Part shown: positions 1 to 46,762 of the stretch, piece by piece | Numbering within the stretch: position 1 is the stretch's first letter | Layout: each line of letters starts with the position of its first letter | Assembly: GCA_012839115.1 (NCBI GenBank) | Contig: DUNX01000050.1 | Span: 1-46,762, forward strand | Length of the DNA: 46,762 nucleotides | Source: Bacillota bacterium | Lineage (GTDB): Bacteria > Bacillota > UBA4882 > UBA10575 | Direction: 5' to 3' | Notes under the pieces: generated by a model | Databases searched by the model: none | What the model was told of the DNA's origin: nothing | What the model saw: only the letters and a program-made list of their open reading frames with translations | Made by a program: the position numbers and the translations under genes

Positions 1-1
1 A

Positions 2-103
2 GGCGGCCGTCAACCCGATGACCGCAGCCGCCAACTGACCGGTTCCGAAGTCCTCACTGCCGAGGTGAGAATTGAGGGAGAAGCGGTTAAATTACCGTAT
101 TAG
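2..103 (+). CDS. C-terminal fragment of an unidentified protein (5' end outside window)
   Basis: The frame entering from the left edge stays open for 33 codons and stops at TAG 101-103. The residues visible are polar, then a short alternating hydrophobic/charged strand ending in VKLPY, as in the last beta strand of a domain. I do not recognise the family. The case for coding is weak: only the open frame and its position upstream of a plausible promoter. It could equally be chance. Confidence 0.35.
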   Translation, partial: GGRQPDDRSRQLTGSEVLTAEVRIEGEAVKLPY

Positions 104-142
104 GACGGTGTCTGGAATTTTGTACAATATTGCCGCAATGGT

Positions 143-171
143 TTGTGGCAATCGCCGGCATAAACTATCAT
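143..171 (+). promoter_or_regulatory. Candidate sigma-A promoter for the PsiE-like gene
   Basis: TTGTGG (143-148), a 17-nt spacer and TATCAT (166-171) on the plus strand. This would give a leader of about 140 nt before the ATG at 317. The leader contains a small hairpin, CTGGAG/CTCCAG, near 205-219. Only spacing and hexamers support this. Confidence 0.35.
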
Positions 172-316
172 ACACGCGCGCATAGCTGCGGTTTTTTATG
201 CCTGGAGATTCTCCAGATAAGGGCGGGATTTTTCTGTTTATTTTATGGCATAATTTCACAGTCTGTGATAAAGTCAAGCTAAACGATGGTATGCTTCTAC
301 CGAGGTTGATCAAAAA

Positions 317-931
317 ATGAGGATTCGCCTACGCTACTTTATTTCACGCTTTCCGAGTTATGCCGAGATCTATATCTCATTGATAATCATGGCCGCAGTT
401 GTAATCGGTTCCATCGGCTTAATCCAAAGCCTGTATGGTGTTTATTTGCACGCGCAGAATATGGAGTTTTTCCAGGATTTTCTCGGCTATGCCATGACTT
501 TGGTTATTGCTATTGAGTTCATTAAGATGCTTTTACGCCATACACCGGGCAGCATTATTGAAGTATTGCTTTTTGCCATGGCGAGGAAGTTGATTATCAC
601 CAAAGAGAACACCCTGGGCTTATTATTGGGGATAATAGCTATTGCGGTCCTCTTCATCATCAGGAAATTCCTCTTTGTTTCCAGAATTACTCCGTGTGAG
701 GGAATAATCCTCGGCGCTGCCACGCCGGTACAAAGAGTTCGCGAGATTACAGGGGTGAACATCCCGGATGTTGCCGAAACCATTGGCGGGTTGGTGGCGT
801 ACGCTGCCAAGCAAGAGAAGAAGAACCTCAGAGAAGATGAGTTATATGAGGTTGGCGGCTTGAAGATGAAGATAACCAGCCTGCGGGACGGGATCATTGA
901 AATGGTGGAAGTGATTGAGGAAAAAGACTAA
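317..931 (+). CDS. PsiE-like membrane protein with C-terminal transporter-associated domain
   Basis: A 204-residue protein. Residues about 20-120 form four hydrophobic segments. The block GYAMTLVIAIEFIKMLL followed by a short loop and a second helix resembles the phosphate-starvation-inducible PsiE family. Residues about 130-200 are soluble: VNIPDVAETIGGLVAY then LREDELYEVGGLKMKI and a closing strand. This matches the small transporter-associated domain that ends CorC/HlyC-type and some channel proteins, where it is thought to bind a ligand or regulate transport. The fusion suggests a regulated membrane protein, but substrate and role are unknown. The ATG at 317 follows GAGGT about 10 nt upstream. 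The gene stands alone and ends at a strong hairpin terminator. Confidence 0.75.
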   Translation: MRIRLRYFISRFPSYAEIYISLIIMAAVVIGSIGLIQSLYGVYLHAQNMEFFQDFLGYAMTLVIAIEFIKMLLRHTPGSIIEVLLFAMARKLIITKENTLGLLLGIIAIAVLFIIRKFLFVSRITPCEGIILGAATPVQRVREITGVNIPDVAETIGGLVAYAAKQEKKNLREDELYEVGGLKMKITSLRDGIIEMVEVIEEKD

Positions 932-956
932 ACACGGGACAAGTACACTGTTTGAA
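930..956 (+). repeat. Dispersed intergenic motif, copy 1
   Basis: AAACACGGGACAAGTACACT followed by GTTTGAA, starting at the last base of the PsiE-like stop codon. It closely resembles the copy at 2181-2212 and more loosely the one at 4364-4395. All three lie between genes. The core reads GGGACA-R-GTACACT with a nearby GTTTGA. Confidence 0.5.
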
Positions 957-1036
957 GATTTCCGTCAAGCAAGGGGGTAATTCGCGCGTTGACGCGTATC
1001 GTTGTTTGGAAATACTTAGTTTCTTTCCGGTAGGAT

Positions 1037-1078
1037 AATGAGGGAGACAAAGCGCACGCCCTGTCTCCCTCATTTTTC
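1037..1078. terminator. Bidirectional intrinsic terminator
   Basis: A perfect 13-bp stem (AATGAGGGAGACA, 1037-1049, with its complement at 1062-1074), a 12-nt loop and a T run on the plus strand. It lies between the convergent PsiE-like and lipoprotein genes and can end transcripts from both. Confidence 0.85.
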
Positions 1079-1094
1079 GCAATTACGGACCAGA

Positions 1095-2072
1095 TTACGG
1101 ACAGACGGCCACCGCGAGGATGCCGCCGTCCTCCTCACCTTCCTCACCATACGCTTCTTCTGCTTCACAGGCGATGATGAGGACCTTGCCCGGTAGAATC
1201 AACAAATTCCATTCTTCATTCGTACCGTCCGGTCCGTCGGCGCCGACCAGATCAGCAGTAAAAGAGATACGCCCGTCCCCGTAATCGGTGACGTCTTCCC
1301 CTGGGATTGGTATGTCCTCTTCATCATGGAGGACAATCTGGTTTATTCCTTCTGCTGTCGCCTCAATCGTGAACGTTCCGTAGTCTCCTTCCCGATCCAA
1401 GAAGTAATAGGAGCCGGCATAATCCGCCGGGTCATAATTACTGCCTTTTCGTACCGATACCACGATGCCGCCGGGTTCGAATTCGTCGTCAGTAGATTCC
1501 CGCCAATATTGGTCCCAGACACTGACCTCGTTACTGAGATAGATGCCGTATCCCAAATTCAAATTTTCTTCATCAGTAAATTCTATGGCATTATATTCAG
1601 TATTATATTCGTAGCTTAAGTCATCCCCGAAAGAACTGGTTATTTTTTTATTCGCCGTGTCGACCGTGGCATCGCCGACTTCGCCCCAGAGATCCGCATA
1701 ATAATATTCCCCGTCGATTTCATCGCCGTAAGGCTCGTCAGGCTCTTTAAGAGCGACGATCAGTTGTCCCTCTACGGCGGTAACCACCATTTGGTTCGGA
1801 ATCATGACAAACAGGTCTTCATCACTGTCTTGATAAACGCCTTCGCTAACCTTTTGAAAACTCAAAGTACCTGACTCACCCGTCACCATGTTCTGAAAAA
1901 ATATGGTATTTTCGGTCATGTTTGCCGTGAGCTGGTAAAAGTCACCCGGAGCACCGCCCCCGGCATAATGGTAGATTTCATCTTCCGTGGTAAGGCCGCC
2001 GCAGCCTGACAAAATACATAAAAGAAGAAAAGCTAAAATATAGTAAGCTATAAAGTAATGTCTACGCCCCAA
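1095..2072 (-). CDS. Orphan lipoprotein of unknown function
   Basis: I place the start at TTG 2072, not further upstream: AGGAGG lies 8 nt before it, and the protein then opens with a classic lipoprotein signal, two Arg, a hydrophobic core and lipobox LSGC with the lipidated Cys at residue 24. This gives 325 residues. The mature part is strongly acidic (many D, E, G, Y) with repeated short blocks such as DLWGEVGDA and GSYYFLDREGDYGTF that look like beta-rich repeats. I recognise no catalytic motif or named family. It probably sits on the outer face of the membrane. The gene is monocistronic, ending at the 1037-1078 terminator. Confidence 0.75.
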   Translation of the reverse strand: MGRRHYFIAYYILAFLLLCILSGCGGLTTEDEIYHYAGGGAPGDFYQLTANMTENTIFFQNMVTGESGTLSFQKVSEGVYQDSDEDLFVMIPNQMVVTAVEGQLIVALKEPDEPYGDEIDGEYYYADLWGEVGDATVDTANKKITSSFGDDLSYEYNTEYNAIEFTDEENLNLGYGIYLSNEVSVWDQYWRESTDDEFEPGGIVVSVRKGSNYDPADYAGSYYFLDREGDYGTFTIEATAEGINQIVLHDEEDIPIPGEDVTDYGDGRISFTADLVGADGPDGTNEEWNLLILPGKVLIIACEAEEAYGEEGEEDGGILAVAVCP

Positions 2073-2180
2073 ATTCAACTCCTCCTTTGATAATTTTGTT
2101 ACTCTCTCAACTAGTAATATAACAGACAAGAGTAAAATAGGGAATTACCCCAAAGGGTGATTATTATCTAAGTAAGGGTC

Positions 2181-2212
2181 AAACACGGGGACAGGTACAC
2201 TGAATGTTTGAA
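2181..2212 (+). repeat. Dispersed intergenic motif, copy 2
   Basis: AAACACGGGGACAGGTACAC then TGAATGTTTGAA, between the lipoprotein and small-protein genes. It matches copy 1 at about 18 of the first 20 positions, with a small insertion before GTTTGAA. Confidence 0.5.
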
Positions 2213-2221
2213 AAAATTTTT

Positions 2222-2434
2222 TTAGTCAATTGCAACCGGCTTTAGATCCTTTTTTTCCTTTTCGGTTGCTTCTTTTTGTAAAAATTCTGCCGTTACCTCG
2301 TTGAGGATAGAGATAAGATCTTTTTCCATCTCTTTGGCAAAGCCTTGCATTTCTCCGGGAAGCAATTCCAGTGAGCCATCGATGGTTTGCAGTTTTAGCC
2401 TAATTAAGTTTTTGATTAGTTCTTTGTTTTTCAT
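2222..2434 (-). CDS. Small hypothetical protein overlapping the end of arsA
   Basis: A 70-residue protein if it begins at ATG 2434 (KNKELIKNL...). An in-frame TTG at 2449 is an alternative. The start lies 35 nt inside the 3' end of the ArsA-like gene, which suggests translational coupling. The sequence is an amphipathic, probably helical peptide with no membrane segment, a central LPGEM turn and a charged KEATEKEKKD tail. I do not recognise it. Context suggests it belongs to the MarR-controlled unit and may partner the ATPase. The ribosome binding site is weak (a G-rich stretch), so coding status is moderate. Confidence 0.55.
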   Translation of the reverse strand: MKNKELIKNLIRLKLQTIDGSLELLPGEMQGFAKEMEKDLISILNEVTAEFLQKEATEKEKKDLKPVAID

Positions 2435-3602
2435 CGTCACGGCCCCCAAATCGTATTCTCAGAGTTTCTTCGGCAAACCTGGCTCCTTTTATCTGATAAT
2501 TCAGGAGCGTTCGCGGGAGAATAAGATGCCTTTTATAATTACCGGCCCTAACAATTAGCTCATCACTCTTCTGGTTTAAGCTCAGTTCCTCTTTATTGAC
2601 AAAAGGCATGTATATGGATAAAAGATACCCGTCTTCATCCTTGGTGACCTGTTGGGTTTGGGCATCGTAATAGATTCCGGCCGGGGGTGTATCCTTGAAG
2701 AGTTCCTCTCCCATCCGGGTAAGCATATCCAGGCCGACAATTTCTTCGGTATAGAGCGGTACTTCAAAGATGGGAACCGGATAAAAACTTTCTTCAATCA
2801 TTTTCCGGTATTTTCCATGAATCTCTTTCCAGGTTTTGAAATAGTCGTCTTTAACTTGTGCCGGGATCACCCGGTTAATGATTATTGCATCCACATTATA
2901 GTTATACAGATTCAGATAGGTAAAGCTCCTCTGAGCTTCTTTGACCACCATCTTTTCGGGGTTAACCACCACCCGTACGCTGGTAATTTCGCGGTTGGAA
3001 AGAATCTCCCTTACTTCGTCCAATTGACGGTAGATTCGTTCCAGTTCACCCATTACTCCATCGGAGGGCATGGGGAGACCCAATAAAGGTTCGATTACGG
3101 GCTTGGTGACCTTAATCGCCTTTCTTTTTAGGGGGAACAGTTTTTCCATCCACCAGCGAAGCATATCGGGAAAACTCAATAAAGCCAGTGTTTCTCCAGT
3201 AGGGGCGCAGTCAATAATGATTACGTCAAAGGCTTTTTCCTTGCAATACCCCAGGATTCTCAGAAGACTTAACAAATCTTCAATTCCAGGCAGGATTGTT
3301 AATTCTTCGGTAGTGATATCCTTAATTGTCTTTGCGGTAAGGAGATCGGTTACATATTGTTGGACTTTTTTCCAGCCTTTCTCCGCTTCGCGAATGGTCT
3401 CGATCTCTTGCGCCCAAAGATTTTCCTTTAACTTCATGGGTTCCGGGGAGAGCTTGAGATCAAAACAGTCCCCCAGACTATGGGCAGCATCGGCACTGAT
3501 TACGAGGGTCTTTAGTCCTTGTTTCGCACTTTCCACGGCGGTGGCTGCGGCAATACTGGTTTTGCCAACACCGCCTTTTCCGGTATAGAGAATGATCCTC
3601 AT
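2400..3602 (-). CDS. ArsA/Get3-family ATPase
   Basis: A 400-residue protein with the deviant Walker A motif GKGGVGKT at residues 8-15, the switch motif DAAHSLGD near residue 40 and DCAPTGETL, all diagnostic of the ArsA/Get3 branch of the SIMIBI NTPases. The last 80 or so residues form a separate beta-rich module like the HSP20-type domain at the end of many bacterial ArsA homologues. Eukaryotic Get3 targets tail-anchored membrane proteins and ArsA drives arsenite export. The bacterial single-domain forms have no settled role, and no arsB, arsC or arsR lies nearby, so arsenic resistance is not supported. A 25-bp dyad 30 bp upstream, shared with marR, points to MarR control. Confidence 0.85.
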   Translation of the reverse strand: MRIILYTGKGGVGKTSIAAATAVESAKQGLKTLVISADAAHSLGDCFDLKLSPEPMKLKENLWAQEIETIREAEKGWKKVQQYVTDLLTAKTIKDITTEELTILPGIEDLLSLLRILGYCKEKAFDVIIIDCAPTGETLALLSFPDMLRWWMEKLFPLKRKAIKVTKPVIEPLLGLPMPSDGVMGELERIYRQLDEVREILSNREITSVRVVVNPEKMVVKEAQRSFTYLNLYNYNVDAIIINRVIPAQVKDDYFKTWKEIHGKYRKMIEESFYPVPIFEVPLYTEEIVGLDMLTRMGEELFKDTPPAGIYYDAQTQQVTKDEDGYLLSIYMPFVNKEELSLNQKSDELIVRAGNYKRHLILPRTLLNYQIKGARFAEETLRIRFGGRDDEKQRTNQKLN

Positions 3603-3631
3603 CTGGCTTGCCCCCTTAAATTTTGTTTAAT

Positions 3632-3656
3632 AAATATTTCTATAGTCGAAATATTT
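3632..3656. promoter_or_regulatory. Predicted MarR operator upstream of the ArsA-like gene
   Basis: A perfect inverted repeat: arms AAATATTTC and GAAATATTT separated by 7 nt, 25 bp in all, 30 bp upstream of the ATG. The site in front of marR (4293-4317) has the same length and matches it at 21 of 25 positions. I infer binding by the adjacent MarR protein. Confidence 0.75.
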
Positions 3657-3695
3657 GTTTTATAAAAAACCCGGGGTCTCGTAAGAGGACTTCCA

Positions 3696-3784
3696 GGTAT
3701 ATCCTGAGGTATATCCGAACAGTATGCCTGGCGTACCGGCGAGGACTACCGCCCCGCGGGGCAGGCAACAGGCATGGGCGGTAG
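3696..3784. other. marR-arsA spacer with a direct repeat and a GC-rich hairpin
   Basis: Two 9-bp direct repeats GGTATATCC (3696-3704 and 3708-3716) are followed by a 9-bp stem CTACCGCCC/GGGCGGTAG (3746-3754 with 3776-3784). An inner CCCCGCGGGG palindrome is an alternative fold. The hairpin sits just beyond the marR stop and may end marR transcripts, though no T run follows on the minus strand. Confidence 0.4.
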
Positions 3785-3794
3785 AGGCGGCAGC

Positions 3795-4277
3795 CTATTC
3801 GATCTTGATTTTTTTGATCATGGTAGTCCCGGGTTTATTTTCTTGCTCTTCCCTGGTTACCTTGTTGAGGGTCCCGATTATTTTGATAAAGATTTTTCCC
3901 AGCAGCTTTTTTTCTTCTTCATTTAGAGACTCTGTAACCGCCCGGTAATAATGGAAGGTCACCTCCTTTATCTCATTTATAAGGTTTTTTCCTTTATCCG
4001 TCGGAGTAACTACGACGATTCTTCGGTCTGCTTCACTTCGCTTCCTCTGGAGATAACCTTTTTTCACCAATCTCTCGACAATGCCTGTGGCGGTACTCAT
4101 GGGAACATTTATGTATTCAGCAATCCGGCTCATGATTATTTCTTCATATCTATCGACAAACAGCAACGCAAGGAGTTCCGACTTGGAAAAGGATAGATCA
4201 AGGTCAATCCAGTCTTGCGGGTAGAGGAGTTTTTTTAGGTTATCCAAAAGCAGGTCGTAAAAACCTTCAAAGTTCAT
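3795..4277 (-). CDS. MarR-family transcriptional regulator
   Basis: A 160-residue protein with the MarR winged-helix plan: N-terminal dimerisation helices, a DNA-binding region around residues 45-105 (ELLALLFVDRYEEIIMSRIAEYI, then STATGIVERLVKKGYLQR) and the wing signature RSEADRRIVVVTPTDKG. MarR proteins usually bind as dimers to AT-rich palindromes and release DNA on ligand binding. The gene has a near-consensus promoter (4325-4353) with a 25-bp palindrome just downstream, so it probably represses itself. A nearly identical palindrome precedes the ArsA-like gene. The inducer is unknown. The basic C-terminal tail (MIKKIKIE) is short and unremarkable. Confidence 0.85.
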   Translation of the reverse strand: MNFEGFYDLLLDNLKKLLYPQDWIDLDLSFSKSELLALLFVDRYEEIIMSRIAEYINVPMSTATGIVERLVKKGYLQRKRSEADRRIVVVTPTDKGKNLINEIKEVTFHYYRAVTESLNEEEKKLLGKIFIKIIGTLNKVTREEQENKPGTTMIKKIKIE

Positions 4278-4292
4278 ATTAATTTCTCTCCC

Positions 4293-4317
4293 GAATATTT
4301 TTATATTCGAAATATTC
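4293..4317. promoter_or_regulatory. Predicted MarR auto-operator
   Basis: Inverted repeat arms GAATATTT and AAATATTC spaced by 9 nt (25 bp), between the marR promoter and its ATG and covering roughly +1 to +25. The minus-strand core AATATTTCGA and the flanking AAATATT are shared with the site at 3632-3656. A repressor bound here would block transcription start. Confidence 0.75.
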
Positions 4318-4324
4318 TAAGATG

Positions 4325-4353
4325 ATAGTATCATTGTTTTTTCCTTCTGTCAA
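4325..4353 (-). promoter_or_regulatory. Sigma-A promoter of marR
   Basis: On the minus strand: TTGACA (perfect -35), a 17-nt spacer and TACTAT (5 of 6 for -10). The start would fall near 4318, at the edge of the operator. Confidence 0.75.
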
Positions 4354-4363
4354 GAGGTAAAGA

Positions 4364-4395
4364 AGGGGCAAGTACAGTATTTCTTCCTGTTTGAC
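4364..4395 (+). repeat. Dispersed intergenic motif, degenerate copy 3
   Basis: AGGGGCAAGTACAGTATTTC followed shortly by CTGTTTGA. It keeps the GGGGCAAGTACA core and the GTTTGA element of the copies at 930 and 2181 but is more diverged. It lies upstream of the marR promoter. Confidence 0.3.
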
Positions 4396-4541
4396 CGGGA
4401 GAGAAGAAAGCAGGCGCGGGCGGGTGGGGCAACGCTTGTTCTATGCGGTTACCTGCCAGAATAGTATAGTAAAAAAAGCGATGGAAGGCGTGAATAATCG
4501 TTTGGCAAGGAAAATTTCGGTCTATGAAGGAGGGGTGAGCG

Positions 4542-4733
4542 GTGGCGAGAAGAGTGTTTAGTGTTTTGGCGGGTTTAGCGGCGGGTGCTGTTTACAGCTT
4601 AGGCTTTATTGGCGCGGCAGTTTACTTAATTCCCCAGGCCACTTCTATTGGCGAAGGGGTCATAGGAGTTCTTAAGGCAATAATCTGGCCGGTTTTTTTG
4701 GTCTACGAATTGCTTGGCTTTTTGGGTGTATGA
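4542..4733 (+). CDS. Small two-segment membrane protein
   Basis: A 63-residue protein from GTG 4542, preceded by AAGGAGG 8 nt upstream, which strongly supports translation. After MARR come two hydrophobic stretches (about residues 6-30 and 41-63) separated by a short polar turn, PQATSIGEG. The N-terminal positive charges suggest an N-in orientation. I do not recognise the family. It stands alone, between the divergent marR promoter region and the 3' end of spoVR. Confidence 0.65.
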   Translation: MARRVFSVLAGLAAGAVYSLGFIGAAVYLIPQATSIGEGVIGVLKAIIWPVFLVYELLGFLGV

Positions 4734-4839
4734 TTGTATTTTATTGTTGATAACAGGAGGATGGGGAGGGCGGGTTTTCATTTTTAACCATATATATAGT
4801 TCGCATCCATAATACCGGCAAAAGGTTAGGCCTTTGTTA

Positions 4840-4864
4840 TAAAAAAATATCCTTATAAAAGGAT
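4840..4864 (-). terminator. Intrinsic terminator of the prkA-yhbH-spoVR operon
   Basis: On the minus strand, a stem ATCCTT/AAGGAT with a 4-nt loop runs into A followed by seven T. The stem overlaps the spoVR stop codon. Confidence 0.7.
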
Positions 4865-6241
4865 AGAAAGGTTGGATTTTTCGTCACAGTGGATGATCCG
4901 TTCCTCCTTATTGAAACTGGTTTTCAGGGTCACTTTCCCCTTCCAGAGGCCGGCACAATAACGCAGGGTTTCTGTGGCGTAGTTCATTTCCAGGTCACGG
5001 CCGTCGTATTCGTGTTCCAGTAGAAGGTGGTGGTCAAGGGGGCGGTATTCCACGATCCGGATGACGGGGATGGCGCCAAGACCGGTGTTCTTCACCAGCT
5101 GGTTGCGAATGGATTTCCAGCCTTCTTCATCGGCGATCTCTTTGACGATGTATTCGTCTCTTTTTTTCATGTATTCGAAGAGCTCCAGTTCCTTACATAT
5201 CTCCAGGTTCAGGTAACGGCGGAGAAAGGACTCGTCTTTTTCAACCTCCCGGGCTTCAAAGATCTTTTTTTTGCCCTCTTTTTCATGGAGATAGTTGAAG
5301 ATAACGAACCCTATATGGTAAGGGTTAAGACCACCGGGGTTGGGGCGGATTACCTGGTTATGGTATTTATAAAATTCCCAGCGTAACGTCTCCGGGAGGT
5401 CAAGCCGGGAGAGGAGTGCATAATGCCAGAAGCTGGCCCAGCCCTCATTCATGATCTTGGTTTCGATCTGGGGTAGAAAGTAGGCGGTCTCTTCCCGGAC
5501 AATGTTAATAATATCTTTTTCCCACTCTTCAAGGTCGCCGTATTCTGTGATAAACCAGAGGATCTCTTCTTCCGGCTGCGGGGGGATCCGGCGTTTCACC
5601 CCGGCTGTCCCGGCGGTATCCCCCGGCGCGCGCGCTTCCTCCAGCAGGGGATGTTCCGGGATTTTTTCCTGCTCGGACCGGTACTTTCGCCGGTAGTATT
5701 CTTCATAAGAAAGACGGTCTTCTCCCACCACGCGGTTGATCTGGTAGCGCAGGGCATGGGCGGCGTTAAGGAGTTGTTCCACCCGTTCATAACCGATTGA
5801 GGGGTCGCCTGCGTACTCGCGAACCCGGCGCGCGTGGTTTTTGAAGGTCTCGACCGTTAATTCCGCCCGGGTCCCGGCGGTAAAAAGGCGGTTGTTGCGG
5901 AAAAAATCATTATGCCCGTAGACGTGGGCCATGGTCAGGATCTGCAGGAGCAGGCTGTTTTCCTTCATGAGATAGGCTATGCATGGATTGGCGTTGATCA
6001 CCATCTCATAAGGCAATCCGCTTATATTATACTTATACAAGGTTTTCAGCCGGTCGTAGGCCTTGCCAAAGCTCCAATGGGGGTAATGGGAAGGCATACC
6101 GGTATATGCTTGGTAACAGAGCATATCCTCAAAATCACAGAGCTCGAATTCTTGCGTGTAGAAATTCAGCCCTTCCTCTCGGGCCAACTCTTCGATTCTC
6201 TCACCCCAGGCGGCCAGTTCCGCCAAGGTATAACCGGACAT
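4853..6241 (-). CDS. spoVR: SpoVR-family protein
   Basis: A 462-residue protein, typical for the family. The N-terminal half carries the SpoVR hallmarks: REEGLNFYTQEFELCD, the segment YQAYTGMPSHYPHWSFGKAY, NPCIAYLMKENS and HVYGHNDFF. The middle has MNEGWASFWHYALL, and the C-terminal third is the less conserved domain. In Bacillus subtilis SpoVR affects spore cortex formation; its biochemical activity is unknown. It is the last gene of a prkA-yhbH-spoVR operon, 22 nt after yhbH, with its own AAGGAG. Conserved clustering with a kinase and a von Willebrand-type protein argues for one shared process. The operon ends at an intrinsic terminator overlapping this stop. Confidence 0.9.
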   Translation of the reverse strand: MSGYTLAELAAWGERIEELAREEGLNFYTQEFELCDFEDMLCYQAYTGMPSHYPHWSFGKAYDRLKTLYKYNISGLPYEMVINANPCIAYLMKENSLLLQILTMAHVYGHNDFFRNNRLFTAGTRAELTVETFKNHARRVREYAGDPSIGYERVEQLLNAAHALRYQINRVVGEDRLSYEEYYRRKYRSEQEKIPEHPLLEEARAPGDTAGTAGVKRRIPPQPEEEILWFITEYGDLEEWEKDIINIVREETAYFLPQIETKIMNEGWASFWHYALLSRLDLPETLRWEFYKYHNQVIRPNPGGLNPYHIGFVIFNYLHEKEGKKKIFEAREVEKDESFLRRYLNLEICKELELFEYMKKRDEYIVKEIADEEGWKSIRNQLVKNTGLGAIPVIRIVEYRPLDHHLLLEHEYDGRDLEMNYATETLRYCAGLWKGKVTLKTSFNKEERIIHCDEKSNLSILL

Positions 6242-6263
6242 TTTCCCAGCTCCTTTTCCCGGT

Positions 6264-7439
6264 TTACTCCTCCAGCCGTTCCTCCAGGGTGAGCAGTTTC
6301 TTCATGGCGGGAAAGAGGTCTTCTTTATCGGTGATTTTGACCATGGCAAAATTCTTTTCCGCCAGTGTATCCTGGAAGAGGCGGCTGATGGGACTTGTTA
6401 TGTGAAAACCGTCGGGGTCAATTTCGCCGTAGCCAAAAAGATTACAAACTTCACAGAGCTCTTTGACGGCGGCCAAGGCCAGCTCATTGTCTTCGCTCCA
6501 GTTGTCCCCGTCACTGGTGTGAAAGGCGTAAATATTCCAGACCGCCGGGTTGAACCTTTCTTCAATGATCTCCAGGGCCTTCCGGTAGCCGCTACTGATG
6601 AAAGTGCCGCCCGATTCAACCCGGTGGAAAAACTCCTCTTCCCTGACTTCCCGGGCGGTAGTGGTATGGGCGACAAAGACCACTTCCACTTCGGTATATT
6701 TCAAACGCAGGTACTGGTAGAGCAGGAAATAGAAACTGCGGGCCAGATATTTTTTGGTATGGTCCATGGAACCCGAGGTGTCCATGATACAGAAGACAAC
6801 GGCATTGGTCTGCCGCCGTTTTTCTTCACGGATATGACGGTACCTGAGGTCTTCTTCATGGAAGGGAAAACGTTCGTCCTTGGTAAACTCCGGATCCGCC
6901 CGGCGCCGGCTCTGCCGGCGTTTGATTTTTTCCATGACCGAGCGCTTTTTTGCCAGGCGGGGCGGAATGCCTTTCGTCCGGTAACCCAGGCGTTTTTGGC
7001 TAACCACCGTTTCTACTTGTGAAAGTTTTTTTCTTTCCATGTAGGGGAGGTTGAGGTCGTCAAAGATATAGTTGACCAGGTCTTCAATGGTGATCTCCGT
7101 TTCGTAGATCTCCTCGCCCTCTTCCGTCCCGGCGCCACCTTGCCCTTGTCCACGGCTGATCAGATCCTTGGCGATAATATCGCCCCGTTTTTCCTTGCCG
7201 GTTCCCGTGCCGACACCCCCATGGTTCCTGCCGTAAATAAACTGGTACTCTTTTAGGCCACGGATCGGGATTTTGATCTTCTTCTCTTTGCTCTGCCCGA
7301 TGATACTCTCTTCGGCCACGATCTCATGGAGGTTTTTCTTGATCGCCTTCTCCACCAACTGGCGGTGGCGCCGCCGGTCTCCGGCCGAACGGTCCTTTCC
7401 CCCGCTGTTGTATTCGCGGAAAACTGCCATCTTCTCCAC
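6264..7439 (-). CDS. yhbH: YhbH/YeaH-family (DUF444) protein
   Basis: A 391-residue protein with the DUF444 architecture: a basic N-terminus (DRRRHRQLVEKAIKKNL), a Gly-rich acidic linker, a conserved middle (LNLPYMERKKLS, then GIPPRLAKKRSV) and a von Willebrand A-like domain with CIMDTSGSM near residue 215, whose DxSGS can form a metal site. The start chosen is GTG 7439, which overlaps the prkA stop by one base and follows GGAAGG; ATG 7430 is possible. YhbH is needed for normal sporulation in Bacillus and is nearly always linked to prkA. It may act as a substrate or adaptor of the PrkA kinase; that is inference. Confidence 0.88.
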   Translation of the reverse strand: MEKMAVFREYNSGGKDRSAGDRRRHRQLVEKAIKKNLHEIVAEESIIGQSKEKKIKIPIRGLKEYQFIYGRNHGGVGTGTGKEKRGDIIAKDLISRGQGQGGAGTEEGEEIYETEITIEDLVNYIFDDLNLPYMERKKLSQVETVVSQKRLGYRTKGIPPRLAKKRSVMEKIKRRQSRRRADPEFTKDERFPFHEEDLRYRHIREEKRRQTNAVVFCIMDTSGSMDHTKKYLARSFYFLLYQYLRLKYTEVEVVFVAHTTTAREVREEEFFHRVESGGTFISSGYRKALEIIEERFNPAVWNIYAFHTSDGDNWSEDNELALAAVKELCEVCNLFGYGEIDPDGFHITSPISRLFQDTLAEKNFAMVKITDKEDLFPAMKKLLTLEERLEE

Positions 7440-9364
7440 TAATCCTTCCAGAGGTTGTTAGCGGCATATTTCAAGACCACATTGCAACAATGGTCACAGT
7501 AGCCGTTCTTTTTCATCTCCGCCACCATGGCGTTGAGCTTTTCGTTTTGCTCCTTATCCCGCACTTTAGCCCTGGTGATTACCCGCGACAGTTCCTTAAC
7601 CGAGCTGGTGAGTTTTTCTTCGATTGCCTCCTTTAACGGTTCATAGCTCCGGTAGTTTAATTTCCCACCGCTGCGCAGGACATAGAACATGTAGGCGGTG
7701 ACGTCCTGGCGGAAACCTTTGGCCGCCGAGCCGGTAATCCCGATCTGTTCCTCAATGGAGGCCAGGAATTTTTCATCCGGTTCCAGCTCTTCGCCGGTGT
7801 TCCGGTCTTTAATCCTGGCCTTGTTCACAAAGGCCTCGGCGTGGTCCAGGTAGTTGTTGAAGAGGTCTTCGGCCTGTTCGGTAAAGCCGTGGATGAAGGC
7901 TTTGGTGACCTCCCTCTCCAGCATCCGGTGGTACTCCGTTTTCAGGGTGTTTTGAAGATAACTTAAATACCGGCGGCGTTCATCCTCACCGATGGAGAGT
8001 TCCTTAGTCTCTTTGATCAGGCTCTCTAGGATACTGATGGGGTTAATACAATTATTCTCCGATTCCGACAAGGCACGGTCAATCGCCTTGACAATAAAGC
8101 GGGTGGAGATGCCGGTCATCCCTTCCCTGGGCGCCTCCTCCCGCAACTCAAAGATATCAACCCTTTTCACTATCCCTTTTTCCATGATCTCTTCACCGTT
8201 GTAGATCTTTAGCTTGGTCAAGGGGTCAACTTTGCTGGAAGGCGCCAGTCTGCTCAAAATGGCAAACATCGCGGCAATCTCCAGGGTGTGCGGGGCGATA
8301 TGCATGGAAAACCGGCTCTGGCGAAGGATTTTTTGGTAGATCTTGACCTCCTCGCTTAATTCCAAGCAATAGGGGACTTCAACCTTGACGATGCGGTCCA
8401 AAATCGCTTCGTTGGTATGGTCGGATTTGAACTTGTTCCATTCCGCCTCATTGGAGTGGGCAAGAATAATCCCGTCAAAATAGATCATCGGCCCCTTGCC
8501 CGGGGAAGGGATGGCTTTTTCCTGCGTCGCTGTGATCATGGCGTGCAGGTATTCGGTTTCGTTCTTAAAGACCTCAATAAACTCGACAATCCCCCGGTTC
8601 CCCACGTTAAAAGCGCCGTTTAAGGAGAAGACCCGCGGGTCGTCTTCAGGGTAAAGGTCCATTTTGGAAATATCCACCGACCCGATGAGGACCGAAGTGT
8701 CCTGGTTGTTCGGGTCGACCGGCGGCACCACCCCGACCCCCACCCGGCCCCGGATGGAAAAATCGAGAACTTCCACGGGGAAACGTTCATATTCCCCGCT
8801 GTATTCGGCTTTCAAGCGGTAACGGCAAACGGGGCAGAGATCCCCCTCAATATGCACGCCCAGCAATTTACTGAATTTATCCCGCAGGTGCTTTGGGACC
8901 AAATGCAGGGGTTCCTCCCGCATGGGACAACCCTTCAAGGCAAAAACCGGGGGGCTCATCTCCAAACCGCGTTTCAATGCTTCCATGATCGAGGATTTGC
9001 CGGCGCCAACCGGCCCGACCAGGTACAGAACCTGGCGGGACTCTTCGCCCATCATGGCTGCGGAATGAAAATAGCGGACAATCGTCATGATTGTCTCGTC
9101 AATCCCGTAGAAATCTTCGAAAAACTTGTATTTTTTGATAATCTGGTTCCCATAGATCCTCTTTAAGCGGGGGTGTTCTTCGGTCCTGATCGCTTTGGCG
9201 CCTTGTTCCAAAATAATGTCGTACATCCGCTGGTGGGCAAGTTTGACGATGCCGGGGTCCTGCTTCACGAGTTCCAGGTAGTCGAGGAAAGTCCCGGAAA
9301 AATCGGGGTATGTCTTTTTCTCCCGGTCTTTCCTGATTAAATCTTCAAAGGCCTTTCTATCCAC
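7439..9364 (-). CDS. prkA: PrkA-type serine protein kinase / AAA+ protein
   Basis: A 641-residue protein, full length for PrkA/YeaG. The AAA core has Walker A GPVGAGKS at residues 117-124. A cysteine cluster (CPMREEPLH, later CPVC) follows, and the C-terminal kinase-like region ends with CDHCC. PrkA proteins were described as serine kinases and more recently as AAA+ proteases; in Bacillus PrkA affects sporulation through the Hpr/sigma-K route. The start is GTG 9364, with GAGGAGG 7 nt upstream. It is the first gene of the prkA-yhbH-spoVR operon, coupled to yhbH by a 1-nt overlap. I found no clear promoter; sigma-E control would be expected from relatives. Confidence 0.92.
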   Translation of the reverse strand: MDRKAFEDLIRKDREKKTYPDFSGTFLDYLELVKQDPGIVKLAHQRMYDIILEQGAKAIRTEEHPRLKRIYGNQIIKKYKFFEDFYGIDETIMTIVRYFHSAAMMGEESRQVLYLVGPVGAGKSSIMEALKRGLEMSPPVFALKGCPMREEPLHLVPKHLRDKFSKLLGVHIEGDLCPVCRYRLKAEYSGEYERFPVEVLDFSIRGRVGVGVVPPVDPNNQDTSVLIGSVDISKMDLYPEDDPRVFSLNGAFNVGNRGIVEFIEVFKNETEYLHAMITATQEKAIPSPGKGPMIYFDGIILAHSNEAEWNKFKSDHTNEAILDRIVKVEVPYCLELSEEVKIYQKILRQSRFSMHIAPHTLEIAAMFAILSRLAPSSKVDPLTKLKIYNGEEIMEKGIVKRVDIFELREEAPREGMTGISTRFIVKAIDRALSESENNCINPISILESLIKETKELSIGEDERRRYLSYLQNTLKTEYHRMLEREVTKAFIHGFTEQAEDLFNNYLDHAEAFVNKARIKDRNTGEELEPDEKFLASIEEQIGITGSAAKGFRQDVTAYMFYVLRSGGKLNYRSYEPLKEAIEEKLTSSVKELSRVITRAKVRDKEQNEKLNAMVAEMKKNGYCDHCCNVVLKYAANNLWKD

Positions 9365-9872
9365 AACATTCCCTCCTCAGGAATTTTCTTTAGCCAGACA
9401 GGGGTTTGAGGATAGAGCATTTGCGCAAAAGCACGGGAAAAAAACCTGGCTTTTCTCCTGTTATAGCTTACGTAAGAAAAAGTGAAACGTCCAATGCCGA
9501 AACAGCTATTTTTTTGTGAAAAAGGGATTTACCTTGTATTTTAGTATAGTATTTGTCGCGGAGAATTGTAAATCCTGCCTAGAAAAAGAAAAGGATTCCA
9601 TTTCATTGTTAGGGACATAAGAATCCGGAAACCCGGAAGGGGAATGGGAGGCGTGTATGGGATTACGTCACGAGGGCGGCGGGAAAAAACAGATGACTGC
9701 GCAGGAGGAAATCTACGTACGTATAAACTACTGCCTGTCCAGGTGAAATCTACCGGCGTTGTAGAGCAAAAACTGCTTTGTACTATAAAAAACATAAGGA
9801 AAGAGAAGTTTAATGCCGAAAATATAAATGCGACTTTGAACAGGGGGGCGCCATTAGCGTGGAGGTGTCAGC
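9365..9872. other. Divergent intergenic region between prkA and the GH5 genes
   Basis: About 500 bp with no convincing gene. The left part should hold the prkA promoter; an AT-rich stretch (9525-9560) could be a sporulation-type promoter but does not match cleanly. The right part has the candidate GH5 promoter at 9759-9786 and a GGAGG 7 nt before the ATG at 9873. Short open frames here lack ribosome binding sites. Confidence 0.5.
9759..9786 (+). promoter_or_regulatory. Candidate sigma-A promoter for the GH5 genes
   Basis: TTGTAG (9759-9764), a 16-nt spacer and TACTAT (9781-9786). The implied leader is about 80 nt. Confidence 0.4.
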
Positions 9873-11435
9873 ATGATGAAAAAGAAGAAGGCGCACATCA
9901 AGTATGTAATCGTTTTGTCCCTGGCACTGGTTTTATTTTTTTTACCGGCCTGCCGTTACCAGCCAAAGAATAAAAAGACTCCCCCCTGGATCCCGCCCCC
10001 GCAGGATAGGCCATCGGGTCCGGCCGCTGAAATCAACGAAAAACTCGGTCGCGGCATCAACCTAGGTAACGCCTTGGAGGCGCCGGCCATCGGCGACTGG
10101 GGGATTGTTCTTGAGGCGGAATACTTCAGCCTCATTAAAGAAAAGGGCTTTTCTTCGGTACGGATTCCGATCAGATGGTCCGCTCATGCCCGGTCCGGAA
10201 CCCCGTACACAATTGATGGGAATTTTTTCCATGACTATGTGGACTGGGCGATCGGAGAAGCCCTGAAAAACGATTTATATGCGATCATTAATTTCCACCA
10301 TTATGAAGAGATCTTCGTAAATCCCCATGGCGAGTGGGACAGGTTCCTGGCCATGTGGGAACAGGTGGCGGAGCGGTACAAGGATTACCCGGATAGCCTG
10401 GTTTTTGAGATCTTGAACGAACCCCATAATGAGCTAACCGCCGAACTCTGGAATGAACTGCTGGCGGAAGCCTTGGCGGTGATTAGAAAGACAAACCCCG
10501 ACCGGACGGTAATGATCGGGACCGCCGAGTGGGGCGGGGTTGGAGGCCTTTCTAAACTGAAACTCCCCGACGACGACCACCTGATCCTGACCGTCCATTT
10601 TTACAGCCCTTTTCAATTCACCCACCAGGGGGCGGATTGGACAGATGGTGCCTATGCCTGGCTGGGGACCACCTGGGACGGGAGTTTCTTTGAAAAGCGG
10701 ATACTCATGGATGAACTTTATCCGGTCTACTATTATTCCTGTGCGAATAATATCCCGGTCAACATTGGTGAGTTTGGCGCTTATAGCAAGGCTGATATGC
10801 CTTCACGGGCACTTTGGACCGAGTTTTGCGCCCGCATGTTTGAAGACTACGGATTCTCCTGGCATTACTGGGAGTTTTGCAGCGGTTTCGGGATCTATGA
10901 CCCGAAGGATGAGGTATTCCACGAGGAACTGGTCAATGCTCTTATCTCTGATAACACCAGTGTCTTGGAATTGGGAGACCCGCCGGCAACCGGCGAAGAA
11001 ATGTTGACCAACGGGGATTTTTCCAGTGGCCTTACCGGCTGGGGTTACGGGGCATGGCACAGTCCATACCAGGCTGATTTTAAGGTGGTCAATAACGAGC
11101 TTGTTGTCGATGTAACAACTGCCGGTCCCAAAGGCTGGAACATCCAACTGCTCCAAGACAATATTCCATTGGCGAAAGACCGCCGCTATCTCCTCAGCTT
11201 CGAGGCATGGAGCGACACACCGCGCAGTTTCTCCGCGGGGATTGGCGCGGTGATAGGAAGCAATTTTCCATCATACGGCGGCGCCTCGGTCTTTGTCACC
11301 CCGGAAAAGCGCTGGTTTTATATTCTGGGCACAGCAGCGGAGACATTGACGACCGGACGGGTTTCGTTCAGTTTCGGCAATGAGACCGGCCGTGTTTACC
11401 TGGACAATATCAGCCTCAAAAAAGTGGTGGACTAG
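9873..11435 (+). CDS. GH5-family endoglucanase-like lipoprotein with C-terminal CBM
   Basis: A 520-residue protein. Residues 1-27 are a lipoprotein signal (core VIVLSLALVLFF, lipobox LPAC, Cys27), followed by a Pro-rich linker. Residues about 52-360 are a GH5 barrel: RGINLGNALEAP, VRIPIRW, INFHHYEE, the acid/base motif EILNEPH (Glu183), VHFYSP, and the nucleophile in NIGEFG (Glu300). Residues about 375-518 are a beta-sandwich beginning LTNGDFSSGLTGW and ending GRVYLDNISLK, typical of CBM4/9-type binding modules. It should cleave beta-1,4-linked polysaccharide such as cellulose, xyloglucan or mannan at the cell surface; the substrate cannot be fixed from motifs. The next gene is a close paralogue. 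The start is ATG 9873, with GGAGG 7 nt upstream. Confidence 0.88.
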   Translation: MMKKKKAHIKYVIVLSLALVLFFLPACRYQPKNKKTPPWIPPPQDRPSGPAAEINEKLGRGINLGNALEAPAIGDWGIVLEAEYFSLIKEKGFSSVRIPIRWSAHARSGTPYTIDGNFFHDYVDWAIGEALKNDLYAIINFHHYEEIFVNPHGEWDRFLAMWEQVAERYKDYPDSLVFEILNEPHNELTAELWNELLAEALAVIRKTNPDRTVMIGTAEWGGVGGLSKLKLPDDDHLILTVHFYSPFQFTHQGADWTDGAYAWLGTTWDGSFFEKRILMDELYPVYYYSCANNIPVNIGEFGAYSKADMPSRALWTEFCARMFEDYGFSWHYWEFCSGFGIYDPKDEVFHEELVNALISDNTSVLELGDPPATGEEMLTNGDFSSGLTGWGYGAWHSPYQADFKVVNNELVVDVTTAGPKGWNIQLLQDNIPLAKDRRYLLSFEAWSDTPRSFSAGIGAVIGSNFPSYGGASVFVTPEKRWFYILGTAAETLTTGRVSFSFGNETGRVYLDNISLKKVVD

Positions 11436-11514
11436 TTTAAAGGAAGAAGAAGGGAAACGCCGAATACTTATACTAATACTTAAATGGAAAATCACTTGGT
11501 AACAGCGACAATTG

Positions 11515-11537
11515 TAACAGGTTGAGAAAACCTGTTA
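11515..11537 (+). other. Stem-loop between the tandem GH5 genes
   Basis: A perfect 9-bp stem TAACAGGTT/AACCTGTTA with a 5-nt loop, 20 nt before the second GH5 start. There is no T run, so it is probably not a terminator. It could stabilise or process the mRNA and set different levels of the two enzymes. Confidence 0.5.
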
Positions 11538-11556
11538 TCAGCTGGGAGTTGATTTC

Positions 11557-13092
11557 ATGAAGAAAAAAAGGCTTCTATTTTTTCTTTTTCTAGCCTTGTT
11601 TTCCTTGCCGGCTTATAATCATCTACCGGCAAATTTATTTTCACCTCACCCTCTAGCGCAGGCCGGACCGGCAAAAGCAGCCGTGGAGATCAACAGAAGC
11701 CTCGGCCGTGGTATTAACTTGGGTAACGCGTTGGAAGCCCCGAAAGGCAGAAGCTGGGGGGTTCTGCTTCAGAAAGAATACTTCGCACTCATTAAAGAAA
11801 AGGGTTTTTCTTCGGTACGGATCCCGATCCGGTGGTCCGATTATGCCCTGACCAAAGAACCATACAAGATTGAAGAGAATTTCTTTGCGAAGGTGGACTG
11901 GGCAATCGGGGAAGCCCTGAAGAACGGTTTATCCGTGATCATCAATTTCCACCATTATGAAGAGCTTTTTAAATACCCCCACAGGGAGTGGAGCAGATTC
12001 CTGGCCATGTGGGCACAGGTAGCAAAGCGTTACAAAGATTACCCGGACGCTCTGGTCTTTGAGATCCTGAACGAGCCCCACGATGAGTTAACCGCCGAAC
12101 TCTGGAATGAGCTACTGGTGGAAGCCTTGAAGGTGATTAGAAAGACAAACCCCGGCCGGACGGTGATGATCGGGACCGCCGAGTGGGGTGGGGCTGGATC
12201 CGTCTCGAAATTGGTTCTCCCCGCTGACGACAACCTGATCCTGACCGTCCATTTTTACAGCCCCTTTCAATTCACCCACCAGGGGGCGGAATGGTCGGCG
12301 GGCTCCAGGGCCTGGTTGGGAACAACCTGGGACGGGAGTTATGTTGAAAAGCAGATGATCCGGAATGAACTCGAGCCGGTTCTCTGGTATTCCCGGGAAC
12401 ACGGTATCCCGGTCAACATTGGTGAATTCGGGGCGTACAGCAAAGCCGATATGGCCTCGCGGGCGCGGTGGACAGCGTTTTGCGCCCGGCTTTTTGAAGA
12501 ACTGGGATTTTCTTGGCATTACTGGGAGTTTTGCAGCGGGTTCGGGATCTATGACGCGCGTAAAAAGGTATTCCACACGGAACTGGTGAATGCCCTTATT
12601 TATGAGGACAAAAGCATCCTCGACCCGGGCGGCCTGCCAGCGGTGACCGGTAAGGAAATGGTGGCCAACGGGGATTTCTCCGCCGGTAGTATAGGCTGGC
12701 ATTACGGGGTCTGGCAAAACCCATACCGGGCTGATTTTCGCGTGGTTAACCAGGAGTTTATTGTTGACGTGCAAACCGCCGGCGATGAGGAGTGGCCGGT
12801 TCAGCTGATCAAAGACGGGATCTCGTTAAAAGAGGGCTGCCGCTATCTCCTCAGCTTCGAGGCATGGAGTGACCGCCCGCGTAGTTTCTCCGCGGGGATC
12901 GGTGCGGCGGTTGGCAGTGACTACCCGACATATGGCGATGCTTCGGTTTTTGTCACCCCGGAAAAGCGTAAATATTATGTATTGGGTACGGCCGGGAAAA
13001 CACTGAGCACCGGACGGGTCGTATTTAGCTTTGGCAAAGAAACCGGCCGCGTTTATCTGGATAATGTCAGCTTGAAAGAAGTTGGGAAATAA
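11557..13092 (+). CDS. Secreted GH5-family endoglucanase-like enzyme with C-terminal CBM
   Basis: A 511-residue paralogue of the upstream gene, about three quarters identical by eye across catalytic and binding domains. The N-terminus differs: MKKKR plus a hydrophobic core and a probable signal-peptidase I site near AQA (residues 34-36), with no lipobox Cys, so the enzyme is predicted to be released. The barrel keeps RGINLGNALEAP, EILNEPH (Glu173 acid/base) and NIGEFG (Glu290 nucleophile). The C-terminal module (about residues 365-510) runs from VANGDFSAGSIGW to GRVYLDNVSLK. The two genes arose by tandem duplication. One anchored and one free copy would let the cell attack polymer at a distance and finish it at the surface. 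The gene lies 121 nt after its partner, probably co-transcribed. Confidence 0.88.
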   Translation: MKKKRLLFFLFLALFSLPAYNHLPANLFSPHPLAQAGPAKAAVEINRSLGRGINLGNALEAPKGRSWGVLLQKEYFALIKEKGFSSVRIPIRWSDYALTKEPYKIEENFFAKVDWAIGEALKNGLSVIINFHHYEELFKYPHREWSRFLAMWAQVAKRYKDYPDALVFEILNEPHDELTAELWNELLVEALKVIRKTNPGRTVMIGTAEWGGAGSVSKLVLPADDNLILTVHFYSPFQFTHQGAEWSAGSRAWLGTTWDGSYVEKQMIRNELEPVLWYSREHGIPVNIGEFGAYSKADMASRARWTAFCARLFEELGFSWHYWEFCSGFGIYDARKKVFHTELVNALIYEDKSILDPGGLPAVTGKEMVANGDFSAGSIGWHYGVWQNPYRADFRVVNQEFIVDVQTAGDEEWPVQLIKDGISLKEGCRYLLSFEAWSDRPRSFSAGIGAAVGSDYPTYGDASVFVTPEKRKYYVLGTAGKTLSTGRVVFSFGKETGRVYLDNVSLKEVGK

Positions 13093-13142
13093 GCATATAC
13101 ATGATCCCGCTCCGGAAAAGCAACAGTCTTCCGAAGCAATGG

Positions 13143-13166
13143 GCAGGAGCACGGGCGTGCTCCTGC
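13143..13166 (+). terminator. GC-rich hairpin downstream of the GH5 genes
   Basis: A perfect 10-bp stem GCAGGAGCAC/GTGCTCCTGC with a 4-nt loop, 51 nt after the stop. It lacks the T run of a standard terminator. It may protect the 3' end or terminate with a factor. Confidence 0.5.
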
Positions 13167-13335
13167 GCGACCCCTGTTGTAATCCACCGGTTAATGACTG
13201 GCAGGTACAGGCAGGGGTTTTTGCTCTTTTGGGAAATAAAAAAGCCAATTTTTACTGATGTTCTCAAGTTTTTGTCAATTTTTGACGATATAAGTAACAC
13301 TATATAAAAAAATGAGAGAGAAAGGAAGGGGTAAA

Positions 13336-14364
13336 ATGGGTCTAAACAAGGAAAATTCTTTACACCGTAAGCGTTGTCTGCATATCCCTATGTACAGGGT
13401 GATTTTTTTTCTACTGCTGGTCACCTTTCTTGTCAGTGGTTGCGGTAAAACCAAGGTACATAAGGTCGGTATTCTGTGCGGTTTGGAATACATCGCTGTT
13501 ATAGCCGATGGTTTTCAGGGAAAAATGTCGGAATTGGGTTATGTCGAAGGGGAAAATATCGTTTATGATCTGCGACGGGTAGATTTTGACATGGAAGAAT
13601 ACCGTAAGATCCTGAGGGAATTTGTTAAGAATGAAGTCGACTTGATCCTCGTTTATCCCACTGAAGCATCGATGGAAGCGAAAGAGATCACGAAGGGAAC
13701 CGGCATCCCTGTGGTGTTTGCCTTTTCCAATATCGAAGGGACCGGTCTGGTCGAGAGTATTCGGGAACCGGGAGAAAATATTACCGGTGTCCGGTATCCC
13801 GGACCCGATATTGCCGTCAAACGCCTGGAGCTCGTGATGGAACTGGTTCCAGAGGTGAAAAGTATCCTCATCCCGTACCAACGGGATTACCCGATTGTCG
13901 TTCATCAGATGGAGATGATTGCTCCGGTGGCTAAAAAAGCCGGAATTACCCTACTTGAAGCCCCGGCCGCCAACGCTGCGGAAGTCGAGGCGATCCTCGC
14001 CGCCTACGAGAAAAATGGCGCTCCTCCTTTTGATGCCATCATGTTTGTGGCCGAACCGCTTACCGTGACCCCCGAACCCTTTGCTGCGCTGGCTAAATTT
14101 GCGGTAAAGCATAAGGTCCCGTTTGGCGGAGCATTAATGACAGTAGGAGAATACTCTTCGATTTTTGGCGCAAACGCTGATTTGGTTGCCGTAGGCGAAC
14201 AGGCGGCGTTTTTGGCCGACAAGATCCTTAACGGAACACCGGCCGGCAGCATCCCTGTGATCTCCGCTGAAATTACTTTGGAATTTAACTGCAAGGCTGC
14301 CCAAGAGTTTGGCGTGGAGATCAGCCCGGAACTTCTGCGCATGGCCCAGGTGGTCATTCGCTGA
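13336..14364 (+). CDS. ABC-type solute-binding lipoprotein (TrpX-like / ABC_sub_bind family)
   Basis: The start is ATG 13336, with AGGAAGGGG just upstream; an in-frame ATG 24 nt earlier lacks a site. The protein has 342 residues with lipobox LVSGC (Cys36). The mature part has the two-lobed type I binding-protein fold: KVGILCGLEY, ADGFQGKMSELGYVEGENIVYDLR, the hinge VDLILVYPTEASMEAKE, GIPVVFAFS and GENITGVRYPGPD. This matches the family containing TrpX, which binds aromatic amino acids or other small molecules. No permease or ATPase gene is adjacent. The next gene is a chemoreceptor, so the protein may present a ligand to it. Just upstream is a GTCAA/TTGAC dyad (13274-13286) overlapping weak promoter-like hexamers. 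Confidence 0.82.
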   Translation: MGLNKENSLHRKRCLHIPMYRVIFFLLLVTFLVSGCGKTKVHKVGILCGLEYIAVIADGFQGKMSELGYVEGENIVYDLRRVDFDMEEYRKILREFVKNEVDLILVYPTEASMEAKEITKGTGIPVVFAFSNIEGTGLVESIREPGENITGVRYPGPDIAVKRLELVMELVPEVKSILIPYQRDYPIVVHQMEMIAPVAKKAGITLLEAPAANAAEVEAILAAYEKNGAPPFDAIMFVAEPLTVTPEPFAALAKFAVKHKVPFGGALMTVGEYSSIFGANADLVAVGEQAAFLADKILNGTPAGSIPVISAEITLEFNCKAAQEFGVEISPELLRMAQVVIR

Positions 14365-14377
14365 ATAAGCAGGGTAG

Positions 14378-14432
14378 AAGGCCGGGGTTTTCCTCCGGTT
14401 ACTTTTGCTTGTTAAAAAACCGGCCTTTTTCC
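14378..14432 (+). terminator. Intrinsic terminator after the binding-protein gene
   Basis: An outer stem AAGGCCGG/CCGGCCTT, extended inward by GGTTTT/AAAAAACC with a 2-nt bulge, and a TTTTT tract. It separates the binding-protein and chemoreceptor transcripts, at least partly. Confidence 0.65.
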
Positions 14433-14454
14433 CCCTGCAATTATAAAAAAAGAG

Positions 14455-14497
14455 ATGGCTGTAAGCGCCAGACGGGAGCCTGCGAAGGCGTAGCCAT
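14455..14497 (+). other. Structured leader just before the chemoreceptor gene
   Basis: ATGGCT (14455-14460) pairs with AGCCAT (14492-14497), and CGCC (14466-14469) with GGCG (14487-14490), leaving a 17-nt purine-rich apical loop. The structure ends 2 nt before AAGGAG. It does not match the cyclic-di-GMP-I, preQ1, fluoride or ZTP consensus as I know them. It may tune translation, or be incidental. Confidence 0.4.
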
Positions 14498-14512
14498 GAA
14501 GGAGTGAGGATT

Positions 14513-16636
14513 TTGAGCCGGCGTATCCCTTTATCCGGGAGGAGAAAATTCCGTAGCCTGGCGGCTACTTTGACGGTGGCTTTTGTAACGCTTTTGGCGG
14601 TGGTATTACTATTATTCAATGGCCTTAATCTTTTTAATTTTTTCCGGAACAACCGGGAGATTATCATTGACCGGCAGGAATTAATGGCCAAAGAACCGGC
14701 TAATACAGTAAAAAGCTTTATTGAGGAAAAATTTAACCTGATGGCGGTAACAGCCGGATTTGATGACCTGGCGACAGCTCCTGCAGAAAGGCAGCGCTCT
14801 GTTTTAAGTAATTTAATGGGGCAGGAACCCTCCTTCCGCCAGCTGGTCCTATTAAATAGCAAAGGCAGGGAAGTCTCCAGAATATCCCGGTATTCTGCAC
14901 TGGTAGCCGGGATTCTGACCGCAAAAAACTTACAAGAAGCATTTTCCCGGGCGTTTACGGGTGAAGACTATATCAGCCCGATCTTTATTGATGAGACGTC
15001 TTTTGAACCCATGATCATCATGGCCGTGCCACTCACCGATATCCTCGGTAACAGCTTGGGCGTATTGGCTGCTGAAGTAAATTTGAAATTCATGTGGGAT
15101 CTCATCGGCGCGCTTAAAATTGGGGAGAAAGGCCTGGCCTATGTAGTGGATGAAACAGGTAATCTGGTGGCCATGCGGGATATAACCCGTGTACTGAAAG
15201 GGGAGAACCTGCGCGGCCTGGAGATTGTCGCGGCCTTTGTCAACAAAAAAACGGCCTTTGCCAGCCGGACACTTACCGGCCCTGGAATTATGGGGACCAA
15301 AGTTATTGCAAGTCTGGTCCCGCTGGGTAAGCCCGACTGGGCGGTGGTGGCGGAATTGCCGCTGGCCGAAGCGTACCGCCCGTTGCGGGTGATGGCGGTC
15401 TCTTCACTCTTTTTTATGCTTATAAGCCTGGGGATGGCAATAATCGCCGGAATGATCCTGGTCAGGAGGATCACCAAACCGGTGACGGATTTTGGGAATG
15501 TCCTGCGGGAGCTTGGTAAAGGAGACCTGCGGAAAAGGGTTGCCATTACCGCAAAGAATGAATTCGGGGAATTGGCCGGTTATCTCAACAAAACCATCAA
15601 TGCCTTAAGTCTGCTGCTTAATAAAGCCAGGGATATGGTGAAGATGGTCTCGGAGCAAAGCTATTTCCTTAAGGAAAGTTCGGAACAATCAGCAGAGAGC
15701 GCGGAAACGGTGGCCGTAACCATGGAGCAGATCAGCAAGGGAACCATGGAACAGACTAAACAGGCGGAAAGGGCTTCCCAGCAGATTAACAGCTTGGCCC
15801 AGGAGATTGATGTTATCGTATCGGAAGCCAAAGAAGTAGAGGAGATTAGCACGACCACCAAAGCCGCAAGTTATCAGTCGAAAAACGCCCTCGACCTTCT
15901 GGTCGAGAGAACAAAAGAAACAAACCGGGTCATCAAAGAGTTCGAAAAGAGCGGTCAGGAGCTTAATGAGAGCATTCAAGCCATCCGGGGCATCACGGAT
16001 ACCATCACCAAAATTACAGAAAAAACCCACCTCCTGGCGGTAAATGCCGGGATTGAGGCAGCCCGCGCCGGAGAAACCGGCCGCGGCTTTGCGGTGGTGG
16101 CCAGTGAGATTGCGAAATTGGGACAGCAATCACGGGAAGCGGCACAGGGCATCGAGGATATTTTAAAAAGGGTTCAGGTAGGGATCCTTGAGTCGGTACG
16201 GACTTCGGAAGAGGCATCACAGATAGCTGAAGAACAAAACGCAGCGGTTTTCTCCACCCTTGATGCTTTCGATACTGTCATCTCCGCCATGGACGAGACC
16301 GGCAGAATAATCGTGAAAATAAATCAGATCATCAAAAAAATCGACGAGTGTAAGTCCGAGGCAATCGCCTCGATCATGAACGTTAATGCAATTTCCGAAG
16401 AGACCGCAGCTGCCAGTGAGCAAGTTACAGCGGTGGCTGAAGAACAGAAGGCCGGGGCGGAACAGGTCAAAGGGCTGGCTGAAACCTTGCATAAAATGGC
16501 GGGTGACCTGGTCAGTGTGGTCAATATCTTCCAGACCAGAACAGAGAGGGAAGAAATTCCGGTTGCTATTTCCCGTAAGAATAAAGAAAAGCGCCGGCCA
16601 ACAAAGACCCTTCATCCAAAGCGGGCGCATATATAA
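14513..16636 (+). CDS. Methyl-accepting chemotaxis protein
   Basis: The start is TTG 14513, with AGGAG 8 nt upstream; a GTG 9 nt earlier is too close to the site. The protein has 707 residues: transmembrane segment 1 at about 18-42, an extracellular dCache-like sensor at about 45-290 ([21 protein letters not shown], then [18 protein letters not shown]), transmembrane segment 2 at about 300-325, a HAMP domain, then the signalling coiled coil. The hairpin tip reads [19 protein letters not shown] then [15 protein letters not shown], with Gly-Ile in place of the more usual Ala-Ile. It senses an external ligand and controls CheA. The neighbouring orphan binding protein is a candidate partner. Its stop codon lies inside a 28-bp palindrome shared with addA. 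Confidence 0.92.
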
Positions 16637-16662
16637 TTCATTGAATTATAATTCAATGAATT
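16635..16662. terminator. Perfect 28-bp palindrome spanning two convergent stop codons
   Basis: Arms AATTCATTGAATT (16635-16647) and its exact complement (16650-16662) flank a central AT. The palindrome contains most of the chemoreceptor stop, the 9-bp spacer and the last codons (Glu-Phe-Ile-Glu-Leu-stop) of AddA. It can form a hairpin in either transcript. AT-rich and without a T run, it may act as a bidirectional end or block read-through antisense RNA. Confidence 0.75.
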
Positions 16663-19600
16663 CGGTTTTAACCTGATACTTGCCGCCGGTTTTCGCCTGG
16701 ACCACCCGGCGGTACTCTTCCAACTGGGATTCCTCCTTGGTTTCGCCGGTTTTGAAATCAAGGATGAGAATCTCTTTTTTTTCGTCATCAACGATCATCC
16801 GGTCAACCCGGTAGATTTTACCGCCGTCCCGGATTTCGTATTCGGTAAAGACCCGCCGGTGGGGGGTGGAAGCAAAAAGCTCCGGACGGGCGGAAAGCAA
16901 CTCTTCCACCCTGGCGGTAACGGCGGCAACCCTTTCCGGCCCCAGGACATTGCCGAAACGGGCCAGGGCCAGCCGGCGCCCGTACTCCCTCTCCGCCCCT
17001 GTGTTCTTTTTGATCTGCTCCAGGTATATATGGGCGGCCAAACCGTCGCTCTTTTTTTTCTGCCGGTTAAGGTCCGTCCCAAACTCTTTATTCCGGTTGA
17101 TCCGTTCCACCTCGGCGACGGGGACCGCCGCTGGGGCAAAATAGGACTGCAACTCCGGGTAGTCCATCCCTTTCTCTTGGGGTGCGGCCTTCTCCGGCCA
17201 GAGATCCCCAAGCTTCTTGCCGGAGATCAAGTCGCAAAGGGACCCGGCCTGTGCACCGGCCAGCAGGGCGGGCGCATAAAAACCGTAATTCTCGTTATCG
17301 CCCCAGTTGGCGCCGGGCGTCGCCGGAGTAAGGCGCCGCGGGCCTTCGACATAAAGGAAGAGGTTCTTTTCCGGCCTGGTTAGGGCGACGTAGACATTAT
17401 TAATCTCTTCCATCAGCTCCCGGCGTTTTTCCTCTGCTGCATATCCCAGACCCAAAAGGTCAAAGAGTTGCCGGTAACGGCTATGCGTCAACAGGTAATC
17501 CTCCACCGTGGAAAAATCCCGGTCGAAAGTGACAAAGAATTCCATGTGTCCCCCGTCCCTGCCGCTGCGGGCGGAGGGTTTCCAGTAGAAAATGACGGTA
17601 CCAAAGGAGAGCCCCTTGGCTTTATGGATCGTCATCAGCTTAACGGCTTTCTCCTCTTTTACACCCACCTGCTTCAACTCTTCGCTCTCCCGGTTTTCTT
17701 CCAGGTAGGCCAGGAACTCCTGGAGGCACGGGAAGGAACGCATCACCTTAAAAAACTGGTAGATGTTTTTGAGGGCGCCGCTGTTTTCCCGGTAAAGGGG
17801 GATGAGGCCGAAACGCTCGATCAAGGCGGTGGTCAGCTGGTCCCAGCCCAACCCTTGCAGGCCCTTTATTTCCGTTAAAACCGGCAGTAGCCGCCCGAGG
17901 TTCAGGCTTTTGATTCCGGCAGCTTCTCTTGAAGCCCCAGGCTTTTCCTCCACTTCCCTTTGCGGGCCGGCGTCCGCCAGGAACTCTTCAACCGCTGCTT
18001 TTCCGGTGAGAAACCGTTTTAACTCCCGGCGGCTAATCCCCACCAGGTCACTGCGGAGAAATTTCAGCAGCGCAAGGTAGTCACCGGAATCCAGATAGGA
18101 GAGGAGAAAATAAAGGGGCTTTACAGCCGGGTGGTCCACCAAGCTTTCCCTGCTTTCCAGGAGATACGGTAGGCCTTCCTTCTCCAGTTCCGCGGCGATT
18201 CCCGCCAGATCGGCGCCGGTCCGGGCCAGGATCACCGTATCGCTGTAATCCACCGGTAACTCCTTTAGTTTCTTCGCAATCTCCCGCGGCAGGTTTTCCA
18301 CGACCAACCGGTTGAACTCCATGATCGCCTGTTGTTCTTGGGGGCTGAGTTTTTGAAAGGTCTTGGTGTTGGTGGCGGTTTTCAAGGCCGTACCGCCCAG
18401 CAGGATCTCGACATAGCCCCCGGTTTTGGCCGGCAGGTGTTCCACGTCCTCATAATCCCAGCCGGCAGCGGCCAGGCGGCGGCAGAACCGGTTAACAAAC
18501 CCGGTAATCTCTTGTTCACTGCGGTAACAGATTTTCAGCCGTTCGCTCCTGCCGCCAAGGATCCGGTCGAGACTGGCAAAGAGCTCTTTCTCGCCCCCGC
18601 GCCAGCCGTAGATGGATTGCTTTTCATCGCCAACGGCGATCACCCGGACCTTCCTCTCCAGCAACGGTTGGAGGATCTTCCACTGGAGGATGCTGGTATC
18701 TTGGAATTCATCGATGAAAAGGGTCTTCACTTCGGCGCCCAGCAGTTCAAAAAGGTAGGCGCTGGCTTCCCCGTCTTTTAACAGCCCCAGGTTTTCGTCG
18801 GTGAGGTACAGATAAGTATAATTGCTTATATCTGTGTGGCTAAACTCTTTCGTCTTTAGCTTAATCCGGTCGTAAAGGGCGAAAATACGGTTGGAAAACC
18901 GGAAGATCTCTTCCTCATAGGGGATCATCTCCCGGTTATAGATGCAGGCGGCCAGTTCCCGTTGGAATTCTTCATACCGGCCCAGCAGTTCGGCTTTGAC
19001 CGCTTCCCACTCCTTACCCCGGAGTTTGTTCCCGTTCCAAAACGGCCGGGAAAGAAAGGCGTTGCGGTTTTTCAGGATGAACTCCTCTTTCGCTTGGCTG
19101 TCCCTGGCCGGTAAATCCTCCACGTATTGCGGGAGGAGTCCTTGAAATTCCTTGCATAAAAACTCGTTCCAGGGACATTCCCTGGCTGCGGCCACCTCCC
19201 GGGCCAGGCGGATCGTTTCATCCAGGGCGGAGGCCAGCCCGGAGCAGGGGAGGGAGGGCCGGGGCCGGCGCTGGATCAATAAAAATTTCCACCGGTTTTT
19301 GAGGATCTCGTTGATGAGCCCCAGGTAATGATCGATATCCCGTTCGGGGTTGCCGGCAAGAAACTTCTCCATCAGGGCAAAATCGCCCGGGTCATCCAGC
19401 ATCTTCTTGAAGACCTCTGCAGCCGTCTCTTTATTCTTCTCCTCTTCGATAACGGTATAACGGTAAATACCCAGATATGGAGCGATGGCCTGTTTGAAAA
19501 TATGATTGATAAAACTGTCGATGGTATGGATATGGAGCCGGTCCTTATTCTCCAACATGGCGCCGTAAATTCTCTCCAGGAACGGCCGGTTCAGAGGCGC

Positions 19601-19843
19601 CCGTATCCCTGAATCAGCCCGGATGGCTTGCAGGTTTCGCCAGACCGGGCTTTCTTCCCCCCGGCGCACCAGATCCTCCAGGTGTTCAAAGATTCGCTCC
19701 CTGATTTCCGCCGTGGCTTTTCGGGTAAAGGTCATCACCACGATTTCCGCAAATGATTCCCCGTTAAGAAGGGCGTTTACGTACTCCAGGGAAAGCCGGT
19801 AGGTTTTACCCGTGCCAGCGCTGGCTTTCAAAATTTTCCTCAT
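16646..19843 (-). CDS. addA: AddA-like helicase-nuclease subunit
   Basis: The start is ATG 19843, overlapping the addB stop as ATGA; G-rich sequence upstream serves as binding site. The protein has 1065 residues. UvrD-type helicase motifs: Walker A KASAGTGKT at 6-14, MTFTRKATAEIRER, FIDEFQDTS near 375, GDEKQSIYGWRGG, and VKLMTIHKAKGLSF. The C-terminal RecB-type nuclease carries VDRMIVDD near 1014 and LDFKTG near 1028, then QLEEY. AddAB resects double-strand breaks to 3' single strands and loads RecA. The pair is coupled by the 4-nt overlap. The order addB-addA is usual in Bacillota. It ends 9 bp from the convergent chemoreceptor stop. Confidence 0.9.
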   Translation of the reverse strand: MRKILKASAGTGKTYRLSLEYVNALLNGESFAEIVVMTFTRKATAEIRERIFEHLEDLVRRGEESPVWRNLQAIRADSGIRAPLNRPFLERIYGAMLENKDRLHIHTIDSFINHIFKQAIAPYLGIYRYTVIEEEKNKETAAEVFKKMLDDPGDFALMEKFLAGNPERDIDHYLGLINEILKNRWKFLLIQRRPRPSLPCSGLASALDETIRLAREVAAARECPWNEFLCKEFQGLLPQYVEDLPARDSQAKEEFILKNRNAFLSRPFWNGNKLRGKEWEAVKAELLGRYEEFQRELAACIYNREMIPYEEEIFRFSNRIFALYDRIKLKTKEFSHTDISNYTYLYLTDENLGLLKDGEASAYLFELLGAEVKTLFIDEFQDTSILQWKILQPLLERKVRVIAVGDEKQSIYGWRGGEKELFASLDRILGGRSERLKICYRSEQEITGFVNRFCRRLAAAGWDYEDVEHLPAKTGGYVEILLGGTALKTATNTKTFQKLSPQEQQAIMEFNRLVVENLPREIAKKLKELPVDYSDTVILARTGADLAGIAAELEKEGLPYLLESRESLVDHPAVKPLYFLLSYLDSGDYLALLKFLRSDLVGISRRELKRFLTGKAAVEEFLADAGPQREVEEKPGASREAAGIKSLNLGRLLPVLTEIKGLQGLGWDQLTTALIERFGLIPLYRENSGALKNIYQFFKVMRSFPCLQEFLAYLEENRESEELKQVGVKEEKAVKLMTIHKAKGLSFGTVIFYWKPSARSGRDGGHMEFFVTFDRDFSTVEDYLLTHSRYRQLFDLLGLGYAAEEKRRELMEEINNVYVALTRPEKNLFLYVEGPRRLTPATPGANWGDNENYGFYAPALLAGAQAGSLCDLISGKKLGDLWPEKAAPQEKGMDYPELQSYFAPAAVPVAEVERINRNKEFGTDLNRQKKKSDGLAAHIYLEQIKKNTGAEREYGRRLALARFGNVLGPERVAAVTARVEELLSARPELFASTPHRRVFTEYEIRDGGKIYRVDRMIVDDEKKEILILDFKTGETKEESQLEEYRRVVQAKTGGKYQVKTEFIEL

Positions 19844-22575
19844 CCTTCTTTCACCCCCCGGCAGAGATCCAGCCAAGGGCAATTGCGGCAGTGAGAGGGG
19901 TTTCCCTGGTAAGCCCGGCCGGCAAAAAGTTCCGCAAGTTCCCTTTGGATGATTGCCGCCAGTTCTTCTTCACCACCGGCCGTGCCCGGTTGAAGTCTTT
20001 CTTTCAGTACGTCATAGATCTCCCGCTCGATCCGGGTTTCTGTGCCGGTTGCTTCTTTGATCAACAAGGCATAAAAATTCAACTGGCTGGAATGGCCGGC
20101 GCCGGTTTTGTAATCGACCACCCGGAGGGTGTCGCCCGTATCCAGGAGGAGATCAATCCTGCCGCCCAGGTAGACATCGACCATTTCATGGCGGTAAAAA
20201 GGGGTTCCGCTTTTCCGCGGCCGCCATTCGCTTTTCAGATCCTGGATTGGCTTTTTCCTGGTCCGGGTGCGCAGTAAAGCCAGGAAGTGCAGGAGCGAGC
20301 TCCTGATCTTTTTCAAGAACAATTCCTGGTAGTATTTTAAGAAATAATCGTTGATCTTCGGGCCCCAGCTATAAACCAGCTTGTCCCTGATGATCTCTTC
20401 AACTACCTCTGGTGAAAGGCTAAGGGCGGGGCCGGCGCTGTTAAGGACCTCGGCAAAGAGCTCATGCACCAGGCTGCCGAAGAGCGGGGGAGTGAGGATG
20501 CGCGCCTGCGGGCCCGTGGCCGGTGTGCTCGCCTCTTCCACGCCGCTAATATACTCCAGGTAAAATTTGAAATGGCATTCACTCAGGGTTTTGTATTTAT
20601 AATAACTTAAAGAAAAACTTTTCCCGGGGAAATCTTCCGCTTCCACCGGCGGCCAGTCATTGGCCCAGGCCCCATTTTTGTTTATGGCGCCGGCCACCGT
20701 GGCCGGGGTCCTGTAACCAGGTCCGTAACCGGATTGGTAACCGGGGCTGTCACCGGCCTGCCCGTTTACGGCCTGCCCGTTTACGGGCGGATAGCCTAGA
20801 ACCGTCCCTTCCGGCTCAAGGGTGGCGGCGGCCGCCGCCCGGTCCGGGACGGCAAAGATCCCGGCGGTAACGGCTGGAAGCTGCCGGGCTTTAACCGGGG
20901 CCTCCACCAGGGTCAGCCCGTAATGGAGGCGGAGTTCCTCCACAAAGGAACTGGGGGTTAGATTCTCCTCCAAATTTCTCAGGCTGAAGATGATCGCCTT
21001 TTTACTGCTGAAGATGGAACGGAAAAAAGCATATTTTTCTGCGAGCTTCCGCTCTTTCGCCGCAGGCAGCCCGAGGCGGGCCCGCTGCCCGTCGGTGAGG
21101 AGAAAGTCGCCGCCGCTCCCGGCAGGAATTACGCCGTGGGAGGCGTTGATGATCACCAGGGTCTCCCTGGGGAGGTCCGGGGCTTCCCGCAGGCCGGTCA
21201 TGTGGACGGCGGTCTCCTCCAGGGCCGGGTCACGGATGGGTTTTATTTTTTTATAGGCAAGGTAGTTTAGGGCCAAGCGAAAGAGGCCCAAGGCGGGCTG
21301 GGAGAAGTACTTTCTCCAGTCGCTAACGATCTCCAGTTCTTCCAAGGATTCAAGTTCCAAGAGGGCATCAAAATATCTGGTAACATTTTTCGCCAGATGC
21401 CTGTCATTAAGCAAACTCAGGTCGAGGCCGGCCAGAAAGGCGCAGAGATCTTTCATCCCTTGCCCCTGCCGGAGCCGGGTCAGATCATTCATCACACTCC
21501 GGAACTCCCCGGGGGCAAAGAAGTAGGCGTATCCTTCCGCAGCCATTTCCTGCAGGCGTGCGCCGGAGGTTTCATCCAGGTTATAGTAGGTCCGGAACTC
21601 CGGAAGGCGGATCGCCTGCATCAGGGTGTTCAGCTCCACTTGGAGCATGCCCGCGCGTTCGCCGGCCCCCTGCAACAGGTTGTAGAGGGCTGCCAGGAAC
21701 CGGTAGATTTTGGTCTCGCGAAAATCGATCTCCGCCTCGACCATAATCTTACCACCGGTTAGTAACTGGTGATAGGAACTGCTCGCAGCGGCATCCAGGA
21801 CCATGGCGTCTTTTTCTTCTGTCAATATCTTAATCATATTCACCAATTGGAGGAGGTCGTCTCCGGTTTCGTAAAGGGTAATCTCGGTTTCCGGGATGGC
21901 CGGGAAAGAGACGCCGGTCAAGCAGAGCAGTTCTTCATCAAAATCCTCTGGAGGCAGCTGCAACAGGAACCGGAGCTGGAACCCCCGGTCCGCCAGGAAC
22001 CGGAACAACTTCTTTTCTTTAGGCGTAAAGGCGATGATATTAACCAGAACAATCCCGGCAAATTCCCGGAGGGGTTCCTCAGAAAAGTGGGAAAAATCAA
22101 AGGCGACCGTAGCGTCGGTGTATCCCAATTCATCAAGGCGGTCCAGGTAGCGGCGGCGAATCCCTTGGAGAACCCCGTACTTCTTCTCCTGCCACGGCTC
22201 GAGGCCTGTTAAAACCGGGATTTCATACTCACTCATTTCATCATAGAGCCTAAAGAAACCACCGGCCGGTTCAATGGCGTCAAAATAATCGTCAATCCCC
22301 AGTTCTTCCCGTTCGGCTGCGGTCAGGAGCTCATAGAAGAAGACCGCCAACTTTTCCTCGCGCAGAATCAACCGCTTTGGGGGGAAGAACCGTTCCTTAA
22401 AATCCCTGAGCGTGAGGAAGAGAGAGGGCGGTTGGAGAAAAGGCGGTTCATAGGAACGGGCGGCTTGGACCATATTTACCGGGTCGGCAAAGATGAAGAC
22501 CCGGGGTCCTTCAGCCGCCAGCGCGAGCACACTGGAGAATAGATTCTCCTGGTAACCCAGGTAGTCTATTTTCAC
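19840..22575 (-). CDS. addB: AddB-like nuclease subunit (iron-sulfur PD-(D/E)XK protein)
   Basis: A 911-residue protein from GTG 22575 (AAGGAGG upstream), shorter than the roughly 1160 of Bacillus subtilis AddB. The C-terminal nuclease has GGRIDLLLDTGD and VVDYKTG (about residues 805-820) then QLNFYALL. Four cysteines fit the AddB iron-sulfur site: one in SECHFKF near 666 and three in HCRNCPWLDLC near 897-906. The N-terminus lacks the GxxGxGKT loop seen in B. subtilis AddB, so ATP binding is not supported here. A Gly/Pro/Gln/Tyr-rich insert (about residues 590-625), encoded partly by a 15-bp tandem duplication near 20757-20790, is probably a flexible linker. It nicks the strand opposite AddA and recognises Chi-type sites. 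Confidence 0.82.
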   Translation of the reverse strand: MKIDYLGYQENLFSSVLALAAEGPRVFIFADPVNMVQAARSYEPPFLQPPSLFLTLRDFKERFFPPKRLILREEKLAVFFYELLTAAEREELGIDDYFDAIEPAGGFFRLYDEMSEYEIPVLTGLEPWQEKKYGVLQGIRRRYLDRLDELGYTDATVAFDFSHFSEEPLREFAGIVLVNIIAFTPKEKKLFRFLADRGFQLRFLLQLPPEDFDEELLCLTGVSFPAIPETEITLYETGDDLLQLVNMIKILTEEKDAMVLDAAASSSYHQLLTGGKIMVEAEIDFRETKIYRFLAALYNLLQGAGERAGMLQVELNTLMQAIRLPEFRTYYNLDETSGARLQEMAAEGYAYFFAPGEFRSVMNDLTRLRQGQGMKDLCAFLAGLDLSLLNDRHLAKNVTRYFDALLELESLEELEIVSDWRKYFSQPALGLFRLALNYLAYKKIKPIRDPALEETAVHMTGLREAPDLPRETLVIINASHGVIPAGSGGDFLLTDGQRARLGLPAAKERKLAEKYAFFRSIFSSKKAIIFSLRNLEENLTPSSFVEELRLHYGLTLVEAPVKARQLPAVTAGIFAVPDRAAAAATLEPEGTVLGYPPVNGQAVNGQAGDSPGYQSGYGPGYRTPATVAGAINKNGAWANDWPPVEAEDFPGKSFSLSYYKYKTLSECHFKFYLEYISGVEEASTPATGPQARILTPPLFGSLVHELFAEVLNSAGPALSLSPEVVEEIIRDKLVYSWGPKINDYFLKYYQELFLKKIRSSLLHFLALLRTRTRKKPIQDLKSEWRPRKSGTPFYRHEMVDVYLGGRIDLLLDTGDTLRVVDYKTGAGHSSQLNFYALLIKEATGTETRIEREIYDVLKERLQPGTAGGEEELAAIIQRELAELFAGRAYQGNPSHCRNCPWLDLCRGVKEG

Positions 22576-22934
22576 GGTTTCCCCTTCCTCCCTTCCTGCG
22601 TCTCTGCGGAATTACCACAGGGTTTTGTTAAATTAGATTCGGCGGATGGACGGGAAACCCCTTTTTTCTCCGGAAAAAAAAGACAAGTAATCCTTGCGCC
22701 GGTCCTGCTTAGAGAGGGGAACCCCACGTCAGTACATGAGTAAAAACTTTGTTCCTGGCCGGTGGGAGAGAAATCTTCACTTTACAGAAAAAAGCCCCCG
22801 TGTGAGTGAAGAAAAGATCTGAAGCAAAGGTTGGCGCCGCCGTATTGGTCTTGGGGGAAAAAAAGGAGGGCAAAAGCCCTCCTTTTTTAGAACCAGTTTC
22901 GCGCACGTGGTTTCGTGTGAACGCGCGCGAGGCT
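22576..22934. other. Intergenic region between addB and the GH3 gene
   Basis: About 360 bp. The right end has the GH3 terminator (22858-22888) and a short alternating CG tract (22921-22929). The rest should contain the addB promoter, but I see no hexamer pair with good spacing. Purine/pyrimidine runs near 22660-22690 are notable but not assignable. No gene is supported. Confidence 0.45.
22858..22888 (-). terminator. Intrinsic terminator of the PfkB-GH3 operon
   Basis: Stem of about 12 bp, AAAAAGGAGGGC with its complement and a 4-nt loop, followed by T runs on both strands. It lies 47 nt downstream of the GH3 stop. Confidence 0.85.
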
Positions 22935-24698
22935 TTAGAAGTCCAGTTTCACCGGGACTTTGGTCGTGCTCGACGGCTGGAACTCGCCGAAGAGGAGATC
23001 CACGGCGGCACGGATCGAGTCCGGAGTACCGCTGAAGTTGCAGACCACCGCATCGGCTTCAGCAGTTGCACCGATTTCGTACGGGTGGTTGGTCACCACG
23101 ACCACGTCGTGTCCGGCCTCTTTAAGCTTCTTGACCAGCTTCGCGTTGTTCCCGGTCTTGACGATCCGCGCATAGTAGTTGGTCATGACAACCAGATCCG
23201 CCTGTTTGGCCAGTTCGAGACATTCGGCCATCTCTTCCTCAGTGGCGCCGAAGTCGGTATCGACCAGGATCAGGTTGTGCGAATGCTCAACCATCCGCTC
23301 GCAGAACATATGGGTGTGCATATACGGGTCTTTACCAGTGAATTCATAAGGAATCCGCTGCTCAATCACGAGCATCTTCTTATCGGATGTAAGCGGCAGC
23401 AGGTTCTTGTTGTCCCGCATGACCACGAGGGCTTTCTTGGCAATATCCCAAGAGAAGTCGACCACCGGTTTGCTGAGCGCAAATTTCTGCGCTTTCTCCG
23501 GATCCATCTGGCCCGCGGTCTTGAAGAGGCCCTGATCGTACTTGAGTTTCAAGACTCTCTCCACAGCCTCGTCGATTCTCTCCATGGGAATCTCGCCGCT
23601 TTCGACCGCCATCTTGATCCCGAAGAAGCACTGGGTTCTGGACTCGTCGTCCGCCTTTAAGAGGATCTGGTCGCAACCGGCTTTAATCGCCATGGCGCAG
23701 GCTCTCGGCAACGGCCAGCTTTTGAGGATGGCGGCCATGCCGATGGCGTCGGAAACGATAACTCCCTTGAAGCCCAGTTCCTCCCGGAGCAATCCGGTGA
23801 GGACCTTTTCGGAGAGGGTTGCGGGATACTGGTCGTCATAAGCGGGGTAGATCACGTGGCCGGTCATAATGCACCTGACGCCGGCGTCGATTGCCGCTTT
23901 GAAGGGAACCAGTTCAACCTCCCACATCCGCTTCTTGTCGGCTTTAACCACATCCAGGACGTCATGGGCGTCGGTCGCCGAATCGCCCCGGCCCGGGAAG
24001 TGCTTGGCGCTGGCGGCGATATTGCCGTCCTGCAAGCCTTTGATTAAAGCCACGGCATGCTTGGCGCAGTCCTGCGGGTCGTCGCCAAAGGAGCGGACGC
24101 CGATCTCCGGGTTTTTCGGGTTAAGGTTGACGTCACAGACCGGTGAGTACATTTGGGTTATACCCATCTTGGTAAGCTGTTGGGCGATGGTGAGACCAAT
24201 TTTGTAGGTGGTCTTTTCATCGCCAATTGCGGTCATGCCCATGGGCGGTATGAACTGCCGGATGCCGCCGGCCATGTAGTCATTTTTGAAGTCGCCCTCG
24301 AAGTCGATGACTATATGCAGGGGAATTCCGTTGGGCCGGGAGAGGGCGATTTGCTGAAGTTTATTCAGGAATTTGGTGTAATCACCCGGGGTAATGCTGA
24401 TCCCGGGAAGACTACCGGAAAAATAAGTATTTGAGATTGTAAAATAGTCTTCCGGCGGCTTAAAGTTGGGGTCAATCTGTGAATTGCCCCAGTAAAGGTT
24501 TTTGCTGGTCTCAATCGCGTAGGGCTCCAGGCAGAGACCGCCGCAATGCAGTTTGGTAATTTGTTCGATGTTGCTCGGGGTCAGCATGGTTCCCCGCTGG
24601 GTAAAGGTTAGGAGCTGCCCGATCTTTGCTTCCAGACTCATTTTGGAAATTAAACCACGAACAAATGCGTCCCTTTTCGGATTGCTCTTCTCAGCCAT
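22935..24698 (-). CDS. GH3-family beta-N-acetylhexosaminidase-like enzyme
   Basis: A 587-residue protein. Residues about 20-390 form the GH3 barrel with the NagZ-type signature KHFPGRGDSATDAHD at 232-246: Lys232-His233 contact substrate and the Asp-x-His dyad (His245) acts as acid/base. The nucleophile is Asp317 in VIVSDAIGM. The C-terminal 190 residues are an alpha/beta domain like that of larger NagZ-type GH3 enzymes. There is no signal peptide, so it should act in the cytoplasm, removing beta-linked N-acetylhexosamine from imported chitin- or peptidoglycan-derived fragments. It follows a PfkB sugar kinase in the same direction, so the freed sugar may be phosphorylated next. AGGAGG lies 6 nt before ATG 24698. 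Confidence 0.85.
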   Translation of the reverse strand: MAEKSNPKRDAFVRGLISKMSLEAKIGQLLTFTQRGTMLTPSNIEQITKLHCGGLCLEPYAIETSKNLYWGNSQIDPNFKPPEDYFTISNTYFSGSLPGISITPGDYTKFLNKLQQIALSRPNGIPLHIVIDFEGDFKNDYMAGGIRQFIPPMGMTAIGDEKTTYKIGLTIAQQLTKMGITQMYSPVCDVNLNPKNPEIGVRSFGDDPQDCAKHAVALIKGLQDGNIAASAKHFPGRGDSATDAHDVLDVVKADKKRMWEVELVPFKAAIDAGVRCIMTGHVIYPAYDDQYPATLSEKVLTGLLREELGFKGVIVSDAIGMAAILKSWPLPRACAMAIKAGCDQILLKADDESRTQCFFGIKMAVESGEIPMERIDEAVERVLKLKYDQGLFKTAGQMDPEKAQKFALSKPVVDFSWDIAKKALVVMRDNKNLLPLTSDKKMLVIEQRIPYEFTGKDPYMHTHMFCERMVEHSHNLILVDTDFGATEEEMAECLELAKQADLVVMTNYYARIVKTGNNAKLVKKLKEAGHDVVVVTNHPYEIGATAEADAVVCNFSGTPDSIRAAVDLLFGEFQPSSTTKVPVKLDF

Positions 24699-24715
24699 TT
24701 TTTACCTCCTGTTTA

Positions 24716-24733
24716 TGCGCGCGCGTGCGCGCG
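24716..24733. repeat. Alternating CG (Z-DNA-prone) tract
   Basis: Eighteen bases alternating pyrimidine and purine, nearly all CG steps with one TG/CA break. It is directly upstream of the GH3 ribosome binding site (AGGAGG), between kinase and hydrolase genes. As RNA it would fold into a GC hairpin that might attenuate the downstream gene. Confidence 0.6.
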
Positions 24734-24854
24734 TTTTATTTTAGCGCCTAGCGCATATCAAAGCTGTCATCGCGGGAAAGGGAAAGTACTTGACAAACGT
24801 TTTCGAATTCGGTTCTAAATTAACCCCTATTCAGTACTACAAGTAGTAGCGATA

Positions 24855-26069
24855 TTATTCTTCCCACTTACCCGTATTTGCCGGTCCGGCCCAGAATTGA
24901 CCAACTTTCTTCCAGCCGGTCTCATCGATTTGCATCTCTTTTGTTTCCCAGCCCGCTTGGATGCGACGGGTCAGGTCCTCAAAACCTTTGTTCCAGGACA
25001 AACCGTCGGGAACGGTCACGTTCATGCTGCCCGCGGCGTTGGCATAACGCAGACAGGACTCGATGTTATACTCACGGACAAAAGCAGAAAGGAAGCCGGC
25101 AATAGCGGAGTCACCGGAACCCAGCGCACCAACGAATTTCTCTTCCTCGTAAACGGGGAACCAGAGCTCGCGGTTGGCCCAGTTGTCCAGGTCTTTACAA
25201 CCGGCGGCACCCAGCTTCTGCAGGCGCTCTTTACCGGCGGTACGGATGTACAGGCCGCGGTTGCCGCATTTGACCATGGCGATGGCTGTACCCATATCAA
25301 TTAAATCCTGGCCCATGGTGGCAATCTCTTCAACGGTCATGAGGTCAAGTATAGCTTCTTTCGCCTTAAGCTGGGCTCTTTTTGCAAGGAATTTTTCTTT
25401 ATATAAGAAATAGAAGAGCTCTTCTGCGCTGGGAACCATGATATCGGAAAGCGGTACCCAATCTTGGAGGATCGCTTTCCAGTCGAGCTGGCCTGCGGGG
25501 CTGTTCACATCCGGCAGGGAAAGGTCGAGGGCGGTGGTGGTCTCCAATTCTTTTGTTTTCCGGAGGATCTTGGTCAACTCAGCGCCGGTGTTATCATAAA
25601 TCTTCTTCATCCACGGCGGATAGCCGAAGAGCATCAGCTTGGAACGGCCAACGAGGTCAAAGTCCATATCATCGTAGCCGAACGTGTCATTCGCTCCGCA
25701 GTGGTGCAGGTAAAAACGGTCGATTCCGGGGATACAGATGGCAATGGTGTAGGAGGTTGACTCTCCTTTCACCATCTTAATGCCTGTAAAATGCCCCTCG
25801 TTCTCCTCGTACCACCTGAGGATCTGTTTGCCAAAATCATCATCGCCGATTTTACCGATTAATTCGGTCTTCACGCCAAGTCTACGGATGGAGACACCGG
25901 CGTTGGTGACGGGCCCGCCGCCGACGACAACGCACTTGCCCATATTAATCATTTTGCCCGGGACAAGCACATCGGTCATTTTTTCGACCGGTTTGTCAAT
26001 GGTGAAAGCGGGGATTAGGTCGAGACAGATATGGCCCGCAGCTACGATATGAATGTCTTTCCTGTTCAC
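24855..26069 (-). CDS. PfkB-family carbohydrate kinase
   Basis: A 404-residue protein from GTG 26069, with AAGGAG upstream. PfkB hallmarks: the N-terminal GGGPVTNAGVSIRRLG (residues 50-65), IGKIGDDDFG, and the ATP/anion-hole signature GALGSGDSAIAGF with catalytic base Asp320. It is longer than ribokinase (about 310) because of insertions near 215-260 and 285-310. It phosphorylates a sugar or nucleoside; the substrate cannot be read from motifs. The GH3 N-acetylhexosaminidase-like gene downstream suggests an amino sugar. It is first in the operon, under a perfect-consensus promoter with a dyad downstream, implying repression until a sugar signal arrives. Confidence 0.85.
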   Translation of the reverse strand: MNRKDIHIVAAGHICLDLIPAFTIDKPVEKMTDVLVPGKMINMGKCVVVGGGPVTNAGVSIRRLGVKTELIGKIGDDDFGKQILRWYEENEGHFTGIKMVKGESTSYTIAICIPGIDRFYLHHCGANDTFGYDDMDFDLVGRSKLMLFGYPPWMKKIYDNTGAELTKILRKTKELETTTALDLSLPDVNSPAGQLDWKAILQDWVPLSDIMVPSAEELFYFLYKEKFLAKRAQLKAKEAILDLMTVEEIATMGQDLIDMGTAIAMVKCGNRGLYIRTAGKERLQKLGAAGCKDLDNWANRELWFPVYEEEKFVGALGSGDSAIAGFLSAFVREYNIESCLRYANAAGSMNVTVPDGLSWNKGFEDLTRRIQAGWETKEMQIDETGWKKVGQFWAGPANTGKWEE

Positions 26070-26117
26070 TTCCTTACTCCTTTCGTTTTATGTTTATTTA
26101 CTGCAAAAAATAAGAAG

Positions 26118-26144
26118 GCGAAATACAAACAAACAATATTTCGC
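26118..26144. promoter_or_regulatory. Operator dyad of the kinase-hydrolase operon
   Basis: Perfect 8-bp arms GCGAAATA and TATTTCGC separated by 11 nt, about 8-34 bp downstream of the predicted start site and 49 bp before the kinase GTG. Its position fits a repressor block. No regulator gene is adjacent. Confidence 0.65.
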
Positions 26145-26158
26145 GCAACATCACGACA

Positions 26159-26187
26159 ATTATAACAAAACCCGCATGGTCTGTCAA
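26159..26187 (-). promoter_or_regulatory. Perfect-consensus sigma-A promoter of the PfkB-GH3 operon
   Basis: On the minus strand TTGACA, exactly 17 nt, then TATAAT: 12 of 12 consensus positions. Such a strong promoter normally needs a repressor, in line with the dyad at 26118-26144. Confidence 0.9.
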
Positions 26188-26368
26188 TTAATTATTTCTT
26201 AAACAGTTTTTAACGAAGATGCATTAATGCCCCTATAATTAGAGCGGAGCCGGCGGGCCGGGCGCCGTATGGTGGAGCGGGACTGGAGGCTAGCCGGGGT
26301 GTTGCATAGTGAAACGCGTCGGCGTAGGCCAAATGGGCTGGTGGAGCAAGAAGGCTGGCCGGGGCGCC

Positions 26369-28306
26369 CTATATTACAGGAGCGCGCGCATCATCGCGGA
26401 TATAGGCCTCAAACGGCGAGGCCGGCAAGCCCTCTTTATTGTAGAGATTGGCCTGTGCCGGGTTGTTAGCCCAGGCATACCTGATGCCAAAGGGCTGCAT
26501 TACCCGGCTACAGCCAACAATGACCTGTTCACCACTGATCTCCGCTTCCGCCCGGTAGAACTTCCGGTCCGCACCGCAAATTTCGAACCCGCCTAACGGT
26601 CCCCCGCCTTTGGCCACCAGCCCGCCGCCAACGGAAGTAAAGGAGACGACGGCGGTTTCACCCCTGACCTCCATCCGGGCAAACATCGGACCCTGGTAGA
26701 CCAGGTCTTCCCTGTGCGCCAGCTTTTGCGCGGCCAGGGCCAACCGGTGCCCGACGGTCTTTTTATCCTGCGGGTGCAGGTCATTATCTTCACCGGCATC
26801 AATTGTTACCGCCATTGCCGTGTTGGGCAGGGCAAGTCCCAGCCGTTGCTCCTCGCGCAACCGCGCCCAGTTTGATTCTTCCGGCTCCATGGAAGCGGGC
26901 ATGAAATTAGGCAGTTGCACGTATAAAACGGGGAACTCGCCAAGGCGCCATTTCTCCCGCCAACTGTTGACCAGGGCGGCAAAAAGGCGCCGGTAGTTCC
27001 CGGGGTTGCCGGTGTTGCTCTCCCCCTGGTACCAAAGGATGCCTTTGATAACGTATTGGTGCAAAGGGGCGATCATCCCGTTATAGAGGCCGGTCGGGAA
27101 ATATTGAAAGAAGGTATTCGTTGGTGTGGGCTCCATCTGTACACCGGTTTTGTACCGCCAGGGGCCGGACAAATCGATGGTATGCTCCCCGACCTCCAAC
27201 GCATAGCGTTTACCCTGGACAAAGCCGCCAGTGTCGCGGTTGCTGATTACCCGGACGGCGAGGATGTTTTTCCCGGGCCGCAAGACTCCCTTCGGGACCG
27301 GATATTTCCTGGGCGGGTACTTATAGGCGGTTTTTCCCACCAAAACCCCGTTCAGATAAGCCTCGTCCGCATCAATAATCGCCCCCAAGCGCAGAAGACC
27401 TTCACCACCTGAAATTTCCACGGGTACGGTAAATGCTTTTCTGAACCAAACTGCACCGTTAACCTTGGCTAACTCACTGCCAGCCCATGAGTTGGGCACG
27501 GTAAAGACGGGCCACTGCGAATCGTCAAAGGACGGCCGGGCCCAGGGAACTTCCCCGTTCTTGTACCCTTCATCACCGGCGTTCAACCGCTGGTACCAGC
27601 CTTCAATCGCCCGGGTCTCCGCGGCGATTGTGCGTTGAATATAATCATCATCCCGGCATTTGGCCAAGGTTTCCAGGTCGTGCAGGTCGCCGGCTTTGGC
27701 GAGGGCTTCTTCATCCAGCCAGGCCTGGATCGGCGTCCCGCCAGCGGCTGACCGGATAAGGCCGATCGGGATTTGGTACTTATCATAAAGGACGGTGGCA
27801 AAGAAATAGCCGACAGCCCCAAAATCCAGGACGTTTTCCGGGGTGACCTCCTTCCACTGGCCGCCGGTCAATTCGGCGCGGGGTCCGTGGAAATCATAGA
27901 GCAGCGGGACGGCGAATTCACGGATAAAAGGGTTTTTTGCGTCGCGCACTTCCCCTGCAAAGAGGTCAAGGGTCCGGTGGACCGGTATCTCCATATTCGA
28001 TTGGCCGCTCAGGACCCAAACGTCCCCAACCAAAACGTTCTTTATCCTGTGTTCTTCATTACCGCAGCTGATCGTCATCTCCCAGGGGCCTCCCGGCTCC
28101 AGCGGGTCCATAACTACCTGCCAGTTCCCGGCCGGATCGGCTTGCGCCTGGTATTGCCTGGCACAAAAAGCCACCGTCAACTGTGCGCCCGGCTCGGACC
28201 GGCCCCAGATCCTAACCGCGGCATTCCGCTGTAGGACCATCCCGTCACTCAACAAGGGCGACAAAGGCAATTTTTTTTGCTCCGGGCCATTGTTTTGTAA
28301 GGGCAT
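26369..28306 (-). CDS. Sialate O-acetylesterase-like SGNH hydrolase
   Basis: A 645-residue protein. An N-terminal Ig-like domain (LLSDGMVLQRNAAVRIWG) precedes the esterase: VWVLSGQSNME gives the catalytic Ser near residue 100, IRSAAGGTPIQAWL follows, and LHPQDKKTVG supplies the C-terminal Asp/His region. A galactose-binding-like jelly roll (about residues 250-370) is inserted in the middle, as in large SIAE/DUF303 enzymes. Relatives remove acetyl groups from sialic acids, xylans or other glycans. There is no signal peptide, so it is probably cytoplasmic. AGGAGG lies about 10 nt before ATG 28306. The promoter region carries ATTATG repeats that probably bind a repressor. It lies upstream of the PfkB-GH3 genes but has its own promoter. 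Confidence 0.85.
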   Translation of the reverse strand: MPLQNNGPEQKKLPLSPLLSDGMVLQRNAAVRIWGRSEPGAQLTVAFCARQYQAQADPAGNWQVVMDPLEPGGPWEMTISCGNEEHRIKNVLVGDVWVLSGQSNMEIPVHRTLDLFAGEVRDAKNPFIREFAVPLLYDFHGPRAELTGGQWKEVTPENVLDFGAVGYFFATVLYDKYQIPIGLIRSAAGGTPIQAWLDEEALAKAGDLHDLETLAKCRDDDYIQRTIAAETRAIEGWYQRLNAGDEGYKNGEVPWARPSFDDSQWPVFTVPNSWAGSELAKVNGAVWFRKAFTVPVEISGGEGLLRLGAIIDADEAYLNGVLVGKTAYKYPPRKYPVPKGVLRPGKNILAVRVISNRDTGGFVQGKRYALEVGEHTIDLSGPWRYKTGVQMEPTPTNTFFQYFPTGLYNGMIAPLHQYVIKGILWYQGESNTGNPGNYRRLFAALVNSWREKWRLGEFPVLYVQLPNFMPASMEPEESNWARLREEQRLGLALPNTAMAVTIDAGEDNDLHPQDKKTVGHRLALAAQKLAHREDLVYQGPMFARMEVRGETAVVSFTSVGGGLVAKGGGPLGGFEICGADRKFYRAEAEISGEQVIVGCSRVMQPFGIRYAWANNPAQANLYNKEGLPASPFEAYIRDDARAPVI

Positions 28307-28326
28307 AAGGGGGACACCTCCTACTA

Positions 28327-28388
28327 ATTATGAACATACAAATTATGTACACATATATACGCATAATAATGTCTCATAATTAATTATG
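28327..28388. promoter_or_regulatory. Array of five ATTATG/CATAAT hexamers
   Basis: Hexamers at 28327, 28342 (direct), 28362, 28375 (inverted) and 28383 (direct). The last two form the palindrome CATAATTAATTATG (28375-28388), which occupies the spacer of the predicted esterase promoter. Binding there would block polymerase. Confidence 0.55.
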
Positions 28389-28394
28389 TGTCAA
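28366..28394 (-). promoter_or_regulatory. Candidate promoter of the esterase gene
   Basis: On the minus strand TTGACA, 17 nt, CATTAT (4 of 6). The leader would be about 55 nt, ending in AGGAGG before ATG 28306. Confidence 0.55.
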
Positions 28395-28695
28395 TGATAA
28401 TGTGCACACGGCAATGGGCCCATACCGTGATGTTTAATTTTCCTTTTCAAATTCTCCACCGGAAGGGGGAACCCTTCTTCTGGGTACACTTTTAAAAGAA
28501 TCAAGCAGGGCGGGCGTTTAAAACCGGTTTCTGCGCAATGATTTGAGGGAGGAATTTTGGTTTTTTTATCTAATATACATGGGGAATATGCGGAGGGTGC
28601 GGAATGAACCCTGGCGCCGTCTACGCAATTATAATTATGCGGCAAAAGGGCTACATATCTTCGATAGGGGTTATATAACTTAAGGAGGAATCGGA

Positions 28696-29727
28696 TTGTT
28701 AAAAAGAGACTGGGAAACCCTGCTGGAAGTTGTGGACGGTAAGAGTTTTGACCGGCCGCCGGTCGCCCTGATCATCGACAGCCCGTGGCTGCCGGATTAC
28801 GCCGGCGTAACCCATTTGGATTACTACCTCCATCCGGATCTTTGGTTAGAAATAAATTTGCAGGTAAAGCAGGATTACCCCAACATCATCTTTCTCCCTT
28901 CTTTCTGGGTGGAGTACGGGATGGCTACCGAACCGTCGGCCCTGGGCAGCCTGGTACGGTGGAGCCGTAACGATATGCCCACGGTGGAAAAGAGGATCAC
29001 CTCTCCGGAGGAGATCTCCCGCCTCCGGGTACCGAACCCGGAAAAAGACGGGCTTATGCCTTTAGTCCTCAATCTCTACCAATACTTCCAGCAAAAACTG
29101 GACGGGACCGGGCACGAGATTAAGATTGTTGCCGCCCGCGGCCCGTTAACCGTCGCCTCTTTTATTTACGGGCTTACGGAACTGTTGATGGGGATCCGGA
29201 TCGAGCCCGATTGGATGAAGAAACTGCTGGAACTCACGACGGAAACGGCGATCACCTGGCTTAAGGCGCAGCTCGCGGCTGTTCCCTCCGCCGAAGGGAT
29301 CTTGCTGCTGGATGATATTCCGGGCCTGATGTCAAAAGAGGATTATGCTGAATTCGCCCACCCGTACCTGCAGGCCATTTTTAACGAATTCAGGGATAAA
29401 CTGAAATTCTACCATAATGACGCCAACACCACCCATATTTTGCCTTTGTTGACCGGACTCGATATTGACATCTTCAATTTTGGCAAAGAAGTCCCCCTGG
29501 CGGAGATCTATAAATACACCACAGGGAAAATGGTGGTGATGGGGAATATCTCACCGCTGGAGACCTTGAGGGAAAAAAGCCCGGAAGAAGTGGAAAAAGA
29601 AGTTGCGGAGTTCTTGAAGGATGCTCCCGGTAAGTACCTCCTGCTTTCCGCGGGCGGCGGGGTGTCCCCGGGCACACCAAAAGAGAACATTGCCGTGCTG
29701 AATCAGGCGGCTGCCGTTATTTCCTAA
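28696..29727 (+). CDS. Uroporphyrinogen decarboxylase-fold protein (methyltransferase-like)
   Basis: A 343-residue protein from TTG 28696 (AAGGAGG upstream). It has the UroD barrel pattern of the MtaA/MtbA/CmuA branch rather than true HemE: an N-terminal DRPPVALIID, IVAARGPLTVASFIYG, LLLDDIPGLMSKEDY, FYHNDANTTHIL, GNISPLETL and the final GGGVSPGTPKENI. Corrinoid methyltransferases of this branch bind zinc through His-x-Cys and a later Cys. Here the corresponding spots appear as His240-Asn-Asp242 and Gly321, so the thiol ligands are absent. The protein may use another metal set or a different reaction. It converges on the lysR gene, overlapping it by 4 bp, and may serve the same pathway. Confidence 0.8.
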   Translation: MLKRDWETLLEVVDGKSFDRPPVALIIDSPWLPDYAGVTHLDYYLHPDLWLEINLQVKQDYPNIIFLPSFWVEYGMATEPSALGSLVRWSRNDMPTVEKRITSPEEISRLRVPNPEKDGLMPLVLNLYQYFQQKLDGTGHEIKIVAARGPLTVASFIYGLTELLMGIRIEPDWMKKLLELTTETAITWLKAQLAAVPSAEGILLLDDIPGLMSKEDYAEFAHPYLQAIFNEFRDKLKFYHNDANTTHILPLLTGLDIDIFNFGKEVPLAEIYKYTTGKMVVMGNISPLETLREKSPEEVEKEVAEFLKDAPGKYLLLSAGGGVSPGTPKENIAVLNQAAAVIS

Positions 29728-30668
29728 ACGGTAAAAGTGGAGGTCTTGGGCTGCGCCTCATCCCCCGCGGTTTTCTGTGGTTGTTCCCGGTAGTACCAGC
29801 AGGCGAACCGGGTGAATTTCCTGCCTAATTCCGAGAGGAGAGAGTCATTGGCCATCAGGGTCAGGGTAAGAGAGGGGCTTTCTTCTACATTAATTAAATG
29901 AAAGACCGGTTCGGTAAAGAAATTGGCCGCCCGGATCCGTGTTTGCAACGTGACACGCATCCCTTGCAGGATATACCGTTTGATTGTCCCTAAGCGGACA
30001 TGGGATAAGGTATGGTAGGGCGCAAAACCCGCAGCTACGCACGTTTCGTAGAAGAGTTTAAATAAAGATTCGTCTTCCCGGGGAAAACAAAATCTCTCGT
30101 GCTGTAAATCAGCTAGAGAGATTTTGTCGGTTTTAGCCAGCGGGTGACTTTCATGCACCACCAAGACCAGGTCATCTTTTTTCAGCGGCACGGAAAAATA
30201 ATCCGGTTCATCCGGCCAGAGTTCCCGGTAACCGATGATGATATCGGTCTGCCGGTTGGAGAGTAAATCGAACATCTGAAGATGGTCGCATTCTTTGGAT
30301 TCGATATAAAAATTGGCTATATCATGCTCGAAACTGACCATTAAATCGGTAATTCCGTATTGCGACATCTCACAAAAAGAGGCAATACGGAGTTTCTTTT
30401 TCTCACTCTTTATATAATCCTTAGCCTCTAAGACCATGCGGTCATATTCATCCAGAATTGTCTGGACATAGACGGCTAGCCGTTCGCCGATCGGCGTTAA
30501 TTTGATCACCGAGTGGCTGCGCTCCACAAGGGTTACCCCCAACTCATCCTCAAGGGATTTCAGCTGTTTTGAGAGCGCCGACTGGGAAATGTAAAGATTT
30601 TCTGCGGCCTCGGAAAAACTCCGGTATTTCTTTATTGCCGCAAAACACCTGAGATGGTCAAACCTCAA
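29724..30668 (-). CDS. LysR-family transcriptional regulator
   Basis: A 314-residue protein from TTG 30668 with a weak purine-rich site. The N-terminal winged helix is canonical: MRFDHLRCFAAIKKYRSFSE, then NLYISQSALSKQLKSLEDELG and LVERSHSVIKLTPIGE (residues 1-60). Residues about 90-295 are the periplasmic-binding-type effector domain. LysR proteins commonly activate a divergent operon in response to a pathway metabolite. This gene is divergent from the UGSC-TRAP-oxidoreductase operon, and the space between holds a perfect dyad next to that operon's promoter. I therefore infer it controls the operon. Its own promoter (30916-30944) implies a leader of about 240 nt. The C-terminal tail after residue 297 is polar and variable. 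Confidence 0.88.
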   Translation of the reverse strand: MRFDHLRCFAAIKKYRSFSEAAENLYISQSALSKQLKSLEDELGVTLVERSHSVIKLTPIGERLAVYVQTILDEYDRMVLEAKDYIKSEKKKLRIASFCEMSQYGITDLMVSFEHDIANFYIESKECDHLQMFDLLSNRQTDIIIGYRELWPDEPDYFSVPLKKDDLVLVVHESHPLAKTDKISLADLQHERFCFPREDESLFKLFYETCVAAGFAPYHTLSHVRLGTIKRYILQGMRVTLQTRIRAANFFTEPVFHLINVEESPSLTLTLMANDSLLSELGRKFTRFACWYYREQPQKTAGDEAQPKTSTFTV

Positions 30669-30915
30669 TTCCTCTTCCCCCTCTATTTTTGCCGGCTTAT
30701 GTACGGCAAGCCTATACCCATGCGATTACCCAGGTGATACTTTTCGGAAGACAAATAAATCCCCGACAAAATGGCTCCTGTGGACGGCTCCTGTTGCAAC
30801 GACAACGACTGAAGGTTGGAAGATGAGGCAAATGCGGTCTTACCGGATAGACATGTTTACATCTCCTTCTCTTCTCTTTTGTTCTTTATTAATCCTTCAT
30901 TAATTCTTTGTTTCA

Positions 30916-30944
30916 ATTATATCAAGCACACACCAAAATAACAA
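30916..30944 (-). promoter_or_regulatory. Promoter of lysR
   Basis: On the minus strand TTGTTA, 17 nt, TATAAT (perfect -10). Confidence 0.65.
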
Positions 30945-31001
30945 GGGAGATCAGAAAGACAGATTTTGGGTTGTTACCAAGTTGGTTTTTGCCAATCCGA
31001 A

Positions 31002-31022
31002 ATGGAATGAACTCCATTCCAT
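31002..31022. promoter_or_regulatory. Predicted LysR binding dyad
   Basis: Perfect 8-bp arms ATGGAATG and CATTCCAT with a 5-nt spacer. It ends 7 bp upstream of the -35 box at 31030, centred near -53 from the predicted start, a usual place for LysR activators. Confidence 0.65.
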
Positions 31023-31029
31023 ACTTGAA

Positions 31030-31058
31030 TTGAGTTTCAGTTAACAGGGTTTTAAAAT
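31030..31058 (+). promoter_or_regulatory. Promoter of the UGSC-TRAP-oxidoreductase operon
   Basis: TTGAGT (31030-31035), 17 nt, TAAAAT (31053-31058). Both hexamers are near consensus, consistent with an activator-assisted promoter. Confidence 0.6.
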
Positions 31059-31116
31059 AAAGTTAAAAGCACAAGCAGTTTTAGTAAAACACTACACAAA
31101 GGAGCGAAGAAAGACT

Positions 31117-32829
31117 ATGGCTAGAAAACTCAACCCAATACTCGACCCCCGCGGGTACCAGGAACGGCCGGTGCTCAAACTAGCGCCCCGCGTAACCCTG
31201 GATGATCTGCGGAAAGGAAAAATCCTGTTCTACAACAACACAAAACTCTCTTTCTGCAATTACAACCAGGTCTTTATCAGGATTAAAGAGCGTTTCCGGG
31301 AATTAGGGGTCACCAATTTCGTTGACTATGTGGAGACGGTCCGTGGTAAAAACACAGAAAAATTGGAAGAATACGCGGCGATGCTGGCCAAGGAAAAACC
31401 CACCGCGGCTATTGTCGCTTTTGGCGATATGGGTACTTCCGCGGCAACGACAATTGTCACCATCGCCCTGGAAAAACTGGGCATTCCTACTGTGTATATG
31501 ACCGCGCCTCCCGGATCGGCCATTACCGAAGGGGTGGGGGTCTACCGTGCCGGTAACCTTTGCCTCTGCTCCATCGATGTTTACCAGGCCAGCACCGTGG
31601 AGGAAGTGCGGGAGCAGATCGATCTGAAATGGGATTATATCATCAGCGCTTTAACCGCCGATGATAAAAAACTGGCTGAATTAGCCCGGATCGATTTTAA
31701 AATGGACCAGGTTCCTCCGGCGGAAAACGGCTTGTTGCCGATTGTCGACGAAATTGCCGTTGACGAGGAAAAACTCTGGGAACCCGGTTGTTATATGGAA
31801 GAGATCAACGAGTATTTCAATAGGGAGCATATCAGTGACGGCCTGCCCATCATCCCCCCGACCCGGTCCCGTTACGAAAGGATGATGACTTATTGCCCGT
31901 TTGCTGAGGATATGGTCCTCTGTGAACAGGTGGGCCCCACCGGGAAGGATATTACCGTCAAAGACGTGGCGATTGCCGCAATTATGGCCGGTTGCACGCC
32001 TAAGGCCATGCCGGTTTTGGTCACGGCTTTCCGGGCCTTAAACAACCCCAAGTACAATTTAATACAGTCGGTCACCACTTCCCATCCCGGCGGGAACTTG
32101 GTCCTGGTCAGCGGGCCAATTGCCCAGGAAATAGGGCTCTCCGGTAAACAGGGTTGCATGGGGCCGGGTTGGCCGATGAACGCCACCATTGGGCGGGCGG
32201 TCAACCTGGTGATTATGAATGTCTGCCGTTCGGTTCCGGGAATTTGCGACCTGGACTGCCTGGCGTCACAAGCAGAATTTACCTACTGCTTTGCAGAGGA
32301 ACCGGAGCTTGCCGAGTGGAAAATGATCAATGAAGAACGCTTTGATGCCGAGACCACCACGGTTTATGTGCTCAAGGCCGAGCCCCAGCATGATATCATT
32401 GACTTTCTGAGCTTAACCGGCCATGATTTGCTGGACACCATCACCCACTGCTGCACCACTCTGGGCTCGAATAATGCCTATATCCCCGGTCCGTTGGTGG
32501 TCTGCCTGACGCCCGACCATGGGAAGATGCTGAAGAAAGACGGTTATACGAAGGATATGATCCGGGAGCACATCCACACCTATGCCTACCACGAGGTGCC
32601 CATGGTTCGTAACCGTGGTCTGGTCCCTGTACGCCCGCAGGAATTTGCTAACCGGCACCCGATGCCTGTCACCCGCAGCCCGGAGGATGTCGAGGTTGTT
32701 GTGATCGGCGGCCGTGGCGGTCATTCCGGTGTGATTCTCCCGTGGGCCCTACACAGCGAAGGCATAGTGGAACCGGTAACTCTCCCCAACGGGAAGAGGG
32801 CAAAGAGCATTGAAGAGTTCAAAAGATAA
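31117..32829 (+). CDS. Two-domain UGSC-family protein with replaced redox motif
   Basis: A 570-residue protein. Residues 1-200 match the UGSC family: LDPRG near 9-13, KLAPR, then VAFGDMGTSAATT where the family has a Sec/Cys-Gly-Ser-Cys motif. Here that motif is Met105-Gly-Thr-Ser108; codon 105 is ATG (31429-31431), not TGA, so both redox residues are lost. Residues about 225-570 form a second conserved module often found with UGSC proteins: SDGLPIIPPT (240-249), IMAGCTPKAMPV, TTSHPGGNLVLVSGP, MGPGWPMNATIGRA and YCFAEEPE. The biochemical function of both modules is unknown to me. It has no signal peptide or membrane span. It is the first gene of the TRAP operon, so it probably acts on the imported compound. 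Confidence 0.78.
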   Translation: MARKLNPILDPRGYQERPVLKLAPRVTLDDLRKGKILFYNNTKLSFCNYNQVFIRIKERFRELGVTNFVDYVETVRGKNTEKLEEYAAMLAKEKPTAAIVAFGDMGTSAATTIVTIALEKLGIPTVYMTAPPGSAITEGVGVYRAGNLCLCSIDVYQASTVEEVREQIDLKWDYIISALTADDKKLAELARIDFKMDQVPPAENGLLPIVDEIAVDEEKLWEPGCYMEEINEYFNREHISDGLPIIPPTRSRYERMMTYCPFAEDMVLCEQVGPTGKDITVKDVAIAAIMAGCTPKAMPVLVTAFRALNNPKYNLIQSVTTSHPGGNLVLVSGPIAQEIGLSGKQGCMGPGWPMNATIGRAVNLVIMNVCRSVPGICDLDCLASQAEFTYCFAEEPELAEWKMINEERFDAETTTVYVLKAEPQHDIIDFLSLTGHDLLDTITHCCTTLGSNNAYIPGPLVVCLTPDHGKMLKKDGYTKDMIREHIHTYAYHEVPMVRNRGLVPVRPQEFANRHPMPVTRSPEDVEVVVIGGRGGHSGVILPWALHSEGIVEPVTLPNGKRAKSIEEFKR

Positions 32830-32874
32830 ATAGTACGTCCAGAAGAAAAAACAAAAAACAAAGGAGGTACCGGT

Positions 32875-33909
32875 ATGAAAAAGAACGTTCTGATGGTAGT
32901 TTTAGCCCTGGTGGTAGTAGTGGCCTTATACGGGGGGATCAGGTACTTCAGATCCTCCCGGGATACGGCCGGAGAGCCGAAAGTCACGTTAAGCTTTGGT
33001 GGGACGGCAGCGTCAGAGGATTTGGCCTCGAAAGCAATGCAAAGAGTGGCAGACCTGGTTGAAGAAAGAACCAACGGTTCCTTGAAGATTAATGTTTTTC
33101 CCGCCTCCCAGTTGGGAGATGCCATGACCCAGATGGAAATGGTCATTAACGGTAACATTGATATTTTCATGGAAGGTGCGAATTATATGGCCGACTGGGG
33201 GGTCCCTGAGCGTTATGTTGCCAGTTTGTATTTCCAGTGCCCAAGTAAGGAAGCGTTCCTGAAACTTCTTGACAGTGACTTATATAAATCTTGGGAAGAT
33301 ACCTTTCTGGAAAAAACCGGTCTGAGAACTTTAGCAAGCAACTGGGTACGCCCACCGGTTGAAATTGCCTCCAACGTTCCCTTATACACACTGGAGGATT
33401 TCAAGAATCTGAAACTGCGTTCGCTTCCGTCAAAATATACCTTGGATGCTTTGAGCGCTTTGGGCACAAAACCGACATCCGTTGCTTATAATGAAGTCTA
33501 TCTTGCGATGCAACAAGGTGTTATTGAGGCGACCATTGCCACTTTGGATGCGGTTTACAAGATGAACTTCTATCAGGTGGCAAAATACCTTTGCATGGTA
33601 GATGCCAGCTACGTTAATTTCGCTCTCTGGATGAACGAAGCCAAGTTCCAGTCCTTGAGTCCATCGCAACAAGAGATTTTGGTCAACACCTGTAAAGAGG
33701 TGGGCGAATGGTATATGGCGGCGGTCGAAGCCGAGCTGGATAGTTATATCCAGAAGATGGTCGAACACGGTGTGAAGATCATCGAGTATTCACCGGAGGA
33801 ATATGCCAAATTTGCCGCCACGATTAAGCCGCTTGTTGATAAGTATGTGGCGGAAGGAACATGGCCGGAAGGACTATACGAAGCATTTATGGACGTGATC
33901 TCGGAATAA
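32875..33909 (+). CDS. dctP: TRAP transporter solute-binding protein (DctP family)
   Basis: A 344-residue protein with AAAGGAGG 7 nt before ATG. The N-terminus is a hydrophobic segment (residues 5-25) with no lipobox Cys and no clear cleavage site, so it may stay membrane-anchored. The fold is DctP-like: ASEDLASKAMQRVADLVEERTNGSLKI, FPASQLGD, the segment NLKLRSLPSKYTLDAL with the Arg that normally clamps a substrate carboxylate, and YNEVYLAMQQGVIEATIA. It binds an organic acid outside the membrane and hands it to DctQM. The substrate is unknown. It sits 45 nt after the UGSC-like gene and just before dctQ and dctM. Confidence 0.9.
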   Translation: MKKNVLMVVLALVVVVALYGGIRYFRSSRDTAGEPKVTLSFGGTAASEDLASKAMQRVADLVEERTNGSLKINVFPASQLGDAMTQMEMVINGNIDIFMEGANYMADWGVPERYVASLYFQCPSKEAFLKLLDSDLYKSWEDTFLEKTGLRTLASNWVRPPVEIASNVPLYTLEDFKNLKLRSLPSKYTLDALSALGTKPTSVAYNEVYLAMQQGVIEATIATLDAVYKMNFYQVAKYLCMVDASYVNFALWMNEAKFQSLSPSQQEILVNTCKEVGEWYMAAVEAELDSYIQKMVEHGVKIIEYSPEEYAKFAATIKPLVDKYVAEGTWPEGLYEAFMDVISE

Positions 33910-33977
33910 AGCTTTCCGGGAAAATAATAGTTAGCGTAATTTGACAGACTCTGTTCAGAAGGGAGAGGCGTCTCCAA

Positions 33978-34619
33978 TTGAAGACTTTGAACTATATCAT
34001 TCTTTACAGTAACAAGATCCTAAGAGTAATTGGCAGCATTATTCTGGCGACGATATTACTGAGTATATCAGCGGGTATCGTCAGCCGGTACGTGTTTGGC
34101 GCTCCATTTAGCTGGACAGAAGAGCTGGCCACCTTCTTAATGGTTAATTTAGGGTATATTGGTGGGGCAATCGTAACAATAGAGAAAAAGCATATCGTCG
34201 CTGACTTTCTAATTAGCAAAGCCCCACCAAAATTACAAACAGCAGTCTCGTTTTTGGGGAAACTCCTGGCAATCGCTGTTTTTACGCTCATCTGCAGCAG
34301 CTCTCAGCAACTATTGGCAAGGAGCGCTTACAAAACTGCAGCTCTCGGACTTTCCAGGAATCTCTTTTACGTGCCCCTCTTCTCCATGTCTGCTTTTATG
34401 ATCTTTGTCGTGCTGGTTGATCTCCTCAACGCTATTTTCCCTGGTTATGATATCCAGGCGGCTACCGTCCGGGAGGAAGACCAGTTGCTGATGGAGGAAG
34501 AGCTTAAAGAGGCGCGAGAAGAAGAGAAGCAAATCGTCGATTTTATCCAGCAGTCAGCTGAAGCGGAGAAGACTAATGATTCAGAATCGCCTGCTTTTAA
34601 GAAAGGAGATGAGAAATAG
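33978..34619 (+). CDS. dctQ: TRAP transporter small membrane subunit (DctQ)
   Basis: A 213-residue protein from TTG 33978. Four membrane segments (about 13-37, 47-66, 88-105, 128-150) with the DctQ signature FSWTEELATFLMV. After the last segment comes an unusual 60-residue highly charged tail (EEDQLLMEEELKEAREEEKQ), probably a cytoplasmic helix, not part of the usual family. The GGAGA before the start pairs with TCTCC (33962-33975), which could hide the ribosome binding site and make translation depend on upstream ribosomes. It ends at TAG directly next to the dctM start. Confidence 0.88.
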   Translation: MKTLNYIILYSNKILRVIGSIILATILLSISAGIVSRYVFGAPFSWTEELATFLMVNLGYIGGAIVTIEKKHIVADFLISKAPPKLQTAVSFLGKLLAIAVFTLICSSSQQLLARSAYKTAALGLSRNLFYVPLFSMSAFMIFVVLVDLLNAIFPGYDIQAATVREEDQLLMEEELKEAREEEKQIVDFIQQSAEAEKTNDSESPAFKKGDEK

Positions 34620-35912
34620 TTGACAACAATAGCGATTATTTTCGGCGCATTTTTGTTCCTATTGCTTCTGGGTATTCCGGTAGTCTTCTCTCTGGGCGCT
34701 GCTTCATTGCTCTGGCTGCTCATGAACCCCAACGTGCCGATTACGGTGGCTTCGCAAAACATGATGAGCCAATTGCTTTCTTTCACGCTCATTGCCATGC
34801 CGGGCTTCTTATTCGTAGGACGAATGATGAACACATCAGGGGTTACCGAACGCCTGCTACGATTTTCTGTGGCGATGGTTGGACGGTTCCGTGGGGGGCT
34901 TGCCCACGCCAATGCCCTTGCCAGCATGTTGTTTGCCTCCATGTCCGGGAATGCCGTTGCTGATGCGGGCGGTCTTGGCCTGGTGGAAATGACCATGATG
35001 AAGAAGGCCGGATATGACCCGGAATTTAGCGCCGGGATCACGGCGGCATCAAGTATTTTGGGGCCGATTATTCCCCCGAGCCAGATCATGGTGCTTGTCG
35101 GCTCGATCGCCCAGATCTCCGTGGCTTCCCTGTTCTATGGGGGCATCCTTCCTGGAATTTTGATGGGCGGGTCAATGATGGGTTTGATTGCGCTACGTGC
35201 CGTTTTTACAAAAAAAGGAAGAACCTGGCCTAAAACTAAAATTCCTTGGAAGGAAGCGGTTAAAACGATTCCACAGGCGATTCCCCCGTTGATGACCTTT
35301 GTGATTATCATCGGCTCCATCATGGGCGGGGTCTGCACTCCTACGGAAGCGGCAGTCTTGGCGGTATGGTGGGCAATTATTCTTGGCATTTGCTATAAGA
35401 AACTAACATGGAAAAGCCTATGGAAAACATTGGAGGAGACTGTCCGTACCGCCGGGGTTTTCATGATCATAATGTCGGTGGCCAGCTTCTTTGCTTGGAT
35501 TGTCACAATTGAAGGGCTTCCCCAGGCCTTACAACGTACCTTGGGGGTGCTTGCCGGGGAGAGCCAGTTCTTGATGTTTTTTATCTGCACCGTAATATTC
35601 TTGATTATCGGTTGTTTCCTGGATACCGGTTCGGCAGCGCTATTGCTGACACCCATTGTGTTGCCGGCGGTAATCCCTTTAGGGATCGATCCGGTGCACT
35701 TCGCGTTGGTGATGATTATCGCCCTGATCATTGGCGCCATCACCCCGCCTTTCGGGCTCTGCCTTTTTGTCGTTGCCGATGTCGGCAATGTACCGGTAAA
35801 GAGGGTGACAGTGGAAGCGTTGAAATATTTACCGGCTATGATCTTTGCTTTGATATTGGTCATCATCTTCCCGGAACTGGTGACTTGGCTGCCCAAAGTA
35901 CTGCTTAACTAG
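34620..35912 (+). CDS. dctM: TRAP transporter large membrane subunit (DctM)
   Basis: A 430-residue protein from TTG 34620, immediately after the dctQ stop; AAAGGAG lies upstream inside dctQ. About 12 hydrophobic segments. Family motifs include PLLIAMP-like SFTLIAMPGFLFVGRMM, SGNAVADAGGLGLVEMTMMKKAGY, SSILGPIIPPSQIMVLVG and TPPFGLCLFV. It forms the sodium-coupled transport channel with DctQ and takes substrate from DctP. With dctP and dctQ it makes a complete TRAP system. Length and motifs are normal. Confidence 0.92.
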   Translation: MTTIAIIFGAFLFLLLLGIPVVFSLGAASLLWLLMNPNVPITVASQNMMSQLLSFTLIAMPGFLFVGRMMNTSGVTERLLRFSVAMVGRFRGGLAHANALASMLFASMSGNAVADAGGLGLVEMTMMKKAGYDPEFSAGITAASSILGPIIPPSQIMVLVGSIAQISVASLFYGGILPGILMGGSMMGLIALRAVFTKKGRTWPKTKIPWKEAVKTIPQAIPPLMTFVIIIGSIMGGVCTPTEAAVLAVWWAIILGICYKKLTWKSLWKTLEETVRTAGVFMIIMSVASFFAWIVTIEGLPQALQRTLGVLAGESQFLMFFICTVIFLIIGCFLDTGSAALLLTPIVLPAVIPLGIDPVHFALVMIIALIIGAITPPFGLCLFVVADVGNVPVKRVTVEALKYLPAMIFALILVIIFPELVTWLPKVLLN

Positions 35913-35996
35913 AAAATTACTGCACCAAACAGGACTTCGGACTTCTTTTATTTACACGACAAGGTTGAGAAATACAGTTGAAATGAGGATTATGAT

Positions 35997-36701
35997 ATGT
36001 CGATCGGGGTAATCGTAGACGTTTTCGCAATTTTCTTCGGAGGATTGATTGGCGCATTTAGTCAAGACCGGATTCCTGAGAAGCTCAAGGTTGCATTACC
36101 GATGATCTTTGCAGCCTGCGCCTTTTCGCTGGGGACAAACTTAATAGTGAAGGTTGTAAACCTTCCCCCTGTTGTTTTGGCCTTAATCTTAGGTACGGTC
36201 ATCGGGGAACTGTTGGATATTGAAGACAGGCTCCGCAATGTTTCCAAGAAGTTGCAGGCGAAGTTGCAAACGGGGAAGGCAAAGACCGACGAAAAAGCAG
36301 TCGAGGGCTTCATTACAATCCTGGTTTTATTCAGCGCCAGCGCCAATGTGTTTATTGGCTCTCTCTATGAAGGAATAACGGGCGATGCCACCATTCTCTT
36401 CATCAAATCAATTCTCGACTTTTTTACGGCAATGATCTTTGCAACAACCATCGGATACTCGGTAATGTTTATCGGTATTCCTTTATTGGTCATCGGGTCC
36501 ACCCTTTTTTCGCTGGCTTCCCTGATAATGCCCTACCTCAGTGATGTGATGATTGCCGATTTTGCGGCCGGTGGTGGTATTATTACCTTGCTGGTGGGAA
36601 TCCGCATGATGGAATTGAAGAAAGTCCCGGTGGCAAATACCTTACCGTCAATATTATTGACAGTTCCCCTCTCTTACTTGTGGACGCTCATCTTTGGGTA
36701 G
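35997..36701 (+). CDS. DUF554-family membrane protein
   Basis: A 234-residue, six- to seven-segment membrane protein. DUF554 signs: GVIVDVFAIFFGGLIGAF at the N-terminus, LALILGTVIGELLDIEDRL, FSASANVFIGSLYEGITGDATI, and DFAAGGGIITLLVGIRMM near the end. The family (YdfK, YqgA) is widespread but uncharacterised; it may transport small molecules. It lies 84 nt after dctM and 42 nt before an FAD-dependent oxidoreductase. A decayed homologue sits before the second oxidoreductase (38296-38577), so the two genes appear to travel together. Confidence 0.85.
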   Translation: MSIGVIVDVFAIFFGGLIGAFSQDRIPEKLKVALPMIFAACAFSLGTNLIVKVVNLPPVVLALILGTVIGELLDIEDRLRNVSKKLQAKLQTGKAKTDEKAVEGFITILVLFSASANVFIGSLYEGITGDATILFIKSILDFFTAMIFATTIGYSVMFIGIPLLVIGSTLFSLASLIMPYLSDVMIADFAAGGGIITLLVGIRMMELKKVPVANTLPSILLTVPLSYLWTLIFG

Positions 36702-36743
36702 GTTCTTGGCCTACCGGTAACAAAATAAAAGGAGGAGAAAAGA

Positions 36744-38177
36744 ATGAAGCACAATAAGAAGTTCGACGTAATCATTTGTGGTGGAGGCACTTCAGGAGTA
36801 GCAGCAGCTATTGCTTCGGCCCGAACCGGAGCAAAGACCCTTCTCATTGAGCGTCTCGGCGCTTTAGGTGGTCAGATGAATGTCTCCGGACCCCCGGGAT
36901 TTGCCTATGCCCGCCTGTTCAACCAGCGCGGCGAGCAAGTTATTGCCGGTATAATTGAAGAGACCCATAAGCGGCTTCTTGAGCAAGGATACGCCCTGCC
37001 TCATAACCATAGCGAATATAGAAAAGGTTCAGGTTATACCTTCTCCTATATTGATCCGGATATGTGGGGGCTTATGATCTTTGACATGATGCAAGAAAAC
37101 GGCGTAGACTTGCTCTTGCACACGCTCGTGGTGGATGTTCTGAAAGACGGTGATAAGGTTACCGGCGTGGTCGTTGAGAATCCCAACGGAAGAGTGGAAA
37201 TAGAAGGGAAAATAGTGATTGACTGTACCGGGGAAGGGTATATTGCCCACAGGGCGGGCGCCCCTTCAGAGAAGGTTCCCCGGGAGGAATTGCAACCCCA
37301 CACACTAGCCTTTACCTGTGACGGAGTTGATTGGGATGAGTTTCTGGCCTATGTGAGAGCCAATCCCAGAGACTTTGTGGGTTGTGAGGTTCCCGGCCGG
37401 ACGGATGAAGAGATGTACGAGATTCTGAGCAAAACAGATAATATTATTGACCTGGGAGAGATGAGGGGCTTCTTTTCCATCTTGAAAAAGGCTCTTGCCA
37501 ACGGAGAATGGCACGAGTTTAGTGGTATGGGCTTTTTTATCATGCCCAAGGGGGATGAGAAGAACAGGAGGATACTTGCGCATTTCCAGCATTCATCGCA
37601 TGTTCCCGGGCGCGATCCCGATGATGCCTGGGACCTGACCTATTGTGAGATTGAAGCCAGAAGACAGATTCAGATTGCTTTTAACTGCTTCAAGAAATAT
37701 GTCCCTGGTTTTCAGAACGCCTATATCGTCAGGGTCTGTCCGGAGATTAGGATCCGTGAAGGCAGAAGGATTATTGGTGACTACTACCTGACAACTGAAG
37801 ACGTTGGCGCCGCCAGGAAATTCCCGGACGTAATCGGGAAGAGCGCTTTTCCCGCCGGGGGGCATCATGTCGCTTCCACCGAGACATTGGCGCACGGCAG
37901 GGTCCGGCCGAAAGACGGTGGTTCCCATGACATTCCCTACCGGTGCTTGGTTCCTAAGGAGGTAGAAAACCTTTTGGTTGCCGGGAAAGCGATCTCTACA
38001 GATCGGGATTCCTACCATCGCTTCCTGCAACAGACCATGGTCACCGGCCAAGCGGCGGGGGTAGCGGCCGCCCTCTGCGTCAAGCAAAACATTACCCCCA
38101 GGGAACTGGAGAATGACGTCTCTGAGCTACAGCGAATCCTCCAGGAGCAAGGCGCTATCCTTTACGGCACCCACTAA
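36744..38177 (+). CDS. FAD-dependent oxidoreductase, copy 1
   Basis: A 477-residue protein with AAAGGAGG upstream. The N-terminal Rossmann motif is DVIICGGGTSGVAAAIASA (residues 8-26), with the FAD-contacting Glu-Arg in LLIERLGALGGQ. VIDCTGEGYIAHRAGA closes the FAD domain, and a C-terminal VPKEVENLLVAGKAIS then QTMVTGQAAGVAAALC completes the PF12831-type FAD_oxidored fold. There is no iron-sulfur Cys cluster, signal peptide or haem motif, so it is cytoplasmic and probably uses a soluble acceptor. It would oxidise or reduce the substrate imported by the TRAP system. Copy 2 at 38655 has exactly the same length and roughly 80 percent identity. Confidence 0.85.
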   Translation: MKHNKKFDVIICGGGTSGVAAAIASARTGAKTLLIERLGALGGQMNVSGPPGFAYARLFNQRGEQVIAGIIEETHKRLLEQGYALPHNHSEYRKGSGYTFSYIDPDMWGLMIFDMMQENGVDLLLHTLVVDVLKDGDKVTGVVVENPNGRVEIEGKIVIDCTGEGYIAHRAGAPSEKVPREELQPHTLAFTCDGVDWDEFLAYVRANPRDFVGCEVPGRTDEEMYEILSKTDNIIDLGEMRGFFSILKKALANGEWHEFSGMGFFIMPKGDEKNRRILAHFQHSSHVPGRDPDDAWDLTYCEIEARRQIQIAFNCFKKYVPGFQNAYIVRVCPEIRIREGRRIIGDYYLTTEDVGAARKFPDVIGKSAFPAGGHHVASTETLAHGRVRPKDGGSHDIPYRCLVPKEVENLLVAGKAISTDRDSYHRFLQQTMVTGQAAGVAAALCVKQNITPRELENDVSELQRILQEQGAILYGTH

Positions 38178-38223
38178 TACGGGATGCAAAAGCAAAGACC
38201 GGTGTAGTGAGAAGCAAGATAAT

Positions 38224-38278
38224 GCCAAGTAAAGAACTGCCTTAACCCGGCGGTTCTTTACTTGGCGGATTCTCCGCC
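38224..38278 (+). terminator. Long hairpin after oxidoreductase copy 1
   Basis: An 18-bp stem (38224-38241 with 38249-38266, one G-U pair) and a 7-nt loop, followed by a smaller GGCGGA/TCCGCC hairpin. No T run follows. The right arm begins GGCGGTTCTT, as does that of the hairpin after copy 2, so the two are probably related. It may protect the upstream mRNA or partly stop transcription. Confidence 0.6.
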
Positions 38279-38295
38279 GGATAAAGACTCTCCAG

Positions 38296-38577
38296 CCTGT
38301 TATCTTAGGTTTAATCCTTGGTACCGCCACCGGCTAATTTATAAATATTGAAGAAAAGCTGCACATACTCACATTAGGACGACAGAATGAAATTAAAAAG
38401 GATGTCGAAAGCAACGAGCAAGCATTGAAGGTCTGTTAACGTTCTTGATCCTCTTCAACATGAATGCAGTTCTACTATTGATTCATTCTATGAGGAAATA
38501 GCCGGCGACATTATAAATTTCGTGGCAATGATCACCGATTTTACAGCCGGTGGCGGTATCATTCCTTTGTTAACTTG
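38296..38577 (+). pseudogene. Decayed DUF554 gene between the two oxidoreductases
   Basis: Translation gives PVILGLILGTATG, a stop (38335-38337), then FINIEEKL, matching PVVLALILGTVIGELLDIEDRL of the intact DUF554 gene. After a frame change come GLLTFLILFNMNA (intact: GFITILVLFSASA). In another frame follow DSFYEEIAGDI (intact: GSLYEGITGDA) and MITDFTAGGGIIPLL (intact: MIADFAAGGGIITLL). About 65 residues between the last two blocks are deleted and the N-terminal 50 or so are missing. The order of blocks matches exactly. It is clearly a remnant, about half identical to the intact protein. Confidence 0.85.
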
Positions 38578-38654
38578 TACTGGTCATACCCCTGTCGTAC
38601 CTGTGGACTTCAATAAGGGAAAAAAATATAAAGTAAAAGGAGGAAAAGAAGAAG

Positions 38655-40088
38655 ATGAAACACGAAACCGGGTATGATGTCATTGTCTGCGGAGGCGGTA
38701 CTTCGGGAGTGGCGGCCGCCATTGCTTCGGCCAGAACCGGGGCAAAGACCCTGTTGATTGAACGTCTTGGTACTTTGGGTGGGCAGATGAACGTCTCCGG
38801 ACCGCCGGGGTTCTCCTACGCCTGGCTCTTCAACCAACGCGGCGAGCAGATCATCGCCGGCATCGTTGAGGAGACCCACAAACGCCTTTTGGAAATGGGC
38901 TATGCTTTACCGCATAACCACAGCGAATACCGGGAGGGTTCAGGCTTTACCTTTTCCTATGTCGACCCGGATTGGTGGGGGCTCTTGATCTTTAACATGA
39001 TGGATGAAAACAACGTCGATCTGCTCCTCCACGCTATGGTAGTTGATGTGTTAAAAGAGGGAGACAAGGTCACCGGCGTAGTCGTGGAGACCGTCGGCGG
39101 CAAGCTTGAACTGAAGGCCAAGGTTGTTATTGACTGCACCGGTGAAGGCTATGTGGCGGTGCAAGCCGGCGCCCCTACAGATATGGTTCCGAAAGAAGAA
39201 TTGCAACCACATACCCTCGCCTTTACCTGTGACGGTGTGGACTGGGACGAACTTCTTGCCTATGTACGGGCTCATCCTGAAGAATTTGTCTATCCCAATG
39301 TCCCCGGCCGTTCAGCAGAGGAGACCTGTGAGATTTTGCGAAGGGTAGAGGATGTGTGGGAACTCGGAGAAATACGAGGTTTTGCCTCCATCCTTGAGAA
39401 GGTGATGGAAACCAAAGAATGGCATGGCATGAGCGGTCTGGGCTTTTTCCTCATGCCAAAGGGCGATCCCAAAAACCGGCGAATCCTGGCACATTTGCAG
39501 CATTCGTCGCATGTTCCCGGCCGCTCGCCTTATGACCCCTGGGACCTCACCTATTGCGAGCGGGAGACCCGCAGGCAGATCCAGATCGCCTTTAAAGTCT
39601 TTAAGAAATATATGCCCGGCTTCAAAAACGCCTATATCACCAGGGTTTGCCCGGAACTCCGGATTCGTGAAGGCCGGAGAATTGTTGGCGATTACATCTT
39701 GACCCGTCAGGATGTGGCCGAGGCGAAGAAATTTCCTGATGTCATCGGGAAGAGCGGTTTCCCCGCCGGCGGCCACCATATCGCCAGTACCCAGACCATA
39801 GCCACTGACAGCGTGTGGCCGAAAGACAGGGGTTCCCATGATATCCCCTACCGGTGCCTGGTACCGAAGGAAGTCGAAAACTTCCTGGTTGCCGGTAAAG
39901 CGATCGCCACGGACCGTGACGCTTATCACCGCTTCCTGCAACAGACCATGGTCACCGGCCAGGCGGCGGGGGTGGCGGCCGCCCTCTGCGTCAAACAGAA
40001 CATTACCCCCAGGGAACTGGAGAAAGACCTCTCTGAACTGCAGAAAATCCTCCAGGAACAAGGCGCCATCCTTTACGGCACCCACTGA
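38655..40088 (+). CDS. FAD-dependent oxidoreductase, copy 2
   Basis: A 477-residue paralogue of the 36744 gene, with AAAGGAGG upstream. It has the same motif order: DVIVCGGGTSGVAAAIA, LLIERLGTLGGQMNVSGPPG, IDCTGEGYVAVQAGA, VPKEVENFLVAGKAIA and QTMVTGQAAGVAAALC. Differences cluster in the middle (residues about 205-250), which may adjust substrate choice. The last 140 bp are about 90 percent identical in DNA to copy 1, higher than the middle, hinting at recent gene conversion. The two copies may form a heteromer or act on related substrates. A decayed DUF554 gene lies just upstream, and an 18-bp hairpin ends the operon. Confidence 0.85.
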   Translation: MKHETGYDVIVCGGGTSGVAAAIASARTGAKTLLIERLGTLGGQMNVSGPPGFSYAWLFNQRGEQIIAGIVEETHKRLLEMGYALPHNHSEYREGSGFTFSYVDPDWWGLLIFNMMDENNVDLLLHAMVVDVLKEGDKVTGVVVETVGGKLELKAKVVIDCTGEGYVAVQAGAPTDMVPKEELQPHTLAFTCDGVDWDELLAYVRAHPEEFVYPNVPGRSAEETCEILRRVEDVWELGEIRGFASILEKVMETKEWHGMSGLGFFLMPKGDPKNRRILAHLQHSSHVPGRSPYDPWDLTYCERETRRQIQIAFKVFKKYMPGFKNAYITRVCPELRIREGRRIVGDYILTRQDVAEAKKFPDVIGKSGFPAGGHHIASTQTIATDSVWPKDRGSHDIPYRCLVPKEVENFLVAGKAIATDRDAYHRFLQQTMVTGQAAGVAAALCVKQNITPRELEKDLSELQKILQEQGAILYGTH

Positions 40089-40196
40089 GGCTCCGCGGCG
40101 GAGTCGAATCCGTAGCGTAGAGGTGGGATGTGGGTGCGCGAACAAACAGGAGGGCCTTGAGGTAAAGAGAAGACGATAAAGAGATAAAGAAAAGAT

Positions 40197-40235
40197 AGAG
40201 AAGAACCGCTGGGATAATCCCGGCGGTTCTTCTCT
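40197..40235 (+). terminator. Long hairpin ending the TRAP-oxidoreductase operon
   Basis: An 18-bp stem (40197-40214 with 40218-40235, one G-U pair) and a 3-nt loop. No T run follows. Being the last structure of a seven-gene operon, it probably ends it or shields the mRNA end. It resembles the hairpin at 38224. Confidence 0.6.
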
Positions 40236-40258
40236 GCCTATTGCCAAGGGCAAGTATA

Positions 40259-40308
40259 TACAGAAGCACGTATATTCTGAACATACAGAAGCCTGTATAT
40301 TTTGGACA
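40259..40308. repeat. Two adjacent 25-bp direct repeats with internal dyads
   Basis: Two abutting 25-bp units (40259-40283, 40284-40308), 21 of 25 identical, each starting TACAGAAGC. The second contains ATACAG-AAGC-CTGTAT and the first ATATAC-8-GTATAT, so each can form a small hairpin. They lie 13 bp beyond the 3' end of the lytic transglycosylase gene. Confidence 0.6.
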
Positions 40309-40320
40309 GCGCCAATCCGT

Positions 40321-41067
40321 CTACGGGAGGGACCGGGCTCCGGTGAAACCGGGATACCTTCTCCGCAACCGGGCATAACTCTGGTTCACCCGGGACAAAA
40401 AGGTCCTCGTTTCCCGGAAAGGCGGGATTCCCCGGTAGGACAAGACCCGGCCCGGGCCGGCGTGATAGGCGGCCAAAGCCAGATCCCAATCGCCGAAGAG
40501 GTCATAAAGCATGGCCATATACCGGGTGCCTCCGGCAATATTTTGCCGGATATCAAAGGGATCGTCCACCCCCAGCATCCGGGCGGTACCTGGCATAAGC
40601 TGCATCAATCCCCCGGCCCCCCGCGGGCTGACCGCCCGGGGCGAAAAGGAAGATTCCACTTCAACAACGGCCGCCACCAAACGGGGGTCCAGATTATTAA
40701 TCCGGGCGAAATAGAGCAGGGCATAGCTGATCTCCGCCCTCTTTCCCGGGCTCAACCGTGGCTGGAAAAGGGCAATATGCCCCTGCAGGCTGCGGGCTTG
40801 CTGAAAAACCTCTTCTACGGCAAAAAGGCTCTCTTCCATTTCGATAATTGAGTTTTGGAGCCCTTCAATAATTTCCTGCGTTTCCGCAAGATTTGCCCGC
40901 AACCCGGCGACCACATCATCCAGGGCAGTAATCTCAGCAGATAAGACCGCGATTTTCGCCCCGGTGGTGACATGGGATATATAAGCAAAAATAAAAACCC
41001 CGATAACCGTTAAAAACATCATTATCAGTAACACTCTCTCTAACACTTTCCCTGTTTTACCGGCCAT
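40321..41067 (-). CDS. Membrane-anchored lytic transglycosylase (SLT domain)
   Basis: The start is ATG 41067, with AAGGAG 9 nt upstream; the frame runs 54 codons further up but without a site. The protein has 248 residues: a transmembrane anchor at 11-31, a coiled coil at about 36-95, then an SLT domain at about 105-235. The motif VVEVESSFSPRAVSPRG has catalytic Glu138, followed by GAGGLMQLMPGTARMLG, IAGGTRYMAMLYDLFG and ALAAYHAGPGRV. It cleaves peptidoglycan glycan strands with 1,6-anhydro ends, on the outer membrane face. Possible roles are wall remodelling or sporulation. It is divergent from the phosphatase-like gene. Confidence 0.88.
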   Translation of the reverse strand: MAGKTGKVLERVLLIMMFLTVIGVFIFAYISHVTTGAKIAVLSAEITALDDVVAGLRANLAETQEIIEGLQNSIIEMEESLFAVEEVFQQARSLQGHIALFQPRLSPGKRAEISYALLYFARINNLDPRLVAAVVEVESSFSPRAVSPRGAGGLMQLMPGTARMLGVDDPFDIRQNIAGGTRYMAMLYDLFGDWDLALAAYHAGPGRVLSYRGIPPFRETRTFLSRVNQSYARLRRRYPGFTGARSLP

Positions 41068-41249
41068 GGCATACGTCTCCTTCCTGTTTGTTTCTTGTAA
41101 TAAATTGTATAAATTGCACTTATTAAATATTATATTAAGTAGCCGCCGGAGGCATGCGAAGAGCCGCGACCTCGCCTGCAGAATTTCCCAAAAGGAGAAG
41201 GAGCTGGGCTTTAGAATATTTATTAACATGGGGAATCGTGGCGACTACA

Positions 41250-41296
41250 CCAGATTTACACACAAAAGCACGAAACGGCACGCCAGATTTACACAC
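41250..41296 (+). repeat. Pair of 14-bp direct repeats upstream of the phosphatase-like gene
   Basis: CCAGATTTACACAC occurs at 41250-41263 and again at 41283-41296, exactly 33 bp apart (about three helical turns), so both face the same side of the DNA. They lie about 50-95 bp before the chosen start. This could be an activator site pair; if the longer reading frame were used, it would encode a repeat RFTH. Confidence 0.5.
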
Positions 41297-41344
41297 GCAA
41301 GTACCAACCGGCCATGTGCCTCTACGCCGGATGCGGGGAGAAAA

Positions 41345-43333
41345 ATGGAAGCAACAGGAAGGACCAGAAAAAGAACGGGAAGAATCAAAATAGCCAGAAG
41401 AACCAGAGGGGTCTTTGTCATTGCCATCTCCATCTGGGGAATACTGCCCTTGGTATCAGATGCCATGGTACATGCGGCTTCAGCGCCCGGTGGCGAAGAA
41501 TCACAAACGCTCGTACCATCATTTTTCCCACAACCGGCTATGCCCGGAGAAGCTAGCCGGCGCGAGGGGAATATTGTTGTCTACATAAACTGGGACGGCT
41601 TTGCCCAATACTATTTCCACTTGGCGGAAGCCCAGGGTAAGGTCCAAACGCTCTCCCGGTTTAGGGATGAAGAGGGGGTCTTTTTGGCTAATGCCATCAG
41701 CGGGATACCGGCGATTACCAACCCCATGCAGGCAGTACTGGCCTCCGGTACCACCCCGCGGTTTACCGGTAACCACTACCGGTATTATGACAAGCAACTA
41801 AACCGGGTTGTTCAGGAAGAACCCGCCCGGAAAAACGAAGCCGAAACCCTGGCGGAAGCCGCCGTCCGCCAAGGGGTGGAGGCTTTCTCCATTAACCAAT
41901 TTGCCTTTTTGTACCGGGGGACCGGCTGGTGGGGGCAGGAGGAGACCTATTTCAACGCTCCACCCGGGACAAACGGTTATGCCGACTATAGCGCCAGATT
42001 TGATGAAGCCATCCGTTTTCTCCGCGCGTACGCGGAAAAAAGGAACTCCGGCAGTTTGCCGGAGCGGCAGGCCCCGTTTTTGCTTGCGCTTTACATGGAT
42101 GACCTGGATGCCGTTGGCCATAATATGAAGGAAGTATATGGGGTTTCCCCGGTCAGGACGGAAGCCGAACGCCGGCAGGCGGTGGTTGACCGCCTGGCCC
42201 TCATGGACAGAAAACTTGCCGAATTCATAGAGGTCTGCCGGGAAACCGGCCTCTATGAAGAGATGAGTTTTCTTCTCACAACGGACCACGGGATGGCGCC
42301 CATGGGGTTTGGGATGGCAACAGAACCCGGTTTTACCGGCGACAGTGCCGCAAGTAAGCTCCCGGATTTGCTCGCGCGGATTGAGGCCTTGGGGCCCGGG
42401 TACAAGTGTGAAGTCTTGATCCCCGGCGGCAAGGAAAGGCCGGAGGAGGAGACGGATATTGCCGTGGTCACTGTGGGGTTAATGGTGCAGCTTTCTTATG
42501 TCAATGAATTTAACCCCAATGTGATTCAGGGGAAAAACGCCCGCATCGCCCAGGTCCTTCAGAACACGGGTTATGTCGGCAGGATCATGTTTCCCCGGGA
42601 GATGAGGGCCAGAGGGGTCAAACCCGGCTTTGCCGATTTGCTTATTTCACCGAAACCCCCTTATCACTTCCGGCCTTACCCCACCGGGTTGACAAGAGTC
42701 CGGGGCCAACACGACAGCCTGGCCGGGGAGGCGCAGGCGGTTGTCGCCTTTATGTGGGGGAAGAATATCAAAAAGGGCTTTACTTATACGGGCAGGGTTG
42801 AAGGGGCGGATTTTGCCCCGACAATGGCGGAGCTTTTGGGGATAAACGCGCCGCTGGACGCTACCGGCCGGGTCTTATACGAGGTACTGGAGGGTATCAG
42901 CCGTCCCCAAAACAACCTGGTCGAAATGGAAGACCAGGAGTTGGTCGCCACCGGTGGGACGGTCCACCGTTACCAGGATACCATGGCTTCCAGGGGAACA
43001 GCTGTGAGCCTGCGGGAGCGGCTCAGTTCAGTACAGTTGGTTGCGACCCCGGCGGCCAAAAGTATGATCCTGGAGTATGCCGCCGGGAGTGACAGCAATA
43101 TCCTGCTCTATCACAACGGCCGGTTTGTCCGGAGGGTTTTTTTCCCGGCTACCGGCGGACCGGGGTCCGGATACGAAAAGAAAAGAATCAATCTCACCTT
43201 GGCCCAAGGAGATACCGTCGGGTTTGTTCTGGAGAAGACCGGGGATATCAGTATTGATTGTATTACTTTTATCTCCCGGGAGGGACAGGCAAACGCTTTG
43301 AAAAAAGGCCCGACTGAACGTTTTGCAGAATAG
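41345..43333 (+). CDS. Exported alkaline-phosphatase-superfamily hydrolase
   Basis: The start is ATG 41345, with GGGGAG upstream, giving 662 residues; the frame is open upstream to 41066 but without a binding site. A signal peptide covers about residues 1-47 (basic start, core VFVIAISIWGILPLV, AASA). The hydrolase has VVYINWDGF (metal Asp84), GIPAITNPM with the probable nucleophile Thr125, YMDDLDAVGHN and TTDHGM (metal ligands), as in nucleotide pyrophosphatase/phosphodiesterase-type enzymes. Residues about 550-650 are a beta sandwich ending the protein, perhaps a binding module. It should hydrolyse phosphoesters or phosphodiesters outside the cell. The substrate is unknown. It stands alone between the divergent transglycosylase gene and convergent GH127 gene. 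Confidence 0.82.
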   Translation: MEATGRTRKRTGRIKIARRTRGVFVIAISIWGILPLVSDAMVHAASAPGGEESQTLVPSFFPQPAMPGEASRREGNIVVYINWDGFAQYYFHLAEAQGKVQTLSRFRDEEGVFLANAISGIPAITNPMQAVLASGTTPRFTGNHYRYYDKQLNRVVQEEPARKNEAETLAEAAVRQGVEAFSINQFAFLYRGTGWWGQEETYFNAPPGTNGYADYSARFDEAIRFLRAYAEKRNSGSLPERQAPFLLALYMDDLDAVGHNMKEVYGVSPVRTEAERRQAVVDRLALMDRKLAEFIEVCRETGLYEEMSFLLTTDHGMAPMGFGMATEPGFTGDSAASKLPDLLARIEALGPGYKCEVLIPGGKERPEEETDIAVVTVGLMVQLSYVNEFNPNVIQGKNARIAQVLQNTGYVGRIMFPREMRARGVKPGFADLLISPKPPYHFRPYPTGLTRVRGQHDSLAGEAQAVVAFMWGKNIKKGFTYTGRVEGADFAPTMAELLGINAPLDATGRVLYEVLEGISRPQNNLVEMEDQELVATGGTVHRYQDTMASRGTAVSLRERLSSVQLVATPAAKSMILEYAAGSDSNILLYHNGRFVRRVFFPATGGPGSGYEKKRINLTLAQGDTVGFVLEKTGDISIDCITFISREGQANALKKGPTERFAE

Positions 43334-43411
43334 AACTTAAGAAAAAATAGACCGGACTGAAAAGGAACAGGTAGAGGACTGGTTCGACTGGTTCGTGCCC
43401 CTTACTTATAC

Positions 43412-45391
43412 TTATTCCCGGTCCAAGGCCCGGATCCAGACCCTCATTTCCCCGGGACTCCTGTTGCCCCAGGTATAGTAGGGGACGGCTTTTATCCCCA
43501 CCTTCTCCCTTTGGCGCGAAAGCGGCCTGTATAATTCGTTCTCCCACCCGGTCTCCACGGTCCGGAAGGCTTCGCCTTTGATTACTACCACCTTGCCGGG
43601 GAAGTCTTCGGCAAACTCCGTTGTAAACCCGGTTTCCGTGGATATAACCAGGTTGTGAAGGTTGGCGCCATTATCAACCTCCTCCAGGCAATAAACCACC
43701 GGCCCCCGTTGCAAGGCGATTTTGCCCGCATTTTCCTTGACACCGGGGTGGGCTGCCATCTTTTCCACAGGCATCGCCAAGGTCAACTCGACCGTATCCC
43801 CGTTCTTCCATTCCCGGCCGATCAGGGCGTAACCATTCTCCATAATCCCCGCAAGGGCTATTTCTTCACCATTAACAGAGACGGCCGGTCTTTTGCACCA
43901 CCCGGGCAGGCGTAAGGCCAGGGTAAAGCGGGTGGCTTCCGGGGAGGATATCTCAATCCGGACCTTTTCTTCCCAGGGGTAATTGGTCTTTTGGGTAAGG
44001 GTTACCTCCCGGTCTTTTATCCGGCACCGGGCTGTATTGTTGGTATAGAGGTTAATATAAATCCTTTCATTATTATATAGATATATATAGCCGCCGATGG
44101 AAGCAAAGAGGCGGGCCAGATTCGGGGGGCAGCAGGCGCAGCCGAACCATTTTTGCCGGACCGTTTTCACATGCCGGTGGTCGTATCTTTTGGCGCAAGT
44201 CTCCGGGTGAACCGCCAACGGGTTGACGTAGAAGAAACTCTTCCCGTCTTCTGCTATTCCGCTTAAAATCCCGTTGTAAAGGGCTTTTTCCATCACATCG
44301 GCATACTCGGCCGCCGGTTGCAACTGCAGCATGCGCCAGGCAAAGAAAACAAGGGCAATCGCAGCGCAGGTTTCGGTGTAGGCGGTATCGTCCGGCAGAT
44401 CATAGTCAAAGGTAAAGGCCTCGCTGTAGGCATCGGCCCCAACGCCGCCGGTGATGTAGAGCTGTTTTCCGGTGACATTCTCCCAAAGTCTCCGGCAGGC
44501 CGCAACCCAACTCCGATCGCCCGTTTCAGCCAGGACGTACGCGGCCATGTCCGCCATTGCGCTGTACATATATAAGGCCCGGACGGCGTGACCGACAGCG
44601 GTTTCCTGCTCAAGGACGGGTTTATGGGCTTGAAAATACTCTTTTCCCCTATCCGGCTCCGTACCTGAACTTGGCCAAAAACCGGTCCGGCCCCTTTTTT
44701 CCCATTCCAGATCAAAGTAATGGGGCTCCCGCCCCCGTTCCTCAAGAAAATACCGGGCCAGCCTTATATACTTGTCATCACCGGTCACCTCAAATAATTT
44801 GACCAGGGCCAGTTCGATCTCTTGATGCCCGGGGTATCCCCTTAGTTTACCGGGGTCCGGGCCGAATTTTCCGTCAATATGATCAGCCAGACGAACGGCA
44901 ATGTCCAACAGTTTTCTTTTCCCGGTGGCCTGGTAATAGGCGACCGCAGCTTCGATCAGATGGCCCGCACAGTAGAGTTCATGGCATTCCGCCAGATTGG
45001 TCCAGCGTTTCTCCGGTTCGGCAATGGTGAAATAGGTATTCAAGTAACCATCAGGTTGCTGGGCTTTTTCAATCAGGTCAATGACGTTGTCTGACAGATC
45101 TTCCAGCTTTTTTTCAGGATGGGTTGCCAGGCTATAGGCTGTGGCCTCCAGCCATTTGTAGAGATCGCTGTCTTGAAAGACCAAACCCGCAAATTCCCCC
45201 TGGGACTCCCCGGCGGCGATCCGGAAATTTTCCACGGCATTACTCTGATCAGCGCCGGGGATATCGTTGTTCAATGCTTTCCACTGGTAAGGAAGGACTT
45301 CTCTCCGGATCAGCTCGTTTTTCCGCCCCAGCAACCCGTTGCCGAGGCGGACATGCTTTAGCGGTACTGTTTTTAGGTTATTTTTCATCAT
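43412..45391 (-). CDS. GH127 beta-L-arabinofuranosidase-like enzyme
   Basis: The start is ATG 45391 (MMKNN), with GGAGG 8 nt upstream; 659 residues. GH127 (formerly DUF1680): an alpha/alpha barrel at about 10-430 and beta-sandwich domains after it. The zinc-thiolate site is intact by comparison with Bifidobacterium HypBA1: Glu340 and Cys342 in YTETCAA, and Cys420-Cys421 in FGCACCPPN; Cys420 matches the cysteine nucleophile. There is no signal peptide, so it acts in the cytoplasm on imported arabino-oligosaccharides, releasing L-arabinose from arabinan or hydroxyproline-linked chains. It has a strong promoter and a leader of about 110 nt. No arabinose kinase or isomerase is adjacent. Confidence 0.9.
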   Translation of the reverse strand: MMKNNLKTVPLKHVRLGNGLLGRKNELIRREVLPYQWKALNNDIPGADQSNAVENFRIAAGESQGEFAGLVFQDSDLYKWLEATAYSLATHPEKKLEDLSDNVIDLIEKAQQPDGYLNTYFTIAEPEKRWTNLAECHELYCAGHLIEAAVAYYQATGKRKLLDIAVRLADHIDGKFGPDPGKLRGYPGHQEIELALVKLFEVTGDDKYIRLARYFLEERGREPHYFDLEWEKRGRTGFWPSSGTEPDRGKEYFQAHKPVLEQETAVGHAVRALYMYSAMADMAAYVLAETGDRSWVAACRRLWENVTGKQLYITGGVGADAYSEAFTFDYDLPDDTAYTETCAAIALVFFAWRMLQLQPAAEYADVMEKALYNGILSGIAEDGKSFFYVNPLAVHPETCAKRYDHRHVKTVRQKWFGCACCPPNLARLFASIGGYIYLYNNERIYINLYTNNTARCRIKDREVTLTQKTNYPWEEKVRIEISSPEATRFTLALRLPGWCKRPAVSVNGEEIALAGIMENGYALIGREWKNGDTVELTLAMPVEKMAAHPGVKENAGKIALQRGPVVYCLEEVDNGANLHNLVISTETGFTTEFAEDFPGKVVVIKGEAFRTVETGWENELYRPLSRQREKVGIKAVPYYTWGNRSPGEMRVWIRALDRE

Positions 45392-45508
45392 GCTGATTCC
45401 TCCCGGGTACATTCTTTGCTGTCAAGACCCCATTGGAGAAGGGGATGCATGAGATCCGCCTCCTGTTTCTACTAACTGTCTGTGTGCTTTTTCGTATCTT
45501 TTGGCATT

Positions 45509-45537
45509 ATCATATATAACCTTTGCAAAACTTTCAA
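45509..45537 (-). promoter_or_regulatory. Promoter of the GH127 gene
   Basis: On the minus strand TTGAAA, 17 nt, TATGAT. The start would fall near 45502, leaving a leader of about 110 nt with a CCCCTT.../...GGGG element near 45430-45450. Confidence 0.6.
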
Positions 45538-45658
45538 GCACAAAAAAAATTATCCTCAATGTTCCTCCTTGGAAATATTTTGGCCTGTTCATACAGGAAT
45601 TTTTATCTTTGAATAGAAAATTTTAAAAGGGAAATATTGTATTTCTTTTGAAAACCAA

Positions 45659-45687
45659 TTGAAAAGTAAAGGCGTATATAATATAAT
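45659..45687 (+). promoter_or_regulatory. Promoter of the TPR-protein gene
   Basis: TTGAAA (45659-45664), 17 nt, TATAAT (45682-45687, perfect). The leader to ATG 45909 would be about 215 nt. Confidence 0.65.
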
Positions 45688-45722
45688 GCCCATATATTCG
45701 GAATCCAGAGATTACGCGCGTA

Positions 45723-45808
45723 CGGTATCCTAGAGAAATACCGGCAGGATCTGCGGGAAGGTTTAATGGAGGGGTATTTAAATGATTGATTCACCACCGT
45801 TGTCTTGA
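45723..45808 (+). other. Leader hairpin and possible 8-codon leader peptide
   Basis: A CGGTAT/ATACCG hairpin (45723-45743) is followed by GGAGG, then ATG 45782 and the short frame Met-Ile-Asp-Ser-Pro-Pro-Leu-Ser-stop (45782-45808). The Pro-Pro could slow ribosomes. A second AGGAGG serves the TPR gene 100 nt later. It could be a regulatory leader or chance. Confidence 0.3.
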
Positions 45809-45908
45809 AATATATTTATAAGAATGGCGGTTGCGCGCGTAAATAAGGGAAACATTGCTTAAGAGGTGTCTTTCTTCAAGAAATTTTTAATTAAAGGAGG
45901 CCGGGGAT

Positions 45909-46762
45909 ATGCAATACAAAAGAGGCCATTTTTATCTGATGACATTGTTACTCCTGGTTATTACATCATTACCGTTAATGGCTACGGATCTCAAGGGTAC
46001 ATATGTGGACTTATTGGTGCGAGGGGAATATGAGGAATTGTCCCAGCATCTTGCGAAATGGGAAGAGATTGCTCCGGATGATCCCGAATTGTATATAGCC
46101 TATTTCAACTACCACTTTAACCTCAGCAGACAGGAAGGAATGATCATAGGTATGGACCCGCCGGAAGATGAAGAAGTAATAGCCCTTAAAGATCCTGAGA
46201 CTGGAGAAATAGCGGGATATGTATATAATGAAATCTATTACGACGAGGATCATATGGGTCTGGCTTTAGAATATCTGGATGAGGGGTTAAAAAGGCATCC
46301 GGATCGATTGGATATGCATCTAGGCAAAATTCATACACTGGGATTGGTATCAAGGTATGAAGAACAAAAAGATGCATTAATTGCAGTACTGGATATCTCT
46401 TATCAAAACGGGAACAACTGGTTATGGCAAGACGGAGAAAGACTGGCTGATGGATTTAGCAATATCCTGGAGAATACGCAAAGCAGATTATATCAGTATT
46501 TTCAATTGAAAGATGAGAATGGATATGATTACATAATTGCGGTATCCGAAAAGATCATCGAGTTATACCCCGAGGTGGCATACTCCTATAACAATATCGC
46601 AGCAGTCCATTATCACCGGAGAGATTATCAAGAAGCGATTAAGTATTTTAAGTTGGCGGAAGAAAAAGCGCCCTATGATACCATAGTAATAAGTAACATA
46701 GCTTACCTGTCCAAGGTAACCGGGGATATCGAGACTGCGCTGGAATACTATGAAAAGCTGAA
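45909..46762 (+). CDS. Exported TPR-repeat protein (3' end outside window)
   Basis: Starts at ATG 45909, with AAAGGAGG 8 nt upstream, and stays open for 284 codons to the window edge. Residues 1-25 are a signal peptide (basic start, core LMTLLLLVITSLPLMA). The rest is helical: an N-terminal YVDLLVRGEYEELSQHLAKWEEI with a TPR-like YEE pair, then an acidic variable stretch, then clear tetratricopeptide units such as AYSYNNIAAVHYHRRDYQEAIKYFKLAEEKAP and the start of another (SNIAYLSKVTGDIETALEYY). TPRs mediate protein contacts, so this is probably an extracytoplasmic scaffold. No enzymatic domain is seen in the visible part. Confidence 0.8.
   Translation, partial: MQYKRGHFYLMTLLLLVITSLPLMATDLKGTYVDLLVRGEYEELSQHLAKWEEIAPDDPELYIAYFNYHFNLSRQEGMIIGMDPPEDEEVIALKDPETGEIAGYVYNEIYYDEDHMGLALEYLDEGLKRHPDRLDMHLGKIHTLGLVSRYEEQKDALIAVLDISYQNGNNWLWQDGERLADGFSNILENTQSRLYQYFQLKDENGYDYIIAVSEKIIELYPEVAYSYNNIAAVHYHRRDYQEAIKYFKLAEEKAPYDTIVISNIAYLSKVTGDIETALEYYEKL

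Follow-up and report, generated by a model that had tools for sequence, protein, structure and literature searches.

The window, by which we mean the whole stretch of 46,762 nucleotides analysed here (Bacillota bacterium, assembly GCA_012839115.1, contig DUNX01000050.1), carries on its minus strand a cassette in which a promoter, a first candidate operator, a marR gene, a second candidate operator, an arsA/get3-like gene and a small partner gene follow one another (Table 1). The small gene can alternatively be read from an upstream TTG at 2449, which would extend its product to 75 aa, and the small partner proteins matched no family above cut-off in Pfam or NCBIfam. The tRNA and Rfam searches of the window likewise returned no match.

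Table 1. Features of the marR-arsA cassette, in window coordinates
Feature	Position	Strand	Remarks
marR promoter	4325..4353	-	TTGACA-17-TACTAT, TG before the -10
Operator 1 (putative)	4293..4317	.	25-bp dyad immediately downstream of the marR -10; 23-bp core AATATTTCG-N5-CGAAATATT
marR, 160 aa winged-helix regulator	3795..4277	-	PF01047, 43.4 bits
MarR residues 144-160, disordered linker and C-terminal IKKIKIE tail			AlphaFold pLDDT under 50, from an input alignment of 2 sequences only
Operator 2 (putative)	3632..3656	.	25-bp dyad between marR and arsA
Possible intrinsic terminator, marR-arsA gap	3669..3698	-	hairpin of -10.6 kcal/mol, then T's
arsA/get3-like gene, 400 aa	2400..3602	-	PF02374 and PF17886, AlphaFold model, match to 8egk
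Small partner gene, 70 aa from ATG	2222..2434	-	overlaps the arsA 3' end; product ends LKPVAID

Several other features of the window were recorded. A divergent ORF of 63 mostly hydrophobic residues lies upstream of marR (4542-4733, plus strand); it has no family match in Pfam or NCBIfam and could encode a membrane client or be a chance frame. Beside the cassette, three successive genes resemble by eye spoVR, yhbH (DUF444) and prkA (4853-9364, minus strand). Short GGGGACAGGTACAC-like stretches, again spotted by eye, recur around the cassette at about 932-957, 2181-2212 and 4363-4385 of the window and at about 1430-1485 of L004, a locus at the same genome place as L124 in whose marR-arsA gap an inverted pair GGGGACAG...GTGTCCCC was also seen by eye; these stretches and the inverted pair look like what is left of a repeat or of a mobile element. 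On the plus strand, the window further encodes a protein whose membrane part is PsiE-like and whose C-terminal domain is CorC_HlyC-like (317-931), two proteins in tandem that look exported and finish in near-identical sequences (FSFGxETGRVYLDNxSLK; 9873-11435 and 11557-13092), and two ORFs of 477 residues with near-identical starts and identical ends (36744-38177 and 38655-40088), which by eye are apparent tandem copies of an FAD-type oxidoreductase.

The order marR, arsA, small gene recurs in eight loci (the window, L124, L125, L126, L127, L128, L129 and L033), the small gene of L128 being a shortened frame. The loci considered throughout come from the best 80 matches of one scan of named genomes and from samples of one phylum, with genes called by crude scripts. 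ArsA relatives with 64-67% identity occur elsewhere in the phylum, outside the window's family, and one was met in a MAG of Dethiobacter alkaliphilus (L033); the ATPase is present in one of 16 genomes of the window's own family. Across 398 sampled genomes of the phylum, an ATPase carrying the HSP20 domain described below was detected in 11 (E<=1e-60) and MarR orthologues in eight (E<=1e-25), all of which belong to those 11. The G+C content of the cassette genes is 40-45%, as against 52% for the adjoining spoVR-prkA stretch. The patchy distribution and the base composition, the two observations that bear on transfer, fit a cassette that may move between lineages as a unit.

Operators and promoters of the cassette

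The first-pass annotation had described two matching 25-bp dyads ahead of arsA and marR, and the description holds: the two sites agree at 21 of 25 positions and form 10 of 12 (3632-3656) and 9 of 12 (4293-4317) dyad pairs. It had also placed the marR site after a near-perfect promoter; the placement is right, the promoter ending at 4325, eight bases ahead of operator 1, and only the adjective is a little strong for a consensus match of 10/12. Matches to a candidate arsA promoter in the intergenic region are ambiguous (7-9/12).

Further copies of the motif were sought in the window's own genome (2,345,370 bases in 148 contigs, 96.89% complete). The two-site consensus, allowing up to 3 mismatches, returned the two cassette sites and no third, and the ideal dyad AATATTTCG-N5-CGAAATATT at the same threshold again returned just these two; the reversed control pattern for the ideal dyad gave one genome match per strand, and shuffled windows held 0 consensus matches. 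The motif is thus not common genome-wide, and a broad MarR regulon is ruled out by the lack of a third genome site within 3 mismatches.

The same arrangement is conserved in the related cassettes. In all eight, a TTGACA box and a -10 element lie at a similar place and are followed by AATATTTCG-N5-CGAAATATT, a 23-bp dyad that keeps 15-17 of 18 fixed positions and whose score was reached by 0/500 dinucleotide shuffles in seven loci and by 1/500 in the remaining one. A palindromic operator at the regulator's own promoter, as is known for the MarR family, is therefore present, by sequence, in 8/8 loci. In L033, whose marR start was taken as 5391, TTACG/CGTAA replaces TTTCG/CGAAA in the marR-side dyad, a compensatory change in which both arms are altered and the dyad is kept. 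The second copy, located in the marR-arsA gap, retains 14-17 of 18 positions with 0/500 shuffles reaching its score in six of the eight loci, and is weak in L033 (13 of 18; 19/500 shuffles) and L124 (12 of 18; 43/500). Hairpins of -8 to -10 kcal/mol precede the second operator in L125, L126 and L127 and may end the marR transcript, while in L033, L124, L128 and L129 a terminator hairpin was weak or not found. Taken together, the gene order and the dyads in eight loci, with no other sites in the genome, uphold the earlier proposal of a MarR regulon that contains the Get3/ArsA-type ATPase and the 70-residue partner, and we hold it very probable that the dyads are the operators of such a regulon.

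The ATPase and its C-terminal domain

The product of the arsA/get3-like gene matches PF02374 with 324 bits and, at its C terminus, the ArsA_HSP20 family PF17886 with 77.6 bits, so that a Get3 ATPase (about residues 1-305) is followed by an alpha-crystallin/HSP20 domain (about 317-388). Seven strands are predicted in the latter (317-322, 325-331, 340-345, 348-353, 356-361, 369-377 and 380-388). The P-loop GKGGVGKT is invariant across 39 sequences, which is also the depth of the alignment behind the AlphaFold model (mean pLDDT 85). The best matches among solved structures are archaeal TRC40 (3zq6, Z 30.3 over 272 residues) and, at full length, Nostoc Get3d (8egk, Z 29.7, rmsd 5.3, 348 residues across 1-388) and Arabidopsis Get3d (8elf, Z 25.8); there is no small heat-shock protein (sHSP) among the structural matches listed, which are filled by matches to the ATPase domain. 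Of the three cysteines (46, 120 and 132) C132 alone is conserved, and the protein has neither a CXXC zinc motif nor a cassette-specific cysteine.

Like Get3d, the ATPase consists of one Get3 unit followed by an alpha-crystallin domain at the C terminus, and with Get3d it shares, besides this domain composition, the lack of CXXC and the structural match over residues 1-388. Barlow et al. (2023, PMC10248533) describe Get3d (Arabidopsis At1g26090, Nostoc All4481) in plants and photosynthetic bacteria, and they call the role of its alpha-crystallin domain unclear and its partners unknown. In a tree of 50 rows without plant sequences, the window ATPase joins the seven other cassette rows (SH-aLRT 99) and stands outside the cyanobacterial clade, which forms a separate group. 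It differs from Get3d also in its setting, a cassette that would be controlled by MarR.

C-terminal tails on MarR, the small partner and their counterparts

Neither the HSP20 domain nor the IxI tails shared by MarR and the small partner figure in the first-pass annotation, and the main result lies beyond the coordinates with which it dealt. In all nine MarRs that lie beside an HSP20-type ATPase (those of the eight cassettes and of L132), a linker of variable sequence leads to the ending [IVL][KR][KN]I-x-IE. Across the eight cassette MarRs, identity reaches 75% in the last 7 residues, 16% in the preceding 20 and 56% in the core. Since the codons of the tail vary synonymously, its action as a DNA or RNA element is disfavoured. 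In the window, the small protein has an I/V-x-I/V-acid tail in common with MarR, and the small proteins of the cassettes, which are dissimilar to MarR, finish in a like manner (LKPVAID, IKPINILTLL, LDNILIE, LNSVPIE, LDDIPIE, LYNVPVD, VRKVEIQ and IKAIVVDE), three of them with the IPV-like forms VPI, IPI and VPV. Among 30 MarR loci examined from eight genomes with an HSP20-type ATPase, which are part of a longer list of MarR matches, the five adjacent to the ATPase are tailed and none of the 25 others has an I/V-x-I/V tail. When a single tail of 21 residues served as phmmer query, nothing useful was obtained.

These comparisons bear on two other explanations of the locus. As a rule, MarR regulators respond to a ligand or to redox state, and the operators and autoregulatory layout seen here are standard; the cassette might accordingly be an ordinary MarR operon, in which a small molecule relieves MarR and the tail is either without influence on regulation or only brings MarR and the ATPase together. 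Such an operon would leave unaccounted for a tail that is missing from the 25 other MarRs examined from the same genomes, conserved far above the linker and common to an unrelated partner, and we consider it rather unlikely. The tail could instead be a stability signal, MarR being degraded or misfolded unless the ATPase, as a chaperone, covers its C terminus; a short tail behind a disordered linker would suit this role. Common C-terminal degrons, however, are unlike a tail that ends in a charged residue, and the partner, which is no regulator, carries the same tail. Chaperone-dependent regulators do exist, as in toxin-antitoxin-chaperone modules (PMC5105189), which the stability signal would resemble, and in the case of HspR (PMC10415612), and with this precedent counted the stability signal is still improbable.

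The tail is not confined to the cassette. Short ORFs that adjoin HSP20-type ATPase genes end in tails of the same type in Chloroflexota (L034 TRIEVQ, L035 TKIKVQ), Planctomycetota (L036 KKVKIG), Actinomycetota (L039 ERIRID, L046 QKIEIE), delta-type proteobacteria (L047 TRVRVE, L048 AKIRVE, L054 AKIEVEE), Acidobacteriota (L065 TKVTVE), archaea (L069 KKIDVS, L055 NKIEIK, L064 ERIEID) and the window's phylum (L130 and L131, both RKIEIE). In L132 (5864-9102) and L056 (54-2559), two HSP20-type ArsA genes stand in tandem and enclose a gene for a tailed small protein; in L132 a tailed MarR stands ahead of the pair.

Among the matches listed, an adjacent ORF on the same strand carries the generic tail at 25/59 HSP20-type genes, compared with 4/64 ArsA/Get3 genes without HSP20 (Fisher p 1.8e-6), and a stricter tail, worded after examples had been seen, at 25/59 and 2/64 (p 8.9e-8). 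The 59 genes include the eight cassettes of shared descent, the removal of which leaves, by subtraction, 17/51; the small protein of L128 falls below the length limit of these neighbour counts and of the offset counts. In background ORFs of at least 100 aa, the generic and stricter tails were found in 73/2372 and 7/2372, respectively. The position of the motif is also specific, I/V-x-I/V lying exactly one residue from the end in 29/121 ORFs that adjoin HSP20-type ArsA genes versus 15/2502 others, with no comparable excess at eleven other offsets (range 0 to 11), of which the next highest gave 4/121 versus 26/2502. A chance origin of the tail is ruled out by this offset control, by the ArsA/Get3 controls without HSP20 and by the other MarRs. 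Once their last 11 residues are removed, the tailed proteins form one loose group of 18 small proteins and another group of 9 MarRs, with 5 singletons besides.

A tailed neighbour is absent from 34/59 HSP20-type genes among the matches listed, including all cyanobacterial and green-sulfur ones, which in this respect differ from the window; the HSP20 domain can therefore work without a tailed protein nearby, and any partners of these ATPases would be encoded elsewhere. When tailed ORFs were sought elsewhere in 23 untailed loci, only scattered matches were obtained. On the 50-row tree, the tail label requires 8 changes, as against 16.9 when labels are shuffled, and is present on either side of the deepest split, L058 and L133 having been labelled as tailed by hand, here and in the residue comparison, as their motif is further from the end than the script limit. 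The tail may be ancestral with losses, the deep forks of the tree being weakly supported. In the HSP20 domain, F334 and K/R337 occur in 27/27 tailed rows and in 11/23 and 10/23 untailed rows, respectively, with no more than 3 pairs in the comparison that are phylogenetically independent. Tailed and untailed rows are likewise separated by K357 and by several positions in the ATPase.

Directly before the HSP20-type ArsA gene of L133 lies a winged-helix regulator (6135-6692) that is of another kind than the MarR of the cassette and ends in VKEIEIDWDE. Its best family matches are HTH_20 and HTH_11, with MarR weaker still and all below cut-off, and it is one of the 5 singletons; convergence is a possible origin of its tail.

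A candidate feedback circuit

The literature on sHSPs and their partners offers two precedents for such tails: the IXI motif of the sHSP C terminus binds the alpha-crystallin domain in a groove along its beta4/beta8 edge (PMC3638399), and the IPV motifs of BAG3, a non-sHSP protein that binds sHSPs, mimic IxI/V (PMC9346034). The cassette has in common with sHSPs an I/V-x-I/V motif near a C terminus and an alpha-crystallin domain; in sHSPs the tail and the domain belong to one protein, whereas in the cassette the tail is found on the repressor and the small protein and the domain on the ATPase. With BAG3 it shares a protein outside the sHSP family that bears an IxV-type motif, BAG3 being, in contrast, a eukaryotic scaffold that involves no transcription factor and no Get3.

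Since the C-terminal domain of the ATPase is the sole alpha-crystallin domain in the cassette, the tails of MarR and of the 70-residue partner, which would represent the motif that sHSPs place in the beta4/beta8 groove, most likely dock there, and on the strength of the sequence comparisons the tail is probably a motif by which proteins dock to the HSP20 domain. A caution concerns access to the groove: for Get3d, Barlow et al. find that the alpha-crystallin domain forms neither dimers nor oligomers and that it packs on the ATPase (PMC10248533).

The reading that we favour by a little is a self-regulated cassette, in which MarR, the partner and the ATPase are coupled through the HSP20 domain in a feedback like that of HspR and DnaK. 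A MarR dimer would bind the 23-25-bp dyad across its own transcription start and the second copy ahead of arsA, and would thereby repress both marR and arsA, the operators being supported by their conservation. By their tails, the MarR dimer and the partner would compete for docking on the pair of HSP20 domains that an ATPase dimer offers, and the circuit would in this way read the amount of free ATPase in the cell. An ATPase that is not busy with the partner or with a client would hold MarR and keep expression of the cassette low, in the manner of DnaK and HspR, and once clients or the partner fill the ATPase the cassette genes would be released. The opposite sign may also apply, with the ATPase titrating MarR off the DNA. 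Whether the activity of MarR responds to ATPase occupancy is a proposition on which we see the balance as even, and arrangements besides feedback are compatible with the anatomy of the cassette. HspR is a MerR-type repressor that works with an Hsp70, whereas the cassette pairs a MarR with a Get3-type ATPase and uses another docking code. The resemblance would lie in the repressor of a chaperone operon being bound at its C-terminal region by the chaperone, which thereby acts as co-repressor. This is reported for HspR and DnaK (PMC10415612), and in the cassette it is the layout alone that is seen.

An operon for a pump of arsenite or another anion, in which MarR would stand in for ArsR and to which the name of the gene family and the NCBIfam match of the ATPase to TIGR00345 (Get3/ArsA) would point, is highly implausible, the arsenic pump being ruled out by the single ATPase unit without tandem halves, by a TIGR04291 (arsenical ArsA) score of 98.4 bits against a cut-off of 650, by the failure to find ArsD, the ars partner gene tested, in the window's own genome (it is present in 3/7 cassette genomes), and by the cysteines. 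The anion-handling role once suggested for the locus finds no support on the same grounds, and a chaperone or membrane-protein role fits Get3d better.

In the literature searched, mostly without subscription papers, we found no report joining MarR, ArsA/Get3, the alpha-crystallin domain and IXI, and Get3, alpha-crystallin and ArsA met only in Barlow et al. (2023). The Get3d-like ATPase and MarR autoregulation are known already, and the part likely to surprise a specialist is the link by IxI tails of a repressor, a partner and an HSP20 domain. We give about an even chance to the joint reading that MarR took over the sHSP docking tag, with the Get3-HSP20 ATPase reporting its own occupancy to its operon, and that, more broadly, bacterial and archaeal Get3-HSP20 proteins have dedicated IxI-tailed small partners for which the alpha-crystallin domain is the tail receptor. 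The tails suggest a ligand for the Get3d-type alpha-crystallin domain and also which bacterial and archaeal proteins may be partners of such ATPases, and, if the MarR tail docks, the cassette would be a bacterial circuit in which an sHSP-type contact carries regulatory information.

Follow-up and report, generated by a model that had tools for sequence, protein, structure and literature searches.

One gene in the 46,762-nucleotide stretch of a Bacillota genome analysed here (the window) encodes a protein whose N-terminal domain is of UGSC type but carries Met and Ser at the positions of the Sec/Cys redox pair, and whose second module falls in no Pfam family. The locus raises the question of what such a domain is kept for once both redox residues are gone. 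The gene and its parts are as follows:

31100–31104, + strand: probable ribosome-binding site (AGGAG), 12 nt before the ATG, from the sequence
31117–32829, + strand: gene for the two-module protein of Met/Ser type (UGSC-type N-domain and module 2, 570 aa), from the reading frame, Pfam, orthologs and AlphaFold2
31117–31731, + strand: N-domain, residues 1–205, UGSC/GrdB-type and Rossmann/flavodoxin-like, from PF24696, hhalign and a fold search
31423–31440, + strand: G103-D-M-G-T-S108, aligned with the Sec/Cys motif, from alignments, profile and codons
31471–31473, + strand: E119, kept by all 98 members regardless of motif and found in GrdB too
31561–31563, + strand: C149, invariant in the Met/Ser clade and mostly Arg (67) in the 81 members outside it
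31780–32826, + strand: module 2, residues 222–570, model pLDDT 88, with D241, N355, R360 and E394 conserved across the family

The reading frame is intact (ATG at 31117, stop at 32827–32829) and holds no TGA, which rules out a recoded TGA in this gene. Orthologs occur at 93% and 89% identity, and comparison with the 93% ortholog gives a dN/dS of about 0.08 in both parts (0.079 for the N-domain, 0.074 for module 2), values that indicate equal purifying selection on the two. A frameshift, misassembly or pseudogene is ruled out by the intact frame, the 19 members of the Met/Ser clade and the low dN/dS. The AlphaFold2 model of the protein has a pLDDT of 90 and a pTM of 0.92. A promoter and terminator scan returned about as many promoter-like sites as shuffled sequences did, and fewer terminators.

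The two modules and the motif columns

A Pfam scan returned a single family, UGSC (PF24696), over residues 8–129 at 27.3 bits, above the gathering cut-off of 25 (29.8 bits in the genome search); the NCBIfam equivalog NF041046 was missed, at 20.4 bits versus a cut-off of 125. A profile built solely from 81 N-domains of relatives outside the Met/Ser clade recovered the window N-domain at 37.4 bits and E 9e-9 (Z=100,000), and profile-profile comparison of Met/Ser with Sec-type and other N-domains gave a probability of 98.7% and E 1.6e-16. The two Cys columns of the 81-member profile fall on M105 (ATG, 31429–31431) and S108 (TCC, 31438–31440). Members of the Met/Ser clade are one residue shorter between the motif and the invariant E119, and M105 and S108 stay on the motif columns because GD-x-G is shared. 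The initial annotation is borne out on these points: the family match is significant, and the motif aligns at GDMGTS rather than elsewhere in the protein, which contains neither Sec-Gly-Ser-Cys nor Cys-x-x-Cys; the redox pair is gone and the domain is kept. The further claim that thiol or selenol chemistry is excluded stands for residues 105 and 108 and does not extend beyond them: all 19 clade members share C149, C293, C347 and C391, and nearly all relatives outside the clade have no Cys at the C149 and C347 columns. These cysteines amount to a caution, since 4 invariant of 15 is about the average invariance rate of the protein.

The N-domains of Sec- and Cys-type UGSC proteins align with the C-terminal part of GrdB at an hhalign probability of 96% (E 4.9e-9), with Sec placed on Sec (VILTSTUGTCT in GrdB, VVAVGDUGSCT in L054); the reversed GrdB alignment, as control, gave 1.7%. 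In an hmmsearch each of the 22 GrdB sequences was hit, with E-values between 1e-7 and 1.5e-4, and no reversed sequence scored below E 400. These comparisons show homology between the UGSC domain and the Sec domain of GrdB. The link is apparently new: in the literature consulted, the UGSC passages do not state it and few papers name both, an absence that does not prove novelty. For the Met/Ser clade the link runs via the redox members, because Met/Ser N-domains alone miss GrdB (hhalign probability 2.5%); PF07355 (GrdB/PrdB) likewise has no match in the window protein. Residues 27–193 of the AlphaFold2 model match LacI/periplasmic-binding, PurE and CheY-type α/β domains at Z up to 10.2, a resemblance of the model to a common arrangement that says nothing on function. 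A PDB sequence search, with the single protein and with an 83-row profile, gave no significant match.

Module 2 is more isolated. The 87 module-2 sequences scanned against Pfam gave matches at the level of chance, with no family recurring significantly, and the structure search reached a best Z of 6.0 and a best Foldseek E of 4.5e-3 with no clear relative; the class I fumarase and Toblerone cyclic amide hydrolase folds scored a VIA-align Z of about 5 or less. Because hhalign matched module 2 neither to GrdB nor to the N-domain, it was rejected both as a GrdB domain and as an internal duplicate. The initial annotation had tentatively placed activity in this module, and most of the family-wide invariant residues indeed lie here; the conserved polar ones are D241, N355, R360 and E394, and E394 occurs in all 98 members. 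We infer the catalytic role of module 2 from this conservation; a division into a binding N-domain and an active module 2 is plausible.

Motif loss, fusion and the Met/Ser clade

The 98 fused proteins compared here are UGSC matches from Bacillota and from genomes with the Met/Ser clade, a set that is biased in having been gathered with an N-domain model and centred on the relatives of the clade. At the motif position 58 carry Sec, 9 carry Cys and 31 carry neither, 17 of these 31 being the Met/Ser clade. The fusion of the two modules, which the initial annotation had singled out and against which it proposed to map motif loss, is no special feature: in the sampled genomes the fused layout is the usual one, in Sec, Cys and motif-less versions, and both modules of the window protein align with Sec/Cys members (with non-clade profiles, E 5.3e-58 for module 2 beside the N-domain value given above). 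The modules also occur as separate adjacent genes (L026, L122–L125, L127 and several plasmids). A tree from module 2 only, with the motif left out, requires six changes between motif present and motif lost. Since Sec, Cys and motif-less forms are all fused, and since the clade is one branch in a tree with six changes, motif loss is separate from fusion, and the module-2 tree rules out fusion as its cause. The change count alone is directionless; Sec in the homologous GrdB points to loss.

The Met/Ser clade has 19 aligned members from five phyla, all of which carry D-[M/I/V]-G-[T/V]-S (M, I or V at position 105, T or V at 107, S at 108), and by this alignment the substitution is a fixed character of the clade. 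In the tree from module 2 without the N-domain the clade is monophyletic with 100/100 support on a long stem (1.44), and its neighbours, at moderate support (85/91), are the Sec-type L003, L027 and L039. Sixteen clade loci in species-representative genomes belong to Bacillota, Acidobacteriota, a Desulfofustis and a Dehalococcoidia bacterium, and plasmid-borne members were found in Sporomusa termitida (WP_144353155.1; 65.8%) and Vibrio europaeus (46.3%). The Desulfofustis locus (L020, 8980–12548), in a genome that has SelB, holds tandem Met/Ser-type and Ile/Ser-type copies beside TctA/TctC transporter genes.

Motif-less paralogs in Acidobacteriota (L085, L092, L096, L102, L106, L108, L114) resemble the window protein in being fused and without Sec or Cys but differ in sitting on separate branches of the module-2 tree and in carrying other residues at the motif (SGMG, NGMG, PSSS etc.), so their loss is independent of that in the window clade. 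Runs of three or four such paralogs, all without Sec and Cys at the motif, occur at L092 (G327) and L096 (G326). The acidobacterial genome G326, which also contains L018, has 27 UGSC matches on many contigs, most with an in-frame TGA, which make up an unusually large selenoprotein paralog group of one family. L048 and L115 are fused proteins on a very long branch with the motif CTLS, in which the first Cys is retained and the second replaced by Ser.

Genomic neighbours and selenium independence

The genes around the two-module gene in the window are as follows:

28696–29727, + strand: URO-D/MtaA-like protein, from profile matches; a URO-D family gene lies in the Sporomusa cluster too
29724–30668, − strand: LysR-type regulator, divergent from the two-module gene; homologs adjoin or lie near several orthologs
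32875–33909, + strand: TRAP transporter DctP
33978–34619, + strand: TRAP transporter DctQ
34620–35912, + strand: TRAP transporter DctM (gaps within the transporter set 0–68 nt)
35997–36701, + strand: DUF554 membrane protein, from Pfam
36744–38177, + strand: FAD_oxidored (PF12831), a homolog (about 60% identical) of the protein encoded beside Met/Ser genes elsewhere
38655–40088, + strand: second FAD_oxidored, 78.6% identical to the first

The two FAD_oxidored genes stand in tandem, 477 nt apart, and are the two full-scoring PF12831 genes of the genome. Four genes separate the first of them from the two-module gene here; in 12 other loci of Bacillota and Acidobacteriota a PF12831 gene lies directly 3′ of the Met/Ser gene and is co-directional with it, and none was found near the gene in the Desulfofustis and Vibrio loci. 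Several redox-type members keep other company. TrxB-like genes adjoin seven redox-type loci (Arthrobacter, with trxA; Roseovarius; two of Variovorax; Paracoccus; Neorhizobium; and the Bacillota locus L038), and the same test found none beside the Met/Ser loci; this absence is weak evidence by itself, since TrxB is missing from most of the Sec-type loci examined, and several loci have short flanks. Electrons for glycine reductase pass from NADPH through thioredoxin reductase to thioredoxin (PMC3091704), and trxB beside redox UGSC loci thus fits a GrdB-like reductase. Of 22 genomes with UGSC proteins, 21 lack GrdA (PF04723), namely the window genome (G000) and 20 of the 21 others; the UGSC system thus does not include the half of glycine reductase that depends on GrdA.

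Transporters flanking the Met/Ser gene vary with the host (TRAP, Tct, sugar-type ABC, Opp-type ABC, MFS), which suggests one conserved step served by different uptake systems. In L015, Sporomusa and Vibrio, aconitase X and its small subunit are encoded close to the Met/Ser gene; several bacterial heterodimeric subclasses of aconitase X are without known function (PMC8184944). Fe-S dehydratase families (AcnX, IlvD/EDD) are among the neighbours in some loci. Aconitase X was rejected as an obligatory partner, as none scored over the cut-off in the window genome and it is present in just 6 of 18 genomes tested. A pooled Pfam census of 84 neighbours of other two-module loci yielded a mixture of metabolic and transport genes with no single theme.

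Several loci have further neighbours. A plasmid of Arthrobacter sp. ERGS1:01 (L159, 4626–7800) carries trxB, trxA and a Cys-type pair of module 2 and UGSC in one run with a phosphosulfolactate synthase-like gene upstream, and such a gene is also near the Natrinema pair (L163). On a Variovorax boronicumulans plasmid (L166) a fused CGSC-type protein is encoded near ornithine cyclodeaminase-family and DHDPS-family genes, neighbours that hint at cyclic imino acids as possible substrates. In the window itself, 26369–28306, upstream of the cluster and on the opposite strand, encodes a 645-aa protein with sialate O-acetylesterase and β-galactosidase sugar-binding domains.

The window protein is not a selenoprotein by either of two marks: its reading frame has no in-frame UGA, and SelB was not found over the cut-off in its genome, which is 96.9% complete. 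SelB over the cut-off was also not found in seven other genomes carrying the Met/Ser gene (G002/G317, G318, G320, G325, G329, G114 and G332) and is present in ten more. The Met/Ser protein is the sole UGSC match in the window genome and in G002/G317, G318, G320, G325, G329 and G114; for the window genome, this single match rules out a role as dimer partner of a Sec paralog. Single SelB absences may be gaps, as several of the genomes are drafts: G318 and G330 have near-identical loci yet differ in SelB, and G332 lacks SelB yet has an in-frame TGA in one of its UGSC genes. The Met/Ser gene persists in genomes without detectable Sec insertion.

Candidate function and relation to known systems

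Residues of the N-domain that are invariant in the clade cluster at the C-terminal ends of strands 1, 2, 4 and 5 (18 of 25 positions versus 30 of 138 elsewhere; Fisher p 1.9e-6, indicative only, as the regions were picked post hoc). This is the usual ligand edge of such folds, and the cluster resembles a ligand site that has been rebuilt. The concentration of clade-invariant residues at this edge makes a purely structural N-domain unlikely, and the domain has probably not decayed. The replacement of the redox pair in a lineage that keeps the pocket around it under strong selection suggests a relative of glycine reductase rebuilt for different chemistry.

The reading we prefer, to which we assign roughly an even chance, is that the protein serves an organic-acid operon as a repurposed enzyme that no longer uses a selenol; the N-domain would bind the substrate, module 2 supply the catalytic residues and the FAD protein handle redox. 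The GrdB homology, the replaced redox pair, the change of genomic partners and the independence from selenium are observed, whereas the substrate, its binding and its conversion are predicted. Its ancestor would have been a GrdB-like reductase, probably thioredoxin-fed, whose selenol or thiol chemistry was given up. An organic acid would enter through the TRAP transporter, and the two-module protein would be the catabolic enzyme of this uptake operon. The anionic group of the substrate is predicted to bind at the rebuilt edge, made up of N41-T42-K43-L44, R76-G77-K78, G103-D-M-G-T-S108 and T129-A-P-P-G133, and catalysis would fall to D241, N355, R360 and E394, perhaps where the two modules meet. 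The reaction would probably be a non-redox one, namely a dehydration, an isomerisation or a C-C/C-X cleavage, and any electron transfer would be carried out by the neighbouring FAD-dependent oxidoreductase in place of Sec and thioredoxin.

Part of the same evidence could be read as a pseudoenzyme, with the N-domain a dead scaffold or regulatory part that stabilises or orients module 2, the carrier of all activity. The nucleophile is gone, with mostly Met in its place, the motif was lost several times in the family, as the six changes attest, and conservation within the clade is lower in the N-domain than in module 2 (49 of 166 versus 141 of 339 positions invariant). The clade-specific residues on the ligand edge, albeit in regions chosen post hoc, speak against a scaffold, as do a dN/dS as low as that of module 2 and the retention of E119 in all 98 members, and we regard it as unlikely. 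Redox chemistry may instead have moved to other cysteines or to a metal or Fe-S site formed by C149, C293, C347 and C391, as would suit their invariance in the clade, the near-uniqueness of C149 and C347 to it and the Fe-S dehydratase genes that adjoin some loci; with an invariance near the protein average and no CxxC or known cluster motif, such a relocation seems improbable. Ranked last is a two-protein enzyme in which the window protein acts as the partner subunit that gives the adjacent FAD oxidoreductase its substrate specificity and flavin replaces the selenol. The direct adjacency in 12 loci and the location of both PF12831 genes of the genome within the cluster would accord with it, set against the four intervening genes in the window and the Vibrio and Desulfofustis loci with no FAD gene nearby.

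A broader proposal, tentative and in our estimate doubtful, concerns the family as a whole: UGSC with module 2 would be a further, very large GrdB/PrdB-type branch of selenol enzymes, thioredoxin-fed and GrdA-free, from which the Met/Ser clade departed by abandoning the selenol and recruiting an FAD oxidoreductase. If so, this branch would cleave or reduce varied small organic acids, the dozens of UGSC paralogs per genome in some Acidobacteriota would belong to it, and the Met/Ser clade, having remodelled the same pocket, would be a natural before-and-after case of selenoenzyme repurposing. UGSC proteins are described in the 2008 GOS study as among the commonest selenoproteins of aquatic metagenomes (PMC2398784), and the GrdB homology, the constant pairing with module 2 and the trxB neighbours together form a first concrete biochemical hypothesis for them. 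Comparison with the Met/Ser clade, a conserved nucleophile-free variant, would separate the role of the selenol from that of the fold and module 2.

Among known systems are GrdB and PrdB (PF07355), the substrate-specific selenoproteins of the glycine, betaine and proline reductases. The region of GrdB that bears Sec is homologous to the N-domain of the redox UGSC forms; the window protein differs from GrdB and PrdB in having neither the Sec nucleophile nor the resolving Cys (M105 and S108 instead), and module 2 has no counterpart in GrdB by hhalign. From the UGSC (seleno)proteins of PF24696 and NF041046 the window protein is set apart by the lack of Sec or Cys at both motif positions, a score below the NF041046 cut-off and different neighbours. 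As to fold, the UGSC section of the 2008 study suggests a thioredoxin-like one, whereas the model here resembles Rossmann/flavodoxin-like domains, with no thioredoxin fold among the best structure matches listed for the N-domain. The same section already reports a fusion of UGSC with an unknown domain (UGSC/Unknown_1); its N-domain is that of the window protein, and its two-module architecture is very probably the same.
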